Below, piece by piece: positions 1 to 53,825 of a DNA stretch of 53,825 nt. The first letter of the stretch is position 1. Every line of letters begins with the position of its first letter. Made by a program: the position numbers and the translations under genes. The stretch is from Thermoplasmata archaeon. Lineage in GTDB: Archaea > Thermoplasmatota > Thermoplasmata > Sysuiplasmatales > Sysuiplasmataceae. The stretch is taken from NCBI GenBank assembly GCA_021806165.1, contig JAJZXY010000016.1, positions 1 through 53,825 on the forward strand, written 5' to 3'. Below the pieces are notes generated by a model that had not been told where the DNA came from, did not search any database, and saw nothing but the letters and a program-made list of their open reading frames with translations.

Positions 1-79
1 GGCCCGCGGGGTAATGCGTGAACGCAGGCAGGACATCGCAATTACCGCCTGGCCGGTTTTCATGCAGCCGCGAAGCATG

Positions 80-93
80 TGCTGAATTCAGCA
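80..93. repeat. Perfect 14-bp palindrome upstream of the HNH gene
   Basis: TGCTGAATTCAGCA reads the same on both strands. It lies about 40 bases before a TATA-like A-rich element (128-136) and could be an operator or the end of a transcript from the left. No matching element was seen at the other genes here, so the function is unknown. Confidence 0.35.
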
Positions 94-127
94 TGCAAAT
101 CGCTGTACGTTGCACCTGCAGTCATAG

Positions 128-136
128 AAAAAAATA
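128..136 (+). promoter_or_regulatory. TATA-like element of the HNH gene
   Basis: An A-rich run ending in ATAG is centred about 27 bases before the ATG at 160. This is the spacing expected for an archaeal TATA box with a leaderless transcript. Confidence 0.4.
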
Positions 137-159
137 GTACATGATGGCTTTTAGATTAC

Positions 160-714
160 ATGGAAGGAAAGAAGCCCTACAACCGCATCGAAACGGTGAA
201 GGACTGGATTTATTTCCAGTATGCGACCGTCATCGCCCGCTCAATAATTGAGTCCAGAGGGGAACATGCTGAGACTAGGAGTGCGCTCAACAGCCACTTT
301 GGCCTGATTGTGTCACAGTACAACGATTTGAAGAGTGGGCGAAAGAATATGTCCGATTACCTGAACGATTCCAAGAAGGCACTGAAGCTTGATCGCAAAT
401 GCATCTATTGCGGCTCAGAGGAAGGGGAACTCACATTTGAACACATTATCCCCAGGAAGGTAATCGGGGAGACGATGGCAAATCATGAGCACAACCTGGT
501 GCTATCGTGCAGGGAATGCAACACTTCCAAGAGTGCAAGGGAACTCATAAGCTGGTGGGAGGCGAAATTCGGCGCTGACCAGCTGCCAAGGAAGCACGTT
601 CTTTCAAAATACCTGAAGTTCCTCTACAGACTGCACCACGCGCAGGGGACCCTCAACCATCCCTGGTCGGAGTGGGACACCGCTATATTCCGGACGGGTG
701 CGAGAAACCATTGA
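160..714 (+). CDS. HNH endonuclease family protein
   Basis: A 184-residue protein with an HNH nuclease core in its middle. Two zinc-binding CxxC pairs (Cys81/Cys84 and Cys117/Cys120) bracket the EHIIPR segment (His95) and the HN pair at 111-112, which is the usual beta-beta-alpha metal finger order. Such proteins cut DNA; here there is no methylase, transposase or phage gene nearby to say whether it acts in restriction, repair or mobility. The N-terminal 70 residues match no domain I recognise. A TATA-like element sits about 27 bases before the ATG. Family assignment is firm, the biological role is open. Confidence 0.8.
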   Translation: MEGKKPYNRIETVKDWIYFQYATVIARSIIESRGEHAETRSALNSHFGLIVSQYNDLKSGRKNMSDYLNDSKKALKLDRKCIYCGSEEGELTFEHIIPRKVIGETMANHEHNLVLSCRECNTSKSARELISWWEAKFGADQLPRKHVLSKYLKFLYRLHHAQGTLNHPWSEWDTAIFRTGARNH

Positions 715-1041
715 TGCCTTTGACGGCTCACTCCGGGTTTGGTTCCGTACGCCTCCTCAGGGGACAGCACGGCACGCTTCATCCCCGGACTCAGACACAG
801 CGTCCTGTCTGCCTTTCCATGTCGGCATCGGCAGGCATGCACCCGATTGCCGCATGCAGCTTCAATTCTGCCCCAAGTTGCCTTGAATGGGTGTCCTGCC
901 GTCATTCTCAGCATACATGTCTGTGAAAAGTAAATAGGGGGCGGATGCATCCACACCTGAGCCTGAGGCAGTATCCTGACAACAGAACCAGAAAGCAAAG
1001 GGGGCCCAGGTGTCCGGCCCCCGCACAAGTATGAAGGCCCA
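715..1041. other. Intergenic stretch without a supported gene
   Basis: These 327 bases have open frames on both strands but none has a recognisable product. A TATA-like element (AAAAGTAAATAG, about 926-937) faces right and could drive the broken amidohydrolase gene that follows. Nothing else was seen. Confidence 0.5.
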
Positions 1042-1824
1042 GTGATTGACATCCATTTCCACCCGATGCTCGGGCCGGACCCGATAATGGGGGATTCTCC
1101 TCGCGGTGCCGCGGACTATCCGCGGGACGCCAATGGCATAGACATCCGGGCTGTCTGAGCCCTTGTCATGGCGCCAAAGGGTGATATGGCACGCACCAGG
1201 GAGCAAAACGACTCTGTTCTGGAACTCTGCAAGAAGGAAGGCGGTGTCTTCTATCCTGTTTGCTCGGTACATCCCTCCGACGGGAATGAAGCAGAGGGAG
1301 AGATAGACAGGGTTGCCGGTCTGGGAGCAAAGTGCATCAAGCTGCATCCGAACACTCAGGGTTTTGACGTTGCCGACCCCGAAGTCGAGAAGATCGTCCG
1401 CAGAGCTGCTGAGAATGGACTCCCCGTGCTCTTTGATGCGTACTCCCCATTTGATGCATATCAGGCCTGGAAGTTCGTCATGCTCGCCATGAACGTTCCT
1501 GATGCCAGGATAATTCTGGCACATGCTCACGGTGCTCATTTTCTTGATCTCATGGTCTACGGCATACTGGCAAAGTATCAATGGTGGAAGAGGAATGTAT
1601 GGGTTGACATATCCGCTACGGGACCGCTTTTTTCAGGAAGCCCGTTCGCCGAACAGTTTCGCTGGCTGTTGAGGAAGGTGGGTATAGACCGACTGCTGTT
1701 TGGCAGCGACTATCCCCTGGACAAACCAGCGGAAGCGGTTGAGGCGATAGTCAATCTTGAGTTCAGGCCGGAGGAACTCCACCGGATATTCTTCCAGAAC
1801 GCCTCGGAACTATTCGGTATTTGA
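1042..1824 (+). pseudogene. Amidohydrolase family protein interrupted by an in-frame TGA
   Basis: The reading frame from about 1042 encodes VIDIHFHPMLG, the metal-binding HxH start of a TIM-barrel amidohydrolase (amidohydrolase-2/ACMS-decarboxylase-like group). It runs to a TGA at 1156-1158 and continues in the same frame as a 218-residue open frame from the ATG at 1168. That downstream part keeps typical motifs: KLHPN, the HAHG histidine and the GSDYPLD aspartate near the C terminus. The sequence just after the stop (ALVMAPKGD) is what normally follows the second strand, so stop and body belong to one gene. Translation from 1168 alone would lack the HxH metal ligands and so should be inactive. 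A sequencing error or real nonsense mutation are both possible; selenocysteine is unlikely. Confidence 0.7.
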
Positions 1825-1877
1825 CTTTCCACCTGTTTAACGTTCCCCTGAGATATTGTCGGTGATGTGCATAAAAC

Positions 1878-1884
1878 GTTTAAG
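1878..1884 (+). promoter_or_regulatory. TATA-like element of the VOC gene
   Basis: GTTTAAG lies about 27 bases before the ATG at 1908 in an AT-richer pocket, fitting a leaderless archaeal promoter. Confidence 0.4.
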
Positions 1885-1907
1885 CCAAGCAGGAACATTT
1901 ACTTGCC

Positions 1908-2318
1908 ATGGCAACCGACAAGATAAGATTCCTGTACGCCGGCATTGAAGTGACTGACCTGGCGCGCTCACTCGGGTTTTACGGAAAGCTCGGGTTCAAG
2001 GTTGTCAGGAGGGGCAAAATGGAGCATGGCGGCGAGTGGGTTCACCTGCGTATTCCACATCAGTCCCAGACGCTGGAGCTCAACCACTATCCCCCGAAAA
2101 GCAAATTCCACAAGCCATACCGCAAGGGCTCAGAGCTTGATCATCTTGGATTCAGGGTGGAGGACGCAGACGCATGGGCAAAGAAGGCCGAAAAAGCAGG
2201 TGGGAAAACGGTTGGCCGGGTGGATGAGGAGCACGAATGGCTCGTTTACGTGGCCGATCCGGATGGTATATGGCTTGAATTTATCGGAGATCCGTCTCTG
2301 AGGAAGCTCAAGAAGTGA
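1908..2318 (+). CDS. VOC (glyoxalase/bleomycin resistance) superfamily protein
   Basis: A single 136-residue protein with the two beta-alpha-beta-beta-beta modules of the vicinal oxygen chelate fold. The first module begins FLYAGIEVTDLARSLGFYGKLGF, with the FY-KLGF helix typical of glyoxalase I. The second has the DHLGFRVED segment and ends in the VADPDGIWLEFIGD strand, whose glutamate is the usual metal ligand. It most resembles lactoylglutathione lyases, but archaea generally lack glutathione, so the thiol substrate is uncertain. It stands alone with its own TATA-like element and ends about 70 bases before the converging DHFR-like pseudogene. Confidence 0.8.
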   Translation: MATDKIRFLYAGIEVTDLARSLGFYGKLGFKVVRRGKMEHGGEWVHLRIPHQSQTLELNHYPPKSKFHKPYRKGSELDHLGFRVEDADAWAKKAEKAGGKTVGRVDEEHEWLVYVADPDGIWLEFIGDPSLRKLKK

Positions 2319-2391
2319 GTCCAGCAATCTGTGACTGCAAATGCCAGCAGTGCTGGTGACTGAACAGACTACTCCCGGGATAACAACCAAA

Positions 2392-2984
2392 TCATGATTT
2401 GGTTCCCCTCACCGTCTCGTAATGCAGTATCATCTCTCCATACTCCAGACTTTTCACAGACAGAAGTCTAAGTGTCTGCTGAACAGGCATTGTTCCCCGG
2501 TATTGCGGGCCACGGCAGAGCATTACTGGAAAGACGAGAATGAAGTAATCATCCGGAATTCCGAGGCGGATGCTATCCCGGTCCAGGGATGGACCACCTT
2601 CAATGATGATGTCCTTCCCGGGTTCACTTCTCAGTTGTGACATTATCTCCCTTGGATCCCCTTTCATTAAACGCGTATTTTCCCAGTCCTCCGCCTTCAG
2701 AGTGTTTGAAAGCACCACCTTCTTGCATCTGTCAAGCCATCAGGAGTAGTCAAAGAGGAACTTGGGATCAGAGTTCTTCCTTGCCTCTTCTGAATGCACG
2801 CTCAGGTGACCTTCATATGACCTCCGACCGAATATCACAGTATCCACTTCACCGTACTCCCGACCCGCATTTCATTGAATGCCTCGTCGGGTGTATCGGA
2901 CACAACATCTGAACCGGGATATTCAGGGAAGTCTCCAAAGCCGTCAGGCGTCATGTACATGTTCGCTGTTATCTTCCTGCCCAT
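2392..2984 (-). pseudogene. Broken DHFR/RibD C-terminal-like reductase
   Basis: The minus strand encodes, in pieces, a single protein of the small dihydrofolate-reductase-like (YyaP/RibD-C) family. From the ATG at 2984 the frame reads MGRKITANMYMTPDGFGDF and then shifts by one base near 2861-2868. The next frame continues as EYGEVDTVIFGRRSYEGHLS up to a TGA at 2742-2740. After that stop the same frame runs through VVLSNTL and a long tail with IIIEGGPSL, the conserved glycine-rich NADPH-binding segment. So at least one 1-base deletion and one nonsense change are present. A CGA-to-TGA change would explain the stop. It follows the pyruvate oxidase gene on the same strand. Only the 108-residue C-terminal part is an open frame, and it is unlikely to work alone. 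Confidence 0.75.
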
Positions 2985-3091
2985 GTGCCCGAATCTCCAG
3001 GCGCGTATAATACCTCAGGAGGGAGTCAAATGATACCGGTTCACAGCTTCCAGACTCAGTATGTCGGCCTGGCTTCCCCCTGCTGGACTCC

Positions 3092-4825
3092 TCACCTGAA
3101 CAGGGCGGTCCTGGCCAGGTCTACAACCTCATTTCCCTTCCCGCTGAGGACCGCCTTTGCCATGTACAGCGTGAAGCCCTTCAGCTCCTCATAGTGTATT
3201 CCGGGGGGTACAATGAGTTCATGTCTGTTTACAGGGACATCGACAAGTGCAGGGCCCTCATGCCGTAAAGCCCTGGCGACCATGTCCTCCACATCCTCAC
3301 CTTTCTCAACGCTCAGGCCGAAGAGACCCGCCGCGCCTGCGACCTTTCCGAAGTCAGGATTGACAAGGTCCGTCCCGTACGGTATGATTCCGGCGCTCTT
3401 CATCTCGAGCTCAACAAAATCCAGAGCGCCGTTCTTGAACACAATTACCTTAACAGGCAGGTTGTGCTGCCCGAGTGTGAGAAGCTCGCCCAGGAGCATT
3501 GAAAGCCCCCCGTCTCCCGAGAGCGCAATAACCTGCCTTCCTGGAAATGCAGCCTGTGCCCCGATTGCCTGGGGTAGCGCTCCAGCCATTGAGCCGTGGG
3601 AGAAGGAGCCAAGCAGCTTCCTCCTGCCGTTCATTGTCAGGTACCTGGCAGCCCAAAGTGTCGGCGTACCCACGTCACATGTGAATATTGCGTCATCCGC
3701 TGCCAGCCTGTCAATAACCCTTGCAACATACTGCGGATGCACGGGAACCTGCCCCCTGCCCGGTTGCGCAAGAGCGTCAAGGTCTGCCCTGGTCCTGGCG
3801 TAATGCTCCAGCGAGTTCTTGAGGTGTCCGTCCGCGTCCTCCTTCGCCTTGAGATACTGCCTGAGTGCCCTCAGCGTGCTCCTGACATCTCCCCTGAGAC
3901 CGACATCCACATTCGTCCTCCTGCCAATCTGCTCTCCCCTGATGTCCACCTGTATTGTTTTGGCATGCCCTGGATAGAACTGCCTGTACGGGAAATCGGT
4001 GCCAAGCATCAGCAGTGCATCGGCATCCATCATCGCATGGTAGCCTGAGGAAAAACCAAGGAAACCTGTCATTCCCACATCATAGGGGTTGTCGTATTCA
4101 ATGAACTCCTTTCCCCTGAGCGCATGCACCACGGGTGATTTCAGCATCCCTGCGATTTCCATCAGCTCATCGTGCGCACCTTCGCACCCTGCACCGCCCA
4201 GGATGGTCACCTTGGATGCGGCATTCAGTATGTCCGCGGCCCTTCTCAGCTCTTCCTGCGGCGGGATCAGGGAGGATTTCTGCTCACCGGCGGGTGCAGC
4301 AGAGGCTGCACCTTCCATATCAAGCAGGGAAATGTCTCCCGGGAGAATCACCACAGAAACACAGCGTCTGCTGACGGAGGTGTGGATGGCAATCTCCAGG
4401 ACCCTTGCAATCTGCTCCGGACGCGACACGAGCTCACAGTATTCCGAGCATTCGCTGAAGAGCTGCGCCGGGTGCGTCTCCTGGAAATACCTGGTACCAA
4501 TCTCCCTGCTGGGAATGTGGGAGGCTATCGCGAGCACGGGAACCCTGCTCCTGTAGCAGTCGTAAAGACCGTTGATGAGGTGCAGGTTTCCCGGGCCGCA
4601 GCTTCCTGCGCAAACTGCCAGCCTGCCGGTTGACTGGGCCTCCGCGCCTGCCGCAAAGGCCGCCTCCTCCTCATGCCTGACCCCGAACCATTCTATCCTG
4701 TCGGACCTCGAGTGGATCGCGTCGGCCAGGCCGTTGAGTGAGTCTCCAACAATGCCGTATATTCTTTTCACACCTGATGCAGCCAGCGTCTCTATCAGGA
4801 AATCGGCAACCTTCATCTTCGGCAT
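3092..4825 (-). CDS. poxB: Pyruvate oxidase / pyruvate:quinone dehydrogenase-type ThDP enzyme
   Basis: About 577 residues, the length of E. coli PoxB. Order of domains: ThDP-binding pyrimidine domain (MKVADFLIETL to about 170, with the catalytic Glu in HEEEAAF near 52), a central FAD/Rossmann-like domain (GGAGCEGAHDEL region) and the C-terminal diphosphate-binding domain with GDGGLSML followed by the conserved Asn about residues 430-460. Motifs such as GSCGPGNLHLINGLYD favour pyruvate oxidases over acetolactate synthase. The enzyme would decarboxylate pyruvate and pass electrons to FAD and a membrane quinone. An open frame extends 13 codons further upstream, but MPKMKVADFL matches the family start. 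It begins 92 bases after the last Ehr-like operon gene on the same strand, suggesting possible co-transcription. Confidence 0.8.
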   Translation of the reverse strand: MPKMKVADFLIETLAASGVKRIYGIVGDSLNGLADAIHSRSDRIEWFGVRHEEEAAFAAGAEAQSTGRLAVCAGSCGPGNLHLINGLYDCYRSRVPVLAIASHIPSREIGTRYFQETHPAQLFSECSEYCELVSRPEQIARVLEIAIHTSVSRRCVSVVILPGDISLLDMEGAASAAPAGEQKSSLIPPQEELRRAADILNAASKVTILGGAGCEGAHDELMEIAGMLKSPVVHALRGKEFIEYDNPYDVGMTGFLGFSSGYHAMMDADALLMLGTDFPYRQFYPGHAKTIQVDIRGEQIGRRTNVDVGLRGDVRSTLRALRQYLKAKEDADGHLKNSLEHYARTRADLDALAQPGRGQVPVHPQYVARVIDRLAADDAIFTCDVGTPTLWAARYLTMNGRRKLLGSFSHGSMAGALPQAIGAQAAFPGRQVIALSGDGGLSMLLGELLTLGQHNLPVKVIVFKNGALDFVELEMKSAGIIPYGTDLVNPDFGKVAGAAGLFGLSVEKGEDVEDMVARALRHEGPALVDVPVNRHELIVPPGIHYEELKGFTLYMAKAVLSGKGNEVVDLARTALFR

Positions 4826-4916
4826 GATAATCGAGGATAAGCGAAAGGCTGTATCGTATATCACAGTGCCGAAATCGGTCAGGCCGCATGCGTAATGCTT
4901 GCTGTGCTGCGCCTGG

Positions 4917-6785
4917 TCATACTATGACATATACGAGGACGGCGAGAAATGCAATCAGCAGATAGAGCATGTACCTGCTGAGATCGCTGTTCATGAATGC
5001 AAGCGCGAAAGCGCGCGAAGCCTTCCCAAACCGCCCTGACACTCCAATGAGCCATTCCCAGAATATGTCGAATGAGGGTGCGGGGCCTCCATCCGCCGCA
5101 TCCCTGCCAGAGGGGTATACGTGTCTGAGTGTGAGCCTCAGTGCGTTTGCATATGCAAACGACACAGGTTCCTGCTCCCTTGCAACTCCGTTGTTCCACA
5201 CGGGAACAACCCTCACCCTCTTCCTCCCGAACAGCGCATAGCTGAGCAGCAGGAATATCAGCAGGAGGGCGGCAACGAACAGCGGTGAAACTACCCCGAA
5301 CGTACCCGCTGGTCCCGGTGAGGAAATCAGGAATCCCTGCGGCACGACAAGGAGACCGGTGAGCAGGCCGGCCGGGCTGCTTCCAGTTATGGCTTCGGTC
5401 ACCCCGCCTGCGGAACCTATAACCGCAATTCCAGCAAGACCAATCAGCAGAGAGATGGCACCGGCAGCGAGGATGGGGCCTGTCATCGTCCTCGCAGGAG
5501 TCGCAGCACTCCTCCTCACACGCCCGCCATACCCGTAGAACTTTGTCATGGCAACCAGGGTGATGCCTGCCCCCAGCGCAGCCATGGCGCCTGTGAAGGT
5601 TGAAAGGACAGAGATTGAGGGTGAGCTGAAAGTCACCATCACAAACAGTGTTTCCAGCATCATCCATTCGCCCAGTCCGCCGCCGAATGGAAGCATCCCT
5701 GAAAGTGAAAGCGCATTGAGCAGCCCGCCGGCAGAAAACAGGCCTGAGGATGTGCCTCCAATCCTGTTGAGGTCCAGAGTTCCGCTGGAACGCTCAATCA
5801 CGCCGGCAAAAAGGAAGAGACCCGTCTTCGAGACGGTGTGGGCGAAAACATACACCATCACACCAGCAAGAGCGAAGTTTGCAAGCAGCGAATCCCCTGA
5901 GTTCATGCTGACGACTGATGCACCAGTCAGAATCAGCATTGCGCCGCTGTTTTCAATTGTGCTGTAGGCTGGAAGCATCTTGACATGTTCAGAGGAAGCG
6001 GCATAGATCGCAGCGAAGAGGAGGGAGAACACGCCAATCGCCATCAGCAGTCCTCCAGTCAGGGTGGCGACCTGGACGAAGGTGAGTATGCGGAGTATGG
6101 AGTATATCGAAGCCATGGTCATGGTTGCGCTGAAGAGGACGGAGCCGTTGACAGGTGCGCCGCCGTGTGCAATAGGCAGCCACTCCGTCATCTGGAACGG
6201 TGTTATGCCGAGCTTTACCAGGAAGCCGACGAGCCCTGCAAAAACGGCAACCTGGCTGTATGCCGCTGCGGTGAAATCAGGCTTCCCGGTGGCTGCGTAG
6301 AAGTATGTGAACATGAGCAGTATGAGCAAGGCGCTGACCTCCCCGAAGACAAGGAAGACATAGGGAGGCAGGCGCCCTGTCCCCTTCTTGTAGCTTATCA
6401 GGAAGTAGCCTGATACGGACATTCCCTCCCACGCAATGAGGAACGGGAGGTAGCTGCGCGACAGTATTACCACAACAATGGAGAGAACCGCCATGTGATA
6501 TGCCGCTGTAACGGCCCTGCTGTAATTGTCATAGGCAACTGAGTACAGGGAGGTGAGAAGCCATGAGACTGCTCCAACCAGCAGGAAATACCACGACAGA
6601 GTGTCAAGCCCGAAGAGGGATCCGGCGGCAGTAAGCGACTCGCCTGCACCGTTCGTCATTATCGACCAGAACGCAGCAGCCGCAGTGACCAGCGAGGCTG
6701 CGATGCTCAGGCCGTACGATGTCTTCTTCGAAAATGCGGAGGCGGCCACGGGAAGGAGGAAGAGGAGCAGGAGCAGCTCAATCAT
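4917..6785 (-). CDS. HyfB/NuoL-like proton-translocating membrane subunit of the Ehr-like complex
   Basis: A 622-residue, very hydrophobic protein with about 14-16 membrane helices, matching antiporter-like subunits of hydrogenase-4 (HyfB) and complex I (NuoL/M). Key features seen: WEGMSVSGYFLISY with the conserved membrane glutamate (about residue 120), VKLGITPFQMTEWLPIAHGGAP with the conserved lysine and the GAP motif, and SSEHVKMLPAYSTIENSGAM with the lysine of the channel helix. Its ATG overlaps the stop of the preceding small-subunit gene as TGATG, so it is the last gene of the six-gene operon. It should carry out proton or sodium translocation driven by the peripheral arm. The short hydrophilic loop ahead of the last helix (about 570-600) is typical for HyfB. 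Confidence 0.85.
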   Translation of the reverse strand: MIELLLLLFLLPVAASAFSKKTSYGLSIAASLVTAAAAFWSIMTNGAGESLTAAGSLFGLDTLSWYFLLVGAVSWLLTSLYSVAYDNYSRAVTAAYHMAVLSIVVVILSRSYLPFLIAWEGMSVSGYFLISYKKGTGRLPPYVFLVFGEVSALLILLMFTYFYAATGKPDFTAAAYSQVAVFAGLVGFLVKLGITPFQMTEWLPIAHGGAPVNGSVLFSATMTMASIYSILRILTFVQVATLTGGLLMAIGVFSLLFAAIYAASSEHVKMLPAYSTIENSGAMLILTGASVVSMNSGDSLLANFALAGVMVYVFAHTVSKTGLFLFAGVIERSSGTLDLNRIGGTSSGLFSAGGLLNALSLSGMLPFGGGLGEWMMLETLFVMVTFSSPSISVLSTFTGAMAALGAGITLVAMTKFYGYGGRVRRSAATPARTMTGPILAAGAISLLIGLAGIAVIGSAGGVTEAITGSSPAGLLTGLLVVPQGFLISSPGPAGTFGVVSPLFVAALLLIFLLLSYALFGRKRVRVVPVWNNGVAREQEPVSFAYANALRLTLRHVYPSGRDAADGGPAPSFDIFWEWLIGVSGRFGKASRAFALAFMNSDLSRYMLYLLIAFLAVLVYVIV

Positions 6786-7414
6786 CAGGGTCCCCCTTTT
6801 GCCTTAACCAGCGCATCGAGTATGGTGAACGGTGTAGGGGGGCAGCCCGGGATGAGCACATCTGCCTTGAGCAGCCCGCTCACGCCTTCACCGAGAATTC
6901 CGCCCGATATTGCGCAGGTGCCCGCAGCCATTACCAGCTTGGGTTCAGGCATTGCCTCATACGCACGCATAAGCGGCTCTTTCATCCCCTCTGCCAGCGT
7001 TCCCACAACAAGCAGGGCGTCCGCATGCCTCGGCGTGCTGGTGAAGTTGATGCCAAGCCTGTGCGCATCGTATATGGGATTGGACAGTGTCTTGACCTCG
7101 AGGTTGCATGCACCGCATGACCCTGTGTCGATGACGAAGACCGTGAAAGATTTCCTGAACCTCTTCTCCACCCTTCCGATGACCGAGATGTCGATCTTCC
7201 CCTCGGGGGAGAAGGGGCCGCTGCACCTTCCGCATGAAATGCACCTGTCCATCCTCACCTCCCCGTCTTCAATGGCATCCGCCGGGCAGGTTACATCCCC
7301 CTCACCCGTCCTGACGGGTCTTGTCGACCATGGGGAAACGGACTCAGGCTCCCCGTATGGGAAGCGCGTTGTCACCCTCCCCTTCTTCACCCCGCGCAGG
7401 ACCCAGTTTCTCAT
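6785..7414 (-). CDS. Fused ferredoxin-domain plus NuoB/HyfI-like Fe-S subunit
   Basis: The 209-residue protein joins two parts that are separate in E. coli hydrogenase-4. Residues 35-75 hold one [4Fe-4S] ferredoxin-like site (Cys43 in TCPADAI, then Cys58, Cys61, Cys64). Residues 88-205 are the small subunit of the NuoB/HyfI/EchC type, with the four ligands of the proximal [4Fe-4S] cluster at Cys100, Cys103, Cys167 and Cys191 (PGCPP). All cluster ligands are intact, so electrons should still flow through it, even though the partner large subunit has lost its NiFe ligands. The ATG overlaps the stop of the large-subunit gene as ATGA and its own stop overlaps the HyfB-like start. Confidence 0.85.
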   Translation of the reverse strand: MRNWVLRGVKKGRVTTRFPYGEPESVSPWSTRPVRTGEGDVTCPADAIEDGEVRMDRCISCGRCSGPFSPEGKIDISVIGRVEKRFRKSFTVFVIDTGSCGACNLEVKTLSNPIYDAHRLGINFTSTPRHADALLVVGTLAEGMKEPLMRAYEAMPEPKLVMAAGTCAISGGILGEGVSGLLKADVLIPGCPPTPFTILDALVKAKGGP

Positions 7415-8616
7415 GAATAACCCCCAAGCTCGGATATCCAGAAACCGAAACTCTCCCAGCCGAAGGTAAAGTCTGTGAGAATGCCCGATGTCGCCGACTG
7501 GACAAATGCCAGCAGGTTTGCTGCCGATGCAGAACGGATGTCGAAATCAGTCACGATGCTGTCGGCGAGGCCCAGAAGCATCAGCATGTCCCCGCCCGGC
7601 GTTTCCACGCGCTTCACGGCCCAACCCCTTCCGCGGACCTTCTCACTGCTGCCCCTGGCAGCACCCTTCATGCTGTGGCACACCTCATCCACCAGGATGG
7701 AGGAGATTTCAATCTCCTTCTGCCTGACCAGCGCCCTTGACAGCACATCGCCGGTGTCATCAGTGGCCACCTCAAAGCTCAGGTCACTGTAGGGCAGATA
7801 GCCGGAAAGCCTGCTGTCATACCTGAAATCGGCAGCCCTGACGGCAGGCCCGACCATCCATTCATAGTCTGCACGGCATGTGGTCTGGAGCCTGTCCAGG
7901 AAGAGCCTCGAGGATGTAAGATCCTCCCAAATCGAGGCAAACTCATGAGCCACACCCTCAACCTTTGGTGCCAGCGACCTCGTATCCAGGCCCCTTTCAA
8001 GCGCCCCGATGCCGTTGACGCCGAAGAAGTAGCGGTGGCCGAAATGCTCCGATGCAATCCTCCTCGTCCTCTCCTCCAGTGCGAAGAGGTGCTGGGCGGC
8101 AACGTTCTGGGATGCCCCCTCAGTCAGCTTGGCTATGACGTGTATGTGGTTCGCAATCCTCTCTACCTCCGTCATGAGTATTCTGGCAAGCTTGACTTCA
8201 TGCGGCGGCTCAATCCCTCCTATCTCCTCCGCAGCCATGCAGAATGCAGTGGAGAAAGCAGCAGAGTATGCCCCGTTTATCCGTTCAGCCTTCAGGAGGG
8301 CGGCCGGCGCCTCCGAGCTCTTCATTGCAGGCTGCCTGTTCTTGAACAGCACATCCGGGCTGATATGCGCCATTCTCTCCCCGTCCGTGTATACATCCAT
8401 CCTCACGCTCTCCAGGAGCCCGCCGGACACGGGCCCGAGGTTGAACCTGAAGAGATCAGGCCTCTCCCTCGTATCGGCCTTTCCGGTAAGGAAGAGGCTG
8501 TTCTCGTGCGCGCTGACCTCCTGGAGGGTGCACGGGATCAGCCTGGTGGACTGATGCCCCTTCACGCAGAGCATTTCACCCTCAATCGTGAAGACTGCCG
8601 AAAGTGAATCATCCAA
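7411..8616 (-). CDS. Hydrogenase/NuoD-like large subunit lacking the NiFe ligands
   Basis: About 400 residues homologous to HycE/HyfG/EchE and NuoD: VKLARILMTEVERIANHI, GVNGIGALERGLD and the RADYEWMVGPAVRAA segment are typical of the group. In NiFe hydrogenases the N-terminal motif is RxCGxC; here the same place reads ERINGAYS (about residues 111-118), replacing both cysteines by Asn and Tyr. The C-terminal DPCxxC is replaced by DFTFGW (about 382-387). The protein therefore cannot bind a standard NiFe site and belongs with Ehr-type complexes. The start is uncertain: a TTG at 8616, close behind a GGGG run and overlapping the stop of the previous gene, is preferred over the longer TTG at 8646. 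The frame between is open. Confidence 0.8.
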   Translation of the reverse strand: MDDSLSAVFTIEGEMLCVKGHQSTRLIPCTLQEVSAHENSLFLTGKADTRERPDLFRFNLGPVSGGLLESVRMDVYTDGERMAHISPDVLFKNRQPAMKSSEAPAALLKAERINGAYSAAFSTAFCMAAEEIGGIEPPHEVKLARILMTEVERIANHIHVIAKLTEGASQNVAAQHLFALEERTRRIASEHFGHRYFFGVNGIGALERGLDTRSLAPKVEGVAHEFASIWEDLTSSRLFLDRLQTTCRADYEWMVGPAVRAADFRYDSRLSGYLPYSDLSFEVATDDTGDVLSRALVRQKEIEISSILVDEVCHSMKGAARGSSEKVRGRGWAVKRVETPGGDMLMLLGLADSIVTDFDIRSASAANLLAFVQSATSGILTDFTFGWESFGFWISELGGYS

Positions 8617-9964
8617 GATGGAAACCCCCTGCAGCAAAGAACGCAACCGTCACGGCGGCCGACAGTATGAATGCGGTCATCGCCACTGCGCGCTGGGAAG
8701 CGCCAACCTCCCCACCGCCTTCACCCGAAGTGGAGAAGACCATTCCAGCCACCTTGTAGTTGATGCTTGCAAATGCAATGGCGAGGCAGGCGGCCACAAT
8801 TGCAGATATGTACCAGAAGCCGGCCATGTAGAGTGAGAGGAGTATCAGGAATTCACCGATGAATGTGCCAAATGGAGGAGAGCCCGTGACACTGAGAGAG
8901 GAGAACAGGAGGGATATGGAGGTGTGGGGCATGTTCTCCCTCATGTTGCGTATGTCTGCAATGTTCCTTGTGCGGTAGCTTTCAAGCACGTTGCCAGATG
9001 AGTAGAATGCTCCAGCCTTGCCGAATGCATGCGAGACAAGCAGCACTATTGCCCCCGCGTATCCGACACCACCCGCGATGAAGCCGAGGACCATCAGTCC
9101 CATGTTCTCCATTGTAGAATAGGCGAACATGCGCTTCAGATCCCTCTGTGAAACAAGCATGAATGCAGCTATGGCAACGGTCATCACAGCAAAGAAGAGG
9201 TAGAGATATTCCATCCTCGCGCTGGATGTCACCTGGTAGACCCTGAAGAGGGCATAGACTGCAACGGGAAGAAGCACTCCCGAGAACATTGCGCTCACCT
9301 CCGAGGGGGCCCTGCTGTGCGCATCAGGGAGCCAGGTGTGCATCGGTACCAGGCCGATCTTGGTGCCGTAGCCCACCAGTGCGGTTGCAGCAGCTATCTC
9401 CAGCGGAATGGAGACAGCCCTCTTTGCCGAGAGGAGGACCGATATTGAGAGCGTCCCGTAGACGAAATATATCATGATGACTGAGATGAGACCTATGGTC
9501 AGCCCCGCTGAGACTATCACCACATACCTCCATGCCGCCTCCACATCAAGCGGCTCCCTCTCGATTACAAGCAGCAGTGCGCTGGAAACTGTGGTCGCCT
9601 CGACACCTATCCAGAGGAGGCCGAAGTCGTTGACCATCAGCGAGAAGAGCATGCTGGCAGCGAAGAGATCCATCAGTGAAAGATGGAACCTCAGATTCCT
9701 TGATTCCCCAAGCCTGCTGTGATAGCCCAGTCCGAACGCCACCGACAGCAGGTAGATTGAGGCCACCGTGAGCACAATGGGCCTGTTGAGAGAATCGACA
9801 AGGAAGAATGAGGACTCGCTTACAGAGGTCAGATTGAGCAGCAGGGCAGCCGCCGCTGTAACCGAGGCGGATAGCAGGTGCAGTATCCTGAACCTCCGTG
9901 CAAAGTAGCTAAGCGAGAATATGACGGGCACCAGCAGTATGACCGGCGGGAGGATGTTCATCAT
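8609..9964 (-). CDS. HyfF/NuoN-like antiporter-type membrane subunit
   Basis: A 451-residue protein with about 13-14 membrane helices of the NuoM/N/HyfF type. Visible motifs are WIGVEATTVSSALLL with the conserved membrane glutamate, GYGTKIGLVPMHTWLPDAHSRAPSEVSAMFSG with the functional lysine and the HSRAP motif, and QRDLKRMFAYSTMENMGLM with the channel lysine and the ENMG segment. It is the second antiporter-like pump in the operon besides HyfB. Its ATG overlaps the stop of the HyfE-like gene as ATGA (9964-9961). It would form part of the membrane arm and move ions across the cytoplasmic membrane. Confidence 0.85.
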   Translation of the reverse strand: MMNILPPVILLVPVIFSLSYFARRFRILHLLSASVTAAAALLLNLTSVSESSFFLVDSLNRPIVLTVASIYLLSVAFGLGYHSRLGESRNLRFHLSLMDLFAASMLFSLMVNDFGLLWIGVEATTVSSALLLVIEREPLDVEAAWRYVVIVSAGLTIGLISVIMIYFVYGTLSISVLLSAKRAVSIPLEIAAATALVGYGTKIGLVPMHTWLPDAHSRAPSEVSAMFSGVLLPVAVYALFRVYQVTSSARMEYLYLFFAVMTVAIAAFMLVSQRDLKRMFAYSTMENMGLMVLGFIAGGVGYAGAIVLLVSHAFGKAGAFYSSGNVLESYRTRNIADIRNMRENMPHTSISLLFSSLSVTGSPPFGTFIGEFLILLSLYMAGFWYISAIVAACLAIAFASINYKVAGMVFSTSGEGGGEVGASQRAVAMTAFILSAAVTVAFFAAGGFHLG

Positions 9965-10542
9965 CCCATCAGCTCCCTTACAGGCACATGCTCGATCTTC
10001 TCATGTATCAGCACCGCGCCCGCAACCACCAGCGCCAGCACATCGAGCAGTATGTTTATCTCTATGACAAGGGGGAGCGCTATTATGCTCAGGCTCATGA
10101 GGACTATTCCATTCTCCTCCTCGACGAATCCTATGAAGTGCGCGAAGCTGTTGCGCCTGGTCAGGATCAGAAGCATTCCCTGTGTGATCAGCGCCAGTGC
10201 AATTGCGCCGTCGGGGTGCCCCACCGAAGGGTAGAACGCAAGCCTGTAGAGTATGAATGAGACTATGAAGACGACGACGCTTGAGAGGAGTGCGGTCCCC
10301 GTGCCCGTGGAGTATTCCCTGATGAACTTCCTGCCCTGCGGCAGCCTCTTCGCCAGCACGTACGTGAGGAGCACACCCCGGAGCAGAACGATGAGCGCAG
10401 CAAGGAGAATCAGGAGATAATTGCGCTCCGCAATGCCAAGGTATGTTGCCATGGCAGCAAGCAGGACCGATTGGGTGATGAGCGTGTTTATCATCGGCCT
10501 GATGTATGAACTGATCTGGACTGCGAGGGCAGATATGAGCAT
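9961..10542 (-). CDS. HyfE/NuoK-like small membrane subunit
   Basis: About 194 residues, six to seven hydrophobic helices, matching HyfE (a NuoK-like core plus extra helices). Typical segments are MINTLITQSVLLAAMATYLG, the LLTYVLAKRLPQGRKF loop and HFIGFVEEENGIVLMSL with acidic residues of the channel. The ATG at 10542 is the first standard start, but homology appears to begin slightly upstream (VVNFLAIL), behind GGAGGT at the end of the preceding gene, so a non-ATG start near 10570 is possible. It lies between the HyfC-like and HyfF-like genes and is translationally coupled to the latter. Confidence 0.8.
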   Translation of the reverse strand: MLISALAVQISSYIRPMINTLITQSVLLAAMATYLGIAERNYLLILLAALIVLLRGVLLTYVLAKRLPQGRKFIREYSTGTGTALLSSVVVFIVSFILYRLAFYPSVGHPDGAIALALITQGMLLILTRRNSFAHFIGFVEEENGIVLMSLSIIALPLVIEINILLDVLALVVAGAVLIHEKIEHVPVRELMG

Positions 10543-10577
10543 CAGTATTGCCAGGAAGTTTACAACCTCCTGGTCTA

Positions 10578-11525
10578 TCAGAGCAGTCCCCCCAGGGAGT
10601 AGGTGATGACCGAGAACACTGCAAGGGCAAAGGAGAGAGTCAGGTAGTCCTGAATCTTGAACAGCCTGAGCTTCGCAAGCGTCTCCTCCAGATAGACAAT
10701 CACCACTGCCACGACAAGCCACTTGCCCAGCATTATCGGTATGTCGAGCAGGGAGCCGGCCAGGCCCGCCTGCATGAACCATGGAAACACGAACACATTG
10801 ATCAGAACGGAGCCGAGGAGATACTGTTTCATCAGCGAAGAGTACTTCAGCAGGAAGAGGTGCCTTCCAGAGTATTCGTAGTTGCGGGCCTCGTCAATCA
10901 TGCCGAATTCCATCATGCCCGTACTCTCTGTCGGCAGCCTGCCTGTCTCGAACAGGAAGAGCATGAAGAATGCAACGCTGGAAAGGAGGTGGGGGAGTGT
11001 CAGGTAGTTGCCTGCCGAAGCAGCAATGAGGTCGTGTGTGATGTACGGGTTGTTGCTGCTGCTTATGAGCGCCACGGCAAAGAAGACCATGATCAGCGTT
11101 GGTTCGGCGTATGCGGAAAATGTAACGGAGCGGGCCGCTCCGAGGGAGGTGAAGGAGCTCCTTGCATCCAGGGCCGCGATTATCTGGATTACGGCTGCAA
11201 GCACGAAAAGCAGTCCGCCGCCCAGGAAGTCCACAACGGGGCTAAGCTCATTGGGATATGGGAGTATGACAGGTATCACGAACGAAATGAGCAGGTAGAT
11301 GCTGAAAACCATGTAAGGCGCGAGGTCGAAGAATGCTGTCGTGTCGCTGTTGACCACCGTCTCCTTCCGCAGGTACTTCGCAAGGTCGTAATAGGGCTGG
11401 AGGATCCTCGGACCCCTTCTTGATTCAACCCTGGCCTTGATGCGGGCTATAAACCCCTCAACGAGAGGGGCAAGCAGGAGAACTCCGGCAATCTGTATAA
11501 CCGTTTCAACCCAGAGGTTCGACAA
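10578..11525 (-). CDS. HyfC/NuoH-like membrane anchor subunit, first gene of the Ehr-like operon
   Basis: A 315-residue protein with about eight membrane helices, matching NuoH/HyfC/EchB, the subunit joining membrane and peripheral arms. The cytosolic loop KARVESRRGPRILQPYYDLAKYLRKE is diagnostic, as are ALDARSSFTSLGAARSVTFSAYAEP (conserved acidic residues of the E-channel) and ESTGMMEFGMIDEARNYEYSG. Translation probably starts at TTG 11525, which has a GGTGG ribosome-binding sequence five bases upstream. It opens the operon HyfC-HyfE-HyfF-large-small-HyfB, with all following genes overlapping or nearly touching, so a single transcript is likely. Confidence 0.85.
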   Translation of the reverse strand: MSNLWVETVIQIAGVLLLAPLVEGFIARIKARVESRRGPRILQPYYDLAKYLRKETVVNSDTTAFFDLAPYMVFSIYLLISFVIPVILPYPNELSPVVDFLGGGLLFVLAAVIQIIAALDARSSFTSLGAARSVTFSAYAEPTLIMVFFAVALISSSNNPYITHDLIAASAGNYLTLPHLLSSVAFFMLFLFETGRLPTESTGMMEFGMIDEARNYEYSGRHLFLLKYSSLMKQYLLGSVLINVFVFPWFMQAGLAGSLLDIPIMLGKWLVVAVVIVYLEETLAKLRLFKIQDYLTLSFALAVFSVITYSLGGLL

Positions 11526-11595
11526 CCTACCACCTTTTTCAGAGTAGACGTCATCAACCCTCGGCGGGGTGTTTCACGGCTAACGTCATAGCCTA

Positions 11596-11613
11596 CCCTC
11601 CGAATTGGGAGGG
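11596..11613. promoter_or_regulatory. Inverted repeat CCCTCC-N6-GGAGGG at the Ehr-like operon promoter
   Basis: Two perfect 6-base arms flank GAATTG. The element sits between the leftward TATA-like sequence and the expected transcript start, where a bound repressor would block archaeal initiation. A closely similar element (CCCC TGAATT GGGG) occupies the same position at hemA (19848-19861). Function as a shared operator is inference. Confidence 0.45.
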
Positions 11614-11623
11614 ATATTAAAAT
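11614..11623 (-). promoter_or_regulatory. TATA-like element for the Ehr-like operon
   Basis: On the minus strand it reads ATTTTAATAT. Transcription would start about 25 bases further left, near 11590, giving a leader of about 65-70 bases before the TTG start of the HyfC-like gene. Confidence 0.45.
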
Positions 11624-11707
11624 CTTTTTGCAGCGGTTCGGGAAGGCGCCGGCCCTGATTCAGCAATGGCAAGTGCTGAAACGATTTCACGCCTCCTGAA
11701 AAGTGAT

Positions 11708-12487
11708 TCACGCCTGCGTTAGACGGCTGTCAGAGAGTATTTCCCTGAGCATAGATTCATAATCTGTCCTTGTCGATATGTTGCATCTGCCGCTGTAGTG
11801 CGCCCCCACCTCACCGGCAGTTTCATCTCCGATGGCCCACAGCTCACACCGCGAAAGTGCAGCAGACAGGTCCAGGCCCCCGGCAGCGGTGGACGCTGCC
11901 ATGAAGAAGTTCCTGGCCATCATGCTGCTCGAGAAGGGCAGTATGTACTGCGTGCCACCGATTATCTCCCCGACAACCGCCAGCAGATGAGAGCGATCAG
12001 CCGGAAGGCCGATGCGGTAGAGGGGAAACTCCTCTACTGTCAGCCCCTTTCCCTCCAATCCATTCCTGATAACGCTGCTTCCGCTGTCGCTGCGCAGCAC
12101 AGCAACAACCTCCCCGCTGGCCGCACTGGCACCAACCCATTCCACCACCCCCCAGGATGAATGTCTGCGGGGCAGGTCAGGGCTCACACCATTCGACAGG
12201 AGGCTCTTCATCGTCCCCGTTCCGACGGCCACCACATGGAGGCCCTGCCTTGTCAGCATAGCTGTGCTGACACCCGCCTCGCCCACGGCCCTTTCCACCG
12301 CCGTCGAACTCATGAATACACAGTAGTCCGCCGTCTTGAGAGCGCCGTGCAGCCTTTTCCTGTCGACATCCATGCCTGAAATCTCTATCGCCGGTGCAAT
12401 TACAGGCTCCACACCTGCCTCCCTGCATATCCTGGCCGCCTCTTCAGACCTGCCTGCAGGACGCATAAGCGCAATCTTTCTCTTCAT
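11708..12487 (-). CDS. hemD: Uroporphyrinogen-III synthase
   Basis: About 259 residues, the usual size. The protein has the two-lobed HemD fold: KIALMRPAGRSEEAARICREAGVEPVIAPAIEI at the N terminus and FSSSMMARNFF in the middle, and GRCNISTRTDYESMLREIL at the end, which matches the family's C-terminal helix. It closes hydroxymethylbilane with D-ring inversion to uroporphyrinogen III. The start was set at the ATG 12487, because it overlaps the hemC stop as ATGA and begins with the typical first strand. It is the last gene of the leftward hemB-hemC-hemD operon. Sequence conservation in HemD is low in general, but the operon context makes the call secure. Confidence 0.88.
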   Translation of the reverse strand: MKRKIALMRPAGRSEEAARICREAGVEPVIAPAIEISGMDVDRKRLHGALKTADYCVFMSSTAVERAVGEAGVSTAMLTRQGLHVVAVGTGTMKSLLSNGVSPDLPRRHSSWGVVEWVGASAASGEVVAVLRSDSGSSVIRNGLEGKGLTVEEFPLYRIGLPADRSHLLAVVGEIIGGTQYILPFSSSMMARNFFMAASTAAGGLDLSAALSRCELWAIGDETAGEVGAHYSGRCNISTRTDYESMLREILSDSRLTQA

Positions 12488-13410
12488 CTCTCCGGCTGCC
12501 CTTCCTCCATTCCCGTCCACCTGCCTTCTATGATTGACCTGGAGACTTCGTCTGTGAACGGCTGCAGCACTCCACCTATCCCCTCCTTCCCCGCCACAAC
12601 AGCCGAAACCTTCTTTTCGATGCTGCCGTCAGGGGAGAGGAGCTGGATCCTGATGTGCACGCCTCTGCCAAGCGAAAGTGCGCTCACACCCAGGGGTGAG
12701 TTACACCCTGCGCCAAGCTGTGAAAGGACCTCCCTTTCCATTTCCACCTCCCTCCTGGTTGCACCGTGGTCCGCCCTTTCCGCCACCTTTGCCGGGAGGC
12801 GCCCGGAGGCGGTCACAAGGGCGAGCGCCCCCTGGCAGGCAGCCGGGACAAACTTCTCCACAGGAAGGGGGTGGAGGTGCAGGCCGCTGCTTGGGCGGTA
12901 GCCTATCCTGTCAAGCCCGCACAGTGCAAGGACTGCCGCCTCAGGCTTGCCTTTCTCCACCTTCCCAAGCCGTGTCGTGACATTTCCCCTGAGCATCACC
13001 GGCTCCAGATCACCCCTCTCCCTCAGAAGCTGCGCTATCCTCCTGGCGCTGGAGCTTCCCACACCGGAGCCGGTGGGCAGGCGGGTATAATATTCGCGCG
13101 ACACCAGGCAGTCGCCCCTTCTCCCCCTTGCTGGTATGACAGGCAGCTCAAGTCCCTGAGGGAGGTTGACAGGCAGGTCCTTCATGCTGTGGATTCCGCC
13201 ATCCAGCTCTCCATTCAGCACAAGAATGTTGATGTCTGCGGCAAAAGAACCCACTTTAGGCCTCATCCCCTTCCCACCTCTGTCGCCTGAAGTCCTGACG
13301 GTGACCAGGCGTATCTCCTCATCCAGCCCCGCATCCCTGAGCACCCCCGTTATCTCCTCTGCCTGCGCGAGGGCGAGGGCGCTGCCCCTGGTTCCAAGCC
13401 TGAATGTCAT
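12484..13410 (-). CDS. hemC: Hydroxymethylbilane synthase (porphobilinogen deaminase)
   Basis: 308 residues. It begins RLGTRGSALALAQA, the classic HemC start, and has HSMKDLP (residues 74-80) for substrate binding and GAGCNSPLG with Cys236, which carries the dipyrromethane cofactor. It joins four porphobilinogen units into hydroxymethylbilane in the cytoplasm. Its ATG overlaps the hemB stop as ATGA and its own stop overlaps hemD in the same way, so the three proteins should be made in a coupled fashion. Nothing is missing compared with the family. Confidence 0.95.
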   Translation of the reverse strand: MTFRLGTRGSALALAQAEEITGVLRDAGLDEEIRLVTVRTSGDRGGKGMRPKVGSFAADINILVLNGELDGGIHSMKDLPVNLPQGLELPVIPARGRRGDCLVSREYYTRLPTGSGVGSSSARRIAQLLRERGDLEPVMLRGNVTTRLGKVEKGKPEAAVLALCGLDRIGYRPSSGLHLHPLPVEKFVPAACQGALALVTASGRLPAKVAERADHGATRREVEMEREVLSQLGAGCNSPLGVSALSLGRGVHIRIQLLSPDGSIEKKVSAVVAGKEGIGGVLQPFTDEVSRSIIEGRWTGMEEGQPER

Positions 13411-14375
13411 TCAATCCAACCCGCCAGTTCTGGGGCGCTGTATGTGATGAGTATGTCAGCTCCGGATCTGAAGATGGATGTGGCAGCCTCGATTACGGCA
13501 GACCTGTAGTCGATCATGCCCAGCTTCGAGGCTGCCTTCAGCATGCTGTACTCCCCGCTTACGCTGTACGCGGCGAGCGGGAGATCGAATCTCTCCCTGG
13601 CCCTGCATATTATGTCCAGGTTTGGCATCGCCGGCTTGACCATGAGTATGTCCGCCCCCTCTTCGGCGTCAAGCTGAAGCTCCCTCATTGATTCCCTCGC
13701 ATTTGCGAAGTTGAGCTGGTATCCCTTCCTGTCGCCTCCGGCCGGGGCGCTCTCTGCCGCCTCCCTGAACGGGCCGTAGAATGAGGACGCGCTCTTGGAA
13801 GCATATGCCATAATCATAGTTTCGCTGTGGCCGCTCCCGTCAAGCGCCTTCCTTATTGCTCCCACCTGCCCGTCCATCATGCCGCTCGGCGCGATGATGT
13901 GCGCACCCGCCTCCGCCTGCGAAACTGCAATCTTCGCATAAGTGCCAAGGGTCGCATCGTTGTCGATATCTCCGCCTCTGATTATTCCGCACTGTCCGTT
14001 GGAGGTGTATTCACACAGGCACAGGTCTGCCGCAACCGTCAGCGAGCTCCCTTCCCTGATCTCACCGATTGCGCGCTGAACAACGCCGTCCGACGAGAAT
14101 GCTCCCGAACCGCTGGCATCTTTCGTGCGGGGCACACCGAACAGCAGGACGGAGCGTATGCCCTTCTCCTCAAGCTCAGCGGCAAGTTTCCTGAGACTGC
14201 CCAGGGGATACGTGAACTGCCCCGGCATCAGCATTATTTCGCGCTTCCTCCTGCTCCTCCCGTCAACGAATACGGGGTATACCATCCTCGAGGTGTGCAG
14301 CCTTGTCTCGGCAAGCATATCCCTTATGCCTGCGCTCCTCCTCAGCCTTCTCATCCTTGTTGCCGGAAATGACAT
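13407..14375 (-). CDS. hemB: Delta-aminolevulinic acid dehydratase (porphobilinogen synthase)
   Basis: 322 residues, full length. The catalytic lysines are in ASKSASSFYGPF (Lys194) and ILMVKPAMP (Lys247). The cysteine triplet LCLCEYTSNGQCG (Cys119, Cys121, Cys129) marks it as the zinc-dependent type. It condenses two 5-aminolevulinate molecules to porphobilinogen. It is the first gene of the leftward hemB-hemC-hemD operon. A TATA-like element on the minus strand at about 14428-14419 would place the transcript start some 20-25 bases before the ATG. The divergent HemY-type oxidase gene starts 123 bases away. Confidence 0.95.
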   Translation of the reverse strand: MSFPATRMRRLRRSAGIRDMLAETRLHTSRMVYPVFVDGRSRRKREIMLMPGQFTYPLGSLRKLAAELEEKGIRSVLLFGVPRTKDASGSGAFSSDGVVQRAIGEIREGSSLTVAADLCLCEYTSNGQCGIIRGGDIDNDATLGTYAKIAVSQAEAGAHIIAPSGMMDGQVGAIRKALDGSGHSETMIMAYASKSASSFYGPFREAAESAPAGGDRKGYQLNFANARESMRELQLDAEEGADILMVKPAMPNLDIICRARERFDLPLAAYSVSGEYSMLKAASKLGMIDYRSAVIEAATSIFRSGADILITYSAPELAGWIE

Positions 14376-14418
14376 TTAACTGACCTTCGCCATCTTGCCT
14401 GTTTTGTTATGCAGGACG

Positions 14419-14428
14419 CATTATTAAG
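14419..14428 (-). promoter_or_regulatory. TATA-like element for hemB-hemC-hemD
   Basis: The minus strand reads CTTAATAATG here. With transcription starting about 25 bases to the left it would give a short leader ahead of the hemB ATG at 14375. Confidence 0.4.
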
Positions 14429-14472
14429 CGTTGATAATGTCGAACATGGACAGGCAGGGGCTGTGCAATGCG

Positions 14473-14479
14473 TAAATAG
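14473..14479 (+). promoter_or_regulatory. TATA-like element for the HemY-type oxidase gene
   Basis: TAAATAG is centred 23 bases before the GTG at 14499. The spacing supports a leaderless transcript and so the choice of the GTG start. Confidence 0.5.
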
Positions 14480-14498
14480 TGAATCAAACTAGACTGGA

Positions 14499-15884
14499 GT
14501 GTTTCAGGAGGGAGTACGGACGCATAAGGTTGCTGTTATAGGCGGCGGCATTTCCGGCCTTGCTGCAGCTTACCTGCTTGGCAGGAAATTCCGGGGGAGC
14601 ATCGCATTGTACGAGGCATCCGGCCGGCTCGGCGGGAAGATCCTCAGCAACAGGATCGGGCCGGCAGTTGCCGAGGGAGGTCCTGACAGCATTGTCGCCA
14701 GGAACAGCATCGTGTCTGAACTTGTCAGGGATCTTGGCCTTGAGGATGAAGTGGTAAGACCCAGGAGCAGCAAATCCTACCTCTGGTCGCGGGGGAGGCT
14801 GAGGCCAATTCCTCAGGGGCTGTTTGGCGGCTATCCTGCCGGGGGGATACTACCGCTCCTGCGCTCAGGCATCCTCTCCCCCGCCGGCATGGTTCGCGTG
14901 GCAGCCGAGGTGCTGCTGCCCCGCAGCAGGATTGCGGAGGGCGGTGATGTGTCGGTAGGCCAGCTTGTCCGCTCAAGGTTTGGTGATGAATACAGGAAGA
15001 GGATAGCAGATCCGCTTATGGGGGGTCTGATGTCATGCAGTTCCGACTATCTCAGCGCCGCAGCCCTCGCCCCTTCACTGCTCGAGAAGGTGCGCAGCAG
15101 CAGGAGTGTGCTCCTTTCCTCCAGGAAGGTCACCGGCCCAAGGCAGTCAGTTCCGTTCTTTTCATTCAGGAACGGGACGGGCGAGCTAGTGAAAAGGCTG
15201 GCTGAGGCATGCAGCGGCATTGACATTCACACCGGCGAAACTGTCAGCTCAGTGGAACCGGGCAGCGGGGGGTGGGTTGTCAGAAGCGGGAGGGGTGAGG
15301 AGTATTTCGATGCGGTCATCGCAGCCGTGCCTGCCTTTGCTGCTTCGCGCATGCTCTCCTCCATGGAGGAACTGTCCTCCCGGCTTTCCACCATCCACTA
15401 CACCTCCGTGGCAAACGTCGTGTTCTCCTACCGCGATGGCGACTTCAGTCCCGGCCTGGAGGGGAGTGGATTCCTGGTGCCCGAATGCGAGGGTCTGATG
15501 ATGACGGGCTGCAGCTGGCTTTCCTCAAAATGGTCCAATGCCGAGTATCCCGGTCACAGCATTGTAAGGTGTTTTGCAGGAACACCTGACAGCACAGGGT
15601 GGAGCCTCCTGGATGACGAGGCGCTTGCCTCCTGGCTGCATGGCGAACTGAACGCCATCGTAGGGACAGGGGGAAAGCCCGAGTCCAGCCTGGTCACCAG
15701 GTGGGACAGGGCCCTGCCGCAATACAGGCCGGGGCACAGGGAGCTTGTGGCAGGCATAAGGAAGCTCACACCTCCCGGTCTCTACCTCACTGGGGCGGCA
15801 TACGGCGGTGTGGGACTCTCCTCCTGCATTGCAGACGCCTCCATGGCCGCCGACTCTGCCGCCTCCCGCCTTTCCAGTCTGTGA
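14499..15884 (+). CDS. hemY: Protoporphyrinogen/coproporphyrinogen III oxidase, HemY (CgoX) type
   Basis: 461 residues. It starts with the FAD-binding motif KVAVIGGGISGLAAAYLL (residues 9-26), followed by EASGRLGGKILSNR, then EGGPDSIVA and the LMGGLMSC segment. It ends with LYLTGAAYGGVGLSSCIADA, the second FAD contact. This is the flavin-dependent, oxygen-using HemY family. Together with the HemQ-type gene nearby it would act on coproporphyrinogen III (CgoX role), but the older protoporphyrinogen route cannot be excluded from sequence alone. A GTG start at 14499 is preferred because it lies at leaderless distance from a TATA element. It converges on the ferrochelatase gene with a 15-base gap. 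Confidence 0.9.
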   Translation: MFQEGVRTHKVAVIGGGISGLAAAYLLGRKFRGSIALYEASGRLGGKILSNRIGPAVAEGGPDSIVARNSIVSELVRDLGLEDEVVRPRSSKSYLWSRGRLRPIPQGLFGGYPAGGILPLLRSGILSPAGMVRVAAEVLLPRSRIAEGGDVSVGQLVRSRFGDEYRKRIADPLMGGLMSCSSDYLSAAALAPSLLEKVRSSRSVLLSSRKVTGPRQSVPFFSFRNGTGELVKRLAEACSGIDIHTGETVSSVEPGSGGWVVRSGRGEEYFDAVIAAVPAFAASRMLSSMEELSSRLSTIHYTSVANVVFSYRDGDFSPGLEGSGFLVPECEGLMMTGCSWLSSKWSNAEYPGHSIVRCFAGTPDSTGWSLLDDEALASWLHGELNAIVGTGGKPESSLVTRWDRALPQYRPGHRELVAGIRKLTPPGLYLTGAAYGGVGLSSCIADASMAADSAASRLSSL

Positions 15885-15899
15885 ATGGTGCGCCCGGCC

Positions 15900-16781
15900 T
15901 CAGTCCCGCAGGGCGCATGCATCCGCAAGGGCGCTTATGAAAGCCTCCCGATCGTTGGGAAGGGCCGTTCTCCTCAGGCTGATGCCCCGCCCGGATGCAA
16001 TTCTCACCGCCTCGATGTCCACATCGTAAAGGACTTCCAGGTGCTCTGATACGAATCCTATCGGGGCTATGAGAATGTTCTTCGTTTCCCCGGCGTCGAT
16101 TGCGGCAAGCCTTTCCTCGAGCGGCGGGCCTATCCAACCCTCACCAGTCCTTCCGGCGCTCTGGAATGCAAGCTCGCTGTCTGCGATGCCCATTCTCCCA
16201 GCAAGGCAATCTGCCAGTTCAGCAATCTGTTCCCTGTACGGCTCTCCTGCCTCGATGTATTTTCCCGGTATGCTGTGGGCAGTGAATATGACCTTCTCCC
16301 CTCCTGTAAGCGACTCCTCCAGTATCTCCTCCCAGCAGCGCACGAAATTGCTGTTGAGATGCCAGGGGGAGGGCATTTCAACCGCCGCTCCGGCACCGGA
16401 TGCAGCCTTCCTTGCAATCTTCAGGTAGCTGTCAGCGCTCACAGATGAGTTGAACGGGGTCAGAGGTAGGACCAGAATCCTGCTGAACCCGTCAGATATC
16501 ATGGATGCAACGGCATCCTCTATGAACGGCGGTGAATATTTCATGCCGACCCTGACCTCGGTGGCGTTTCCCCTTGCTTCCAGTGCCCGTTTCAGTCCCG
16601 CAGCCTGCCTCATTGTAATCTCCTCCAGGGGGGAAACACCCCCTATTGCTGCGTACCTCCCCATCAGCTCTTCGAGAAGCGGGGAGGGAGGCTTTCTCCC
16701 CCCCAGTATTCTTGTGTAATAGCGTTCAACGTCATCAGGTCCCGAGGGGGAACCGTATGCGGTGAGAAGCACTCCCTTCAT
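15900..16781 (-). CDS. hemH: Ferrochelatase (probably coproporphyrin ferrochelatase)
   Basis: 293 residues. Core motifs are GVLLTAYGSPSGPDDVERYY at the start, the iron-binding region with His169 (FTAHSIP) and the conserved acidic pair around Glu246 (GFVSEHLEVLYDVD). There is no C-terminal extension with the cysteines of a [2Fe-2S] cluster. It inserts Fe2+ into a porphyrin; the HemQ-type neighbour implies coproporphyrin III as substrate. The ATG overlaps the hemE stop as ATGA. Gene order hemQ-hemE-hemH on the minus strand places three late steps of the pathway in one transcript. Confidence 0.93.
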   Translation of the reverse strand: MKGVLLTAYGSPSGPDDVERYYTRILGGRKPPSPLLEELMGRYAAIGGVSPLEEITMRQAAGLKRALEARGNATEVRVGMKYSPPFIEDAVASMISDGFSRILVLPLTPFNSSVSADSYLKIARKAASGAGAAVEMPSPWHLNSNFVRCWEEILEESLTGGEKVIFTAHSIPGKYIEAGEPYREQIAELADCLAGRMGIADSELAFQSAGRTGEGWIGPPLEERLAAIDAGETKNILIAPIGFVSEHLEVLYDVDIEAVRIASGRGISLRRTALPNDREAFISALADACALRD

Positions 16782-17815
16782 TCATCAACACCCCTGCTGT
16801 GCACGTAATCAACGAGTGCCTTCACATTCGCTTCCGGCGTCTCCTTGAGTATTCCATGCCCGAGATTGAATATGTGACCGTTCCTCCCCCTTGTACGATC
16901 AAGTATTTCCCCTGCCCTTGAAAGCATGTAATCTTTCGAAGCAAGCATGACAGCAGGATCAAGGTTGCCCTGTATTGCAATATCATGGCCCACAGCATCC
17001 CACGCCTCATCGATCCGGATCCTCCAGTCAGCAGAGACGGCTGTAACCCCCCTGCACCGCATTAGCGGCAGGAGTGAGCTGTTGCCTGTGAGGAAGCTAA
17101 TAACCTCCACATTCTCCGAAGCCATGCTCCCCGCGATGGCGGAGGTGTACGGAAGGACGAATTCGCTGTAGTCACGGGCGGAAAGGCATCCGGCCCAGCT
17201 GTCGAACAGCTGCACCACCCTGCATCCTGCCCCTACCTGCATCCTGAGGTAGTCGACAACAGCAGCGGTGAGCTTCTCCATGAGCTTCCTCCATACCTCC
17301 TGCTTCCCGTACATCATCGACTTGACAGCGGTATAGTTCCTGGAGCCGCCCCCCTCGATGAGGTAGCTGGCCAGTGTGAACGGGGCGCCCGAAAAACCTA
17401 TGACCGGGACTGCGTCGCTGAGCAGCTCCCTTGTCCTCTTCACCGACTCGGCTGTGAACGAGACTTCCGCAATATCCAGCGGGGCGATTTCATCTACATC
17501 CCCCATTACCCTTACCGGATGGGCAATCACCGGGCCCGCCCCTTCCTCTATCCTGAGCCTGACGCCCATGGCTGTCAGAGGTATAGTGATGTCTGAGAAG
17601 AGTATGGCGGCGTCGACACCGAACTTCTCCACGGGCATTGCAGCCACAGCAGACGAGATTTCAGGGGATTTGCACATCTCAAGCATTCCATGGTCCTTCC
17701 TGATCTCCCTGTATCCTTCCATGTACCTGCCTGCCTGTCTCATGAACCATACAGGGCGCACATCTGTGCGTTCAAGCCTGCAGGCCTTCAGGAGCCTTTC
17801 ATTCGTTTGTACCAC
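16778..17815 (-). CDS. hemE: Uroporphyrinogen decarboxylase
   Basis: About 345 residues. RPVWFMRQAGRYMEGYRE near the N terminus is the UroD substrate-binding signature, and GFSGAPFTLASYLIEGGGSRNY is the second. The tail FNLGHGILKETPEANVKALVDYVH is typical. It removes the four acetate carboxyls of uroporphyrinogen III to give coproporphyrinogen III. The start is either TTG 17818 or GTG 17815, inside the 3' end of the hemQ-type gene; homology really begins at TNERLLKACR. It is coupled to both neighbours. Confidence 0.93.
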   Translation of the reverse strand: MVQTNERLLKACRLERTDVRPVWFMRQAGRYMEGYREIRKDHGMLEMCKSPEISSAVAAMPVEKFGVDAAILFSDITIPLTAMGVRLRIEEGAGPVIAHPVRVMGDVDEIAPLDIAEVSFTAESVKRTRELLSDAVPVIGFSGAPFTLASYLIEGGGSRNYTAVKSMMYGKQEVWRKLMEKLTAAVVDYLRMQVGAGCRVVQLFDSWAGCLSARDYSEFVLPYTSAIAGSMASENVEVISFLTGNSSLLPLMRCRGVTAVSADWRIRIDEAWDAVGHDIAIQGNLDPAVMLASKDYMLSRAGEILDRTRGRNGHIFNLGHGILKETPEANVKALVDYVHSRGVDE

Positions 17816-18497
17816 CAAACAGCAATGTGAGGTCGGAGGGACCTTTTCTCACGCCGGTGTAGACGGGCGTGTCCACCCTGGTGTAGAGCCTGCTCTCGCT
17901 CTCCCTCAATGCCATAACACAGTCTATATAGTATTTCAGGTCGTCCATCTCGTATGCAACAACAAACTCCTGGTCGTCTGCACCGAACGAGTAGAGGAGC
18001 GTCTGCGAGACCTCCGGGAACTTCCTTCCTATGGCAATATGGTCTCCCATGATTTTCCTCCTCTTCTCAAAGTCCAGAAGATACCACTCGGTGGTCTTTG
18101 TGAAAGGGTAGAATGAAAGGTATCTCCTCCTCTTCCCCGGGGCTGTAAGGAATTCATACTCGTTCTCAGTCTTCGTGTAGGTGGAGGGTTTCGTGACACC
18201 AGTGTAGGCAGCCACCTCCCTGAGATGCCTCCCGAACAGGGTGCGCTTCAGCGCGAGGTGGTGCTCCTGCAGCGCTTCGGCGCTCCCCGCAACCTTCCAG
18301 AGAAGCAGGTCCGCCGACGCCTTGAGGCCGCTCAGCAGGTAGGTGTGTGTCACAACGCCGGCGCTGTTCAGGTGTGAGGCGAAATCTTCAATTCCGGACA
18401 CAGCAGCAGACGTTTCCACGCCTTCCCACGCGTGGTCAAGACTCAGCACCTGGAACTGTACAAATGAACCGCCTGCCACTTCAGACATCAGCCTCAC
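17799..18497 (-). CDS. hemQ: Coproheme decarboxylase, HemQ/ChdC (chlorite dismutase family)
   Basis: 232 residues of the chlorite-dismutase fold, two ferredoxin-like repeats. The segment YPFTKTTEWY holds Tyr130, at the place of the catalytic tyrosine in HemQ proteins, and His153 in GDHIAIGRKF is the likely proximal heme ligand. The distal arginine of true chlorite dismutases is not evident. It would decarboxylate Fe-coproporphyrin III twice, using peroxide, to make heme b. Thermoplasma also has a protein of this family. GTG 18497 or ATG 18488 could be the start; a TATA-like sequence (18519-18526) is about 25 bases upstream of the former. It heads the hemQ-hemE-hemH operon. Confidence 0.88.
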   Translation of the reverse strand: MRLMSEVAGGSFVQFQVLSLDHAWEGVETSAAVSGIEDFASHLNSAGVVTHTYLLSGLKASADLLLWKVAGSAEALQEHHLALKRTLFGRHLREVAAYTGVTKPSTYTKTENEYEFLTAPGKRRRYLSFYPFTKTTEWYLLDFEKRRKIMGDHIAIGRKFPEVSQTLLYSFGADDQEFVVAYEMDDLKYYIDCVMALRESESRLYTRVDTPVYTGVRKGPSDLTLLFGGTNE

Positions 18498-18518
18498 CGC
18501 TCTCCCGTTTCAATGCGG

Positions 18519-18526
18519 ATTTAAAT
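18519..18526 (-). promoter_or_regulatory. TATA-like element for hemQ-hemE-hemH
   Basis: ATTTAAAT lies about 25 bases upstream of the GTG at 18497 on the minus strand. The sequence is symmetric, but the rightward hemL gene has a better placed element at 18591. Confidence 0.4.
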
Positions 18527-18590
18527 GCTTCACTTATTCAAACATATCCATTCGCTTCCATAACGGGGCGCTCGGGGGCGGTTTGCGATC

Positions 18591-18597
18591 CTTTTAT
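18591..18597 (+). promoter_or_regulatory. TATA-like element for hemL
   Basis: CTTTTAT is about 28 bases before the hemL ATG at 18622, the distance of a leaderless archaeal promoter. Confidence 0.4.
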
Positions 18598-18621
18598 CGG
18601 TGCAGCACCTTGCATGGCTGC

Positions 18622-19839
18622 ATGAAGGGAAGGGCCGGAACAAGCAGGCGCCTCTACAGGAGGGCTGAGAAGATATTCCCCGGCGGTGTCAACAGCCCCG
18701 TCAGGTACTACGCTCCATATCCGCTGTACATGTCGGGAGGGACGGGCAGCAGCATACGCGACGCCGACGGTCGCGTTTACACAGACTATCTCCTCGCCTA
18801 CGGCCCTCTGATACTCGGACATTCACATCCACGCGTTGTTCGCGCTGTCAGTCGGGTCATGGAGGAAGGCATCATGTTCGGCGCTCCGGCGGCTGGAGAG
18901 GTAGAGCTAGGTGAAATCATTTCAGGGAGCTGCAGGTCTGTGGAGCAGCTGCGTCTTGTCCCAAGCGGGTCCGAGGCCACGATGCACGCCCTCCGCCTTG
19001 CCATGCTGCACACCGGCAGGAGGAAGATTCTCAAGCTGAGGGGCGGATACCACGGCACCAACAGCCTCGCTCTCGACCCAGCTGCGGCCAGGGAGGTGGA
19101 GTTCAACTCGGTCGCTCAGGCGGAGCGCGAGCTGAAGAAGGGGGAGTACGCCGCATTCATACTTGAACCCGCCATGGGCAACTGCGGTCTTGTCCTTCCG
19201 GAGGACGGCTACCTGCAGGCAGTACGGGATGCAACAGAGAAGAGCGGGACCGTCATGATTGCCGACGAGGTCATCACCGGCTTCAGGACCGGCTTCGGCG
19301 CGTATTCGGAGGCCATGGGAGTCATGCCGGACCTTCTCACCTTCGGAAAGATTGTTGGAGGCGGCCTGCCTCTCGCCGCCTTTGGCGGAAGACGGGATAT
19401 GATGAAGCATGTCAGGCCCGCCGGCAGCTTCCAGCAGGCAGGGACTTATGCAGCACATCCCGTCTCGGTGGCAGCAGGGCTGGAGACACTTCGTATACTC
19501 TCCTCCTCCGACTACACCAGGCTGGAGGAGTGCAGCCGCATCGCGGCCTTGGAACTCGCGAAGACCGGACTGACTGTAAACAGCTCCACAGGCATGCTCT
19601 CCATCTTTTTCACGGGAGACCCGGTAAGAAACGGAGGCAGCGCGATGGCGGTCGGGGGGGAACCGTTCTTCAGGCTGTTCAAGGCAATGCTCGAGGAGGG
19701 AATATATCTTCCACCTTCGCAGCAGGAGCTCATTTTCATCAGCTTCGCGCACAGGAAGGCGGATGTCAGGCGCCACTTCAGGACGATGGCCGAGGCTGCC
19801 GCCTCCATGGCAGGGAGGGGGCGTGGGCTAAAAGTATAA
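18622..19839 (+). CDS. hemL: Glutamate-1-semialdehyde 2,1-aminomutase
   Basis: 405 residues of the PLP-dependent class III aminotransferase type. Motifs are FPGGVNSPVR at the start, GSEATMHALRLA for phosphate binding, IADEVITGFRTGFGA with the aspartate that holds the PLP ring nitrogen, and LTFGKIVGGGLP with Lys243 as the Schiff-base lysine. It converts glutamate-1-semialdehyde to 5-aminolevulinate. The frame is open far upstream, but homology and the TATA spacing place the start at 18622. The hemA gene follows on the same strand with its own promoter-like element overlapping the end of hemL. Confidence 0.94.
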   Translation: MKGRAGTSRRLYRRAEKIFPGGVNSPVRYYAPYPLYMSGGTGSSIRDADGRVYTDYLLAYGPLILGHSHPRVVRAVSRVMEEGIMFGAPAAGEVELGEIISGSCRSVEQLRLVPSGSEATMHALRLAMLHTGRRKILKLRGGYHGTNSLALDPAAAREVEFNSVAQAERELKKGEYAAFILEPAMGNCGLVLPEDGYLQAVRDATEKSGTVMIADEVITGFRTGFGAYSEAMGVMPDLLTFGKIVGGGLPLAAFGGRRDMMKHVRPAGSFQQAGTYAAHPVSVAAGLETLRILSSSDYTRLEECSRIAALELAKTGLTVNSSTGMLSIFFTGDPVRNGGSAMAVGGEPFFRLFKAMLEEGIYLPPSQQELIFISFAHRKADVRRHFRTMAEAAASMAGRGRGLKV

Positions 19840-19841
19840 AT
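19833..19841 (+). promoter_or_regulatory. TATA-like element for hemA
   Basis: AGTATAAAT straddles the hemL stop codon. Transcription would start near 19860, right behind the inverted repeat at 19848-19861. This suggests hemA can be transcribed separately from hemL. Confidence 0.5.
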
Positions 19842-19846
19842 CGGCT

Positions 19847-19862
19847 TCCCCTGAATTGGGGA
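19847..19862. promoter_or_regulatory. Inverted repeat TCCCC-TGAATT-GGGGA at the hemA promoter
   Basis: Two 5-base arms surround a 6-base core. Its position between TATA and the expected start of transcription, and the GAATTGGG core, match the repeat upstream of the Ehr-like operon (11596-11613). A transcriptional regulator binding site is a reasonable but untested reading. Confidence 0.4.
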
Positions 19863-19875
19863 GCAGGGTGGCAAC

Positions 19876-21075
19876 CTGAACCGGTCCGACGTCTTCCTGC
19901 TGACTGCGAACTTTTCTGACATGGGCGAATCTTTCTTCGACTCGCTCGGCCAGGTTGAGGCAGGCAGCATATACGGCTTCCTCTCATCTCAGGGCGGTAT
20001 AAGGGAGGCAGTGGTTCTCCACACCTGCAACAGGTTCGAGATTTACTTCCACCCCGGGACTTTCGAGATCATAGGCGATTTGGACAACTTCCTTCGCGGA
20101 AAGCTCGCACATTTCAGGATAGTGCACGGAGATGAAACGGTCAGGCACCTTTTCGAGGTGGCCGCAGGACTGAATTCGATGGTCACAGGTGAGGATGAGA
20201 TACTGGGGCAGGTGAGGGAGGCATGGGCCTCCTCCAAGGAGCATTCAATGAGCGGCCCTGCTGTGGATGAGCTTTTCAGCAAGGCTATCGAAGTGGGCAG
20301 GTTCGTAAGGTCATCAACCGGAATAGGAAGGGTGAGGAGGAGCGTCTCCCGCGAAGCTGTGGATGCATTCGAGGAGTGCGGTGGCAGGGGCCCCGTGCTT
20401 GTCATTGGCGCGGGCCAGATGGGAACCAAGCTCGCCAGGATACTGGCAGGGAGGGGGTATGAAGTGGCCGTGAGCGACAGGACGGCCGGGAAGGGCAGTC
20501 TGCTTGCGCGGGAGGTAGGCGGGACAAGCGTCCCGTTCAGCAGCGCCGACTGGGCCCGCTTCCCCTCGATATTCACGGCGGTGAAGTCGGACATTCCCCT
20601 CTTGTCGCCGCTGGAGCTGGAAGGCAGTTCTGCGGAGCTGATTGTAGATGTTTCCGTGCCCCGGGCGGTTGTTGCCTCCAGGGACGGCCCCAGGCTTGTC
20701 ACAATGGAGGACATTTCCAGGCGGCTTGACAGGCTCAACGAAACGAGAAGCGGGCTGGCCGAATCGGCTCGGAGTCTGCTCAACAGCGAGTTTGCAAAAT
20801 ATATCTCGCTGAGAAATGACGCCAGGCGGGAGGAACTTCTCAGGAAACTGTACCTCTACACGGATGACATGGTCAGGGAGCAGCTGGCGGAGATAGTAAG
20901 GAGGGCGCCTCTGAATGCTGTGCAGAGGGAGGTTGTCGAGAAGGGCCTGCTCTCTCAGAGGAGCAAACTGCTTTCTGTCATTGTACAGTCGCTCAAGGGA
21001 AGCGATGAAGTCTGGGATTCTGACTTCATCCGCGAAGTTGAGAGGATGCTGGACGGGAATATACGCGCACGCTGA
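19876..21075 (+). CDS. hemA: Glutamyl-tRNA reductase
   Basis: About 385-400 residues. The catalytic cysteine is in HTCNRFEIYF (Cys36 counted from the ATG at 19921), LNSMVTGEDEILGQVREA is the tRNA/substrate signature, VLVIGAGQMGTKLARIL the NADPH site, and the C-terminal dimerisation helix is present. It reduces glutamyl-tRNA to glutamate-1-semialdehyde, the first step of the pathway. The first ATG is 19921, but the strand VFLLTANFS just upstream fits the family, so translation probably begins earlier at a non-standard codon such as CTG 19876; no in-frame ATG, GTG or TTG exists there. Heme feedback on this enzyme is common in other organisms. Confidence 0.9.
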   Translation: MNRSDVFLLTANFSDMGESFFDSLGQVEAGSIYGFLSSQGGIREAVVLHTCNRFEIYFHPGTFEIIGDLDNFLRGKLAHFRIVHGDETVRHLFEVAAGLNSMVTGEDEILGQVREAWASSKEHSMSGPAVDELFSKAIEVGRFVRSSTGIGRVRRSVSREAVDAFEECGGRGPVLVIGAGQMGTKLARILAGRGYEVAVSDRTAGKGSLLAREVGGTSVPFSSADWARFPSIFTAVKSDIPLLSPLELEGSSAELIVDVSVPRAVVASRDGPRLVTMEDISRRLDRLNETRSGLAESARSLLNSEFAKYISLRNDARREELLRKLYLYTDDMVREQLAEIVRRAPLNAVQREVVEKGLLSQRSKLLSVIVQSLKGSDEVWDSDFIREVERMLDGNIRAR

Positions 21076-21152
21076 ATCCGTCCTCCCCTGCACCTGTGCG
21101 CAGCGCATCATTCCTAAAATAGGAGTGGCGCGTTGGGTGGACCGGCGAAAGT

Positions 21153-21434
21153 ATGCTTACTGTTGGACTCTACTACGACGTTGTCCCTGGAAAGGAGGGG
21201 GATTTTGAGAAGTACTTCGGCGCGGTCGTTGAGGCTATCAGGCAGAAGGAGGGGTTCGTTTCGGCCTTCCTCTACAGGAGGGTTGACAAACCGGGCAGCT
21301 ACCTCATTTACTCGGAATGGAAGGACAGGGATTCATTCGAGAAGTTCATCAAGTCCAGGGATTTCAGCGGGGCGAAGGAAGGGGGCTCGGACATGCTCTC
21401 TGGCAGGCCATATCACAGGATATACAACGTCTGA
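21153..21434 (+). CDS. Small dimeric alpha/beta barrel (ABM-family) protein
   Basis: 93 residues forming one ferredoxin-like module of the antibiotic biosynthesis monooxygenase family: VGLYYDVVPGKEGDFEKYF, then GFVSAFLYRRVDKPGSYLIYSEWKDRDSFEKFI. The Trp of SEW is conserved, but the Asn-Trp-His triad of IsdG heme oxygenases is not complete, since no suitable N-terminal Asn or middle His is present. It lies just downstream of hemA, with its own TATA-like CTAAAATA upstream. A heme-related function is suggested only by place and fold; a generic small oxygenase or stress protein is equally possible. Confidence 0.7.
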   Translation: MLTVGLYYDVVPGKEGDFEKYFGAVVEAIRQKEGFVSAFLYRRVDKPGSYLIYSEWKDRDSFEKFIKSRDFSGAKEGGSDMLSGRPYHRIYNV

Positions 21435-21444
21435 AAGGGCTGCC

Positions 21445-22230
21445 TCACCCACTCATGCTCCTGTCGCCGAACAGCTTGTACCCGACGTATCCGAGGAGCG
21501 CCATCAGCACGCGAACCAGGGCGTAGAATGTCATCTTACGCCTGAAGAGCTCAAGGGGTCTGTAGCTGGACCAGAGCCTCCCGTACTTCAGGGTGAGCTG
21601 CTTCCTGCCAGCGCCGTTCCAGAATGCCTGCTTTGAGAAGGAATAGAGGTTCTCCCTCGTCTTGTGGTAGACAATTGCATCGTCGTTGTAGATGATGCCG
21701 AACTGCCCGTCCACCGCCCTTATGTTGAGGTCTATGTCTTCGGCCGTGATGAACCATCTGTCAAAGAGCCCTATGCTGTCAACAACCCTGCGCCTGTATG
21801 CGAGGTTGCATGACGGGTAGGTGACATCCATCCCCTTCCTGTAGAGTTCAACCCTTTCCAGCCCTATGTACGGCCCCTGTTCTATGTAGACAGTCCTGCC
21901 TGCGACCACATCGTGCGTGGCCATGCTCCTCCCAATCTCCTTCAGCCAGTTGAAGTCTGCAATGCAGTCTCCGTCAATGAAGACAAGCACGTCCCCGGCT
22001 GCCTTCGATATGCCTATGTTCCTCCCCTCTCCCCTCTTGCTTCCCCTGACGAATAGGTGTACGTAGCTGTACTTCTCCGCATACGATGAGACGATTTCCG
22101 CAGTACTGTCAGTGCTGTCCGAGTCGACAACTATAATCTCCTTGTCAACCTCCTGCCTGACCAGGCTGTCAAGCAGGTCGGCAATGTTGTCCGCCTCGTT
22201 CCTGACGGTGATGATTACGCTGAACAGCAC
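21445..22230 (-). CDS. Family 2 glycosyltransferase
   Basis: 261 residues with the GT-A fold. It starts FSVIITVRNEADNIADLLDSL, then EIIVVDSDSTDST, and has the metal-binding DGD (residues 86-88, VFIDGDC). The tail region FDRWFITAEDIDLNIRA holds the ED motif for catalysis, and a hydrophobic segment near the C terminus may touch the membrane. It transfers a sugar from a nucleotide donor to an unknown acceptor, perhaps in S-layer glycan or glycolipid synthesis. The next gene upstream on the same strand encodes a heptose-phosphatase-like enzyme, 48 bases away, which fits a sugar-related unit. Confidence 0.85.
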   Translation of the reverse strand: MLFSVIITVRNEADNIADLLDSLVRQEVDKEIIVVDSDSTDSTAEIVSSYAEKYSYVHLFVRGSKRGEGRNIGISKAAGDVLVFIDGDCIADFNWLKEIGRSMATHDVVAGRTVYIEQGPYIGLERVELYRKGMDVTYPSCNLAYRRRVVDSIGLFDRWFITAEDIDLNIRAVDGQFGIIYNDDAIVYHKTRENLYSFSKQAFWNGAGRKQLTLKYGRLWSSYRPLELFRRKMTFYALVRVLMALLGYVGYKLFGDRSMSG

Positions 22231-22277
22231 AACTCGGCATTTGCGTTGAACTTAATAAACTGCCACCTCCGACACCT

Positions 22278-22778
22278 TCACTTCCCAGATTCCGACAGGT
22301 AGTCGGAGACTATGGCAAGTATTCCCCTTTCGCCGACGATTGCATATTCCAGTCCCGCCCTCCTCGCAAGCTCACCGTCTATGTCGTCCCTGTCCCCTAT
22401 TACAAACTCACCCGAGCTGCCGAAATCCCTCCTTGCCATGTCAATCAGACCGGGCATCGGCTTCCTGCATGAACACATGTCATCGGGTGTGTGCGGGCAG
22501 TAGTAAAGTGCGTCTATATGCGCCCCGCCGGCCGCAAGCTGCTTCGCCATCTCGTCATTGACCTCCTCCATCTCCCTGAGTGTGAAGTATCCCCTTCCAA
22601 TCCCCGACTGGTTAGTCAGGACAATGACCGGAATGCCCTCCCTGTTCAGGAGGCGGATGGCCTCAGCTGCCCCATCCACGAGCTTCACATCCTCTCTCCT
22701 TCGGCAGTACGGGCAGTCAATGATTATCGTGTTGTCCCTGTCAAGGAACACCGCCTTTCCGCTCATCCCGTGATTCAT
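22278..22778 (-). CDS. gmhB: HAD-IIIA phosphatase, GmhB-like (heptose bisphosphate phosphatase)
   Basis: 166 residues of the HAD superfamily, subfamily IIIA. FLDRDNTI holds the catalytic aspartates (13 and 15), VLTNQSGIGRGYFT is motif II, and CPHTPDDMCSCRKP is the zinc loop specific for GmhB-type enzymes. Motif IV is VIGDRDDID. Bacterial GmhB removes a phosphate from D-glycero-D-manno-heptose 1,7-bisphosphate; archaeal members of the family may act on other sugar or histidinol phosphates. Two possible ATG starts (22778, 22766) precede the same conserved beginning. It is the presumed first gene of a unit with the glycosyltransferase. Confidence 0.8.
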   Translation of the reverse strand: MNHGMSGKAVFLDRDNTIIIDCPYCRRREDVKLVDGAAEAIRLLNREGIPVIVLTNQSGIGRGYFTLREMEEVNDEMAKQLAAGGAHIDALYYCPHTPDDMCSCRKPMPGLIDMARRDFGSSGEFVIGDRDDIDGELARRAGLEYAIVGERGILAIVSDYLSESGK

Positions 22779-22852
22779 GAAGTGCGCTCAGGTCATGAAA
22801 CTTTGCCGCAATGCGAAGCGTAGATTAAGGCCATCTCCCATCGGCCGTCCAT

Positions 22853-23293
22853 ATGGGAAATGAAAAGCTCCTTGCCCTTCTCAACACGCTGGGCATAAAA
22901 CCTTCGGAACTGAAGAGGGAGGAGAACTTCGGCCTCAGGATGAGACTCCAGAAGGTCGCCTACCTCCTCCAATACATCGGGGAGCAGGGATTCGACTATT
23001 CATTCTCCACCTATTTCAGGGGACCCTACTCGGTGGATCTTGCAAAGACAAGCTCCCTTCTCACCGAAACGCCTTCTGGTAAGCTGGAAAGGAGCGAGGA
23101 GGCGCTTTGGTTCTTCGCCCGCGAGCTGGAATGGCTCAATATCGCAACAACCATCATGATGCTGGAAGGCGACTACCGTGGAAGGGACGGAGACCTCTTC
23201 CGGGCGGTTAAGCAATACAGGGAGAGGACCACGGAGGAGCAGTTCGGTGATGTGCTTCGCGTGCTCCGGAAAAGGGGTGTTCTCAGGCCCTGA
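22853..23293 (+). CDS. YwgA-like uncharacterised protein
   Basis: 146 residues, mostly helical. The stretch RMRLQKVAYLLQYIGEQGFDYSFSTYFRGPYS matches proteins annotated as YwgA and is reminiscent of the Panacea/SocA-like antitoxin domain in the way the FxxYxRGPYS element follows the helix. No catalytic residues are evident. It sits divergent from gmhB and converges on the large oxidoreductase gene, stopping only two bases before that gene's stop. The palindrome CTGAATTCAG lies exactly over the junction of the two stop codons. No toxin gene is next to it. Confidence 0.6.
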   Translation: MGNEKLLALLNTLGIKPSELKREENFGLRMRLQKVAYLLQYIGEQGFDYSFSTYFRGPYSVDLAKTSSLLTETPSGKLERSEEALWFFARELEWLNIATTIMMLEGDYRGRDGDLFRAVKQYRERTTEEQFGDVLRVLRKRGVLRP

Positions 23294-23295
23294 AT

Positions 23296-26169
23296 TCAGA
23301 AACCCTTCCTGGCGGCAGTCGCCTTCTCAAGCTTCATGCCTGACGCCCTCGCCAGAAGCAGCAGTGTGAGTTCAGGCATTCTGCCTGTGGCCTGCTCAAT
23401 CTGCAGCGCGCACTCCTCGCCGTCTGTTACAAGCAGCGCGCCGCGACCCATGGCTCTCTCCGCTTCAGCAAACACATTCCTTCCTATCTCCATCGACAGG
23501 TTGAAAGTCTCCTTTGCAAAGCAGTAGCTTCCTCCGGCGCCGCAGCATCCTGCCTGCAGTTCCTCCACCTCCGCACCGGGGATCATGCGCAGCAGCTCCA
23601 TCACCTCTGCATCCGTTCCAAGCGCCCTGGAGTGGCAGGACGGATGGTAGGCAATCTTCTCAGCCACCGGCCCGAATTTCAGCTCCTCCCCCGGGCCCGC
23701 CAGCATTCTGTGCAGGAATTCATGGACGTCAACCGACGTCCTGGCAAGAGCCCTGCTCCTTTCATCATCCACGACGCTCGGGTAGTCATACCTGAAGGAG
23801 ATGACAGCAGACGGGGACGAGCATATGACTGGAATGCCCCTGGCCGCATACGGGTAGAGGTAGCTTATGTTCTCCAGTATGTACTTGGATGCCTCCTTCA
23901 GCATTCCCATGTGTATCAGCGGCTGCCCTGTGAATCGCTGCCTTGGAAACTGGACCGAGTAGCCGCCCGCCTCGAGCAGGCCGACTACCGCGCGTCCTAT
24001 CCTTGAATCAAAATAGTTTGCATAGATGTCAGAGAAGTAGGCAACCTCCCCCCTTCCGCCGGGCCTTGACACATGCTGCTGAAACCATTCCGAAAAGGGC
24101 TCGAGGTCGAACTCGGGGATGCGCCTCCTCCTGTCTATGCCCAGCGAATGTTCCAGTGCAGAGCGTGCATTCGTCGAGCCAATGAGCCTGTTGGAGAGCC
24201 TTGCAACGCTGGACGCCACCATTGTGTAGAGCTCATAGTCCGAGAAGAATCTCGAAGCCCTCCCTATGTTGGAGGCGCCTATCCGCTTCACATGCTGCGC
24301 CCTTGCCTCCATCATTATCTTCGGGGTGTTGACATGGCTCGGACACTCGGCGGCGCACATCTTGCATTCGATGCAGTAGTCGTATATCGAGCGGGTGTAG
24401 TCCTCGCTGTAAAGTGCGATGGTCGGAACTCCGCCGAGGTTGCTTAGCTGCCTCACAAGGTTGTTCATCCCCCTGGGTGATGTCAACTCACTTCCCATTG
24501 TCTTGTAAACAGGGCACTGCGTCTCAATGAAGGAAAGGGTGCGGCACTCGCCGCAGCCGTGACATGCGTCCACCTCCTCAATCATGGACAGGGGCCTCTC
24601 GTCGAACCTGCTCGGCACATCCTGCGTGTTCCAGTTGAGCAGGGGCCTGAACTGCTTCCTTTCATGCTCCGGCCCGAACCTGTATGTCTGTTCCTGCACC
24701 TCCTCCGTCGGCCTGGGCCCTCCGAGTATATGTGCAGGGTCGAAACTGTTCTTTATCATGGAGAAGGCTGTTACAGCCTGCTCGTCCATGGCATCCTGCA
24801 GGTAGGGGAGAAGCTGGAGGCCTATTCCGTTCTCCGATGCCATTCTCCCCCCTTCCGCCCTGACAGCCGCTGAGAGTTCCTTCATGAATGAGGAGAGCTT
24901 GTGCCTGTCATCCTCCTTCCTGAGATTGAGCAGCGGCCTGGCATACAGAATACCCTCCGACGCGTGACCGAAGATCAGGCATTTTAGCGCATACCTCCTG
25001 GATATCTCCTCGATTGCAGTCAGCGCACCAGGCAGCCTTTCAGGACTGACCTCCAGCCCCTCCGCTGCAACGACATACCTTCCTGCCTGCCCCGGCCGCT
25101 GCAGCCTGTGGAGTGCATTCATCAGCTTCTCCATGACCGCTTCCGGATCCGTTCCGAGATCGGTTGCTTCCACTCCGTCCAGAGCGGCTGTCGCCTCCTC
25201 CCCCTTCTTCCATATCAGCAGCAGTCCGTGCCTGCCCCTGGGAATGCGCCCTCCCTGACCTGCCTCCCTCTGGAAGGTTGCGAGGGCTGCGGGGTCAAGG
25301 TACTCGGCGCAGAGGGCTCCCGCCCCGGCACCTCTGGCAAGGTCGAACGCCTCCCTCGCCGAACGGCATGCGGCCAGGGTGCAACTGCAGCCGTCAATTC
25401 TGTCAACTATCCTCACTGTTGCGGATGTGAACACAGACAGCGTCCCCTCTGACCCTGCCATAAGGTCCACGAGATCCACCCCCTCCCCCTCAAAGGCGGA
25501 GAGCCTGTAGCCGAAGCTTCCCCTGAAGCTGCCTCCCGCGACCCTTGTCAGCGGCCCTATCTTTGCCTTCAGTATCTCCAGATCCGGGTAGGAGGCGCTC
25601 TTATCCCTCTTCAGTTCAAGCCTGTTTCCGTCGGCGTCCACTACTTCCAGCGACAGAAGGAGATCATGCATCCTGCCGAAGCCTGCCGACAGGAATCCCC
25701 CGGCATCTGTCCCAATGCATCCGCCCAGGGTACAGCGCCACCCCTTGACCGGGAAGAGTGGGACCATCTTGCCATACTTCTTCAGCTCGCTGTTGAGGGA
25801 CTCCAGCGTAATTCCCGCCCCTGCCCTGACCAGGCCGTTTGTGACATCCAGCGCGAGTATGCCGCTCATCTTCCTGCTGAAGTCCAGGACAATACCCCTG
25901 CCCAGGGCAGCGTCGGTAACACTGCTCCCGGAACCCCTTGCTGTCAGGGGCATGCCGTACTTTCTGCAGAAGCGCACAACCTCCGACACATCACCATCGC
26001 CCTCGGGCGTTATCACAGCCACCGGTGCAATCTCGAAATTACCTGCGTTTGTGGAATAGGAGCTGGTCTCTATGGCAGAGTCGGCAATCCTCCCGCCTAT
26101 TCTCCCCTCTAGCTCGGCCCTGTGCCTCCTCCAGATATCCTCAAAGCCCCCGGATGTGAGCAGTACCAT
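23296..26169 (-). CDS. FAD/Fe-S oxidoreductase, D-lactate dehydrogenase (Dld/GlpC fusion) type
   Basis: About 957 residues. The N-terminal 500 residues are an FAD-binding PCMH domain ([46 protein letters not shown]) plus FAD-oxidase C-terminal cap. Two [4Fe-4S] motifs follow ([18 protein letters not shown] and [12 protein letters not shown]), and a cysteine-rich CCG domain ends in [12 protein letters not shown]. This layout is that of quinone- or cytochrome-linked D-lactate or glycolate dehydrogenases. It should oxidise a 2-hydroxyacid at the membrane side and feed electrons to respiration. The ATG at 26169 is preferred; a TTG six codons earlier is possible. A strong TATA-like TTTAAATA lies at 26206-26199. 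Confidence 0.8.
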
Positions 26170-26198
26170 TTCAACTGCCCGAAACAACCGTGGGGGGC

Positions 26199-26206
26199 TA
26201 TTTAAA
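26199..26206 (-). promoter_or_regulatory. TATA-like element of the large FAD/Fe-S oxidoreductase
   Basis: TTTAAATA on the minus strand, about 30-37 bases before the ATG at 26169. The peroxiredoxin gene is divergent; its own element is at 26249-26257. Confidence 0.45.
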
Positions 26207-26288
26207 CAAATTCTGCCCCGCAGGTCGGGAAGGCCGAAAAAGAGAACAGTTTATTTTCACGATGCCTATCAGGACGCAGGGTTTTCAT

Positions 26289-26741
26289 ATGTTAAAGGAA
26301 GGCGACAAGGCGCCTGATTTCAGGCTGAAGGCGGATGACGGCAGGGAATACAGCTTAAGCTCATTCAGGGGAAAGAAGGTTGTCCTCTACTTCTACCCGA
26401 AGGACGACACTCCGGGGTGCACCACGGAGGCATGCGGCTTCAGGGACAGCCATCATTCCATAACCGGCAAGAATGCAGTAGTTCTCGGCGTCAGCAGGGA
26501 CGATGTAGAATCGCACAGGAAATTCAAGTCGAAGTACAGCCTAAATTTCCCTCTTCTCGCCGACACAGAATCTGCAGCCTCTGAGGCATACGGAGTTCTG
26601 GCCGAGAAGAACATGTACGGGAGGAAGAGCATCGGCATTGTGAGGAGCACATTCGTGATAGGCGAGGACGGGAAGCTCCTGAAGGTGATATCACCAGTAA
26701 AGCCTGACGGGCATGACAGGGAGATACTCGCACTGCTCTGA
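26289..26741 (+). CDS. bcp: Peroxiredoxin, Bcp/PrxQ type
   Basis: 150 residues. [23 protein letters not shown] contains the peroxidatic Cys44 and, five residues on, the resolving Cys49, the pattern of PrxQ/Bcp. It reduces hydrogen peroxide and alkyl peroxides, with thioredoxin as the usual reductant, and a thioredoxin gene lies about 1.9 kb downstream. The open frame extends further upstream but [11 protein letters not shown] is the family start, and the TATA-like GTTTATTTT (26249-26257) fits a short leader to this ATG. It converges on ribA with a 5-base gap. Confidence 0.9.
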
Positions 26742-26746
26742 GCAGT

Positions 26747-27400
26747 TCATTCCAGTATGTGGTTCATCTTCCTGCCCTTTGTCTTCAGGTAGGCGGCATT
26801 CATTGGATTGCTCCTCACCCTGAGGGGCTCTCTGCCAGAGACCGCCACTCCCAGCTCCCTGAGCTGCATAACCTTGTCCGGATTGTTGGTCAGCAGAATC
26901 ACAGACTCGACACCAAGGTCGGAGAGTATGCGTGCCGCAGCGCCATAGCTCCGCTCATCAGCCTCGAATCCAAGTATTACATTTGCCGCAACCGTATCCA
27001 GCCCCTGGTCCTGCATATGGTATGCCTCGACCTTGTTGAGCAGCCCTATTCCCCTTCCCTCCTGTCTCAGGTAGAGGAGTATTCCCCTCCCCTCCTTCTC
27101 GATCCTCCTGAGCGCCTTCCTGAGCTGCTCGCCGCAGTCGCACCTCCTTGAGCCAAGCGCGTCGCCGGTGACGCACTCGCTGTGGACCCTGACAAGGACA
27201 TCGCGTGCAGCGCTCACATCACCCTTGACGATTGCCAGGTGCTCATCCCCGTCCCTTCCCTCCCTGTAGCCTATCGCTCTGAAATTGCCGAACCTTGTGG
27301 GCAGTTTTGCGTCGGCAGTTCGCCTGAGCCTGCCGCTGCCGCCCGCCTTCCTGCTGCCTCCCGCGCCGCCCTTCATCTCCATGATATGAGATGCAAGCAT
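26747..27400 (-). CDS. ribA: GTP cyclohydrolase II
   Basis: 217 residues. Zinc ligands are Cys76, Cys87 and Cys89 (HSECVTGDALGSRRCDCGEQL), and LLYLRQEGRGIGLLNK is the catalytic signature. The end LTNNPDKVMQLRELGVAV fits the family. It opens the imidazole ring of GTP as the first step of riboflavin synthesis. Many archaea use the unrelated GTP cyclohydrolase III, so a bacterial-type enzyme here is noteworthy. The N-terminal 35 residues are a basic, glycine-rich extension; starts at 27400, 27382 or 27376 are possible. Confidence 0.9.
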   Translation of the reverse strand: MLASHIMEMKGGAGGSRKAGGSGRLRRTADAKLPTRFGNFRAIGYREGRDGDEHLAIVKGDVSAARDVLVRVHSECVTGDALGSRRCDCGEQLRKALRRIEKEGRGILLYLRQEGRGIGLLNKVEAYHMQDQGLDTVAANVILGFEADERSYGAAARILSDLGVESVILLTNNPDKVMQLRELGVAVSGREPLRVRSNPMNAAYLKTKGRKMNHILE

Positions 27401-27481
27401 GACTTAAGCATGTCGGGTTCACCGCCTGACCCAAATCCGGATTTACTTTATCTATTCCCTCACCATTGCTCAGACGATAGA

Positions 27482-28534
27482 ATGGTCAGCGGACGAATTT
27501 CCAGGAAATCGCTTCTATCAAGGCCGGTGAAGAGCATCGACCTGGAAGAAAGCGGCAGCATAGTCGGACTGGTGGATTCCTTCAGGTCCGCATCCATACA
27601 GGCAAGGAACATTGGCAAGGCAGCCGAGGTCTACGAGAACATGCTGGCCGATCCTGACAGGCCCACGGTGATACTCGGTCTATCCGGAGCACTCATTGCG
27701 GCCGGACTCAGGAAGGTGATCAGGGACCTTATTGACAGGGGGCTGGTCGACGTCCTCGTATCCACCGGCGCTGTCCTCTACCAGGACCTATACCAGGCGA
27801 GAGGATTCAAGCATTACGTGGGGAGCCCTTTTGCCGATGACGCCGTCCTGCGCGACCTGTCCATCGACCGCATCTACGACACATACGTGGATGAGCTGAA
27901 ATTCGAGGAGACGGACAGGTACATAGCGAAGGTTGTTGGGGAGATGGGACCGGGGATATATTCCTCAAGGGAGGTGATGCATGAGCTCTCATCCAGGCTG
28001 AAGGATGAACAGTCAATACTCTACACCGCATACAGGAGAGGCATACCCGTCTTCAGCCCGGCGCTCAATGACAGTTCAATCGGCATAGGCCTTACCCTCC
28101 TGCACTTCAGGGAGCTCGGGAGGAAGGAGTCGTTCGCACTCGACTCCATAAAGGACAATTACGAACTTGTTGAAATAATACTCAAATCGAAGAAGACGGG
28201 GGTAATATACATCGGCGGGGGCACGCCTAAGAACTGGATAAATGATGCAGAGGTGATGGCCGGGTATGCCTTTGACACCGAGATCAAGGGGCACAGCTAT
28301 GCCCTGCAGCTCACCACCGACGTCCCGCACTGGGGCGGCCTTAGCGGCAGCACACTGGAGGAGGCGCGTTCCTGGGGAAAGATACAGAAGAAGGCCACAA
28401 CCGCCACCGCGTATGTCGAGGCAAGCGTTTCACTCCCCCTCCTTGCAGGGTATGTGATGGGCAAGAAGCTTGACACGGGAAGGAAGAGGCTCACCTTCCG
28501 TTGGAAACGTGACGGTGCACTTGAACTCAGCTGA
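27482..28534 (+). CDS. dys: Deoxyhypusine synthase
   Basis: 350 residues. Motifs are LGLSGALIAAGLRKVIRDLI for NAD binding, VSTGAVLYQDLYQA, and DVPHWGGLSGSTLEEARSWGKI with the active-site Lys300. It transfers the butylamine part of spermidine to a lysine of archaeal initiation factor 5A. The frame is open through ribA on the other strand, but homology begins after the ATG at 27482, and a TATA-like CTTTATC (27446-27452) precedes it. It is typical of archaea and eukaryotes, which helps place the organism. Confidence 0.93.
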   Translation: MVSGRISRKSLLSRPVKSIDLEESGSIVGLVDSFRSASIQARNIGKAAEVYENMLADPDRPTVILGLSGALIAAGLRKVIRDLIDRGLVDVLVSTGAVLYQDLYQARGFKHYVGSPFADDAVLRDLSIDRIYDTYVDELKFEETDRYIAKVVGEMGPGIYSSREVMHELSSRLKDEQSILYTAYRRGIPVFSPALNDSSIGIGLTLLHFRELGRKESFALDSIKDNYELVEIILKSKKTGVIYIGGGTPKNWINDAEVMAGYAFDTEIKGHSYALQLTTDVPHWGGLSGSTLEEARSWGKIQKKATTATAYVEASVSLPLLAGYVMGKKLDTGRKRLTFRWKRDGALELS

Positions 28535-28597
28535 CAGATCTGTATCAGGCAAAGTTTATCTACAAAGCCAATTTCTAATGCACAAGAGACGTGAAGT

Positions 28598-28936
28598 ATG
28601 GCAGGCAACTTAACTATAGACAAACCGATGGAAGTGAATGACCACACTTTCAAAGAAACCATTAAGAAATACCCAATGGTCGTTGTGGACTGCTGGGCAG
28701 GTTGGTGCCAGCCCTGCAGGATGATCGCACCCTCAGTGGAGCAGCTGGCCAAGGAGATGTCCGGAAAGGTGGTCTTCGGCAAGCTGGACGTGGATGCAAA
28801 TGCAATAACCCCGGCCGAGTACGGGATCATGAGCATACCGACGCTCCTCATTTTCAAGGGCGGCGAGCATGTCGACACAATCATCGGGGCAGTACCCAAA
28901 TCCATGATTAAGGAATCAATAGAACGTCACATGTGA
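28598..28936 (+). CDS. trxA: Thioredoxin
   Basis: 112 residues of the thioredoxin fold with the active site WAGWCQPCRM (Cys37 and Cys40) and the cis-proline segment SIPTLLIF. The centre is Cys-Gln-Pro-Cys rather than the usual Cys-Gly-Pro-Cys. It reduces disulfides in the cytoplasm and could serve the nearby peroxiredoxin. The class II amidotransferase gene begins five bases after its stop, so the two are likely co-transcribed. The AT-rich stretch near 28551-28560 (AAAGTTTATC) may be the TATA box. Confidence 0.92.
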   Translation: MAGNLTIDKPMEVNDHTFKETIKKYPMVVVDCWAGWCQPCRMIAPSVEQLAKEMSGKVVFGKLDVDANAITPAEYGIMSIPTLLIFKGGEHVDTIIGAVPKSMIKESIERHM

Positions 28937-28941
28937 GAAGC

Positions 28942-29631
28942 ATGTGCAGAATGATGGGTGCAATCTCCCCGGCGCACCTTCCGCACGGCGAATTCGAGGC
29001 ATTCGCCAACTATGCTGTTTCGGAGTGGTCGCCTGACGGCAGGGGGCACATCGACGGCTGGGGGCTCTACCTCGACAGCGGCGAGCACGAAAGGCTGCTG
29101 GTAAAGGAGGGCAGGAGCGCATTCGGCAACCTGAGCTACCTCGCTGCCGCCCACAGGCTGGAGGGGAAGGGTGGCACATCCATTGTGCATCTCAGGAATG
29201 CTTCGGTCGGTTCTGTGAGGGCTGAGAATGCCCATCCGTTCGCCAGGGGGCGTCTCGCCCTTGCGCACAACGGTACTATACACTTCAGCGGCGCGGACGA
29301 CATAACCGATTCGGAGCTGCTCTTCAGGATTATTGCAGACAGCGCAGCAGAAAATGGATTCAGGGAAGCCTTCCTGGGCGGAATCAGGGAGGCCAGGACC
29401 AGTGGTTTTACCGGCCTTGTCATCCTCGCCACGGACGGCGATGCTCTCTACGGTTTCAGGGATTACAGCGAAATGGGCTACTACCACTCACTCCACTACT
29501 GCGAACTCGAGGGAGGGGGCACGCTCATTTCACAGGTCAGGAGTCCCGGGCATGAATGGAGGGAGATCGGGAAGGGGCAGCTGCTCACCGCATCAAAGGA
29601 CGGCAGCCGCCTGCTGGAGAATATTCCCTGA
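28942..29631 (+). CDS. Class II glutamine amidotransferase
   Basis: 229 residues of the Ntn-hydrolase glutaminase fold. After the initiator Met comes Cys2 (MCRMMGAIS), the N-terminal nucleophile, and the region VHLRNASVG followed by AENAHPFARGRLALAHNGTI holds the glutamine-binding and oxyanion residues. This layout is that of YafJ/EgtC-like stand-alone amidotransferases. It should hydrolyse glutamine or a gamma-glutamyl substrate; the acceptor is unknown. The start was chosen because the mature enzyme needs Cys in position two; an ATG-like frame three codons earlier is not needed. It follows trxA closely. Confidence 0.82.
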   Translation: MCRMMGAISPAHLPHGEFEAFANYAVSEWSPDGRGHIDGWGLYLDSGEHERLLVKEGRSAFGNLSYLAAAHRLEGKGGTSIVHLRNASVGSVRAENAHPFARGRLALAHNGTIHFSGADDITDSELLFRIIADSAAENGFREAFLGGIREARTSGFTGLVILATDGDALYGFRDYSEMGYYHSLHYCELEGGGTLISQVRSPGHEWREIGKGQLLTASKDGSRLLENIP

Positions 29632-29633
29632 AC

Positions 29634-29864
29634 TCACTCCTTGGTGGGAAGAGTTTCCAGCCCGAGATGCTTGTTCCTGTTTTCCTCCCTGCAGTGCATC
29701 TGCCAGGCGCGCTCTACATGTTCACATGTGGCAAGTCTGTCAAAAGCAGGACAGTCGCAGAAGGTCCTGTCCCTGACGATGCTCACGGTCCTGACCCTCC
29801 CAGTTGAATCGGCCCTGACCGCATAGACGTATATCCACTCGTCACCCTTACCCTTGATTGCCAT
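29634..29864 (-). CDS. Small SWIM-type zinc-finger protein
   Basis: 76 residues with a single CxCx8CxH pattern (Cys36, Cys38, Cys47, His49 in FCDCPAFDRLATCEHV), which is the SWIM zinc finger. Such fingers bind DNA or proteins, often as part of larger helicases or recombination factors; here it stands alone with a short positively charged tail. The start at ATG 29864 follows a leftward TATA-like CTTAATAAC around 29900-29907. Its stop is only two bases past the end of the amidotransferase gene on the other strand. Confidence 0.7.
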   Translation of the reverse strand: MAIKGKGDEWIYVYAVRADSTGRVRTVSIVRDRTFCDCPAFDRLATCEHVERAWQMHCREENRNKHLGLETLPTKE

Positions 29865-29913
29865 CAATGTGCATCCCGCTGCACCAGATGGCGTTTCTTG
29901 TTATTAAGCCTTG

Positions 29914-30369
29914 TCAGTGTCTGTTGTTTGTCGTCTCTTTGTCAGACACATTTTCCCAGCCTTCCCTGAACCACCGGGGCATAAACGGGAACCATTCCAC
30001 GTCGTGCTCCGTCACTGTAATCAGGTTGCCCTCCGGGTCGCGCACCCTGGCAAACCTTCCCCAGAATGTCTCACCTATTGCCGACTGTGCAATGCTGCCG
30101 TCCTCCCTGAGCCCGATATCAATGTCCTCCGGCTCAATTCCGGAGGAGCGGAGGTGCGATACGGCCTCCTCTATGCTGTCGACCTCGAACTGGATATCCT
30201 GTCCTCCACCCTTCCCGGGAATGAATTCCAGTGAAACGCCAATGCATCCCAGGACCGCATGCCCTTCACCCCTCTTCAGGACTGGGAGCTGCAGCGCCCG
30301 GGAGAAGAAATCCGCAAGCTCAGGCGGGTTTCTGCACCTCACCGGGATTACGGCAATGCCTGCCTTCAT
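29914..30369 (-). CDS. VOC family protein
   Basis: 151 residues with the glyoxalase/bleomycin resistance fold: AVIPVRCRNPPELADFFSRALQLPV for the first module and FARVRDPEGNLITVTEHD at the end of the second. Conserved metal ligands are less clear than in the VOC gene at 1908. It is leaderless if transcription starts from the TATA-like CTTATATC (about 30393-30400). It is divergent from the winged-helix regulator gene, 88 bases away, which might control it. Substrate unknown. Confidence 0.72.
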   Translation of the reverse strand: MKAGIAVIPVRCRNPPELADFFSRALQLPVLKRGEGHAVLGCIGVSLEFIPGKGGGQDIQFEVDSIEEAVSHLRSSGIEPEDIDIGLREDGSIAQSAIGETFWGRFARVRDPEGNLITVTEHDVEWFPFMPRWFREGWENVSDKETTNNRH

Positions 30370-30422
30370 GCAAAACCCGATGCACCGCCTGATATAAGGC
30401 TGGCATGCTCTCAGCCCGAAGC

Positions 30423-30436
30423 TATATTTTTATATC
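30423..30436 (+). promoter_or_regulatory. TATA-like element of the winged-helix gene
   Basis: TATATTTTTATATC lies about 25-30 bases before the ATG at 30458. It favours that start over the earlier in-frame ATG at 30443, which would fall before the expected start of transcription. Confidence 0.45.
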
Positions 30437-30457
30437 TAAGACATGCATCCACCATGC

Positions 30458-30913
30458 ATGGCATTCGAGATTACTGTCGTTTCCAACACTCCTCTCACAC
30501 CGCTTGCCAACGTCGATGAGGTCCTCTCGATATTCCTTTCTCAGGTCGGTTACCTGCCTCCCGGGTATACCCCGAGGAATGAGGCTGCCGATGTCGAGAG
30601 CAGCATCCCTTTCAGGATATTCAGGGATTATTTCCTGAGAAAGGGGGACAGGGTGTGGCTGATCGAGGAGATTGCGGCAGACCTCGGCGCAACCAAGGCG
30701 ACAGTCTACAGGCACATCAACAAGCTCAAAGGCCTCGACCTTCTTGAGGAGGCGTATGTCGACAGGGGGGGCACGCAGAAGAAGGGGTACCGCATCAGGT
30801 ATGGCAACCTGAGCAAGGCATGGAATTTCACCGAGTCCAATGTGCAGGCGGCCATGGACTCCTACAGGAAGACGGTTGACCACATACAGAAGCTGGCGGA
30901 GGGAGAGCAGTGA
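30458..30913 (+). CDS. Winged-helix transcription regulator
   Basis: About 151 residues. The middle carries a DNA-binding winged helix: DRVWLIEEIAADLGATKATVYRHINKLKGLDLLEEAYV (about residues 65-105), with TKATVYRHINKL as the recognition helix and the basic wing KKGYRIRY. The N-terminal 50 residues are unfamiliar, and a helical tail may allow dimer formation. It could regulate the divergent VOC gene or its own operon. The following small gene overlaps its stop as GTGA, which suggests that both proteins are made in step. The ligand is not known. Confidence 0.75.
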   Translation: MAFEITVVSNTPLTPLANVDEVLSIFLSQVGYLPPGYTPRNEAADVESSIPFRIFRDYFLRKGDRVWLIEEIAADLGATKATVYRHINKLKGLDLLEEAYVDRGGTQKKGYRIRYGNLSKAWNFTESNVQAAMDSYRKTVDHIQKLAEGEQ

Positions 30914-31188
30914 GCACCGAAGATAACTATTCGCTTGTCAAGGGATCTGTCTACAGGGTAAGGAGCGCAGGTGCTGGCGACCAGGGCATTGAAACAGAGG
31001 GGGAGTTCCTGGGATATCAGCAGTTTGGCGAAGAGACATCTTTGAGCATCAGGATTGCCGGGAAGGAAGGTCCCGGAAGCGTAAGGATAATCCCCTGCAG
31101 CGCCGTCCTTTACGTGGATGTCATCAGGCAGGCACCCCAGGAGAAGAGCAACAACTCCAGGAAGGAGAAGGTGGAATTCTACGGCTGA
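30910..31188 (+). CDS. Small uncharacterised protein coupled to the regulator
   Basis: 92 residues, starting at GTG 30910 that overlaps the stop of the regulator gene (GTGA). It is rich in beta strands (KGSVYRVRS, EFLGYQQFGEETSLSIRI, VRIIPCSAVLYVDVI) and ends in a basic, disordered tail. The pattern is reminiscent of small SH3/Sm-like barrels such as archaeal proteins annotated as hypothetical next to regulators. No catalytic residue is evident. It could be a partner that senses a ligand for the winged-helix protein. Confidence 0.6.
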   Translation: MSTEDNYSLVKGSVYRVRSAGAGDQGIETEGEFLGYQQFGEETSLSIRIAGKEGPGSVRIIPCSAVLYVDVIRQAPQEKSNNSRKEKVEFYG

Positions 31189-31256
31189 ATCCATTCAGGG
31201 CCCCAGGGCTGGCTCAGTCTAAAGTACGCGCCCTTCCATCATGGTACGGTGGTCAA

Positions 31257-31562
31257 ATGTCGCCCGTTAAGAGATTGAGTGATCAGGAGGTGGCGGAGAG
31301 GCTCGGGAAGCTGCCCGGCTGGAGCGCTGCCGGCGGCAGGCTTGTGCGCACCGCGAAGTTTGCCTCATTCGAGGATGCAATCGCTTTCATGGCAAGGTCC
31401 GCGTTCGAGGCGGCCAGGCTCGACCACCATCCTGACTGGTCCAACTCCTACCGGACCGTCAGGATAGAGCTTACCACCCATGAGGCGGGCGGCCTGAGCG
31501 ATCTCGATTTCGAGCTTGCATCGAGGATGAACAGGATTATGTCCGCCTTCGATCTACAGTGA
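31257..31562 (+). CDS. phhB: Pterin-4a-carbinolamine dehydratase
   Basis: 101 residues, the whole domain. DHHPDW (His57, His58, Asp60, Trp61) and LTTHEAGGLSDLDF (His75) form the classic signature and the active site. The reaction is removal of water from 4a-hydroxytetrahydropterin. Archaea of this kind lack aromatic amino acid hydroxylases, and the enzyme may instead serve molybdopterin or folate-like pterins; a molybdopterin operon is 1.6 kb away. Its stop overlaps a possible GTG start of the next gene, glycerol-1-phosphate dehydrogenase. Confidence 0.9.
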   Translation: MSPVKRLSDQEVAERLGKLPGWSAAGGRLVRTAKFASFEDAIAFMARSAFEAARLDHHPDWSNSYRTVRIELTTHEAGGLSDLDFELASRMNRIMSAFDLQ

Positions 31563-32671
31563 ACCGCGGCCCCGCAGGGCCCGGTAAGGCATCGGATATG
31601 GTGCATATGATAACCGAACATTTCACAAAGGCAAAATCGATGGTCTTCCCCAGGGAGGTTCTGGCGGGGCACGGCGTGATGTCCAGCGCAGGCGATATCT
31701 GCGTCTCCCTCGGCCTTGGAGAGAAGGCGCTCCTGGTGACAGGCGGCCGGACTTCCTCCATTGCGGGCCGCAGGGTCAAGAGGCTGCTTGAGAGGAAATC
31801 CATTGAGGTGAGGATGGAACGCACGGGTGCCGCGACCGAGGCCAATCTTGACAAGCTTTTCGCTTCCGCTTCCTCCTTCTCCCCTGATATGGTCATAGGC
31901 GTAGGCGGCGGCAGCAAGATTGATCTGGCGAAGATGACCGCGCGGAGATGCGGCGCATCGTTCGTGAGCATACCCACATCGGCCTCTCACGACGGCATAT
32001 CCTCCCCGGTTGCCTCAATCAAGAGGGACGGTGTCAGCTGTTCTCTTGACGGCGTGATGCCAATGGCGATCCTGGCAGACACCGAGGTGATATCCCGCGC
32101 CCCTTACAGGATGCTGGCCGCAGGCTGCGCAGATGTGCTTAGCAACTCTACCGCCCTCAGGGACTGGGAGATTGCGGCTGAGGCCGGGAGGGAGGGAATG
32201 AGCACGACCGCCTACGTGCTGTCGAGATACGCCGGCGAATCCATCATGAGGGACGCGGGCCGGATAAGGAGATATGACGAAACATCGACATGGCTGGCGG
32301 TCAGGCCCATAATCGCCTCCGGCCTGGCAATGGGCGTAGCAGGATCCTCGAGACCTGCCAGCGGATCCGAGCACCTCTTCTCACATGCCCTGGACTCGCT
32401 GCGGGCGGGCAATGCAATGCATGGGGAGCAGTGCGGCGTCGGTGCAATACTGATGACCGCAAGGCAGGGGAGGGACTGGAAGCCGATTGCCGCAGCGCTG
32501 AAGAAGCTCGGCTGCCCCACAACCGCCCGGGGACTCGGCGCATCGGATGAGCAGATTGTGGAGGCGCTGCTGAGGGCAAGGGACATGAGGGAGAGGTATA
32601 CCGTGCTGGACAGGAAGCCGCTTACCAGGCGCAGTGCCCTTGCGCTTGCAAGAAGGACTGGAGTGATATGA
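31559..32671 (+). CDS. egsA: sn-Glycerol-1-phosphate dehydrogenase
   Basis: Up to 370 residues. Features are VIGVGGGSKIDLAKMTA (NAD(P) site), SIPTSASHDGISSPVASI and the zinc ligands Asp192 (CADVLSN), His272 (SGSEHLFSHALD) and His288 (MHGEQCGVG). It reduces dihydroxyacetone phosphate to sn-glycerol-1-phosphate, the stereospecific backbone of archaeal membrane lipids, and is the best proof that the window is archaeal. The start is uncertain: GTG 31559 overlaps the previous stop as GTGA, while ATG 31598 and ATG 31607 are closer to where family homology begins. Confidence 0.93.
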   Translation: MNRGPAGPGKASDMVHMITEHFTKAKSMVFPREVLAGHGVMSSAGDICVSLGLGEKALLVTGGRTSSIAGRRVKRLLERKSIEVRMERTGAATEANLDKLFASASSFSPDMVIGVGGGSKIDLAKMTARRCGASFVSIPTSASHDGISSPVASIKRDGVSCSLDGVMPMAILADTEVISRAPYRMLAAGCADVLSNSTALRDWEIAAEAGREGMSTTAYVLSRYAGESIMRDAGRIRRYDETSTWLAVRPIIASGLAMGVAGSSRPASGSEHLFSHALDSLRAGNAMHGEQCGVGAILMTARQGRDWKPIAAALKKLGCPTTARGLGASDEQIVEALLRARDMRERYTVLDRKPLTRRSALALARRTGVI

Positions 32672-32765
32672 GCTCCCGCGGGCTAAGACAAATTCATGTA
32701 TGCGGGCGGCGATAGCGATGGCATGTCACGATTATTCACCATGACCAACAAAGGAGATGTTTTCT

Positions 32766-33188
32766 GTGTCCGGTATCACACTGATAGGGGAGCATATAGC
32801 AAGAGAGGGAATGCAGTTTGTGTTCAACGGCGGAGCGCCGGAGTGCAGGGAGTGCAAACTGAAGATCGCATGCCTGAACCTCGAGCCCGGTCAGCATTAC
32901 AGGGTGGCCGAGGTAAGGCCGAAGCACCATGATGAATGCGTGATCCACGAGGGTGGCGTCCGCATCGTGAGGGTGGAGGAAATCACCCACAGGCGGGCAG
33001 TGAGGAGGAAGCAGGCTCTGGAGGGGTCCATAATCACTCCGGACGAGAGGAGCTGCCCGGTGATAGGATGCCCCAGCTACCGCCTCTGCTTCCCGCTTGG
33101 AATTGGAAAGGCGAAACACAAGGTGCTCAGGGACCTGGGTCCTGTGAAGTGCGCGATCGGGGAGGAACTGAGGCTCATCGAGGTCTGA
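32766..33188 (+). CDS. UPF0179 family protein
   Basis: About 140 residues, the length and cysteine pattern of the archaeal UPF0179 family. It starts SGITLIGEHIAREGMQFVFNGGAPECRECKL, has CLNLEPGQHYRV, and then the pairs ERSCPVIGCPSYRLCFP and VKCAIGEEL. Six or more cysteines suggest a metal or Fe-S site, but the function is unknown. The GTG at 32766 is well spaced (9 bases) behind AAGGAG and fits the family start; the ATG at 32757 would overlap that ribosome-binding sequence. Its 3' end overlaps the convergent moeA gene by 14 bases. Confidence 0.8.
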   Translation: MSGITLIGEHIAREGMQFVFNGGAPECRECKLKIACLNLEPGQHYRVAEVRPKHHDECVIHEGGVRIVRVEEITHRRAVRRKQALEGSIITPDERSCPVIGCPSYRLCFPLGIGKAKHKVLRDLGPVKCAIGEELRLIEV

Positions 33189-34392
33189 GCGCAGGGTATC
33201 CGCCAAGCAGCTCAACGTTAACCGTCTCTCCCCTGGCTATTGCCTTTCCGGCCGGCTGCATGACAAGGCCGTTGGCGCGGGAAATGCTCGTTATCGCGCC
33301 CGATTCCTTGAAGACAGGTCTGCACCTCCCGTTTGCAGCGCTCACAGGCAGTATGTGGAGCATGCGCTCGTCAGCCTTCTCCTCGCCCATGTACGCCGCG
33401 CTGACAGCTGCAGGCGCCGGCGGAGGAAGGCCGGCCATCTTCCTTATGCAGGGGGCGAGGAAGTAATGCGCCCCGAGGAATGCCGAGACAGGATGGCCCG
33501 CAAGCCCGAACACCGGCCTGCCGCGCACGACGCCGAACATGGTAGGCCGGCCGGGCCTCATCCTTATCCCGTGGAAGAGCAGTTTTCCCTCGTCAGCTAT
33601 CGTCCCGGCGACAAAGTCCCTCTGACCGGCCGAGCTGCCGCTTGAGAATACAACCGCATCATAGCGCGCTGCCGAGAGGAGCGCCTTCCTCACCCTCCCG
33701 GGATCGTCTGTCACTGTTCCCAGGGTTACAGCCTCCCCTCCCGCCATCCTCACCTCGCTGCCTATTGTGGTTGAATTGACATCATAAATCTGGCCCCTCT
33801 TCAGCCTCGTGCCCGGGCTTGCAATCTCATCCCCTCCGGGAATCACCGCAACAACCGGCCTGCGCCTTACCCTGACCCTTGTTATGCCCTGCGATGACAG
33901 CGCACCCATCAGTCCAGTGCCGACAACGTCACCGCGTCTGGCAATCAGCGCGCCTCTCCGTATGTCGGCGCCCTTCCCGGATACTTCATCCCTTCTGCCC
34001 ACCCTGAATGAAAAAGAGATGCATCCCCCCTGTTCGCTGACACGCTCGTGCATGACGGAGGCGTCCGTCCCCTCCGGCATTGGCGCTCCTGTGGCAATCC
34101 TGACGCACTCCCCCTTTGCCACCCTTCCGCGGTGGAATTCGCCTGCCTTCACCTGGCCAGCTATGCGGAGAACCGTTTCCCTGCCGTCCGCCGTATCAGA
34201 GCTCCTTATCGCGAAGCCGTCAACGGTGGACCTGTCCCAGGGGGGAATGTCCATCCTGCCCTTGATGTCTGCAGCGAGGACCCTGCCGGCCGCCACCGGT
34301 AGCTCCAGTGTCTCCTGGCCGCCAACCGGTGCAGCATGTCTCAGGACCGTGCCGAGCGCCTGCTCGAATGTCCTGTAATCCCAGCCGCTCAT
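33175..34392 (-). CDS. moeA: Molybdopterin molybdotransferase
   Basis: 405 residues with the usual MoeA domains: N-terminal linker with IPPWDRSTVDGFAIRS, domain II with RIATGAPMPEGTDASVMHE, the MoaB-like catalytic domain with VVFSSGSSAGQRDFV and GIRMRPGRPTMFG, and the C-terminal beta-barrel. It inserts molybdenum (or tungsten) into adenylylated molybdopterin. The start overlaps the moaB stop as ATGA, the last step in a leftward operon moaD-moaE-moaC-moaB-moeA. Confidence 0.93.
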   Translation of the reverse strand: MSGWDYRTFEQALGTVLRHAAPVGGQETLELPVAAGRVLAADIKGRMDIPPWDRSTVDGFAIRSSDTADGRETVLRIAGQVKAGEFHRGRVAKGECVRIATGAPMPEGTDASVMHERVSEQGGCISFSFRVGRRDEVSGKGADIRRGALIARRGDVVGTGLMGALSSQGITRVRVRRRPVVAVIPGGDEIASPGTRLKRGQIYDVNSTTIGSEVRMAGGEAVTLGTVTDDPGRVRKALLSAARYDAVVFSSGSSAGQRDFVAGTIADEGKLLFHGIRMRPGRPTMFGVVRGRPVFGLAGHPVSAFLGAHYFLAPCIRKMAGLPPPAPAAVSAAYMGEEKADERMLHILPVSAANGRCRPVFKESGAITSISRANGLVMQPAGKAIARGETVNVELLGGYPALRPR

Positions 34393-34889
34393 CTTCTCAT
34401 CTCCCTCGCTATGTGCCCTATCTCGGGGAGTATGATCTGCTCAAGCGCAAGCCTGACCGCTTCAGGCGATCCGGGCAGGCAGAACACCGCCCTCCCGCCT
34501 GTGATGCCTGCGAAAGCCCTGCTCATTATGGATGCGCTTCCTATCTGCGGGTAGCTCAGGTGTCTGAAGAGTTCACCAAAGCCGCTCATCTCCTTGTCCA
34601 GCAGCGGATGTATTGTCTCATAGGTAACATCCCTGGAAGTTATTCCAGTCCCGCCTGTAAGAACTATGGCATCGGCCCCGCCCTCAATAGCCTTCCTGAG
34701 CGCCGCCAGAATTTCCTCCGGGTCATCCTTTACAAGCGACCTGGAGACTGTGCTGTGCCCGCCTCCCCTGACAAGCTCATCAATCAGGTCTCCGGATGAA
34801 TCGCTTTCCCTTCCCCTGCTGTCGCTCACAGTGATGATGCCGAACGAAACAGCCCGGGGGGACGTGTCCCTGTGCTCATGGACGGTCAT
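34389..34889 (-). CDS. moaB: Molybdopterin adenylyltransferase, MoaB/MogA type
   Basis: 166 residues. FGIITVSDSRGRESDSSGDLIDELVR and the signature VLTGGTGITSRDVTYETIHPLLDKEM identify the MoaB/MogA family. It adenylylates molybdopterin to prepare metal insertion by MoeA. Its ATG follows the moaC stop directly and its own stop overlaps moeA, so expression is coupled. Archaeal enzymes of this family are usually hexameric. Confidence 0.92.
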   Translation of the reverse strand: MTVHEHRDTSPRAVSFGIITVSDSRGRESDSSGDLIDELVRGGGHSTVSRSLVKDDPEEILAALRKAIEGGADAIVLTGGTGITSRDVTYETIHPLLDKEMSGFGELFRHLSYPQIGSASIMSRAFAGITGGRAVFCLPGSPEAVRLALEQIILPEIGHIAREMRR

Positions 34890-35336
34890 TCACCCACCCT
34901 TCTCCTTCCTGACAACCCCGATGCTGACTATGCTTGTTCCCGGGTACTGGCCGGCGGCATCCTTCTCACTGCGCTTGACCATATCCCAGACGGTGAGCAG
35001 GCCGACGCTCACTGCTGTAAGTGCCTCCATCTCCACTCCTGTCTTCCACTCTGCCTCCACTGTGCACGTGCATTCCACGCATCCATCCTTCAGCGAAAAT
35101 CGGGCCTCAACAGATTCAAGCGGAATCTGGTGGCAGAGCGGGATCAGCTCCGACGTCCGCTTCGCGGCGCTTATTGCGGCAATTTCCGCAACTGCCAGCA
35201 CGTCGCCCTTCCTGCCGCTGAGCTCGCCTATAGCCCTTATGCTCTGCGCCGAGAGCGAAATGGAGCCCCTTGCCACAGCCCGCCTGCGCACGCTCCTCTT
35301 CGGCCCTATGTTGACCATTGAGGTTTCCGCCCTCAC
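34890..35336 (-). CDS. moaC: Cyclic pyranopterin monophosphate synthase
   Basis: About 148 residues, the normal length for MoaC. Conserved parts are MVNIGPKRSVRRRAVARGSI at the start, LIPLCHQIPLESVEARF with the active-site region, and VEAEWKTGVEMEALTAVSVGLLTVWDMVK. It builds the cyclic pyranopterin ring. The GTG at 35336 overlaps the moaE stop (GTGA), matching the coupling seen in this operon; an ATG at 35318 is the first family-like start. A GTP 3',8-cyclase (MoaA) gene is not found in the window. Confidence 0.93.
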   Translation of the reverse strand: MRAETSMVNIGPKRSVRRRAVARGSISLSAQSIRAIGELSGRKGDVLAVAEIAAISAAKRTSELIPLCHQIPLESVEARFSLKDGCVECTCTVEAEWKTGVEMEALTAVSVGLLTVWDMVKRSEKDAAGQYPGTSIVSIGVVRKEKGG

Positions 35337-35743
35337 TTTCTTTCTGACTGCCACTGAGTCCTCTCCCCGATATCCTTCTTCCAGATGGGTACCTCGCTCT
35401 TTATCCTGTCCATTATCTGCGAGCATCCCTCGAATGCCTCCCTCCTGTGCCCCGCAGAGACAGCGACGACGACGCTTTCCTCACCTGCGGGCACATCGCC
35501 GATCCTGTGTATGACAACGGCATCAGTGAGGCCGTGGGCTGCCACAGCTTCCTCCACAATCCCCCTGATTATCTTCTCCGCCATTCCTGGATAATGCTCG
35601 TAGTGCAGCTTCTCAATTGACGCCCCGCCCTCCAGCGGCCTTACTATGCCTGAGAATGTAACAGCGGCTCCCGCCGCATCGGTGCTGAGCATCCTAAGGG
35701 CTTCCTCCGACCCTATCTTCCTGTCAGTCAGTTCTATATGCAT
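35333..35743 (-). CDS. moaE: Molybdopterin synthase large subunit
   Basis: 136 residues. AGAAVTFSGIVRPLEGGASIEKLHYEHYPGMAEKII and VIHRIGDVPAGEESVVVAVSAGHRREAFEGC, then IKSEVPIWKKDI with the active lysines, are the family hallmarks. With MoaD it adds two sulfurs to cyclic pyranopterin monophosphate. The start overlaps the moaD stop as TGATG. The tail after EVPIWKKD is short but complete. Confidence 0.93.
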   Translation of the reverse strand: MHIELTDRKIGSEEALRMLSTDAAGAAVTFSGIVRPLEGGASIEKLHYEHYPGMAEKIIRGIVEEAVAAHGLTDAVVIHRIGDVPAGEESVVVAVSAGHRREAFEGCSQIMDRIKSEVPIWKKDIGERTQWQSERK

Positions 35744-35994
35744 CAGCCACCACTCACCGGAGGCATTGCGGCCAGGCTTGACTCGGGCCCGAATCTCGAG
35801 CCGTCACGTGCCATCACCTCATCCACTGCGAAAAGTGCGCTGCCCATCCCGGCTGCCAGCCTTGGGTACTGGTCTGAAATGCATCTGCGGAGCTCAGCCA
35901 CCGTCCACCCGTCTGCCTCGGGCATCTGCACTTCTATGAAATCGCCGCCAGCTATCTCCCTGTAGGATGCAAAGACCAGGACCTTCACCTTCAA
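35743..35994 (-). CDS. moaD: Molybdopterin synthase sulfur carrier subunit
   Basis: 83 residues of the ubiquitin-like beta-grasp fold. It starts KVKVLVFASYREIAGG and ends MPPVSGG, the Gly-Gly terminus that is adenylylated and thiocarboxylated to carry sulfur. The likely start is TTG 35994, with GGTG five bases ahead; GTG 35988 is an alternative. It leads the moa operon and is divergent from the DapA-family gene. Confidence 0.9.
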   Translation of the reverse strand: MKVKVLVFASYREIAGGDFIEVQMPEADGWTVAELRRCISDQYPRLAAGMGSALFAVDEVMARDGSRFGPESSLAAMPPVSGG

Positions 35995-36145
35995 TAATTC
36001 ACCCTTCCGCCGGTGGAATCCGCTGTTAGCCTACAGACTGTCCTCTACTACTACGTTTTGTTTGCCCGTGGTGGCGGTACAGGGCAGGCGGCGGCATAAT
36101 TACAAAACCAATTATATCGGCAGTTATTAATTTGCCACGGTTAAC

Positions 36146-37030
36146 ATGGCCAAGAAATTCGCAGGCATATTCACGGCAATCCTGACACCGTTTGACAGGA
36201 AAGGGGGACTGGATGAGGAGGCGATGGGAGCTCTCGTGGACTTCCAGCTCAATTCGGGCGTGAACGGTATCTACGCATGCGGCAGCACGGGCGAAGGCGT
36301 TTCCATGACGCTCGCACAGAGGAAGCGGGTGGCCGAGATATGCCTTGAGCACTCGAAGGGGAAGATAACAGTCATGACCCAGGTCGGGGACGAGGCAATG
36401 GAGAATATCAGGGAGCTTGCCCTGCACGCCGCCGACATTGGCATTGATGCCATCGCAGCGCTTACACCATACTACTACAAGCCTGACGATGCAGCCGTAA
36501 TCGACTACTACAGGGAGATAGGCAGCTTCACCGAGATGCCGCTGTACATCTACCACATCCCGCCCTTTACCGGGCTTTCGCTCAAAGCAAGGACGATAGC
36601 AAGAATCATGGAGGAGGTCCCGACGGTGAGCGGGATAAAGGACAGCAGCGGCGATTTCAAGCACCTGCTTGAAATACTCTACTTCAAGCCCAAGGGCGCA
36701 GTCGTCTTCAGCGGCTCTGACGAGTATGCGCTTGCAGGGCTGATTTCAGGGATGGACGGAACAGTCACAGGATATGCAAGCGCCTTCCCTGAGAATTATG
36801 TGAATCTCTACAAGCTGTTCACACAGGGAAAGATAAAGCAGGCAGTGGAACTTCAGGAAAGGATGACAGCCATCAAGAGCCTTCTCAAGGTGCCTCCGAT
36901 ACAGCCTATAAAGGAGGCACTGAAGCTCAGGGGAATAAACGGCGGATTCGTAAAGAAGCCTCTCCGTCCCATGACGCCGCAGGAAGTGAAAACGCTCAAG
37001 TCCGAGCTCAGGAAGCTCAAGGCAGTATAA
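36146..37030 (+). CDS. DapA-family aldolase (dihydrodipicolinate synthase/KDG aldolase type)
   Basis: 294 residues of the class I TIM-barrel aldolase family. GSTGEGVSM (46-54) binds the pyruvate carboxylate, Tyr136 in IYHIPP is the catalytic tyrosine and Lys165 in SGIKDSSGD is the Schiff-base lysine. The residue before the PP, His rather than the Asn of YN(V/I)P in DapA, and the lack of lysine genes nearby, suggest a sugar-acid or other keto-acid substrate. A TATA-like AATTATATCG (about 36110-36119) fits the start. Substrate not decidable by sequence alone. Confidence 0.8.
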   Translation: MAKKFAGIFTAILTPFDRKGGLDEEAMGALVDFQLNSGVNGIYACGSTGEGVSMTLAQRKRVAEICLEHSKGKITVMTQVGDEAMENIRELALHAADIGIDAIAALTPYYYKPDDAAVIDYYREIGSFTEMPLYIYHIPPFTGLSLKARTIARIMEEVPTVSGIKDSSGDFKHLLEILYFKPKGAVVFSGSDEYALAGLISGMDGTVTGYASAFPENYVNLYKLFTQGKIKQAVELQERMTAIKSLLKVPPIQPIKEALKLRGINGGFVKKPLRPMTPQEVKTLKSELRKLKAV

Positions 37031-37176
37031 TGGCCTGTCAAACGTATCAGGGAGGGGAAGCACAACCCTCCAGAACCCGTTGTGAACCGCTTCCGGCGAC
37101 AGCAGAGACAGCAACGGTTATGAACCTCTATTCTCATGGAAGCGGGAGCAGACTGAATCCCTCAGCCGGTGATTAG

Positions 37177-38082
37177 ATGAATTTGCTTAGAAAGGGCAAG
37201 GTGAAGGAAGTGTTCGAGGTGGACAGGGATACTCTCGAGTTTCTATTCACCGACCAGATTTCAGTGTTCGACAAGATCATACCAAACCTGATACCTCACA
37301 AGGGTGACACGCTCTGCAGGGAAAGCGCATCATGGTTCCAGGTTGCCAAGGAGATGGGCATCAGGACGCACTTCAAGGAGCTCGTCTCATCAAACAGGAT
37401 GCGCGTGCAGAGAGTGGACGTCATTCCAGACTACTCCAGGCTGAACAGCGATACTAGGAACTACCTCATACCGCTAGAATTCGTGATGCGTCACTACGTC
37501 GCAGGTAGCCTCATGGACAGGCTGAATTCAGGTGAGCTCAAGGCAGGGGACATCGGGTTCAGCAGCGGGCACAGGGTCACATACGGCGAGAAGCTTGATG
37601 AGCCGCTCTTCGAAGTCACCACCAAGCTGGAGCCCACAGACAGGCACCTTTCTTTCAGGGAGGCAAAGAAAATCTCAGGCATGACAGATGACGAGATGGA
37701 ACAGGTGAGAAGGGTAGTGCTCAAGATAGACAGGCGGATTGCGTCTGAGGTCGGTGAGAGGGAGCTTATTCATGTTGACGGCAAGAAGGAGTTCGCGTTT
37801 GACAAGGATCGCTCGCTCCTGCTCGTCGACACCTTCGGCACATCCGATGAGGACAGGTGGTGGGATGCCGAGGCGTACTCGAACGGGAATATTATCGAGC
37901 TGAGCAAGGAATTCGTAAGGCAGCACTACAGGAAGACGGGATACCACGAGCGGCTGGAGAGCGCGCGCCGCGAGGGCAAGTCCGAACCTGAGATACCGCC
38001 ACTCCCCCGCGAACTTGTCGAGAAGACGAGTCAGCTCTACGTGGATATGTTTGAGCGCATAACAGGGGAGTCGTTTGAATAG
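37177..38082 (+). CDS. purC: Phosphoribosylaminoimidazole-succinocarboxamide synthase
   Basis: 301 residues of the SAICAR synthetase type. RKGKVKEVFEVDRDTLEFLFTDQISVFDKIIPNLIPHKG is the conserved start, and the middle has VRHYV-like and GS-LMDRL parts for phosphate binding, followed by DKDRSLLLVDTFGTSDEDRWW. It ligates aspartate to CAIR in purine synthesis. The epimerase gene starts 18 bases after its stop, so the two may be transcribed together though functionally unrelated. Upstream, 146 bases hold no gene. Confidence 0.9.
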   Translation: MNLLRKGKVKEVFEVDRDTLEFLFTDQISVFDKIIPNLIPHKGDTLCRESASWFQVAKEMGIRTHFKELVSSNRMRVQRVDVIPDYSRLNSDTRNYLIPLEFVMRHYVAGSLMDRLNSGELKAGDIGFSSGHRVTYGEKLDEPLFEVTTKLEPTDRHLSFREAKKISGMTDDEMEQVRRVVLKIDRRIASEVGERELIHVDGKKEFAFDKDRSLLLVDTFGTSDEDRWWDAEAYSNGNIIELSKEFVRQHYRKTGYHERLESARREGKSEPEIPPLPRELVEKTSQLYVDMFERITGESFE

Positions 38083-38100
38083 GCAGGCTGGTTACTGCAG

Positions 38101-39015
38101 ATGAAAGCACTTGTAACAGGGAGTTCGGGACTGATAGGCGCACGCATATGCCATCTCCTCCTTTCCAGGGGATGGGAGGTCAACGGAGTAGACATAAAGC
38201 ACATTCCACAGGAAGGTGTCAACCACTTCCAGTGCAACATACTCGATGCGGACGGGCTGAAGAAGGCAATGAAGGGGTGTGATGTCGTCTTCCATGAGGC
38301 TGCAGCTTCCTCCTCCCCGATGTTCTACCCCGACCCCAGGGAGGGATTTCATGTCAATGTGGACGGGAGCCTCACCGTCTTCCAGGCCGCCCATGAACTT
38401 GGCGTGGGCAAGGTTGTCGCCGCCTCGACATCGAGCATATACGGCAATTCCGAACTTCCATCAAGGGAGGGCGGGCTGTTCGTCGCTCCCAATATGTATG
38501 CCTCCTCAAAGCAGGCAATGGAGGATGCGGGCCTGACCTTCTCCGAGGTTACTGGGATGCCGGTGGTCTTCCTGCGCTACTTCAGCGTCTACGGCCTTGG
38601 CGAGCGCAGGAAGGGGCCAATCGCAAACATGCTCTCACAGTTCATCTGGGACGCGCTTGAGCTTGACGGCAGCGGCCGCCGACCTGTCATATACGGTGAC
38701 GGCAAGCAGACCAGGGATCTTGTTTTTGCGGATGACATAGCAATGGCCAACCTGCTGGCAGCCCAGAAGAGCATACCCCCGGATGTGTACAATGTGGGCA
38801 CCGGGAAGGAGACATCCCTCAATGAAATGCTCAGGGTCATTGGCAGGGTGACAGGGAAGGAGCTTGAAGGGAGCTATATCAAGAATCCCATCAGCAACTA
38901 CATCTACAGGACTCTCGCGGACACCTCGAAAACGCAGAAGACCATCGGCTTTACAGCATCAACAGACGTGGAATCGGGCGTAAGGGCAATAGTGGCAGAG
39001 CTGTCAGGCAGCTGA
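38101..39015 (+). CDS. NAD-dependent nucleotide-sugar epimerase/dehydratase (extended SDR)
   Basis: 304 residues. The start has the Rossmann motif ALVTGSSGLIGARI (residues 3-16), and the catalytic pair is Tyr133 and Lys137 (NMYASSKQAME) with the serine at 111/112 (STSSIYGN). FLRYFSVYG and GDGKQTRDLVFADDIA are typical for UDP-glucose 4-epimerase and related enzymes. It likely makes a sugar donor for surface glycans or polysaccharides, in line with the glycosyltransferase at 21.4 kb. The exact sugar is unknown. Confidence 0.85.
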   Translation: MKALVTGSSGLIGARICHLLLSRGWEVNGVDIKHIPQEGVNHFQCNILDADGLKKAMKGCDVVFHEAAASSSPMFYPDPREGFHVNVDGSLTVFQAAHELGVGKVVAASTSSIYGNSELPSREGGLFVAPNMYASSKQAMEDAGLTFSEVTGMPVVFLRYFSVYGLGERRKGPIANMLSQFIWDALELDGSGRRPVIYGDGKQTRDLVFADDIAMANLLAAQKSIPPDVYNVGTGKETSLNEMLRVIGRVTGKELEGSYIKNPISNYIYRTLADTSKTQKTIGFTASTDVESGVRAIVAELSGS

Positions 39016-39166
39016 GCCTGGCGGTCATTTCCACCTCCACATGGTTGAGTCGCCGCATTGGCTGTCCTGAAATGCGTGCACAGGGTATTGCCGGATGCCC
39101 CGGGAAAGTGCTTTTAACCATCCCGCCCATTGGCCTGCGTGCAGGGTCAGGAGTGCTGAAAGCAGG

Positions 39167-39709
39167 ATGGCAGGACAGGGGCTCGCCTTCGTTGTCCACA
39201 AACACAAGGCCACCTCCCTCCACTATGACTTCCGTCTTGAGATCGGTGATGTTATGCCGTCGTGGTCAATTCCGAAGGGACCGACGCTGGACAACAAGCT
39301 GAAGAGGCTCGCAATGCCGACGGACGACCATGACCTTGAATACAGGAATTTCGAGGGGGTGATCAGCGGGGGACCGGTAATGATTTGGGATGAGGGATAC
39401 TACTGGCCCGAGGTCGAACCTTCAAAGGGGGTGAGGAGGGAGATTACCGGCATGTCAGAGGCCCTGGAGGTGGCAGCGAAGAGTCTTGCAGAGGGAAATG
39501 TCAAGTTCATGCTCTACGGCAGCAAGCTGAAGGGTTCATTCGCTCTAGTGAGGACCAGGGGTATCCGGGGGAAGGAGTCATGGCTTCTCATCAAGCACAG
39601 GGACGAGCACTGCGTCGATGGGTATGATGCAAACAGGCTTGATTTTTCCGCCAGAAGCGGCCTGTCACTTGATGAAATATACTCAGGCAGAGGCAATGCA
39701 GAAGATTGA
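39167..39709 (+). CDS. Stand-alone LigD-type 3'-phosphoesterase domain protein
   Basis: 180 residues. HKHKATSLHYDFRLEIGDVMPSWSIPKGP is the hallmark of the phosphoesterase domain of bacterial LigD: His19 in HYDFRLE and His55 in DDHDLEY are the metal and catalytic residues, and KGSFALVRTRG with WLLIKHRDEHC completes it. It trims 3'-phosphates and ribonucleotides at DNA ends for repair. No ligase or polymerase domain is present, and no Ku gene was seen. The ATG at 39167 fits the domain start, after a GGAG-like element; the longer frame from 39095 adds no homology. Confidence 0.82.
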   Translation: MAGQGLAFVVHKHKATSLHYDFRLEIGDVMPSWSIPKGPTLDNKLKRLAMPTDDHDLEYRNFEGVISGGPVMIWDEGYYWPEVEPSKGVRREITGMSEALEVAAKSLAEGNVKFMLYGSKLKGSFALVRTRGIRGKESWLLIKHRDEHCVDGYDANRLDFSARSGLSLDEIYSGRGNAED

Positions 39710-39885
39710 TTCCCCCCGGGGCTTAGGATTGGTCAGTCTACATGATGCCTTCAGGACTCTGAGTGCGTTGACCGTCAGCATCCCATTTCGATACGAATCC
39801 CAGTCGATCGCTTCATAACCGCCGCAGCGGCGCTTTCTCCACTTCTCCACGTGCGAAGGCAGATATGTGACATTTCGCCAAAGGA
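39710..39885. other. Gap between the phosphoesterase gene and tRNA-Arg
   Basis: About 176 bases without a supported gene. A stretch ATGATG...CTGA...TTGA around 39739-39772 weakly resembles a box C/D guide RNA but the boxes do not fit well. Nothing else was seen. Confidence 0.3.
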
Positions 39886-39963
39886 TGGCGGGCGTGGAGG
39901 GATTCGAACCCTCGACCACTTGCTTAGGAGGCAAGTGCCATATCCTGACTAGGCCACACGCCC
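39886..39963 (-). tRNA. tRNA-Arg(CCU)
   Basis: The minus strand folds into a full cloverleaf: acceptor stem GGGCGUG/CACGCCC, anticodon stem ACUUGC/GCAAGU with loop CUCCUAA (anticodon CCU), and a T arm with GGGUUCGAAUCCC. The discriminator base is G, and CCA is encoded in the genome (39888-39886). No intron is present. It decodes AGG. It is placed between the phosphoesterase gene and the FKBP gene, on the same strand as the latter. Confidence 0.93.
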
Positions 39964-40007
39964 GTGCAATGCAAAAGTGAATAAGTGGTTTAGGTAGATA
40001 AACGGCT

Positions 40008-40832
40008 TTACTTCTCTTCCGTTTTCTCTTCTGCGCTGCCTTCAGCGGGCTGCTCCTCGGCAGGCGGCTCCCTGGGCTCCTCAGCCTTCTCCTCTTTCGC
40101 GGCCGGCGCGGTCTTTGTGTAGCGCTCGACAAACTCGACCTGCTCCATGCCTGCTGTTTCATAGGAGTCTGCCACAACGCGCAGCTTTGCAGCAATCCAT
40201 TTCTGGTCTAGCTTTACGCTGTCCGGCAGGACAACCCTTGTCTGCTTCCCGTCTATGGAAACGTCAAAATCGGCATTGGTGCCGTAATACATGTCAATGA
40301 GTGCCTTGACCTTCTCCAGGGGTTCGGCGACCTTTCTCAGCACCTTGTATCTGTACTTGAGCACATGGCCCGCAAGCGGGTTGTTGAAATCAACCCTCAC
40401 CCTACCTACGGTGACCTGGGTAATCCTTCCAACCCTGTCGCCGAGGCGGACATCAAGACCCACCTTGGGCTCCACTTCCATTCTTTCGAACTCACGGACG
40501 GAATATAGCTTGACCTGGCCCGGATCCCTCGGTCCAGCCGCATCTTCGGGCTTTATGTCGACTTCCATCTCTTCCCCGACCTTGGCTTCAAGGATGGACT
40601 TTTCAAGGCCCGCAAAGAATCTGTTCTTTCCCACAATCTCGTAGATTGGGGAATAGACCAACTTCTCGTCATAGATTCCCTCCTTTTCAGCATTCTCTTT
40701 GTTTGTCGTCTGGAAGAGCTTGCCAGTCTCCTTTATCCATGCATCCACTTCAAGCTGAATCAGGTCGCCCGAGCTGATCATAGAATCGTCTTTCTTGTCT
40801 TCTGTGCTGGTCTGGGCGTCATTTGCCATCAT
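40008..40832 (-). CDS. Long archaeal FKBP-type peptidyl-prolyl isomerase
   Basis: 274 residues. The FKBP domain has GDLIQLEVDAWIKETGKLFQTT at the start, IVGKNRFFAGLEKSILEAKVGEEMEV with the active pocket, and the inserted chaperone flap (PEDAAGPRDPGQVKLYSV to NPLAGHVLKYRYKVLRKV), as in SlyD-like and archaeal long FKBPs. A C-terminal extension ends in a low-complexity Glu/Ala/Pro tail (last 45 residues). It speeds prolyl isomerisation and helps folding. Starts at 40832 or 40829 are possible; a TATA-like TTTAAAAA on the minus strand (about 40878-40871) fits a short leader. Its 3' end is 44 bases ahead of the tRNA gene. Confidence 0.88.
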   Translation of the reverse strand: MMANDAQTSTEDKKDDSMISSGDLIQLEVDAWIKETGKLFQTTNKENAEKEGIYDEKLVYSPIYEIVGKNRFFAGLEKSILEAKVGEEMEVDIKPEDAAGPRDPGQVKLYSVREFERMEVEPKVGLDVRLGDRVGRITQVTVGRVRVDFNNPLAGHVLKYRYKVLRKVAEPLEKVKALIDMYYGTNADFDVSIDGKQTRVVLPDSVKLDQKWIAAKLRVVADSYETAGMEQVEFVERYTKTAPAAKEEKAEEPREPPAEEQPAEGSAEEKTEEK

Positions 40833-40938
40833 GTATCACCAGTGTAATGAAGATGGGATTACAGGGCCGTTTTTAAAGCTTGGCATGCATCCATGCACAG
40901 GCAAGGTGCTTCGGACGCCCTCATGGACAGCTGGAGTG

Positions 40939-40946
40939 TTTAAATA
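40939..40946 (+). promoter_or_regulatory. Strong TATA-like element, distal of two before the exported protein
   Basis: TTTAAATA preceded by GGAGTG. It lies 127 bases before the ATG at 41066, and a second TATA-like element (41025-41032) is closer. It may give a longer leader or drive an unannotated short RNA in the GC-rich stretch between both. Confidence 0.35.
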
Positions 40947-41024
40947 CCCGTCCCGTGGGTCCATGCGCTCTCCGCCTGCGGCAGCATGCTTCCGTGCCCG
41001 GTCTTCGATGCCTGTCAAATAATC

Positions 41025-41032
41025 TATTTAAG
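41025..41032 (+). promoter_or_regulatory. Proximal TATA-like element of the exported protein
   Basis: TATTTAAG lies 34-41 bases ahead of the ATG at 41066. A GAGGTG ribosome-binding sequence sits just before that start, so a short leader is expected. Confidence 0.45.
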
Positions 41033-41065
41033 GGCAGCAGGGGGCTTGAGCAGCAGAGGTGCAGA

Positions 41066-42208
41066 ATGAAGGGACTTCAGAGAACATTAGCTCTTTCCCT
41101 TGCCGCACTGGTGATGCTGTCCGCAACATCGTTGGCTCTTGCAGACAACGGGCAGAGCAGCCAGTCACAGCATGGGAAGGACGTGCCAGTATCAGTTCAG
41201 TCCGATTCGGGCAAGCTTATAGTACACAACAGCCAGATCACTATATGGTTCCAGGGGTACAAGCCGGTGCTCCACATATTCGAAAGGAATGCAAGCGGTA
41301 ACACCACCGGGTTCACCGTCGGGATAAACGGCGTGTATGAAATCAACTCGACAAACGCCCCCGTAGCGGTACTGCCGATGAACAGGGCATTCCCCGAGAT
41401 GGGTGACAACAACGGGCCGCTCAACTACAGCAGCGGGGTTTCTGTGCAGTACAACAACACAACCGGGATGATGAACATAACATTCAGCCTGACTGCAAAC
41501 GAGCTCAAGGTCATGCCTCTGGGCATGAACCAGTCCGGTGCGAAGTCGAGCGACATTGTCCAGTGGTCCGGAAACTCAATAGGCCAGGCATCTGTCGAGG
41601 TTGTATTCCACATCAATGCCAACACCGCCCATGTGAAATTCGACTTTATTGTCAACCATTGGACATGGGCAAACAGCACATCCGACAGGCTTGCTCTCAG
41701 CGCGGCTGTAATAGGGCATCAGACTGTAAAGGACAATCAGGGTCAGAGCCCGTCAGACCAGGGAACACAGGTTGGAAACGACAATGGCAACGGCAACACG
41801 AAAGACAACACAGTAACAGCCACCCCGCAGAACAATATGGCAAAGGCGAATGAGGACAACGTTTCAATCGTGGGCCAGAACTTCCTGAAGCTCGGTTATG
41901 TCAGCTGGGGATCAGAGGCAAACGCGACATACGCCAACGGCACAACAACCGCTGTCGGTGTCTCGTTGCTTATGTTCAAGCACGGCATGACAGAGGACGA
42001 CTACAACTACAACAGCCTGCTCTTCGTGTTCAACACGCCAGCCGGCTGGAACACGAACTACACCAGCCTTGTCTACGACCCGACAATCGGCCTGAGCGCA
42101 TCCGGCGGATCCGGAATATCCGAATTCGTAACTGCCGGTGCTGTTGCCGGTGCCCTTGCAGCAGTAGCCGCAATAGGTGCCGCTCTGGTCATCCGCAGAA
42201 GGAAGTAA
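41066..42208 (+). CDS. Exported, C-terminally membrane-anchored protein of unknown function
   Basis: About 380 residues. MKGLQRTLALSLAALVMLSATSLALA is a typical Sec signal peptide. A large extracellular part, rich in Asn, Thr, Ser and Gly with many possible N-glycosylation sites, follows. A low-complexity linker with repeated Asn-Gly-Asp (about residues 226-262) divides it. The end is a hydrophobic helix (FVTAGAVAGALAAVAAIGAALVI) and a basic RRRK anchor. This architecture is common for archaeal cell-surface proteins. The start at 41066 has a GAGGTG ribosome-binding sequence. No enzymatic motif is seen. A hairpin and T-run follow the gene. Confidence 0.72.
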   Translation: MKGLQRTLALSLAALVMLSATSLALADNGQSSQSQHGKDVPVSVQSDSGKLIVHNSQITIWFQGYKPVLHIFERNASGNTTGFTVGINGVYEINSTNAPVAVLPMNRAFPEMGDNNGPLNYSSGVSVQYNNTTGMMNITFSLTANELKVMPLGMNQSGAKSSDIVQWSGNSIGQASVEVVFHINANTAHVKFDFIVNHWTWANSTSDRLALSAAVIGHQTVKDNQGQSPSDQGTQVGNDNGNGNTKDNTVTATPQNNMAKANEDNVSIVGQNFLKLGYVSWGSEANATYANGTTTAVGVSLLMFKHGMTEDDYNYNSLLFVFNTPAGWNTNYTSLVYDPTIGLSASGGSGISEFVTAGAVAGALAAVAAIGAALVIRRRK

Positions 42209-42215
42209 GCCTGCT

Positions 42216-42255
42216 GCCAAACACTTTGGCCAAACCATTTAACACACATTTTTTT
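42216..42255 (+). terminator. Hairpin plus T-run behind the exported protein
   Basis: GCCAAA CAC TTTGGC (42216-42230) can form a short stem, and a run of seven T (42249-42255) follows. Oligo-T runs end transcription in archaea. The next gene starts 62 bases later with its own weak TATA-like GTTAAAG. Confidence 0.5.
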
Positions 42256-42317
42256 CCCGCCTGAAGTCAGCAAAGGTTAAAGCATGAGGCGCCGAGTTAG
42301 CCCCGGGTTGAAAACCA

Positions 42318-43787
42318 ATGCAGAGCGGCAGGAATATGACTCTTGATGAAAGGATTGCCTCCGATCCACTGCTTCATGCCGAATTCGTCCTCTACGTCTA
42401 CTACCAGTACAACGAGGAGCTGACAGCCTCTGAAGTAAAGTCGGCCGTCGACTCGCTTCTGTCGGGGGAGGGTGCTGGATTGAAGGAGGGGACGCTGGGC
42501 CAGGCTATGCACTCCTCCCTGACAGGCAGCCAGGCTGCCGGAAGCGCTCTTTCGGCAGAGCAGCTGCAGGACGCCCTGCGGAAGATGAAGGCGAACCTTG
42601 AAGCAGCTGAAAGGGAGTCGCATGATTTCCTCAGCGACCTGGTGATAAGGGATTACGCAGCCTTCGAGCCCTACCTGCTTGGGGCATACAACCAGTTCAT
42701 GAACAGGACAAGCTCACTGGCGTCAGTACACAATTACCTTGACGCTGAGATGGAGATGTACAGGGCTGCGAGCTTCTGCTTTCCGGGGATGAGGAAGCAT
42801 TCGGAGGAGATATTCTCCAGGCTCTACAGGAAGCCGGCGGCAGCAGGCAGCGGCGATCACGAGGGTGTACGGCGGGTGGAATTCCTCCAGTGGCTTGTCA
42901 CACAGTATGTGATTCCGGCGGTTGAAATGATAGTCTCGGAATGGTATTACTCCAGATTCAGGCGGTCGCTCAACCAGAGGGTCCTGCCCATATTCAGGGA
43001 CGTGGTGCAGCAGAGAAGATCGGTCTTCCTCGTCACAGGACGGTCGAAGAACAATGTGGTTCTCAAGGACCTGCTCTACGCGGAAGGGTTCAATGTCAAA
43101 ATGACAGACGCCGGGGCTCTTGAGAAGGGGAATGTGGTGGAGTGCACTCTTATAAGGCACGCCTCCTCGAGCAGGATAAACAGCATAGTGCGCCTCATAG
43201 CACCTGAAGAGGCGCAGAGCGTGATTTCAGACATAAGCTCCAGGCGCAGGCTTATGATGAGGATGCACGACGGCTTTGTATCGAGATACGGAGGGGAGGC
43301 GCTCATACTGCAGAATCCCATGGAGGCAATATCCAGGTACAATGAGTTTACTGCCTCGTTCTCGGATGCCAACGGACTGAAGGACATGCCAATCCCCAGA
43401 CTGGTAAACGCCGAGGCATTCAACGCCTATCCGGGGTTCAGGGCCGCCCTCCTGTGTGAAACCAACAATTTCTACCTCTCGATATACTACCCGATGCTCC
43501 TTGAGGCGATTGACGGCAGGATGAACCCCGGGCCGGCGGGTGAGATTGCAGACATATGCCTGGGCAACGCGATTGCAATGCCTTTCACCTCCCTCAAGCG
43601 GATAATAGCGGAGCACGGCGGCCGCATGGTCAGTCTTGCCTCAAGACTTCACCCCGAGGTGAGGGATGTGGACGGGCTGAAGAAGCTCGTGATGCGCGAA
43701 CGGGGACACAGCTGGGACTACCTTCCCCTGCCGCTCGTCGCGGGCGGCCGGGTGCCCGGGCAAAATGAAGCCGGGAAAGCCGAGTGA
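42318..43787 (+). CDS. 489-residue protein of unknown function
   Basis: No family was recognised. The N-terminal 120 residues are helical (LDERIASDPLLHAEFVLYVYYQYNEELTASEVKSAVDSLL), and later helical stretches follow, such as VEFLQWLVTQYVIPAVEMIVSEWYY. The middle contains beta-like segments (RSVFLVTGRSKNNVVLKDLLYAEGFNVKMTD). No membrane helix, signal peptide or zinc pattern is present, so it is probably cytoplasmic. It is transcribed rightwards after a terminator and converges on the thioredoxin-like gene. Its size and intact frame suggest a real protein limited to related archaea. Confidence 0.6.
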   Translation: MQSGRNMTLDERIASDPLLHAEFVLYVYYQYNEELTASEVKSAVDSLLSGEGAGLKEGTLGQAMHSSLTGSQAAGSALSAEQLQDALRKMKANLEAAERESHDFLSDLVIRDYAAFEPYLLGAYNQFMNRTSSLASVHNYLDAEMEMYRAASFCFPGMRKHSEEIFSRLYRKPAAAGSGDHEGVRRVEFLQWLVTQYVIPAVEMIVSEWYYSRFRRSLNQRVLPIFRDVVQQRRSVFLVTGRSKNNVVLKDLLYAEGFNVKMTDAGALEKGNVVECTLIRHASSSRINSIVRLIAPEEAQSVISDISSRRRLMMRMHDGFVSRYGGEALILQNPMEAISRYNEFTASFSDANGLKDMPIPRLVNAEAFNAYPGFRAALLCETNNFYLSIYYPMLLEAIDGRMNPGPAGEIADICLGNAIAMPFTSLKRIIAEHGGRMVSLASRLHPEVRDVDGLKKLVMRERGHSWDYLPLPLVAGGRVPGQNEAGKAE

Positions 43788-43793
43788 CTGTGC

Positions 43794-44126
43794 CTACGCC
43801 TTCAGCTTCTCCCTGTAGAAGCTGCTGCTCCTGAGATTGGTGAACGCTTTCCTTGTCAGGTCCACGGCCTCAGAATATCCGGTGAGCACATGCTGCACCT
43901 TCCCGTCCTCATACTCGAAAAATAGCTGCGGCACGATGTAGTCGGGGCACCAGTCTCCATGCTCCCTCACCATCGCATCCGCCTCCTCCGTCCTCTTGTC
44001 AATGTCCAGGAGGACTGCCTCCGCACCCAGCTCGGCAGCAATCTCCCCAACGGGGTCGACGGCTGTCGGGACGCAGTGCGGACACCACGTTGCATAAACC
44101 AGAACTACCTTTTTCACACCAGACAT
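43794..44126 (-). CDS. Thioredoxin-like protein (CPHC)
   Basis: About 110 residues. KKVVLVYATWCPHCVPTAVDPVGEIA has the redox-active pair Cys15 and Cys18, and VPQLFFEYEDGKVQHVLTGYSE the cis-proline strand. A second cysteine near the middle (DWCPDYIVP) is unusual. It probably reduces or oxidises a specific partner. The start at 44126 has a strong GGAGGTGA ribosome-binding sequence, and the cysteine-rich gene upstream ends four bases earlier. The two form a small operon, so the neighbour is the likely redox partner. Confidence 0.8.
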   Translation of the reverse strand: MSGVKKVVLVYATWCPHCVPTAVDPVGEIAAELGAEAVLLDIDKRTEEADAMVREHGDWCPDYIVPQLFFEYEDGKVQHVLTGYSEAVDLTRKAFTNLRSSSFYREKLKA

Positions 44127-44130
44127 TCTT

Positions 44131-44589
44131 TCACCTCCCGCGCTCCGGCGCATGCTCATGCCCTGCGCCGTCTATTCCCGACACGTAGAGCGCTCCACAC
44201 CCTCCGCAGAGGAACAGCGCCTTCCTGGAAGCGTCTTCGGACTTGGTCCTTCTGTAGTTCTGCGTCCAGTATGCCTCCCTGACAGAAACGTCCCCTCCGC
44301 CGGGCCCCTCCGCGCCGAGATCCCACGGATGCCTCGTAGCCACCCGTATGTCATCATCGGTTACCTCCCCGATCTCCCCGGCCTTCGAAATTATGTACTC
44401 CCTGAACGCACCGGCGTCCACCTCATCCCCGTACATGATTATTCTAGAAACATAGCCCCCGGGGCATGACATGCAAGCAACCAGCCTCTCCCCCTCCTCG
44501 ATGAATTTCACATCCGTGCTGCTGCTGCAGTGGCCGTAGCACTTCGATTCCGCCGAGAGGTACTTCCTTACCAGACTCTTCCTGTCCAT
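44131..44589 (-). CDS. Cysteine-rich uncharacterised protein paired with the thioredoxin-like protein
   Basis: 152 residues, no known family recognised. It has three cysteine pairs: Cys17/Cys21 (CYGHC), Cys39/Cys42 (CMSC, followed by PGG) and Cys128/Cys131 (CGGC near the C terminus). The arrangement could bind zinc or an Fe-S cluster, or form disulfides handled by the thioredoxin-like protein just downstream. There is no signal peptide. It begins at ATG 44589 and ends four bases before the next start, so co-translation is likely. Confidence 0.65.
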   Translation of the reverse strand: MDRKSLVRKYLSAESKCYGHCSSSTDVKFIEEGERLVACMSCPGGYVSRIIMYGDEVDAGAFREYIISKAGEIGEVTDDDIRVATRHPWDLGAEGPGGGDVSVREAYWTQNYRRTKSEDASRKALFLCGGCGALYVSGIDGAGHEHAPERGR

Positions 44590-44635
44590 GGATTACCGTA
44601 ATGTGATCGGGAGCTGCAACATAAACGTGTGCAAA

Positions 44636-45832
44636 TCAGGCTGGCTTGCCGAGTGCTTCCTCCAGCCCGTCCATCGCCTTCTCCATGACATCGACTGGCG
44701 CCAGGAATACAGAGCGGAAGTGCATGTTCCCGAACTCGGGGTTGAAACCCGAGCCGTTCACAAACAGAACATGTCCCTTCCTCAGGACATGGAGTACGAA
44801 TTCCTTGTCGCTCTTCCATCCACCTGCCTCTATCTTCGGGAAGACGTAGAATGCACCATCCGGTACTGCTGCGGAGATGCCCTCCATGCTGTTGAGCCTC
44901 CTGACGGTATAGTCGCGCCTGGCTTTCAGCTCGCGCACCAGCTTTGTGACATGTGTCTGCGGTCCCCTGAGCGCAGCAGTCATGGCCCTCTGCGCCGGGT
45001 TGCTTGCGCACAGCCTTGCCCTGGCCTCCCTGAGGAATGCCTCCTTCAGCCCGGAAAGGAAGCCGCCGCTATCCCTGAACATGGTGTATCCCACCCTCCA
45101 TCCTGTCACGAGATAGCTCTTGGAAAAACCGTTGAACACAATGACAGGCACATCCTTTGATACGGAGGTCGGAGAAACGTGCTCCTTTCCGTATGTAAGC
45201 ATGTCATAAATCTCGTCCGATATCACGGGCAGGCCGTGCTCCCCGGCTATGTCGCATATTCCCTCTATGTCCTTCCTGCTGTAGACCGCCCCCGTCGGGT
45301 TGTTGGGACTGACAACAAGCAGCGCCCTTGTCCTGTCAGTAATCTTCGACCTGATGTCGTCAAGGTCCGGCCTCCACTCCCTCGCCTCAATTGTCCTGTA
45401 GGGGACCGGGCTGCCTCCGAAGAATCTTGTCACCGAGCTGTACGGCGGATAGGTAGGCCCGGGGACCAGAAGTTCGTCCCCGTTGTCTATCATGGCACCG
45501 AGCAGCATCTGAATCCCTTCTGTGATTCCTGTGGTGACAACAATGTCATCCACTCCTATGTCATTGGAATTCTTCCTCCTCTCCCTCTCGGAAATTGCTT
45601 CCCTGAGCTCGACATCACCCTCGGAGTCGCCATAGCTGTTGTGCCCCTCTATGACTGCATCGAACAGGGCCCTCTTGATGTGCTCGGGAGTATCGAAATC
45701 GAATGCGCATGGATCCCCTATATTGAGGCGGATGATGCTCTCCCCCTTCTGCTCAAGCTCCCTTGCAGGAAGTACAAGGTCACGGATGGCATACTCCATC
45801 GCCGACGCTCTCTGGGATGGCCTGAAGTTCAT
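44636..45832 (-). CDS. Class I/II pyridoxal-phosphate aminotransferase (alanine/aspartate type)
   Basis: 398 residues of fold type I. VVTTGITEGIQMLLGAMIDNGDELLVPGPTYPPY and VVSPNNPTGAVYSRKDIE are typical, VISDEIYDMLTY holds the aspartate contacting PLP, and VFNGFSKSYLVTGWRVGY contains the Schiff-base Lys238. It ends with a beta strand FGNMHFRSVFLAP. It is most like AlaA-type alanine-glutamate transaminases, but aspartate or aromatic specificity cannot be excluded. It is divergent from no gene; the TPR gene follows upstream on the same strand after a 45-base gap. Confidence 0.88.
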   Translation of the reverse strand: MNFRPSQRASAMEYAIRDLVLPARELEQKGESIIRLNIGDPCAFDFDTPEHIKRALFDAVIEGHNSYGDSEGDVELREAISERERRKNSNDIGVDDIVVTTGITEGIQMLLGAMIDNGDELLVPGPTYPPYSSVTRFFGGSPVPYRTIEAREWRPDLDDIRSKITDRTRALLVVSPNNPTGAVYSRKDIEGICDIAGEHGLPVISDEIYDMLTYGKEHVSPTSVSKDVPVIVFNGFSKSYLVTGWRVGYTMFRDSGGFLSGLKEAFLREARARLCASNPAQRAMTAALRGPQTHVTKLVRELKARRDYTVRRLNSMEGISAAVPDGAFYVFPKIEAGGWKSDKEFVLHVLRKGHVLFVNGSGFNPEFGNMHFRSVFLAPVDVMEKAMDGLEEALGKPA

Positions 45833-45877
45833 GCCTCAATGAGCTTCTCTGAGAATAAAAAGATGATCTACGGCTCG

Positions 45878-47968
45878 CTATGCCAGCTTCCTCTGCAGCT
45901 TCCTTAGGTTCTTCTCAGCCTGCTTCATCGGGGGGTTTGCAGACGCCGCCTTCTCGAACTCCGCCTTTGCACCTTCCAGGTCCCCGAGACCTGCAAGCGC
46001 CACCCCGAGGCTGTTCCTTGCCATGGCGCTCTCATGCATGTCAATTGACCTGCGCAGTGCCCTTGCGGCTTCCTCGTGGAGTCCAGCTTCCAGCAGCGCC
46101 GCGCCAAGATTGAAGAGGTATGGCCACCTGTTGTATTTTTCTACCGTCCGGAGAAGTGCCAGCCCCTTTTGCGTCTCCCCTTCGAGTATGAGGGAGACCG
46201 CCTCATTGTTGACAGCCTGCGGCCCCTTCCACTCTGACGCGGCGAGGTAGTCGGCTGCGGCCGCGGGTCCCTTGCGCTGCATTACTGCCATTCCCCTGTT
46301 TGAAGCGAACAGGAAACCGTGATTGTCCCTGAGTATGCGCTGCGCCCTTGCACTCTTCCAGGCCATGAGGTTGAGGGAGACGGTCACGGCCCTGGAGAGC
46401 CTTGTCCTCTTTGTCCGCAGGATGGCGAGTGCATCCTCATGCCTCCCCTGCAGGGCAAGGTCGGCTGCCAGCCTCCTGCTGGCTGGCTCCGAAGGTGAGA
46501 GGGAGAGCATGCGCCTTGCGGCCCTCTCGGCCGAAGCATAGTCGCCCCTTTCGAATGCATCCTGCTCCTTCAGTGAAAGGACATCATCCCTGCCCTCCCC
46601 ATCCGCTCCCGCGATTATCCTTTTGCGCAGGACCGCGGCTGCTGCTGCCGTAACACTGGTGCCCAGGGCGCTGAGCAGCCTGAAGGAGTCCATCATTCCG
46701 TCGACCCCATCCAGCAGCCCGCCGCGTTCCATCCTGCCTAGAAGCTCATCCGGCGTCTCCTCCGGCGCAGCCTGAACCCTGTCCTCCTCAACCGGGGGAG
46801 GTGTGATGGTTTCCTGCTCCGATGTCTCATCCGGCGGCGGCGCTGCAATCTCCTCCGCCCGGGCTGCACCTCCCTGCCGGAGGCTCTTCATGACGCCCAT
46901 TACATCCTCGTCCTTCTCGATGGATGTGTAGCGGCTCAGATAGTCCAGCGCCTCAGCCCTTCCCTGCTCAGCAAGGATGAGTCCCTTCATCCTCAGCGCC
47001 CTGGCGTCTGATGTGTCAGTGCGCAGCAGCTCATCAAGGACCCTGAGTGCACCGTCTGCATCGCCCAGCCTGTACTCGGCTATGGCAAGATTCCTCAGGA
47101 CTCCCGTGTCCCTCCGGCCTGCCCGGAGGAGCTTCCCGTACGCCGCCACAGCCTCCTGCAGCCTTCCCAGCTGCTGGAGCGTAGCGCCCCTGTTCTGCAG
47201 CGCGCCACGGTGACCGGGCTTAAGCTTGAGTATCGTATCGTAGCATTCAAGCTCCTCCTCGAACCTGCCAAGCTCATAAAGCGCCGATGCCCTGCCGAAG
47301 AGGCTGTCTACGTTCCTAGGATCGAGTCTGACCGCAGACTCGAATGCCATGAGCGCCTTTCCCGGGTCACCGGACTTCAGGCGTATTCTCCCCTCAAGCC
47401 TGAACGCCTCCTCGGAAAGGGGCTCAATGCTGAGCACCTCCGAAACAGTATCCAGCGCTCCCTCCAGCCTGCCGCCGTCATACATTTCCCGGGCGCGGCG
47501 CATGAGCTCCCTGTATCGCCTGACCGCGGAGCCGGGAGGCTGCTCTCCACCTGCCTCTATGCGGCTCCTGAGCCTTCTGAATGGGGCGGACCCTGCCGCG
47601 GTGCCTATGAAATCGGCACCGCATCTTGCATCTACCAGACTCCTGTTCTTGAGCACAACAGGATTCTCGCCGAAGGGGGAGAGGAGGATTACATGCCTCC
47701 CCCCCTTCGCCGCTGCCCTTATGATTGAATTGAGCGCCTTGTCAGGCAGCCTGAGCGAAGGGATCGGTGCAACTACGCTGGACGCCTTGCCCCGCCTCCT
47801 TCCCTTGAGAATGAGCGTCTTCCTGACGATCTCATGTTCTTCTGCCCTGAAGCCCATCGTTCCCGCCACGGCGATACACACTTCGATGTACTCGTCCAGT
47901 GTGCTGTCCATCAGGCACGCCGCCGCATCTGAGGTCTCGTCACCCGCAGCTTCACTCCTTGCCGCCAT
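45878..47968 (-). CDS. Large TPR-repeat protein, second of a pair
   Basis: About 696 residues. The first 140 residues are a mixed alpha/beta domain (TLDEYIEVCIAVAGTMGF, KGGRHVILLSPFGENPVVLKNRSLVDARCGADFIG) that I cannot name. Tetratricopeptide repeats follow, easily seen as EAFRLEGRIRLKSGDPGKALMAFESAVRLDP and NVDSLFGRASALYELGRFEEELECYDTILKLKP. A linker rich in Pro and Glu (about 390-430) and a second TPR block complete the protein. TPRs bind other proteins. ATG 47968 is preferred, because GGAGGTG lies just upstream; it overlaps the end of the preceding TPR gene by 17 bases. Confidence 0.75.
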   Translation of the reverse strand: MAARSEAAGDETSDAAACLMDSTLDEYIEVCIAVAGTMGFRAEEHEIVRKTLILKGRRRGKASSVVAPIPSLRLPDKALNSIIRAAAKGGRHVILLSPFGENPVVLKNRSLVDARCGADFIGTAAGSAPFRRLRSRIEAGGEQPPGSAVRRYRELMRRAREMYDGGRLEGALDTVSEVLSIEPLSEEAFRLEGRIRLKSGDPGKALMAFESAVRLDPRNVDSLFGRASALYELGRFEEELECYDTILKLKPGHRGALQNRGATLQQLGRLQEAVAAYGKLLRAGRRDTGVLRNLAIAEYRLGDADGALRVLDELLRTDTSDARALRMKGLILAEQGRAEALDYLSRYTSIEKDEDVMGVMKSLRQGGAARAEEIAAPPPDETSEQETITPPPVEEDRVQAAPEETPDELLGRMERGGLLDGVDGMMDSFRLLSALGTSVTAAAAAVLRKRIIAGADGEGRDDVLSLKEQDAFERGDYASAERAARRMLSLSPSEPASRRLAADLALQGRHEDALAILRTKRTRLSRAVTVSLNLMAWKSARAQRILRDNHGFLFASNRGMAVMQRKGPAAAADYLAASEWKGPQAVNNEAVSLILEGETQKGLALLRTVEKYNRWPYLFNLGAALLEAGLHEEAARALRRSIDMHESAMARNSLGVALAGLGDLEGAKAEFEKAASANPPMKQAEKNLRKLQRKLA

Positions 47969-49703
47969 AGCCGCTCCACCTCCTGTTGACGTACGTCCTG
48001 AAGACGCCCTCCATCTCGGGCCTTCCAAGCTCCCTGCTGAGCCTCAGACCCAGGGATGCTGCCTCCGCATCATCCTCATCCTGGTCAAGCAGCCTTGCAA
48101 GGCTGTCCATGGCATCCTCCTTCCTCCCCATTTCAACAAGTTCGGCTGCCTGAAGCCTCAGTATTGACGGCTGCAGCTGCCGTGCGGTCCCGAGTGTTTC
48201 GAATGCCTGCTGGTGCTTCCCTGTCTTGCACTGGAGCATCCCGTGCCTTACAATTGCAGGGAGCAGTATGGGGTTGAGCTCCATCGCCTTTGCATACGCC
48301 TCCTCCGCACCGTTGAAATCACCCTTCTCCTCCAGCGCCATCCCCATGTTGGTCCACATGTCAGCGGACCATTCATCCTTCTCCACAAGCCCCATCACCT
48401 GGAGGGCCGCCCCCCATGTGCCGGCTGAGAGGTAGACGCTTGAGAGCAGTTCCACCCCTGCCTGTAAGTTCCCGACCCTCCTGCTTTCCTCACTCAGCTC
48501 CTCATACTTCTCCCTGAGGCTGTACTGTTCGCAAACACCCTTCTTCAGCAGGAAGCCGGCTGCGAAATTCCCCTTCTTCATTTCATTCTGCGCGAGCTGA
48601 AGCGCCCGTCCCCAGCGCCCGTCCTTCCAGTCCAGAACAGCCTTCATCAGGTTATCGTCGAACGCGAGCTTGGCCGTCTTTGAACTTTCCTCCAGTCTGT
48701 CGAGCAGTGCCACCTTCCCAGTCCTCATGCAGAGCAGCGAGGCAAGGGCATAGTCGTGCTCAGTCCCCAATCCCTCGTCAATGATGCTCATGATCTCGGC
48801 AAGGGCGGTATCGAAACTGAATGACAGGTAGTGGAGGTAACCCCTCCTTCTCCTGTTCCTTATGAATGCGGGCTGGCCGCCTTCGGCGTGTGCCGCGCCT
48901 GCCGTACCCCTGTCACCGCCCTCGGCCCTCAGCTCCTCCTCTATCTCTGCAATCCTCTTCCTGAGCGATTCTACCCTCGGGTCGAATGACTGCGATCCGG
49001 CCTGCGCCTGCTGTTCCACGGGAGGCATGGGCTGGGGGACTGCTTCGGCCGCAGCCTCCACCACCTCCTGACCGGCGGCGGGCTGCGTTTCCTGCTCCAG
49101 CGGATAGACATTCTCTGGCGAAATACCGACAGCGGTTTCCGCCTTTACCTCACCAACATGCGCGGGATCCCTGCTTCTCCAGTATTCGGCCTGCCTGAGC
49201 AGCCCCTCCTTCCTGGATGTGATAAAATCTTCGGGGAGGTAGGGCAGCCTGTAATGCAGGGCAGCAGACTCGTAGAGCATTGCCAGCCTGCTGTACGTCT
49301 CGCTGTTGCCGCCCCCTTCGTGCTCCGCCTCGCATGACTCAAGCTTCCTCACAATCTCCCTGAGGAAATGGAATGGCGGCGGCACAAATTCACCGCCCTC
49401 GGTCCTCTGCCCGAGATCCTCCATGATTTCATTGAAAAGGGTGCAGACTGATGCATACCCTGCACCGTCGTCCGGGAGGAGGGCAAGCCTCTCCCCAATT
49501 CCGCCTCCGTTGAGAGCGACAGTGTAGCCGTTCCCGTCAAGGACGGCGACAACGTCGGTCATGCCAAGAAGTCTTTCCGTTCCCCAGTGGCCGTCTGCAG
49601 AGCAGTACCAGTCATCCCTGAGGTTGGCGGAGGCGCAGACGCTGCAAACGGCAGCCTTGCCTTCAAGCCGGGAATTGCACAATATGCATTCCATCTCAGG
49701 CAC
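47952..49703 (-). CDS. Large TPR-repeat protein with N-terminal zinc-ribbon-like segment, first of a pair
   Basis: 583 residues. Residues 6-39 hold a zinc-binding pattern (Cys6, Cys9, Cys20, Cys23, with Cys34 and His39 close by). A disordered region rich in Gln, Pro and Glu spans about 200-260. The C-terminal half is helical with TPR-like repeats, for example WTNMGMALEEKGDFNGAEEAYAKAMELNPILLPAIVRHGMLQCKTGKHQQAFETLGTARQL. It is the partner of the following TPR gene, which begins inside its 3' end. Together they look like a two-component scaffold, but no enzyme or target is seen in the same operon. Confidence 0.72.
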   Translation of the reverse strand: MPEMECILCNSRLEGKAAVCSVCASANLRDDWYCSADGHWGTERLLGMTDVVAVLDGNGYTVALNGGGIGERLALLPDDGAGYASVCTLFNEIMEDLGQRTEGGEFVPPPFHFLREIVRKLESCEAEHEGGGNSETYSRLAMLYESAALHYRLPYLPEDFITSRKEGLLRQAEYWRSRDPAHVGEVKAETAVGISPENVYPLEQETQPAAGQEVVEAAAEAVPQPMPPVEQQAQAGSQSFDPRVESLRKRIAEIEEELRAEGGDRGTAGAAHAEGGQPAFIRNRRRRGYLHYLSFSFDTALAEIMSIIDEGLGTEHDYALASLLCMRTGKVALLDRLEESSKTAKLAFDDNLMKAVLDWKDGRWGRALQLAQNEMKKGNFAAGFLLKKGVCEQYSLREKYEELSEESRRVGNLQAGVELLSSVYLSAGTWGAALQVMGLVEKDEWSADMWTNMGMALEEKGDFNGAEEAYAKAMELNPILLPAIVRHGMLQCKTGKHQQAFETLGTARQLQPSILRLQAAELVEMGRKEDAMDSLARLLDQDEDDAEAASLGLRLSRELGRPEMEGVFRTYVNRRWSGYGGKE

Positions 49704-49842
49704 ACCGCTCCCGCTGGTGCCGGTCCTCCGGCAGTATATTCCTGACGGTATAAGGTTCGCGGAATGCCAGCATCAGCTCTCTCCGCTATTGGTAACTGCC
49801 CTCCATTTAATAAACATTCGAACTTATTTTCAGTATGCGCAT

Positions 49843-51402
49843 TCAGCCTGCGCTGGCAAGCTTCTTTCCCATGTAGCTCATGTCCCTTTCATAGCCGAAT
49901 TTCCTGTAGTACTCGCGGGCGCCGACGCCGCTGGTTACCCTCATTCTGGACATGCCAGACCCGGCTGCAATCTCCTCTGCCCTGGCAATAAGCCTGGACC
50001 CGAATCCCCTGTGCTGCCATTCTGAGGCGGATTCCTCGCCCACGGGGACCACCCTGCCAAATACCTTGAGCTCCCTGATGTACGCGCATTCGCCGGCCGG
50101 CAGCCTTAGCCTCAGGTAACCCACTATGGCATCGTCGACCTCGAACGAGAGAAATTTCTCAATCCCGCCCCCGGCAGCATACTCCATCTCCTCCATCTCC
50201 ACATCCGACTGCCTGATGCCATCCTCACCTATGCCAAGGTGGCCGACCTCCCTGCACCTTATGCAGTTGCAGCGCCAGCCCCTGCTCTCCATTTCATCCT
50301 TTACAAGCTCGCGGAGGTTGCTCTTCCTGACGCCTGCGCCAATCAGGGGCGCAGGTATGTCCCTCTGTATGCGCTGTATCCTCACATACCGTGGAATGTC
50401 CCTTTTCACTTCCGCAAGAAGGCGCACAGCCTTCTCAAGCGTGAACTCCTCGTAAAGCCCCCTCCTGTGCATTTCGAAGAGGGGTGTTCCTGGCATTATC
50501 AGCGTTGGATAAATCTTCAGCATGTCCGGCCTGAAATCCTCATCCTCGAACAGCATGCTGAAGTTCTCCCTTTCCATTCTGTCGGTCATTCCGGGGAGGC
50601 CGGGCATCATGTGGTAGCCTACCTTGAGGCCATGGTCCCTTACGCTTCTGGTTGCCTCCCTGACACACCTGACATCGTGCGCCCTGTTTGCCCTCTTCAG
50701 CACTTCGTCGAAAACTGCCTGGACGCCTATCTCCACCCTGGTGGCACCCATGTCAAGTATCCCCTTCACCTGCTCCGGGTTGAGCTGGTCAGGCCTCGTC
50801 TCGATTGTCATACCGATGCACCTGTTTTCCCCCTGCTCGTTCAGTGCATGCGCCTCCTCCATCGTTGCTGAGTCGGAACCGTTCATCGCATCGAACGTCC
50901 TGCGGATGAACCATTCCTGGTATTCCCTGCTCCTGGAGGTGAAGGTGCCTCCCATGACTATGAGGTCTATCTTGTTGGTTGAATGGCCGATTGCATTGAA
51001 CTGCTCAATCCTGGATCTCGCCTGCCTGTAGGGGTCGAAGTCGTTCATGGCGGCCCTCCTGGCCGCCGGCTCCTTTCCTGTATATGCCTGCGCCGAATTG
51101 TTCGCCACCCCGCCGGGGCAGTAGATGCATGTCCCGTGGGGGCAGTTGTATGGTGATGTCATGACGGCCAGCGCAGCTATGCCGCTGATTGTCCTCGACG
51201 GTTTGAGCCTGACGATCGGGAGGACCTTGCCCACCAGCGCTGCCGGTGTCCTGGCAAGCACCTCGGAGTTGGGAGGTATGGTGCTCAGGTGGTATTTCCT
51301 GCAGAGCTGTATCTTCCTGCGTTCGAATTCACCGGGATCTCTGATACTGTCGCTGCTTATCTCCTGGATGAGTTCGCCGTAATAGTCCACGGACGCACTC
51401 AT
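49843..51402 (-). CDS. elp3: Elp3-type tRNA uridine(34) acetyltransferase
   Basis: 519 residues. The radical SAM part has the cluster motif CPHGTCIYCPGG (Cys87, Cys92, Cys95), followed by NAIGHSTNKIDLIVMGGTFTSR, and the C-terminal third is a GNAT acetyltransferase domain (GFGSRLIARAEEIAAGSGMSRMRVTSGVGAREYYRKFGYERD). It starts the carboxymethyl-type modification of wobble uridine. Archaeal Elp3 works without the other Elongator subunits. The frame continues 60 codons upstream, but family homology begins at MSASVDYYGEL (51402), so that is preferred. Confidence 0.92.
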   Translation of the reverse strand: MSASVDYYGELIQEISSDSIRDPGEFERRKIQLCRKYHLSTIPPNSEVLARTPAALVGKVLPIVRLKPSRTISGIAALAVMTSPYNCPHGTCIYCPGGVANNSAQAYTGKEPAARRAAMNDFDPYRQARSRIEQFNAIGHSTNKIDLIVMGGTFTSRSREYQEWFIRRTFDAMNGSDSATMEEAHALNEQGENRCIGMTIETRPDQLNPEQVKGILDMGATRVEIGVQAVFDEVLKRANRAHDVRCVREATRSVRDHGLKVGYHMMPGLPGMTDRMERENFSMLFEDEDFRPDMLKIYPTLIMPGTPLFEMHRRGLYEEFTLEKAVRLLAEVKRDIPRYVRIQRIQRDIPAPLIGAGVRKSNLRELVKDEMESRGWRCNCIRCREVGHLGIGEDGIRQSDVEMEEMEYAAGGGIEKFLSFEVDDAIVGYLRLRLPAGECAYIRELKVFGRVVPVGEESASEWQHRGFGSRLIARAEEIAAGSGMSRMRVTSGVGAREYYRKFGYERDMSYMGKKLASAG

Positions 51403-51428
51403 CCTTTCAACTCTCTTAAAGTATGTGC

Positions 51429-52400
51429 CTACTGCTGCCTTCCCGGAGGCACGAGCCCTCTCAGCTTCCTCTCGGCAGACCCGGTCCCAATGAGGACAAG
51501 GATTGGCGCGATGACGGCTGCAAACGGTATGATGTAGAGTATGGCGGCAGCCTTGAAGACAGACTCGCTGTACCTGGAACCGAATCTCCATATTCCCAGC
51601 AGGAGCCCTATTTCGCCGATGAGCACGAGTATGGCAGCAACTATTATCACGAGGCTGCCGACGATAAGCAGCGCAAGTGATGCGCTGCTGGCAGGCTGGG
51701 CGGGCGGCTGGCTCTGCAGTGCAAACGCAAAGCTCAGAACAACCACTACCCCTATGACTATCATGACAAATCCCACATAGAGGGCGAATGTGAGGGACAG
51801 CGGAGTGTGGAAATTGCGGTCAACCTCCGCAAGTTCCCTGAAGGCACCTCTTGCATAGATTATCGACATGATCTCCAGAACGACGCCCACAATGAGCAGC
51901 ACAAGTATGCCCACCAGAGCGGCCGCGGCAAGCTGAACCCCGGAAACTGTCGAGGAGGAGGGGATGAGCACGGACAGGTAGTTGAAGCTTGAGAGCACAA
52001 ATGTGAATGAAAATGACAATATCAGACCGATGATACCCACAATGGCGAAAACCCTCATCTTGGAGAGGGCAGCAAGATCCCTCGGCGACCACTGCATGGA
52101 CGCCTGTGGGGGTCCGTAAGGCTGCTGGTAGGCAGGTGGAGGGTATGATGGCGGCCGGGGCGGAGGTGCGGCTCCCGCAGCCGGAGGCGCTGCATATGCA
52201 CTCAGGAATGTTCCGCAGTACGGGCATGTGGCGGCATACTGTGAGGGCAGAACCCTGCCGCAGCTCGGGCACGCTTGTCCCAGCTGCGCTGACGCGGATG
52301 GCTGGGCCGCAAGTTTTGCACCGCACGACCTGCAGTATGTCGCATCAGTGTCATTCGCTGTACCGCAGCTTCCACACTTTACTCCCGCACCAGGCTCCAT
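51429..52400 (-). CDS. Membrane protein with two N-terminal zinc ribbons
   Basis: About 323 residues. Two zinc-ribbon units open the protein (Cys9/Cys12 with Cys23/Cys26, then CPSCGRVLPSQYAATCPYCG). A Pro/Ala/Tyr-rich linker leads to four or five hydrophobic helices (VFAIVGIIGLILSFSFTFVL, LAAAALVGILVLLIVGVVLEI, LYVGFVMIVIGVVVVLSFAF, LLIVGSLVIIVAAILVLIGEIGLLLGI). This is the architecture of many archaeal double-zinc-ribbon membrane proteins of unknown role. An in-frame ATG five codons earlier (52415) is an alternative start. Confidence 0.75.
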   Translation of the reverse strand: MEPGAGVKCGSCGTANDTDATYCRSCGAKLAAQPSASAQLGQACPSCGRVLPSQYAATCPYCGTFLSAYAAPPAAGAAPPPRPPSYPPPAYQQPYGPPQASMQWSPRDLAALSKMRVFAIVGIIGLILSFSFTFVLSSFNYLSVLIPSSSTVSGVQLAAAALVGILVLLIVGVVLEIMSIIYARGAFRELAEVDRNFHTPLSLTFALYVGFVMIVIGVVVVLSFAFALQSQPPAQPASSASLALLIVGSLVIIVAAILVLIGEIGLLLGIWRFGSRYSESVFKAAAILYIIPFAAVIAPILVLIGTGSAERKLRGLVPPGRQQ

Positions 52401-52459
52401 GATGATGAGAAGCAAGCCGATTGGATATAATGGTGTCTGTCAAATGCCTCTCCCGCTGA

Positions 52460-52472
52460 TTATATAATTAAG
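52460..52472 (+). promoter_or_regulatory. TATA-like element of the PUA protein
   Basis: TTATATAATTAAG is centred about 33 bases before the ATG at 52499. It supports that start over the TTG at 52475, which would lie before the expected transcript start. Confidence 0.45.
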
Positions 52473-52498
52473 TATTGACTGCACGATCCCACAACCTC

Positions 52499-53011
52499 AT
52501 GGCTGAACTCAAGATAAGGAGAAGGCACAGGCTGAGGCAGAAGGAAATCGAGGAGATCGCCCGGGCCATCGATGCCTCTCTGGATACACGTTCATTTTCT
52601 CCGGATGATGCTCTGCAGGTTGCCGAGATTTACGGTCTTGAACAGAAGATTTACATACTCGGTACCGAGATAGTTGCACTGGAGATAGACGGAAAACCGT
52701 TCCTGTCAATATCAGGTCTGCTGAAATACGGCGCGAAGAGGCTGTATGTGACCGTCGACATGGGTGCTGTGAAGTACGTGGCAAACGGAGCTGATGTAAT
52801 GGGTCCCGGGATTATAGGTGGCGACCCGGATGTCAGGACGGGCCAGACGGTCTGGGTCAGGGAGGAGAAATTCGGCAAGCCTCTGGCCATTGGAAGGAGT
52901 CTTGTTGACGGCACTGTTTTTGGAACCAGGGCACCGGGGAAGCATATACAGTCGCTTTTCCACGTGGGGGACCGTGTATGGAAGCTGCAGGAGGAACCTG
53001 CCGGTGACTGA
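52499..53011 (+). CDS. PUA-domain RNA-binding protein
   Basis: About 170 residues. The N-terminal 75 residues match the archaeal pre-PUA region (KIRRRHRLRQKEIEEIARAI, then GLEQKIYILGTEIVALEIDGKPFLS). A PUA fold follows (KRLYVTVDMGAVKYVANGADVMGPGIIGGDPDVRTGQTVWV), with the MGPGI glycine turn that contacts RNA and RNA-helical EEKFGKPLAIGRSL. Such proteins are linked to translation initiation (MCT-1/Tma20-like) or RNA modification. The ATG at 52499 has a TATA-like element at leaderless distance. Confidence 0.82.
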   Translation: MAELKIRRRHRLRQKEIEEIARAIDASLDTRSFSPDDALQVAEIYGLEQKIYILGTEIVALEIDGKPFLSISGLLKYGAKRLYVTVDMGAVKYVANGADVMGPGIIGGDPDVRTGQTVWVREEKFGKPLAIGRSLVDGTVFGTRAPGKHIQSLFHVGDRVWKLQEEPAGD

Positions 53012-53038
53012 AGAAGTCATACTTCGGCCGACGGGACG

Positions 53039-53650
53039 GTGCTGAATTTGCCCAACCAGCGCAGGGCCGCATACAGCATGTCCGGTACAGGCCTCATTTT
53101 CATAGGCGGCGGCTTCATTCTGGCAGCCATCTCCTCCCTTTTCCCCTCACAGGGGCTGTCGCTTCTCGGCCTGGTTATCACGGCGGTGGGCATTGTCCTC
53201 TTCTTCATGGAGTGGTCTGCATTCACCCCTTCCGAAAGGAGATTTTCGGCATACGGCGCCGGCCTCTACATCATTGCGCTCATAGCATCGGTGCTGGTGG
53301 GAGCATCACTTTTCACAGTAAACTACACATCCCACTCCCTCTTTCATTCGGGAAGCCCCCTTGCCGCACCCCTCCAGGCCGTGGGGGATGGGTTCACAGG
53401 CATACTGCTCTACCTCTCATTCCTCCTCTTTCCGTACGCCTTCGCGAGGCGTGAGGAGAAGACCATGCTTCTCGTCGGCTTCGTCGGAGGCTTCATTGTC
53501 GCGGTTGTCCTGAATCCGATAGCCATAGGAGGGAGCCTTTACAACATAACAAACATATCCGGCCTGGTCAGGCTCGTCACCGACATAGTCTCACTGATAT
53601 TCGGCGTCTCCTACCTTGTCATAGGCAATAACGTCCGCATCAGGCGCTGA
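53039..53650 (+). CDS. Small polytopic membrane protein of unknown function
   Basis: 203 residues with about six hydrophobic helices (TGLIFIGGGFILAAISSLF, LGLVITAVGIVLFFMEW, YIIALIASVLVGASLF, GILLYLSFLLFPYAFA, LLVGFVGGFIVAVVLNPIA, IVSLIFGVSYLVIG). It starts at GTG 53039, 27 bases after the PUA gene, and may share its transcript. No charged channel residues or enzyme motifs were noticed. Confidence 0.65.
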   Translation: MLNLPNQRRAAYSMSGTGLIFIGGGFILAAISSLFPSQGLSLLGLVITAVGIVLFFMEWSAFTPSERRFSAYGAGLYIIALIASVLVGASLFTVNYTSHSLFHSGSPLAAPLQAVGDGFTGILLYLSFLLFPYAFARREEKTMLLVGFVGGFIVAVVLNPIAIGGSLYNITNISGLVRLVTDIVSLIFGVSYLVIGNNVRIRR

Positions 53651-53825
53651 AAAACAGCACCGGCAATTGCGCATGAGAAAATAGTCAGAAGTCAGGTCGT
53701 AACTGGTCAGCCTGTTGAAAACAGATGATATTTGCCGAATATCATTCGGCACTGCCACCATGAATGGCGGCACGCTATCCGGATGATGGCCTGATGAGCT
53801 TAGCGCCATCAGTGAACAGATCCAT
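53651..53825. other. Trailing intergenic sequence
   Basis: No gene start is supported here. It holds the perfect inverted repeat at 53734-53750. Confidence 0.4.
53734..53750. repeat. Inverted repeat GCCGAAT-ATC-ATTCGGC
   Basis: Seven-base perfect arms around a 3-base loop, about 85 bases after the small membrane protein gene. It may be a hairpin at the end of a transcript or an operator of a gene beyond the window; no T-run follows. Confidence 0.4.

Follow-up and report, generated by a model that had tools for sequence, protein, structure and literature searches.

Energy-converting hydrogenase-related (Ehr) complexes consist of a large subunit that resembles those of the group 4 hydrogenases but lacks their CxxC motifs, partner subunits similar to those of Hyf and complex I, and antiporter-like pump subunits (PMC6349859, PMC4378227, PMC10432482, PMC10284858). 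For the Thermoplasmatales, the portions of a 2013 study considered here report group 4 homologues in which both of these motifs are missing (PMC3750248). In this work, we describe an Ehr locus from this part of the Archaea in which not only the NiFe ligands but also the charged residues over the metal site are gone, while the residues for proton delivery, two iron-sulfur clusters and the pump subunits are kept.

Gene organization and distribution of the complex

The window analysed here is a stretch of 53,825 nucleotides from a Thermoplasmata archaeon (contig JAJZXY010000016.1 of assembly GCA_021806165.1). A preliminary description of this DNA had recognized six overlapping ORFs at positions 4917-11525, and our examination of the ORFs, their junctions and the Pfam and NCBIfam matches bears out their order, strand, overlaps, coordinates and families, which are as follows:

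10578..11525, minus strand: HyfC/HycD/NuoH-like membrane anchor (E-channel subunit); TTG start; Pfam NADHdh, 5.7e-29
9961..10581, minus strand: HyfE-like membrane subunit; NCBIfam hydrogenase 4 membrane subunit, 7.7e-07, below the cut-off
8609..9964, minus strand: HyfF, antiporter-like pump subunit; NCBIfam hydrogenase 4 subunit F, 449 bits (cut-off 437)
7411..8646, minus strand: HyfG/NuoD-like large subunit without NiFe ligands; Pfam Complex1_49kDa, 9.3e-13
6785..7414, minus strand: ferredoxin-NuoB fusion; Pfam Oxidored_q6, 5e-24
4917..6785, minus strand: HyfB, antiporter-like pump subunit; NCBIfam hydrogenase 4 subunit B, 460 bits, equal to the cut-off of 460

The start of the HyfE gene is uncertain, its ORF being open up to position 10782 and the CTG at 10581 overlapping the stop codon of HyfC; the place of this gene in the operon is conserved among the loci of relatives. 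The order C-E-F-G-(Fd-B)-B was observed in every Thermoplasmata locus that covers the operon, whereas the order in the Marsarchaeota locus is F-G-(Fd-B)-B-C-E. The named relatives are mostly Thermoplasmata (among others, Candidatus Sysuiplasma superficiale, Ferroplasma acidarmanus Fer1, E-plasma and Cuniculiplasma) and include one Marsarchaeota G2 MAG; on the basis of record titles and the literature, they represent acidophile lineages. No relatives of the complex were detected in the viral contigs that were searched.

In the loci of the relatives, no neighbour or partner gene of the operon was widely conserved; the clusters of neighbours were either restricted to four closely related loci or comprised ABC-type ATPases at varying distances. 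Similarly, no gene for an electron donor is linked to the operon. A PoxB-like pyruvate:quinone oxidoreductase encoded at 3092-4864 was considered as a donor and rejected, as no such neighbour is present beside the operon in these loci. The host genome (1.88 Mb in 33 contigs, 96% complete) contains two large-subunit genes of this superfamily, viz. that of the Ehr complex and a complex I-type NuoD.

Loss of the NiFe site and of the canopy in the large subunit

Large subunits from 36 members of the lineage, including those of F. acidarmanus and Sysuiplasma, were compared with hydrogenases and complex I. The alignment was checked by residue numbering, with HycE D192, E193, C241, C244, S283 and H284 corresponding to positions 78, 79, 124, 127, 166 and 167 of the locus protein, and HycE R395, E437, R478, D529, C531 and C534 to positions 270, 311, 351, 401, 403 and 406. 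The L1 CxxC motif (HycE C241/C244) is replaced in the locus by N124 and Y127, and the L2 cysteines (HycE C531/C534) by W403 and E406. The earlier claim that both NiFe cysteine pairs have been replaced is thus correct in that all four cysteines are gone, but the second replacement had been placed at the motif DFTFGW; this segment (392-397) aligns with the hydrogenase sequence DIPIIAA, and the true L2 position lies about 11 residues further downstream. Neither of the two NiFe sites carries a CxxC pair. Across the lineage, position 124 is occupied by Asn (32/36) or Cys (4/36), position 127 by His (22), Tyr (7), Leu (4) or Phe (3), position 403 by Trp in 27 of the 36 proteins and position 406 by Glu in 35. 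The full set of NiFe ligands was found in none of the 36 large subunits, including that from the complete genome of F. acidarmanus Fer1 (L062). As the set is absent from 36 related sequences, sequencing error or chance can be rejected as the cause of the missing cysteines.

The prevalence of Asn at position 124, of His or Tyr at position 127 (29/36) and of Glu at position 406, together with a residue H204 that is invariant across the 36 members, would be in accord with a new redox site of non-NiFe type, in which the Asn, His/Tyr, Trp/His and Glu side chains would hold a different metal or a small molecule that serves as catalyst or acceptor. However, the locus itself has Tyr and Trp, which are poor metal ligands, at two of these four positions, and we consider a site of this kind unlikely.

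According to the paper on the structure of formate hydrogenlyase (FHL), hydrogenases and complex I strictly conserve the canopy residue Asp529 and have either Arg or Lys at the place of Arg478 (PMC9474812). Both are gone from the large subunit of the locus, which has G351 in place of R478 and G401 in place of D529. All 36 members of the lineage have Gly at the latter position, and at the former each has Gly, Ser, Gln or Ala. In the sister Ehr clade, the canopy Arg is kept in 6/6 sequences and the Asp is present in 1/6. In the portions of the literature covered here, no earlier report of this double canopy loss was found. With NiFe and canopy lost, the remaining cavity probably exceeds that of hydrogenases in size and carries less charge.

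Phylogenetic placement and genomic company

In a tree based upon 89 sequences (LG+G4+F), the lineage grouped with its basal members with 99% support, and its core without the basal members was supported at 76%. The clades in which the lineage was joined by its bacterial relatives, then by ERISGD-type Ehr complexes, and in which all of these were joined by HycE, each had 100% support. When the large subunit was modelled with AlphaFold (pLDDT 88.9, pTM 0.91), its best fold match in the PDB was HycE (7z0s_E, TM 0.80 over the query), followed by complex I subunits. By sequence profiles MbhL ranked first and HycE second, both above complex I and MbsL; the latter was further removed than MbhL, HycE and several of the complex I subunits. 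The large subunit belongs to an Ehr clade that is nested, with full support, within the Hyc-type hydrogenases, the CxxC pairs are gone and HypD is missing from the genome; the assignment to Ehr made in the preliminary description thus stands, and these sequence comparisons support the descent of the complex from a [NiFe] hydrogenase of Hyc/Hyf type.

The genomic company of the lineage was surveyed in 151 Thermoplasmata genomes that are at least 85% complete. The lineage, called by its small subunit at E <= 1e-44, was present in 30 of them. HypD was found in only 1 of these 30 Ehr genomes versus 75 of the 121 others (Fisher p 1e-9), and COX1 or cytochrome bd in 28 of the 30 versus 43 of the 121 (Fisher p 4e-9), both p values being uncorrected for phylogeny. 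The two Ehr genomes in which no terminal oxidase was detected are G063 and G120. The host encodes an oxidase, and no match to HypD was found in its 96% complete genome. The genomes G001-G007 represent the host's own family, and one of the same genus (G001) lacks this Ehr complex and has HypD and an intact [NiFe] large subunit (ERVCGICS, DPCFGC), whose gene lies near others interpreted as encoding HypE, HypF and a maturation protease; of the oxidases, it has cytochrome bd but not COX1.

These observations also bear upon whether the complex could be a working hydrogenase with an unusual ligation of its metal. The position of the lineage, nested among group 4 hydrogenases, and the retention of the proton-transfer glutamate (see below) would fit with this. 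However, with the four ligands and both canopy residues gone and HypD missing from the host, such an enzyme is extremely improbable, and the complex is almost certainly not a hydrogenase.

Iron-sulfur clusters of the ferredoxin-NuoB fusion

The NuoB-like part of the fusion, whose best PDB matches are HycG (7z0s_G) and MbhJ, contains the proximal-cluster ligands C100, C103, C167 and C191 in hydrogenase-type spacing, and these are kept in all relatives that cover them. The ferredoxin domain has the ligands C43, C58, C61 and C64 for one [4Fe-4S] cluster instead of the usual two. None of the 34 members has any of the four ligands of the other cluster, which would be the three upstream cysteines and the final one of the second motif; in place of this eighth cysteine they have F, Y or L. 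The statement that all Fe-S ligands of the small subunit are kept hence applies to the NuoB part but not to the ferredoxin domain, in which one of two clusters has been lost. By the ligands of Thermus Nqo9, we take the kept cluster to be the one adjoining N2 (N6a lost, N6b kept). The one-cluster form is also found in the bacterial relatives L067-L069. Sister Ehr sequences (L017, L018, L020 and L030) have two full ferredoxin motifs fused to NuoB, from which the fusion appears to have preceded the loss of the outer ferredoxin cluster.

The conservation of all eight Fe-S cysteines in the locus and across the family implies selection for electron transfer. This argues against the redox chemistry having been lost and the complex serving as a cation/proton antiporter, an explanation that would be in keeping with the two intact antiporter subunits and with the Cys-less Ehr operons present elsewhere in the phylum, and which we regard as very unlikely.

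Proton path and pump subunits

The glutamate of the beta1-beta2 loop (E193 in HycE, E21 in MbhL and E79 in the locus) is present in 36/36 members of the lineage and also in the 16/16 hydrogenases that were compared. In complex I this position is Gly, and the quinone His is found one position earlier in 13/13 sequences. The proton path on the canopy side is likewise kept (HycE numbering: H284 in 30/36, E437 and R395 in 36/36), and the locus protein retains E79, N166, H167, R270 and E311. The beta1-beta2 loop (74-76) is one of the few low-confidence segments of the AlphaFold model, as for a mobile loop; it is flexible in complex I and probably also in FHL (PMC9474812). The His and Tyr that bind the quinone headgroup in complex I are found in 0/36 members; L78 and G125 are present at these places in the locus, and the Tyr position is Gly in 35/36. 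Any quinone site in this lineage would therefore be a new one.

In the membrane anchor HyfC, residues E141, E193 and E217 are invariant among 30 homologues, and the best PDB matches are HycD (7z0s_D) and MbhM. In HyfF, E122, K202, H216, K277, H312 and K316 are present in 31/31 homologues and E371 in 30/31, and in HyfB, which is best matched by HycC (7z0s_C), E120, K191, H316 and K320 are conserved in 33/33. The preliminary description was thus right that the charged residues are kept in both pump subunits, and, judged from its sequences, the complex is very probably an ion pump.

The habitats of acidophilic Thermoplasmata commonly contain sulfur, and the complex might be a sulfane sulfur or polysulfide reductase like MBS of Pyrococcus, with the proximal cluster as the catalyst. 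MBS likewise lacks NiFe and the quinone ligands of complex I (PMC7684303). However, the three-residue shortening by which one iron is freed in MbsJ is absent here, as the small subunit aligns with MbhJ without a gap in this region and keeps all four ligands. Additionally, MbsL, which was compared by its description (PMC7684303) and by profile ranking, keeps two L1/L2 cysteines and lacks an equivalent of MbhL E21, whereas the locus has none of these cysteines and the Glu is invariant in its lineage; the rank of MbsL by profile, behind MbhL, HycE and several complex I subunits, points the same way. As the two structural hallmarks of MBS are absent, sulfur reduction of this type is disfavoured, and we hold it to be distinctly improbable.

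Proposed mechanism and its significance

We infer, as the preliminary description had, that a soluble electron donor is coupled to ion pumping without H2, and the residue and oxidase data narrow this proposal. A diffusible low-potential carrier (ferredoxin or similar) would reduce the single cluster of the ferredoxin domain, from which electrons would pass to the proximal cluster and finally to an organic acceptor, which would occupy the space vacated by the NiFe site and the canopy. The likeliest acceptor would be a membrane quinone, with the residues that have replaced the cysteines (N124, H/Y127, W403 and E406) holding it in place. Protonation via E79 and the E-channel would drive HyfF and HyfB. 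In view of the co-occurrence with oxidases and of replacement residues that are mostly His/Tyr plus Trp, quinone is the leading candidate, and its role as acceptor is a serious possibility, just short of probable. In a host that also encodes a NuoD of complex I type, a further quinone reductase may seem superfluous. The wider reading, that the Ehr complex is a minimal complex I-like pump in which electrons pass from a low-potential carrier via the clusters to an organic acceptor, probably a quinone, is tentative to the same degree. Somewhat less probable is the specific suggestion of a six-subunit carrier:quinone oxidoreductase, whose quinone site would have arisen anew within a defunct hydrogenase site, separately from that of complex I, and be served by a two-cluster wire.

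The same machinery could operate in reverse, with electrons from quinol and the very steep proton gradient across an acidophile's membrane serving to reduce a low-potential carrier via the two clusters. The anatomy would be identical, complex I-like machines are reversible, and the relatives are acidophilic and mostly possess oxidases. However, the locus holds no pointer to the direction, and in aerobic heterotrophic archaea ferredoxin is usually supplied by 2-oxoacid oxidoreductases; hence, we think reverse operation improbable and prefer electron flow from the carrier towards quinone.

As everything around the old metal site is gone while the proton-delivery residues and the pump are kept, the lineage makes it possible to ask, from a natural example, whether a specific acceptor is required for pumping in this superfamily, and it bears upon the question of the electron acceptor of Ehr complexes. 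This question is testable, since the complex is present in the cultured F. acidarmanus Fer1 and in the genus Cuniculiplasma. A convergent quinone site, if true, would also bear on the origin of complex I.

Comparison with known systems

From the group 4 [NiFe] hydrogenases the locus differs in that the four NiFe cysteines and a genomic HypD are both missing. By sequence, HyfC, HyfB and the NuoB part all find their best PDB match in formate hydrogenlyase (7z0s), as does the large subunit when compared by fold, and this enzyme shares with the locus E193 and the H284/E437/R395 path; the locus differs from it in the lack of NiFe ligands, canopy, FdhF and HycB and in having two antiporter subunits instead of one. 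The MBS/Mbx sulfane sulfur reductase is likewise an ion-pumping, NiFe-free relative of group 4, but its shortened small-subunit loop, two residual cysteines and Mrp-type Na+ module are not present in the locus. With complex I the locus shares the core, the proximal (N2-type) cluster, the pump subunits and a Glu at the second L2 position, whereas it lacks the quinone His/Tyr, has lost the canopy pair and has a CxxC motif (C100-x-x-C103) in NuoB in place of tandem cysteines.

The closest agreement is with the Ehr complexes, which similarly have a NiFe-free large subunit, a small subunit with the proximal cluster, a membrane anchor and antiporter-like subunits; the lineage of the locus differs in having lost, in addition, the outer ferredoxin cluster and the two residues of the canopy. 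The absence from the locus of the two-cluster ferredoxin subunit of the sister Ehr clade represents variation among Ehr complexes and does not exclude it from them. The group 4/formate hydrogenlyase-like clusters of the AMD plasmas (Fer1, E- and G-plasma), as given in the portions considered of the 2013 study (PMC3750248), belong to the same lineage, judging by organism, and Fer1 (L062) and E-plasma (L054, L064) are members of the family described here. The residue anatomy, the Hyc-type placement, the ferredoxin reduction and the co-occurrence data were not found in those portions of that study. Thus, the presence of Ehr complexes in acidophilic Thermoplasmatales is already known, and what seems to be new, relative to the material covered, is the loss of the canopy, the one-cluster ferredoxin, the retained proton-transfer glutamate and the placement of the lineage.

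Genes flanking the Ehr operon

The Ehr operon of the window is flanked on both sides by genes of the same strand:

3092-4864 (-), PoxB-like pyruvate:quinone oxidoreductase (scoring 915 bits against a cut-off of 792)
11708-14375 (-), HemD (identified by Pfam), then HemC-like and HemB-like ORFs

The PoxB-like gene is located about 50 bp downstream of the gene for the pump subunit HyfB, and no such gene was seen beside the Ehr operon in the loci of the relatives. The HemD, HemC-like and HemB-like ORFs are upstream of the operon.

Ehr operons in related genomes

Two complete six-gene operons are of the type of the sister clade:

G037:C73, 1870-9017, sister-type Ehr operon (locus L119)
G176:C4, 772-7939, sister-type Ehr operon (locus L145)

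In the sequences of both of these loci, the NuoB-like subunit retains none of the four cysteines of the proximal [4Fe-4S] cluster (SGSDNS, GDDAC, and PGNPP are found instead), and it has no ferredoxin domain. As these replacements are common to two genomes of different classes (at 66% identity), this type of Ehr may be without any redox centre, possibly acting as a pure transporter.

Unusual ferredoxin domains were observed in two other relatives, L118 (G063) and L016 (G019), the latter having an irregular Cys-rich stretch in place of the usual motif. Additionally, some genomes contain two divergent copies of the window-type operon (L054/L064, L044/L065, and L039/L045; also G137 and G140). L054 and L064 are both on one E-plasma scaffold, and the large-subunit match of L064 is divided between two ORFs.

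Other redox genes in the host and its genus

G000:C1:2407-3640, host gene for cytochrome bd subunit I, split into three parts, with stop codons present
G001:C3, about 3397-14094, intact group 4 [NiFe] hydrogenase with accompanying genes (L120)

The broken cytochrome bd gene may represent a pseudogene or an assembly error. The hydrogenase, from a same-genus genome that lacks this Ehr, is accompanied by maturation-like genes and NuoH/I/J/K/L-like genes.
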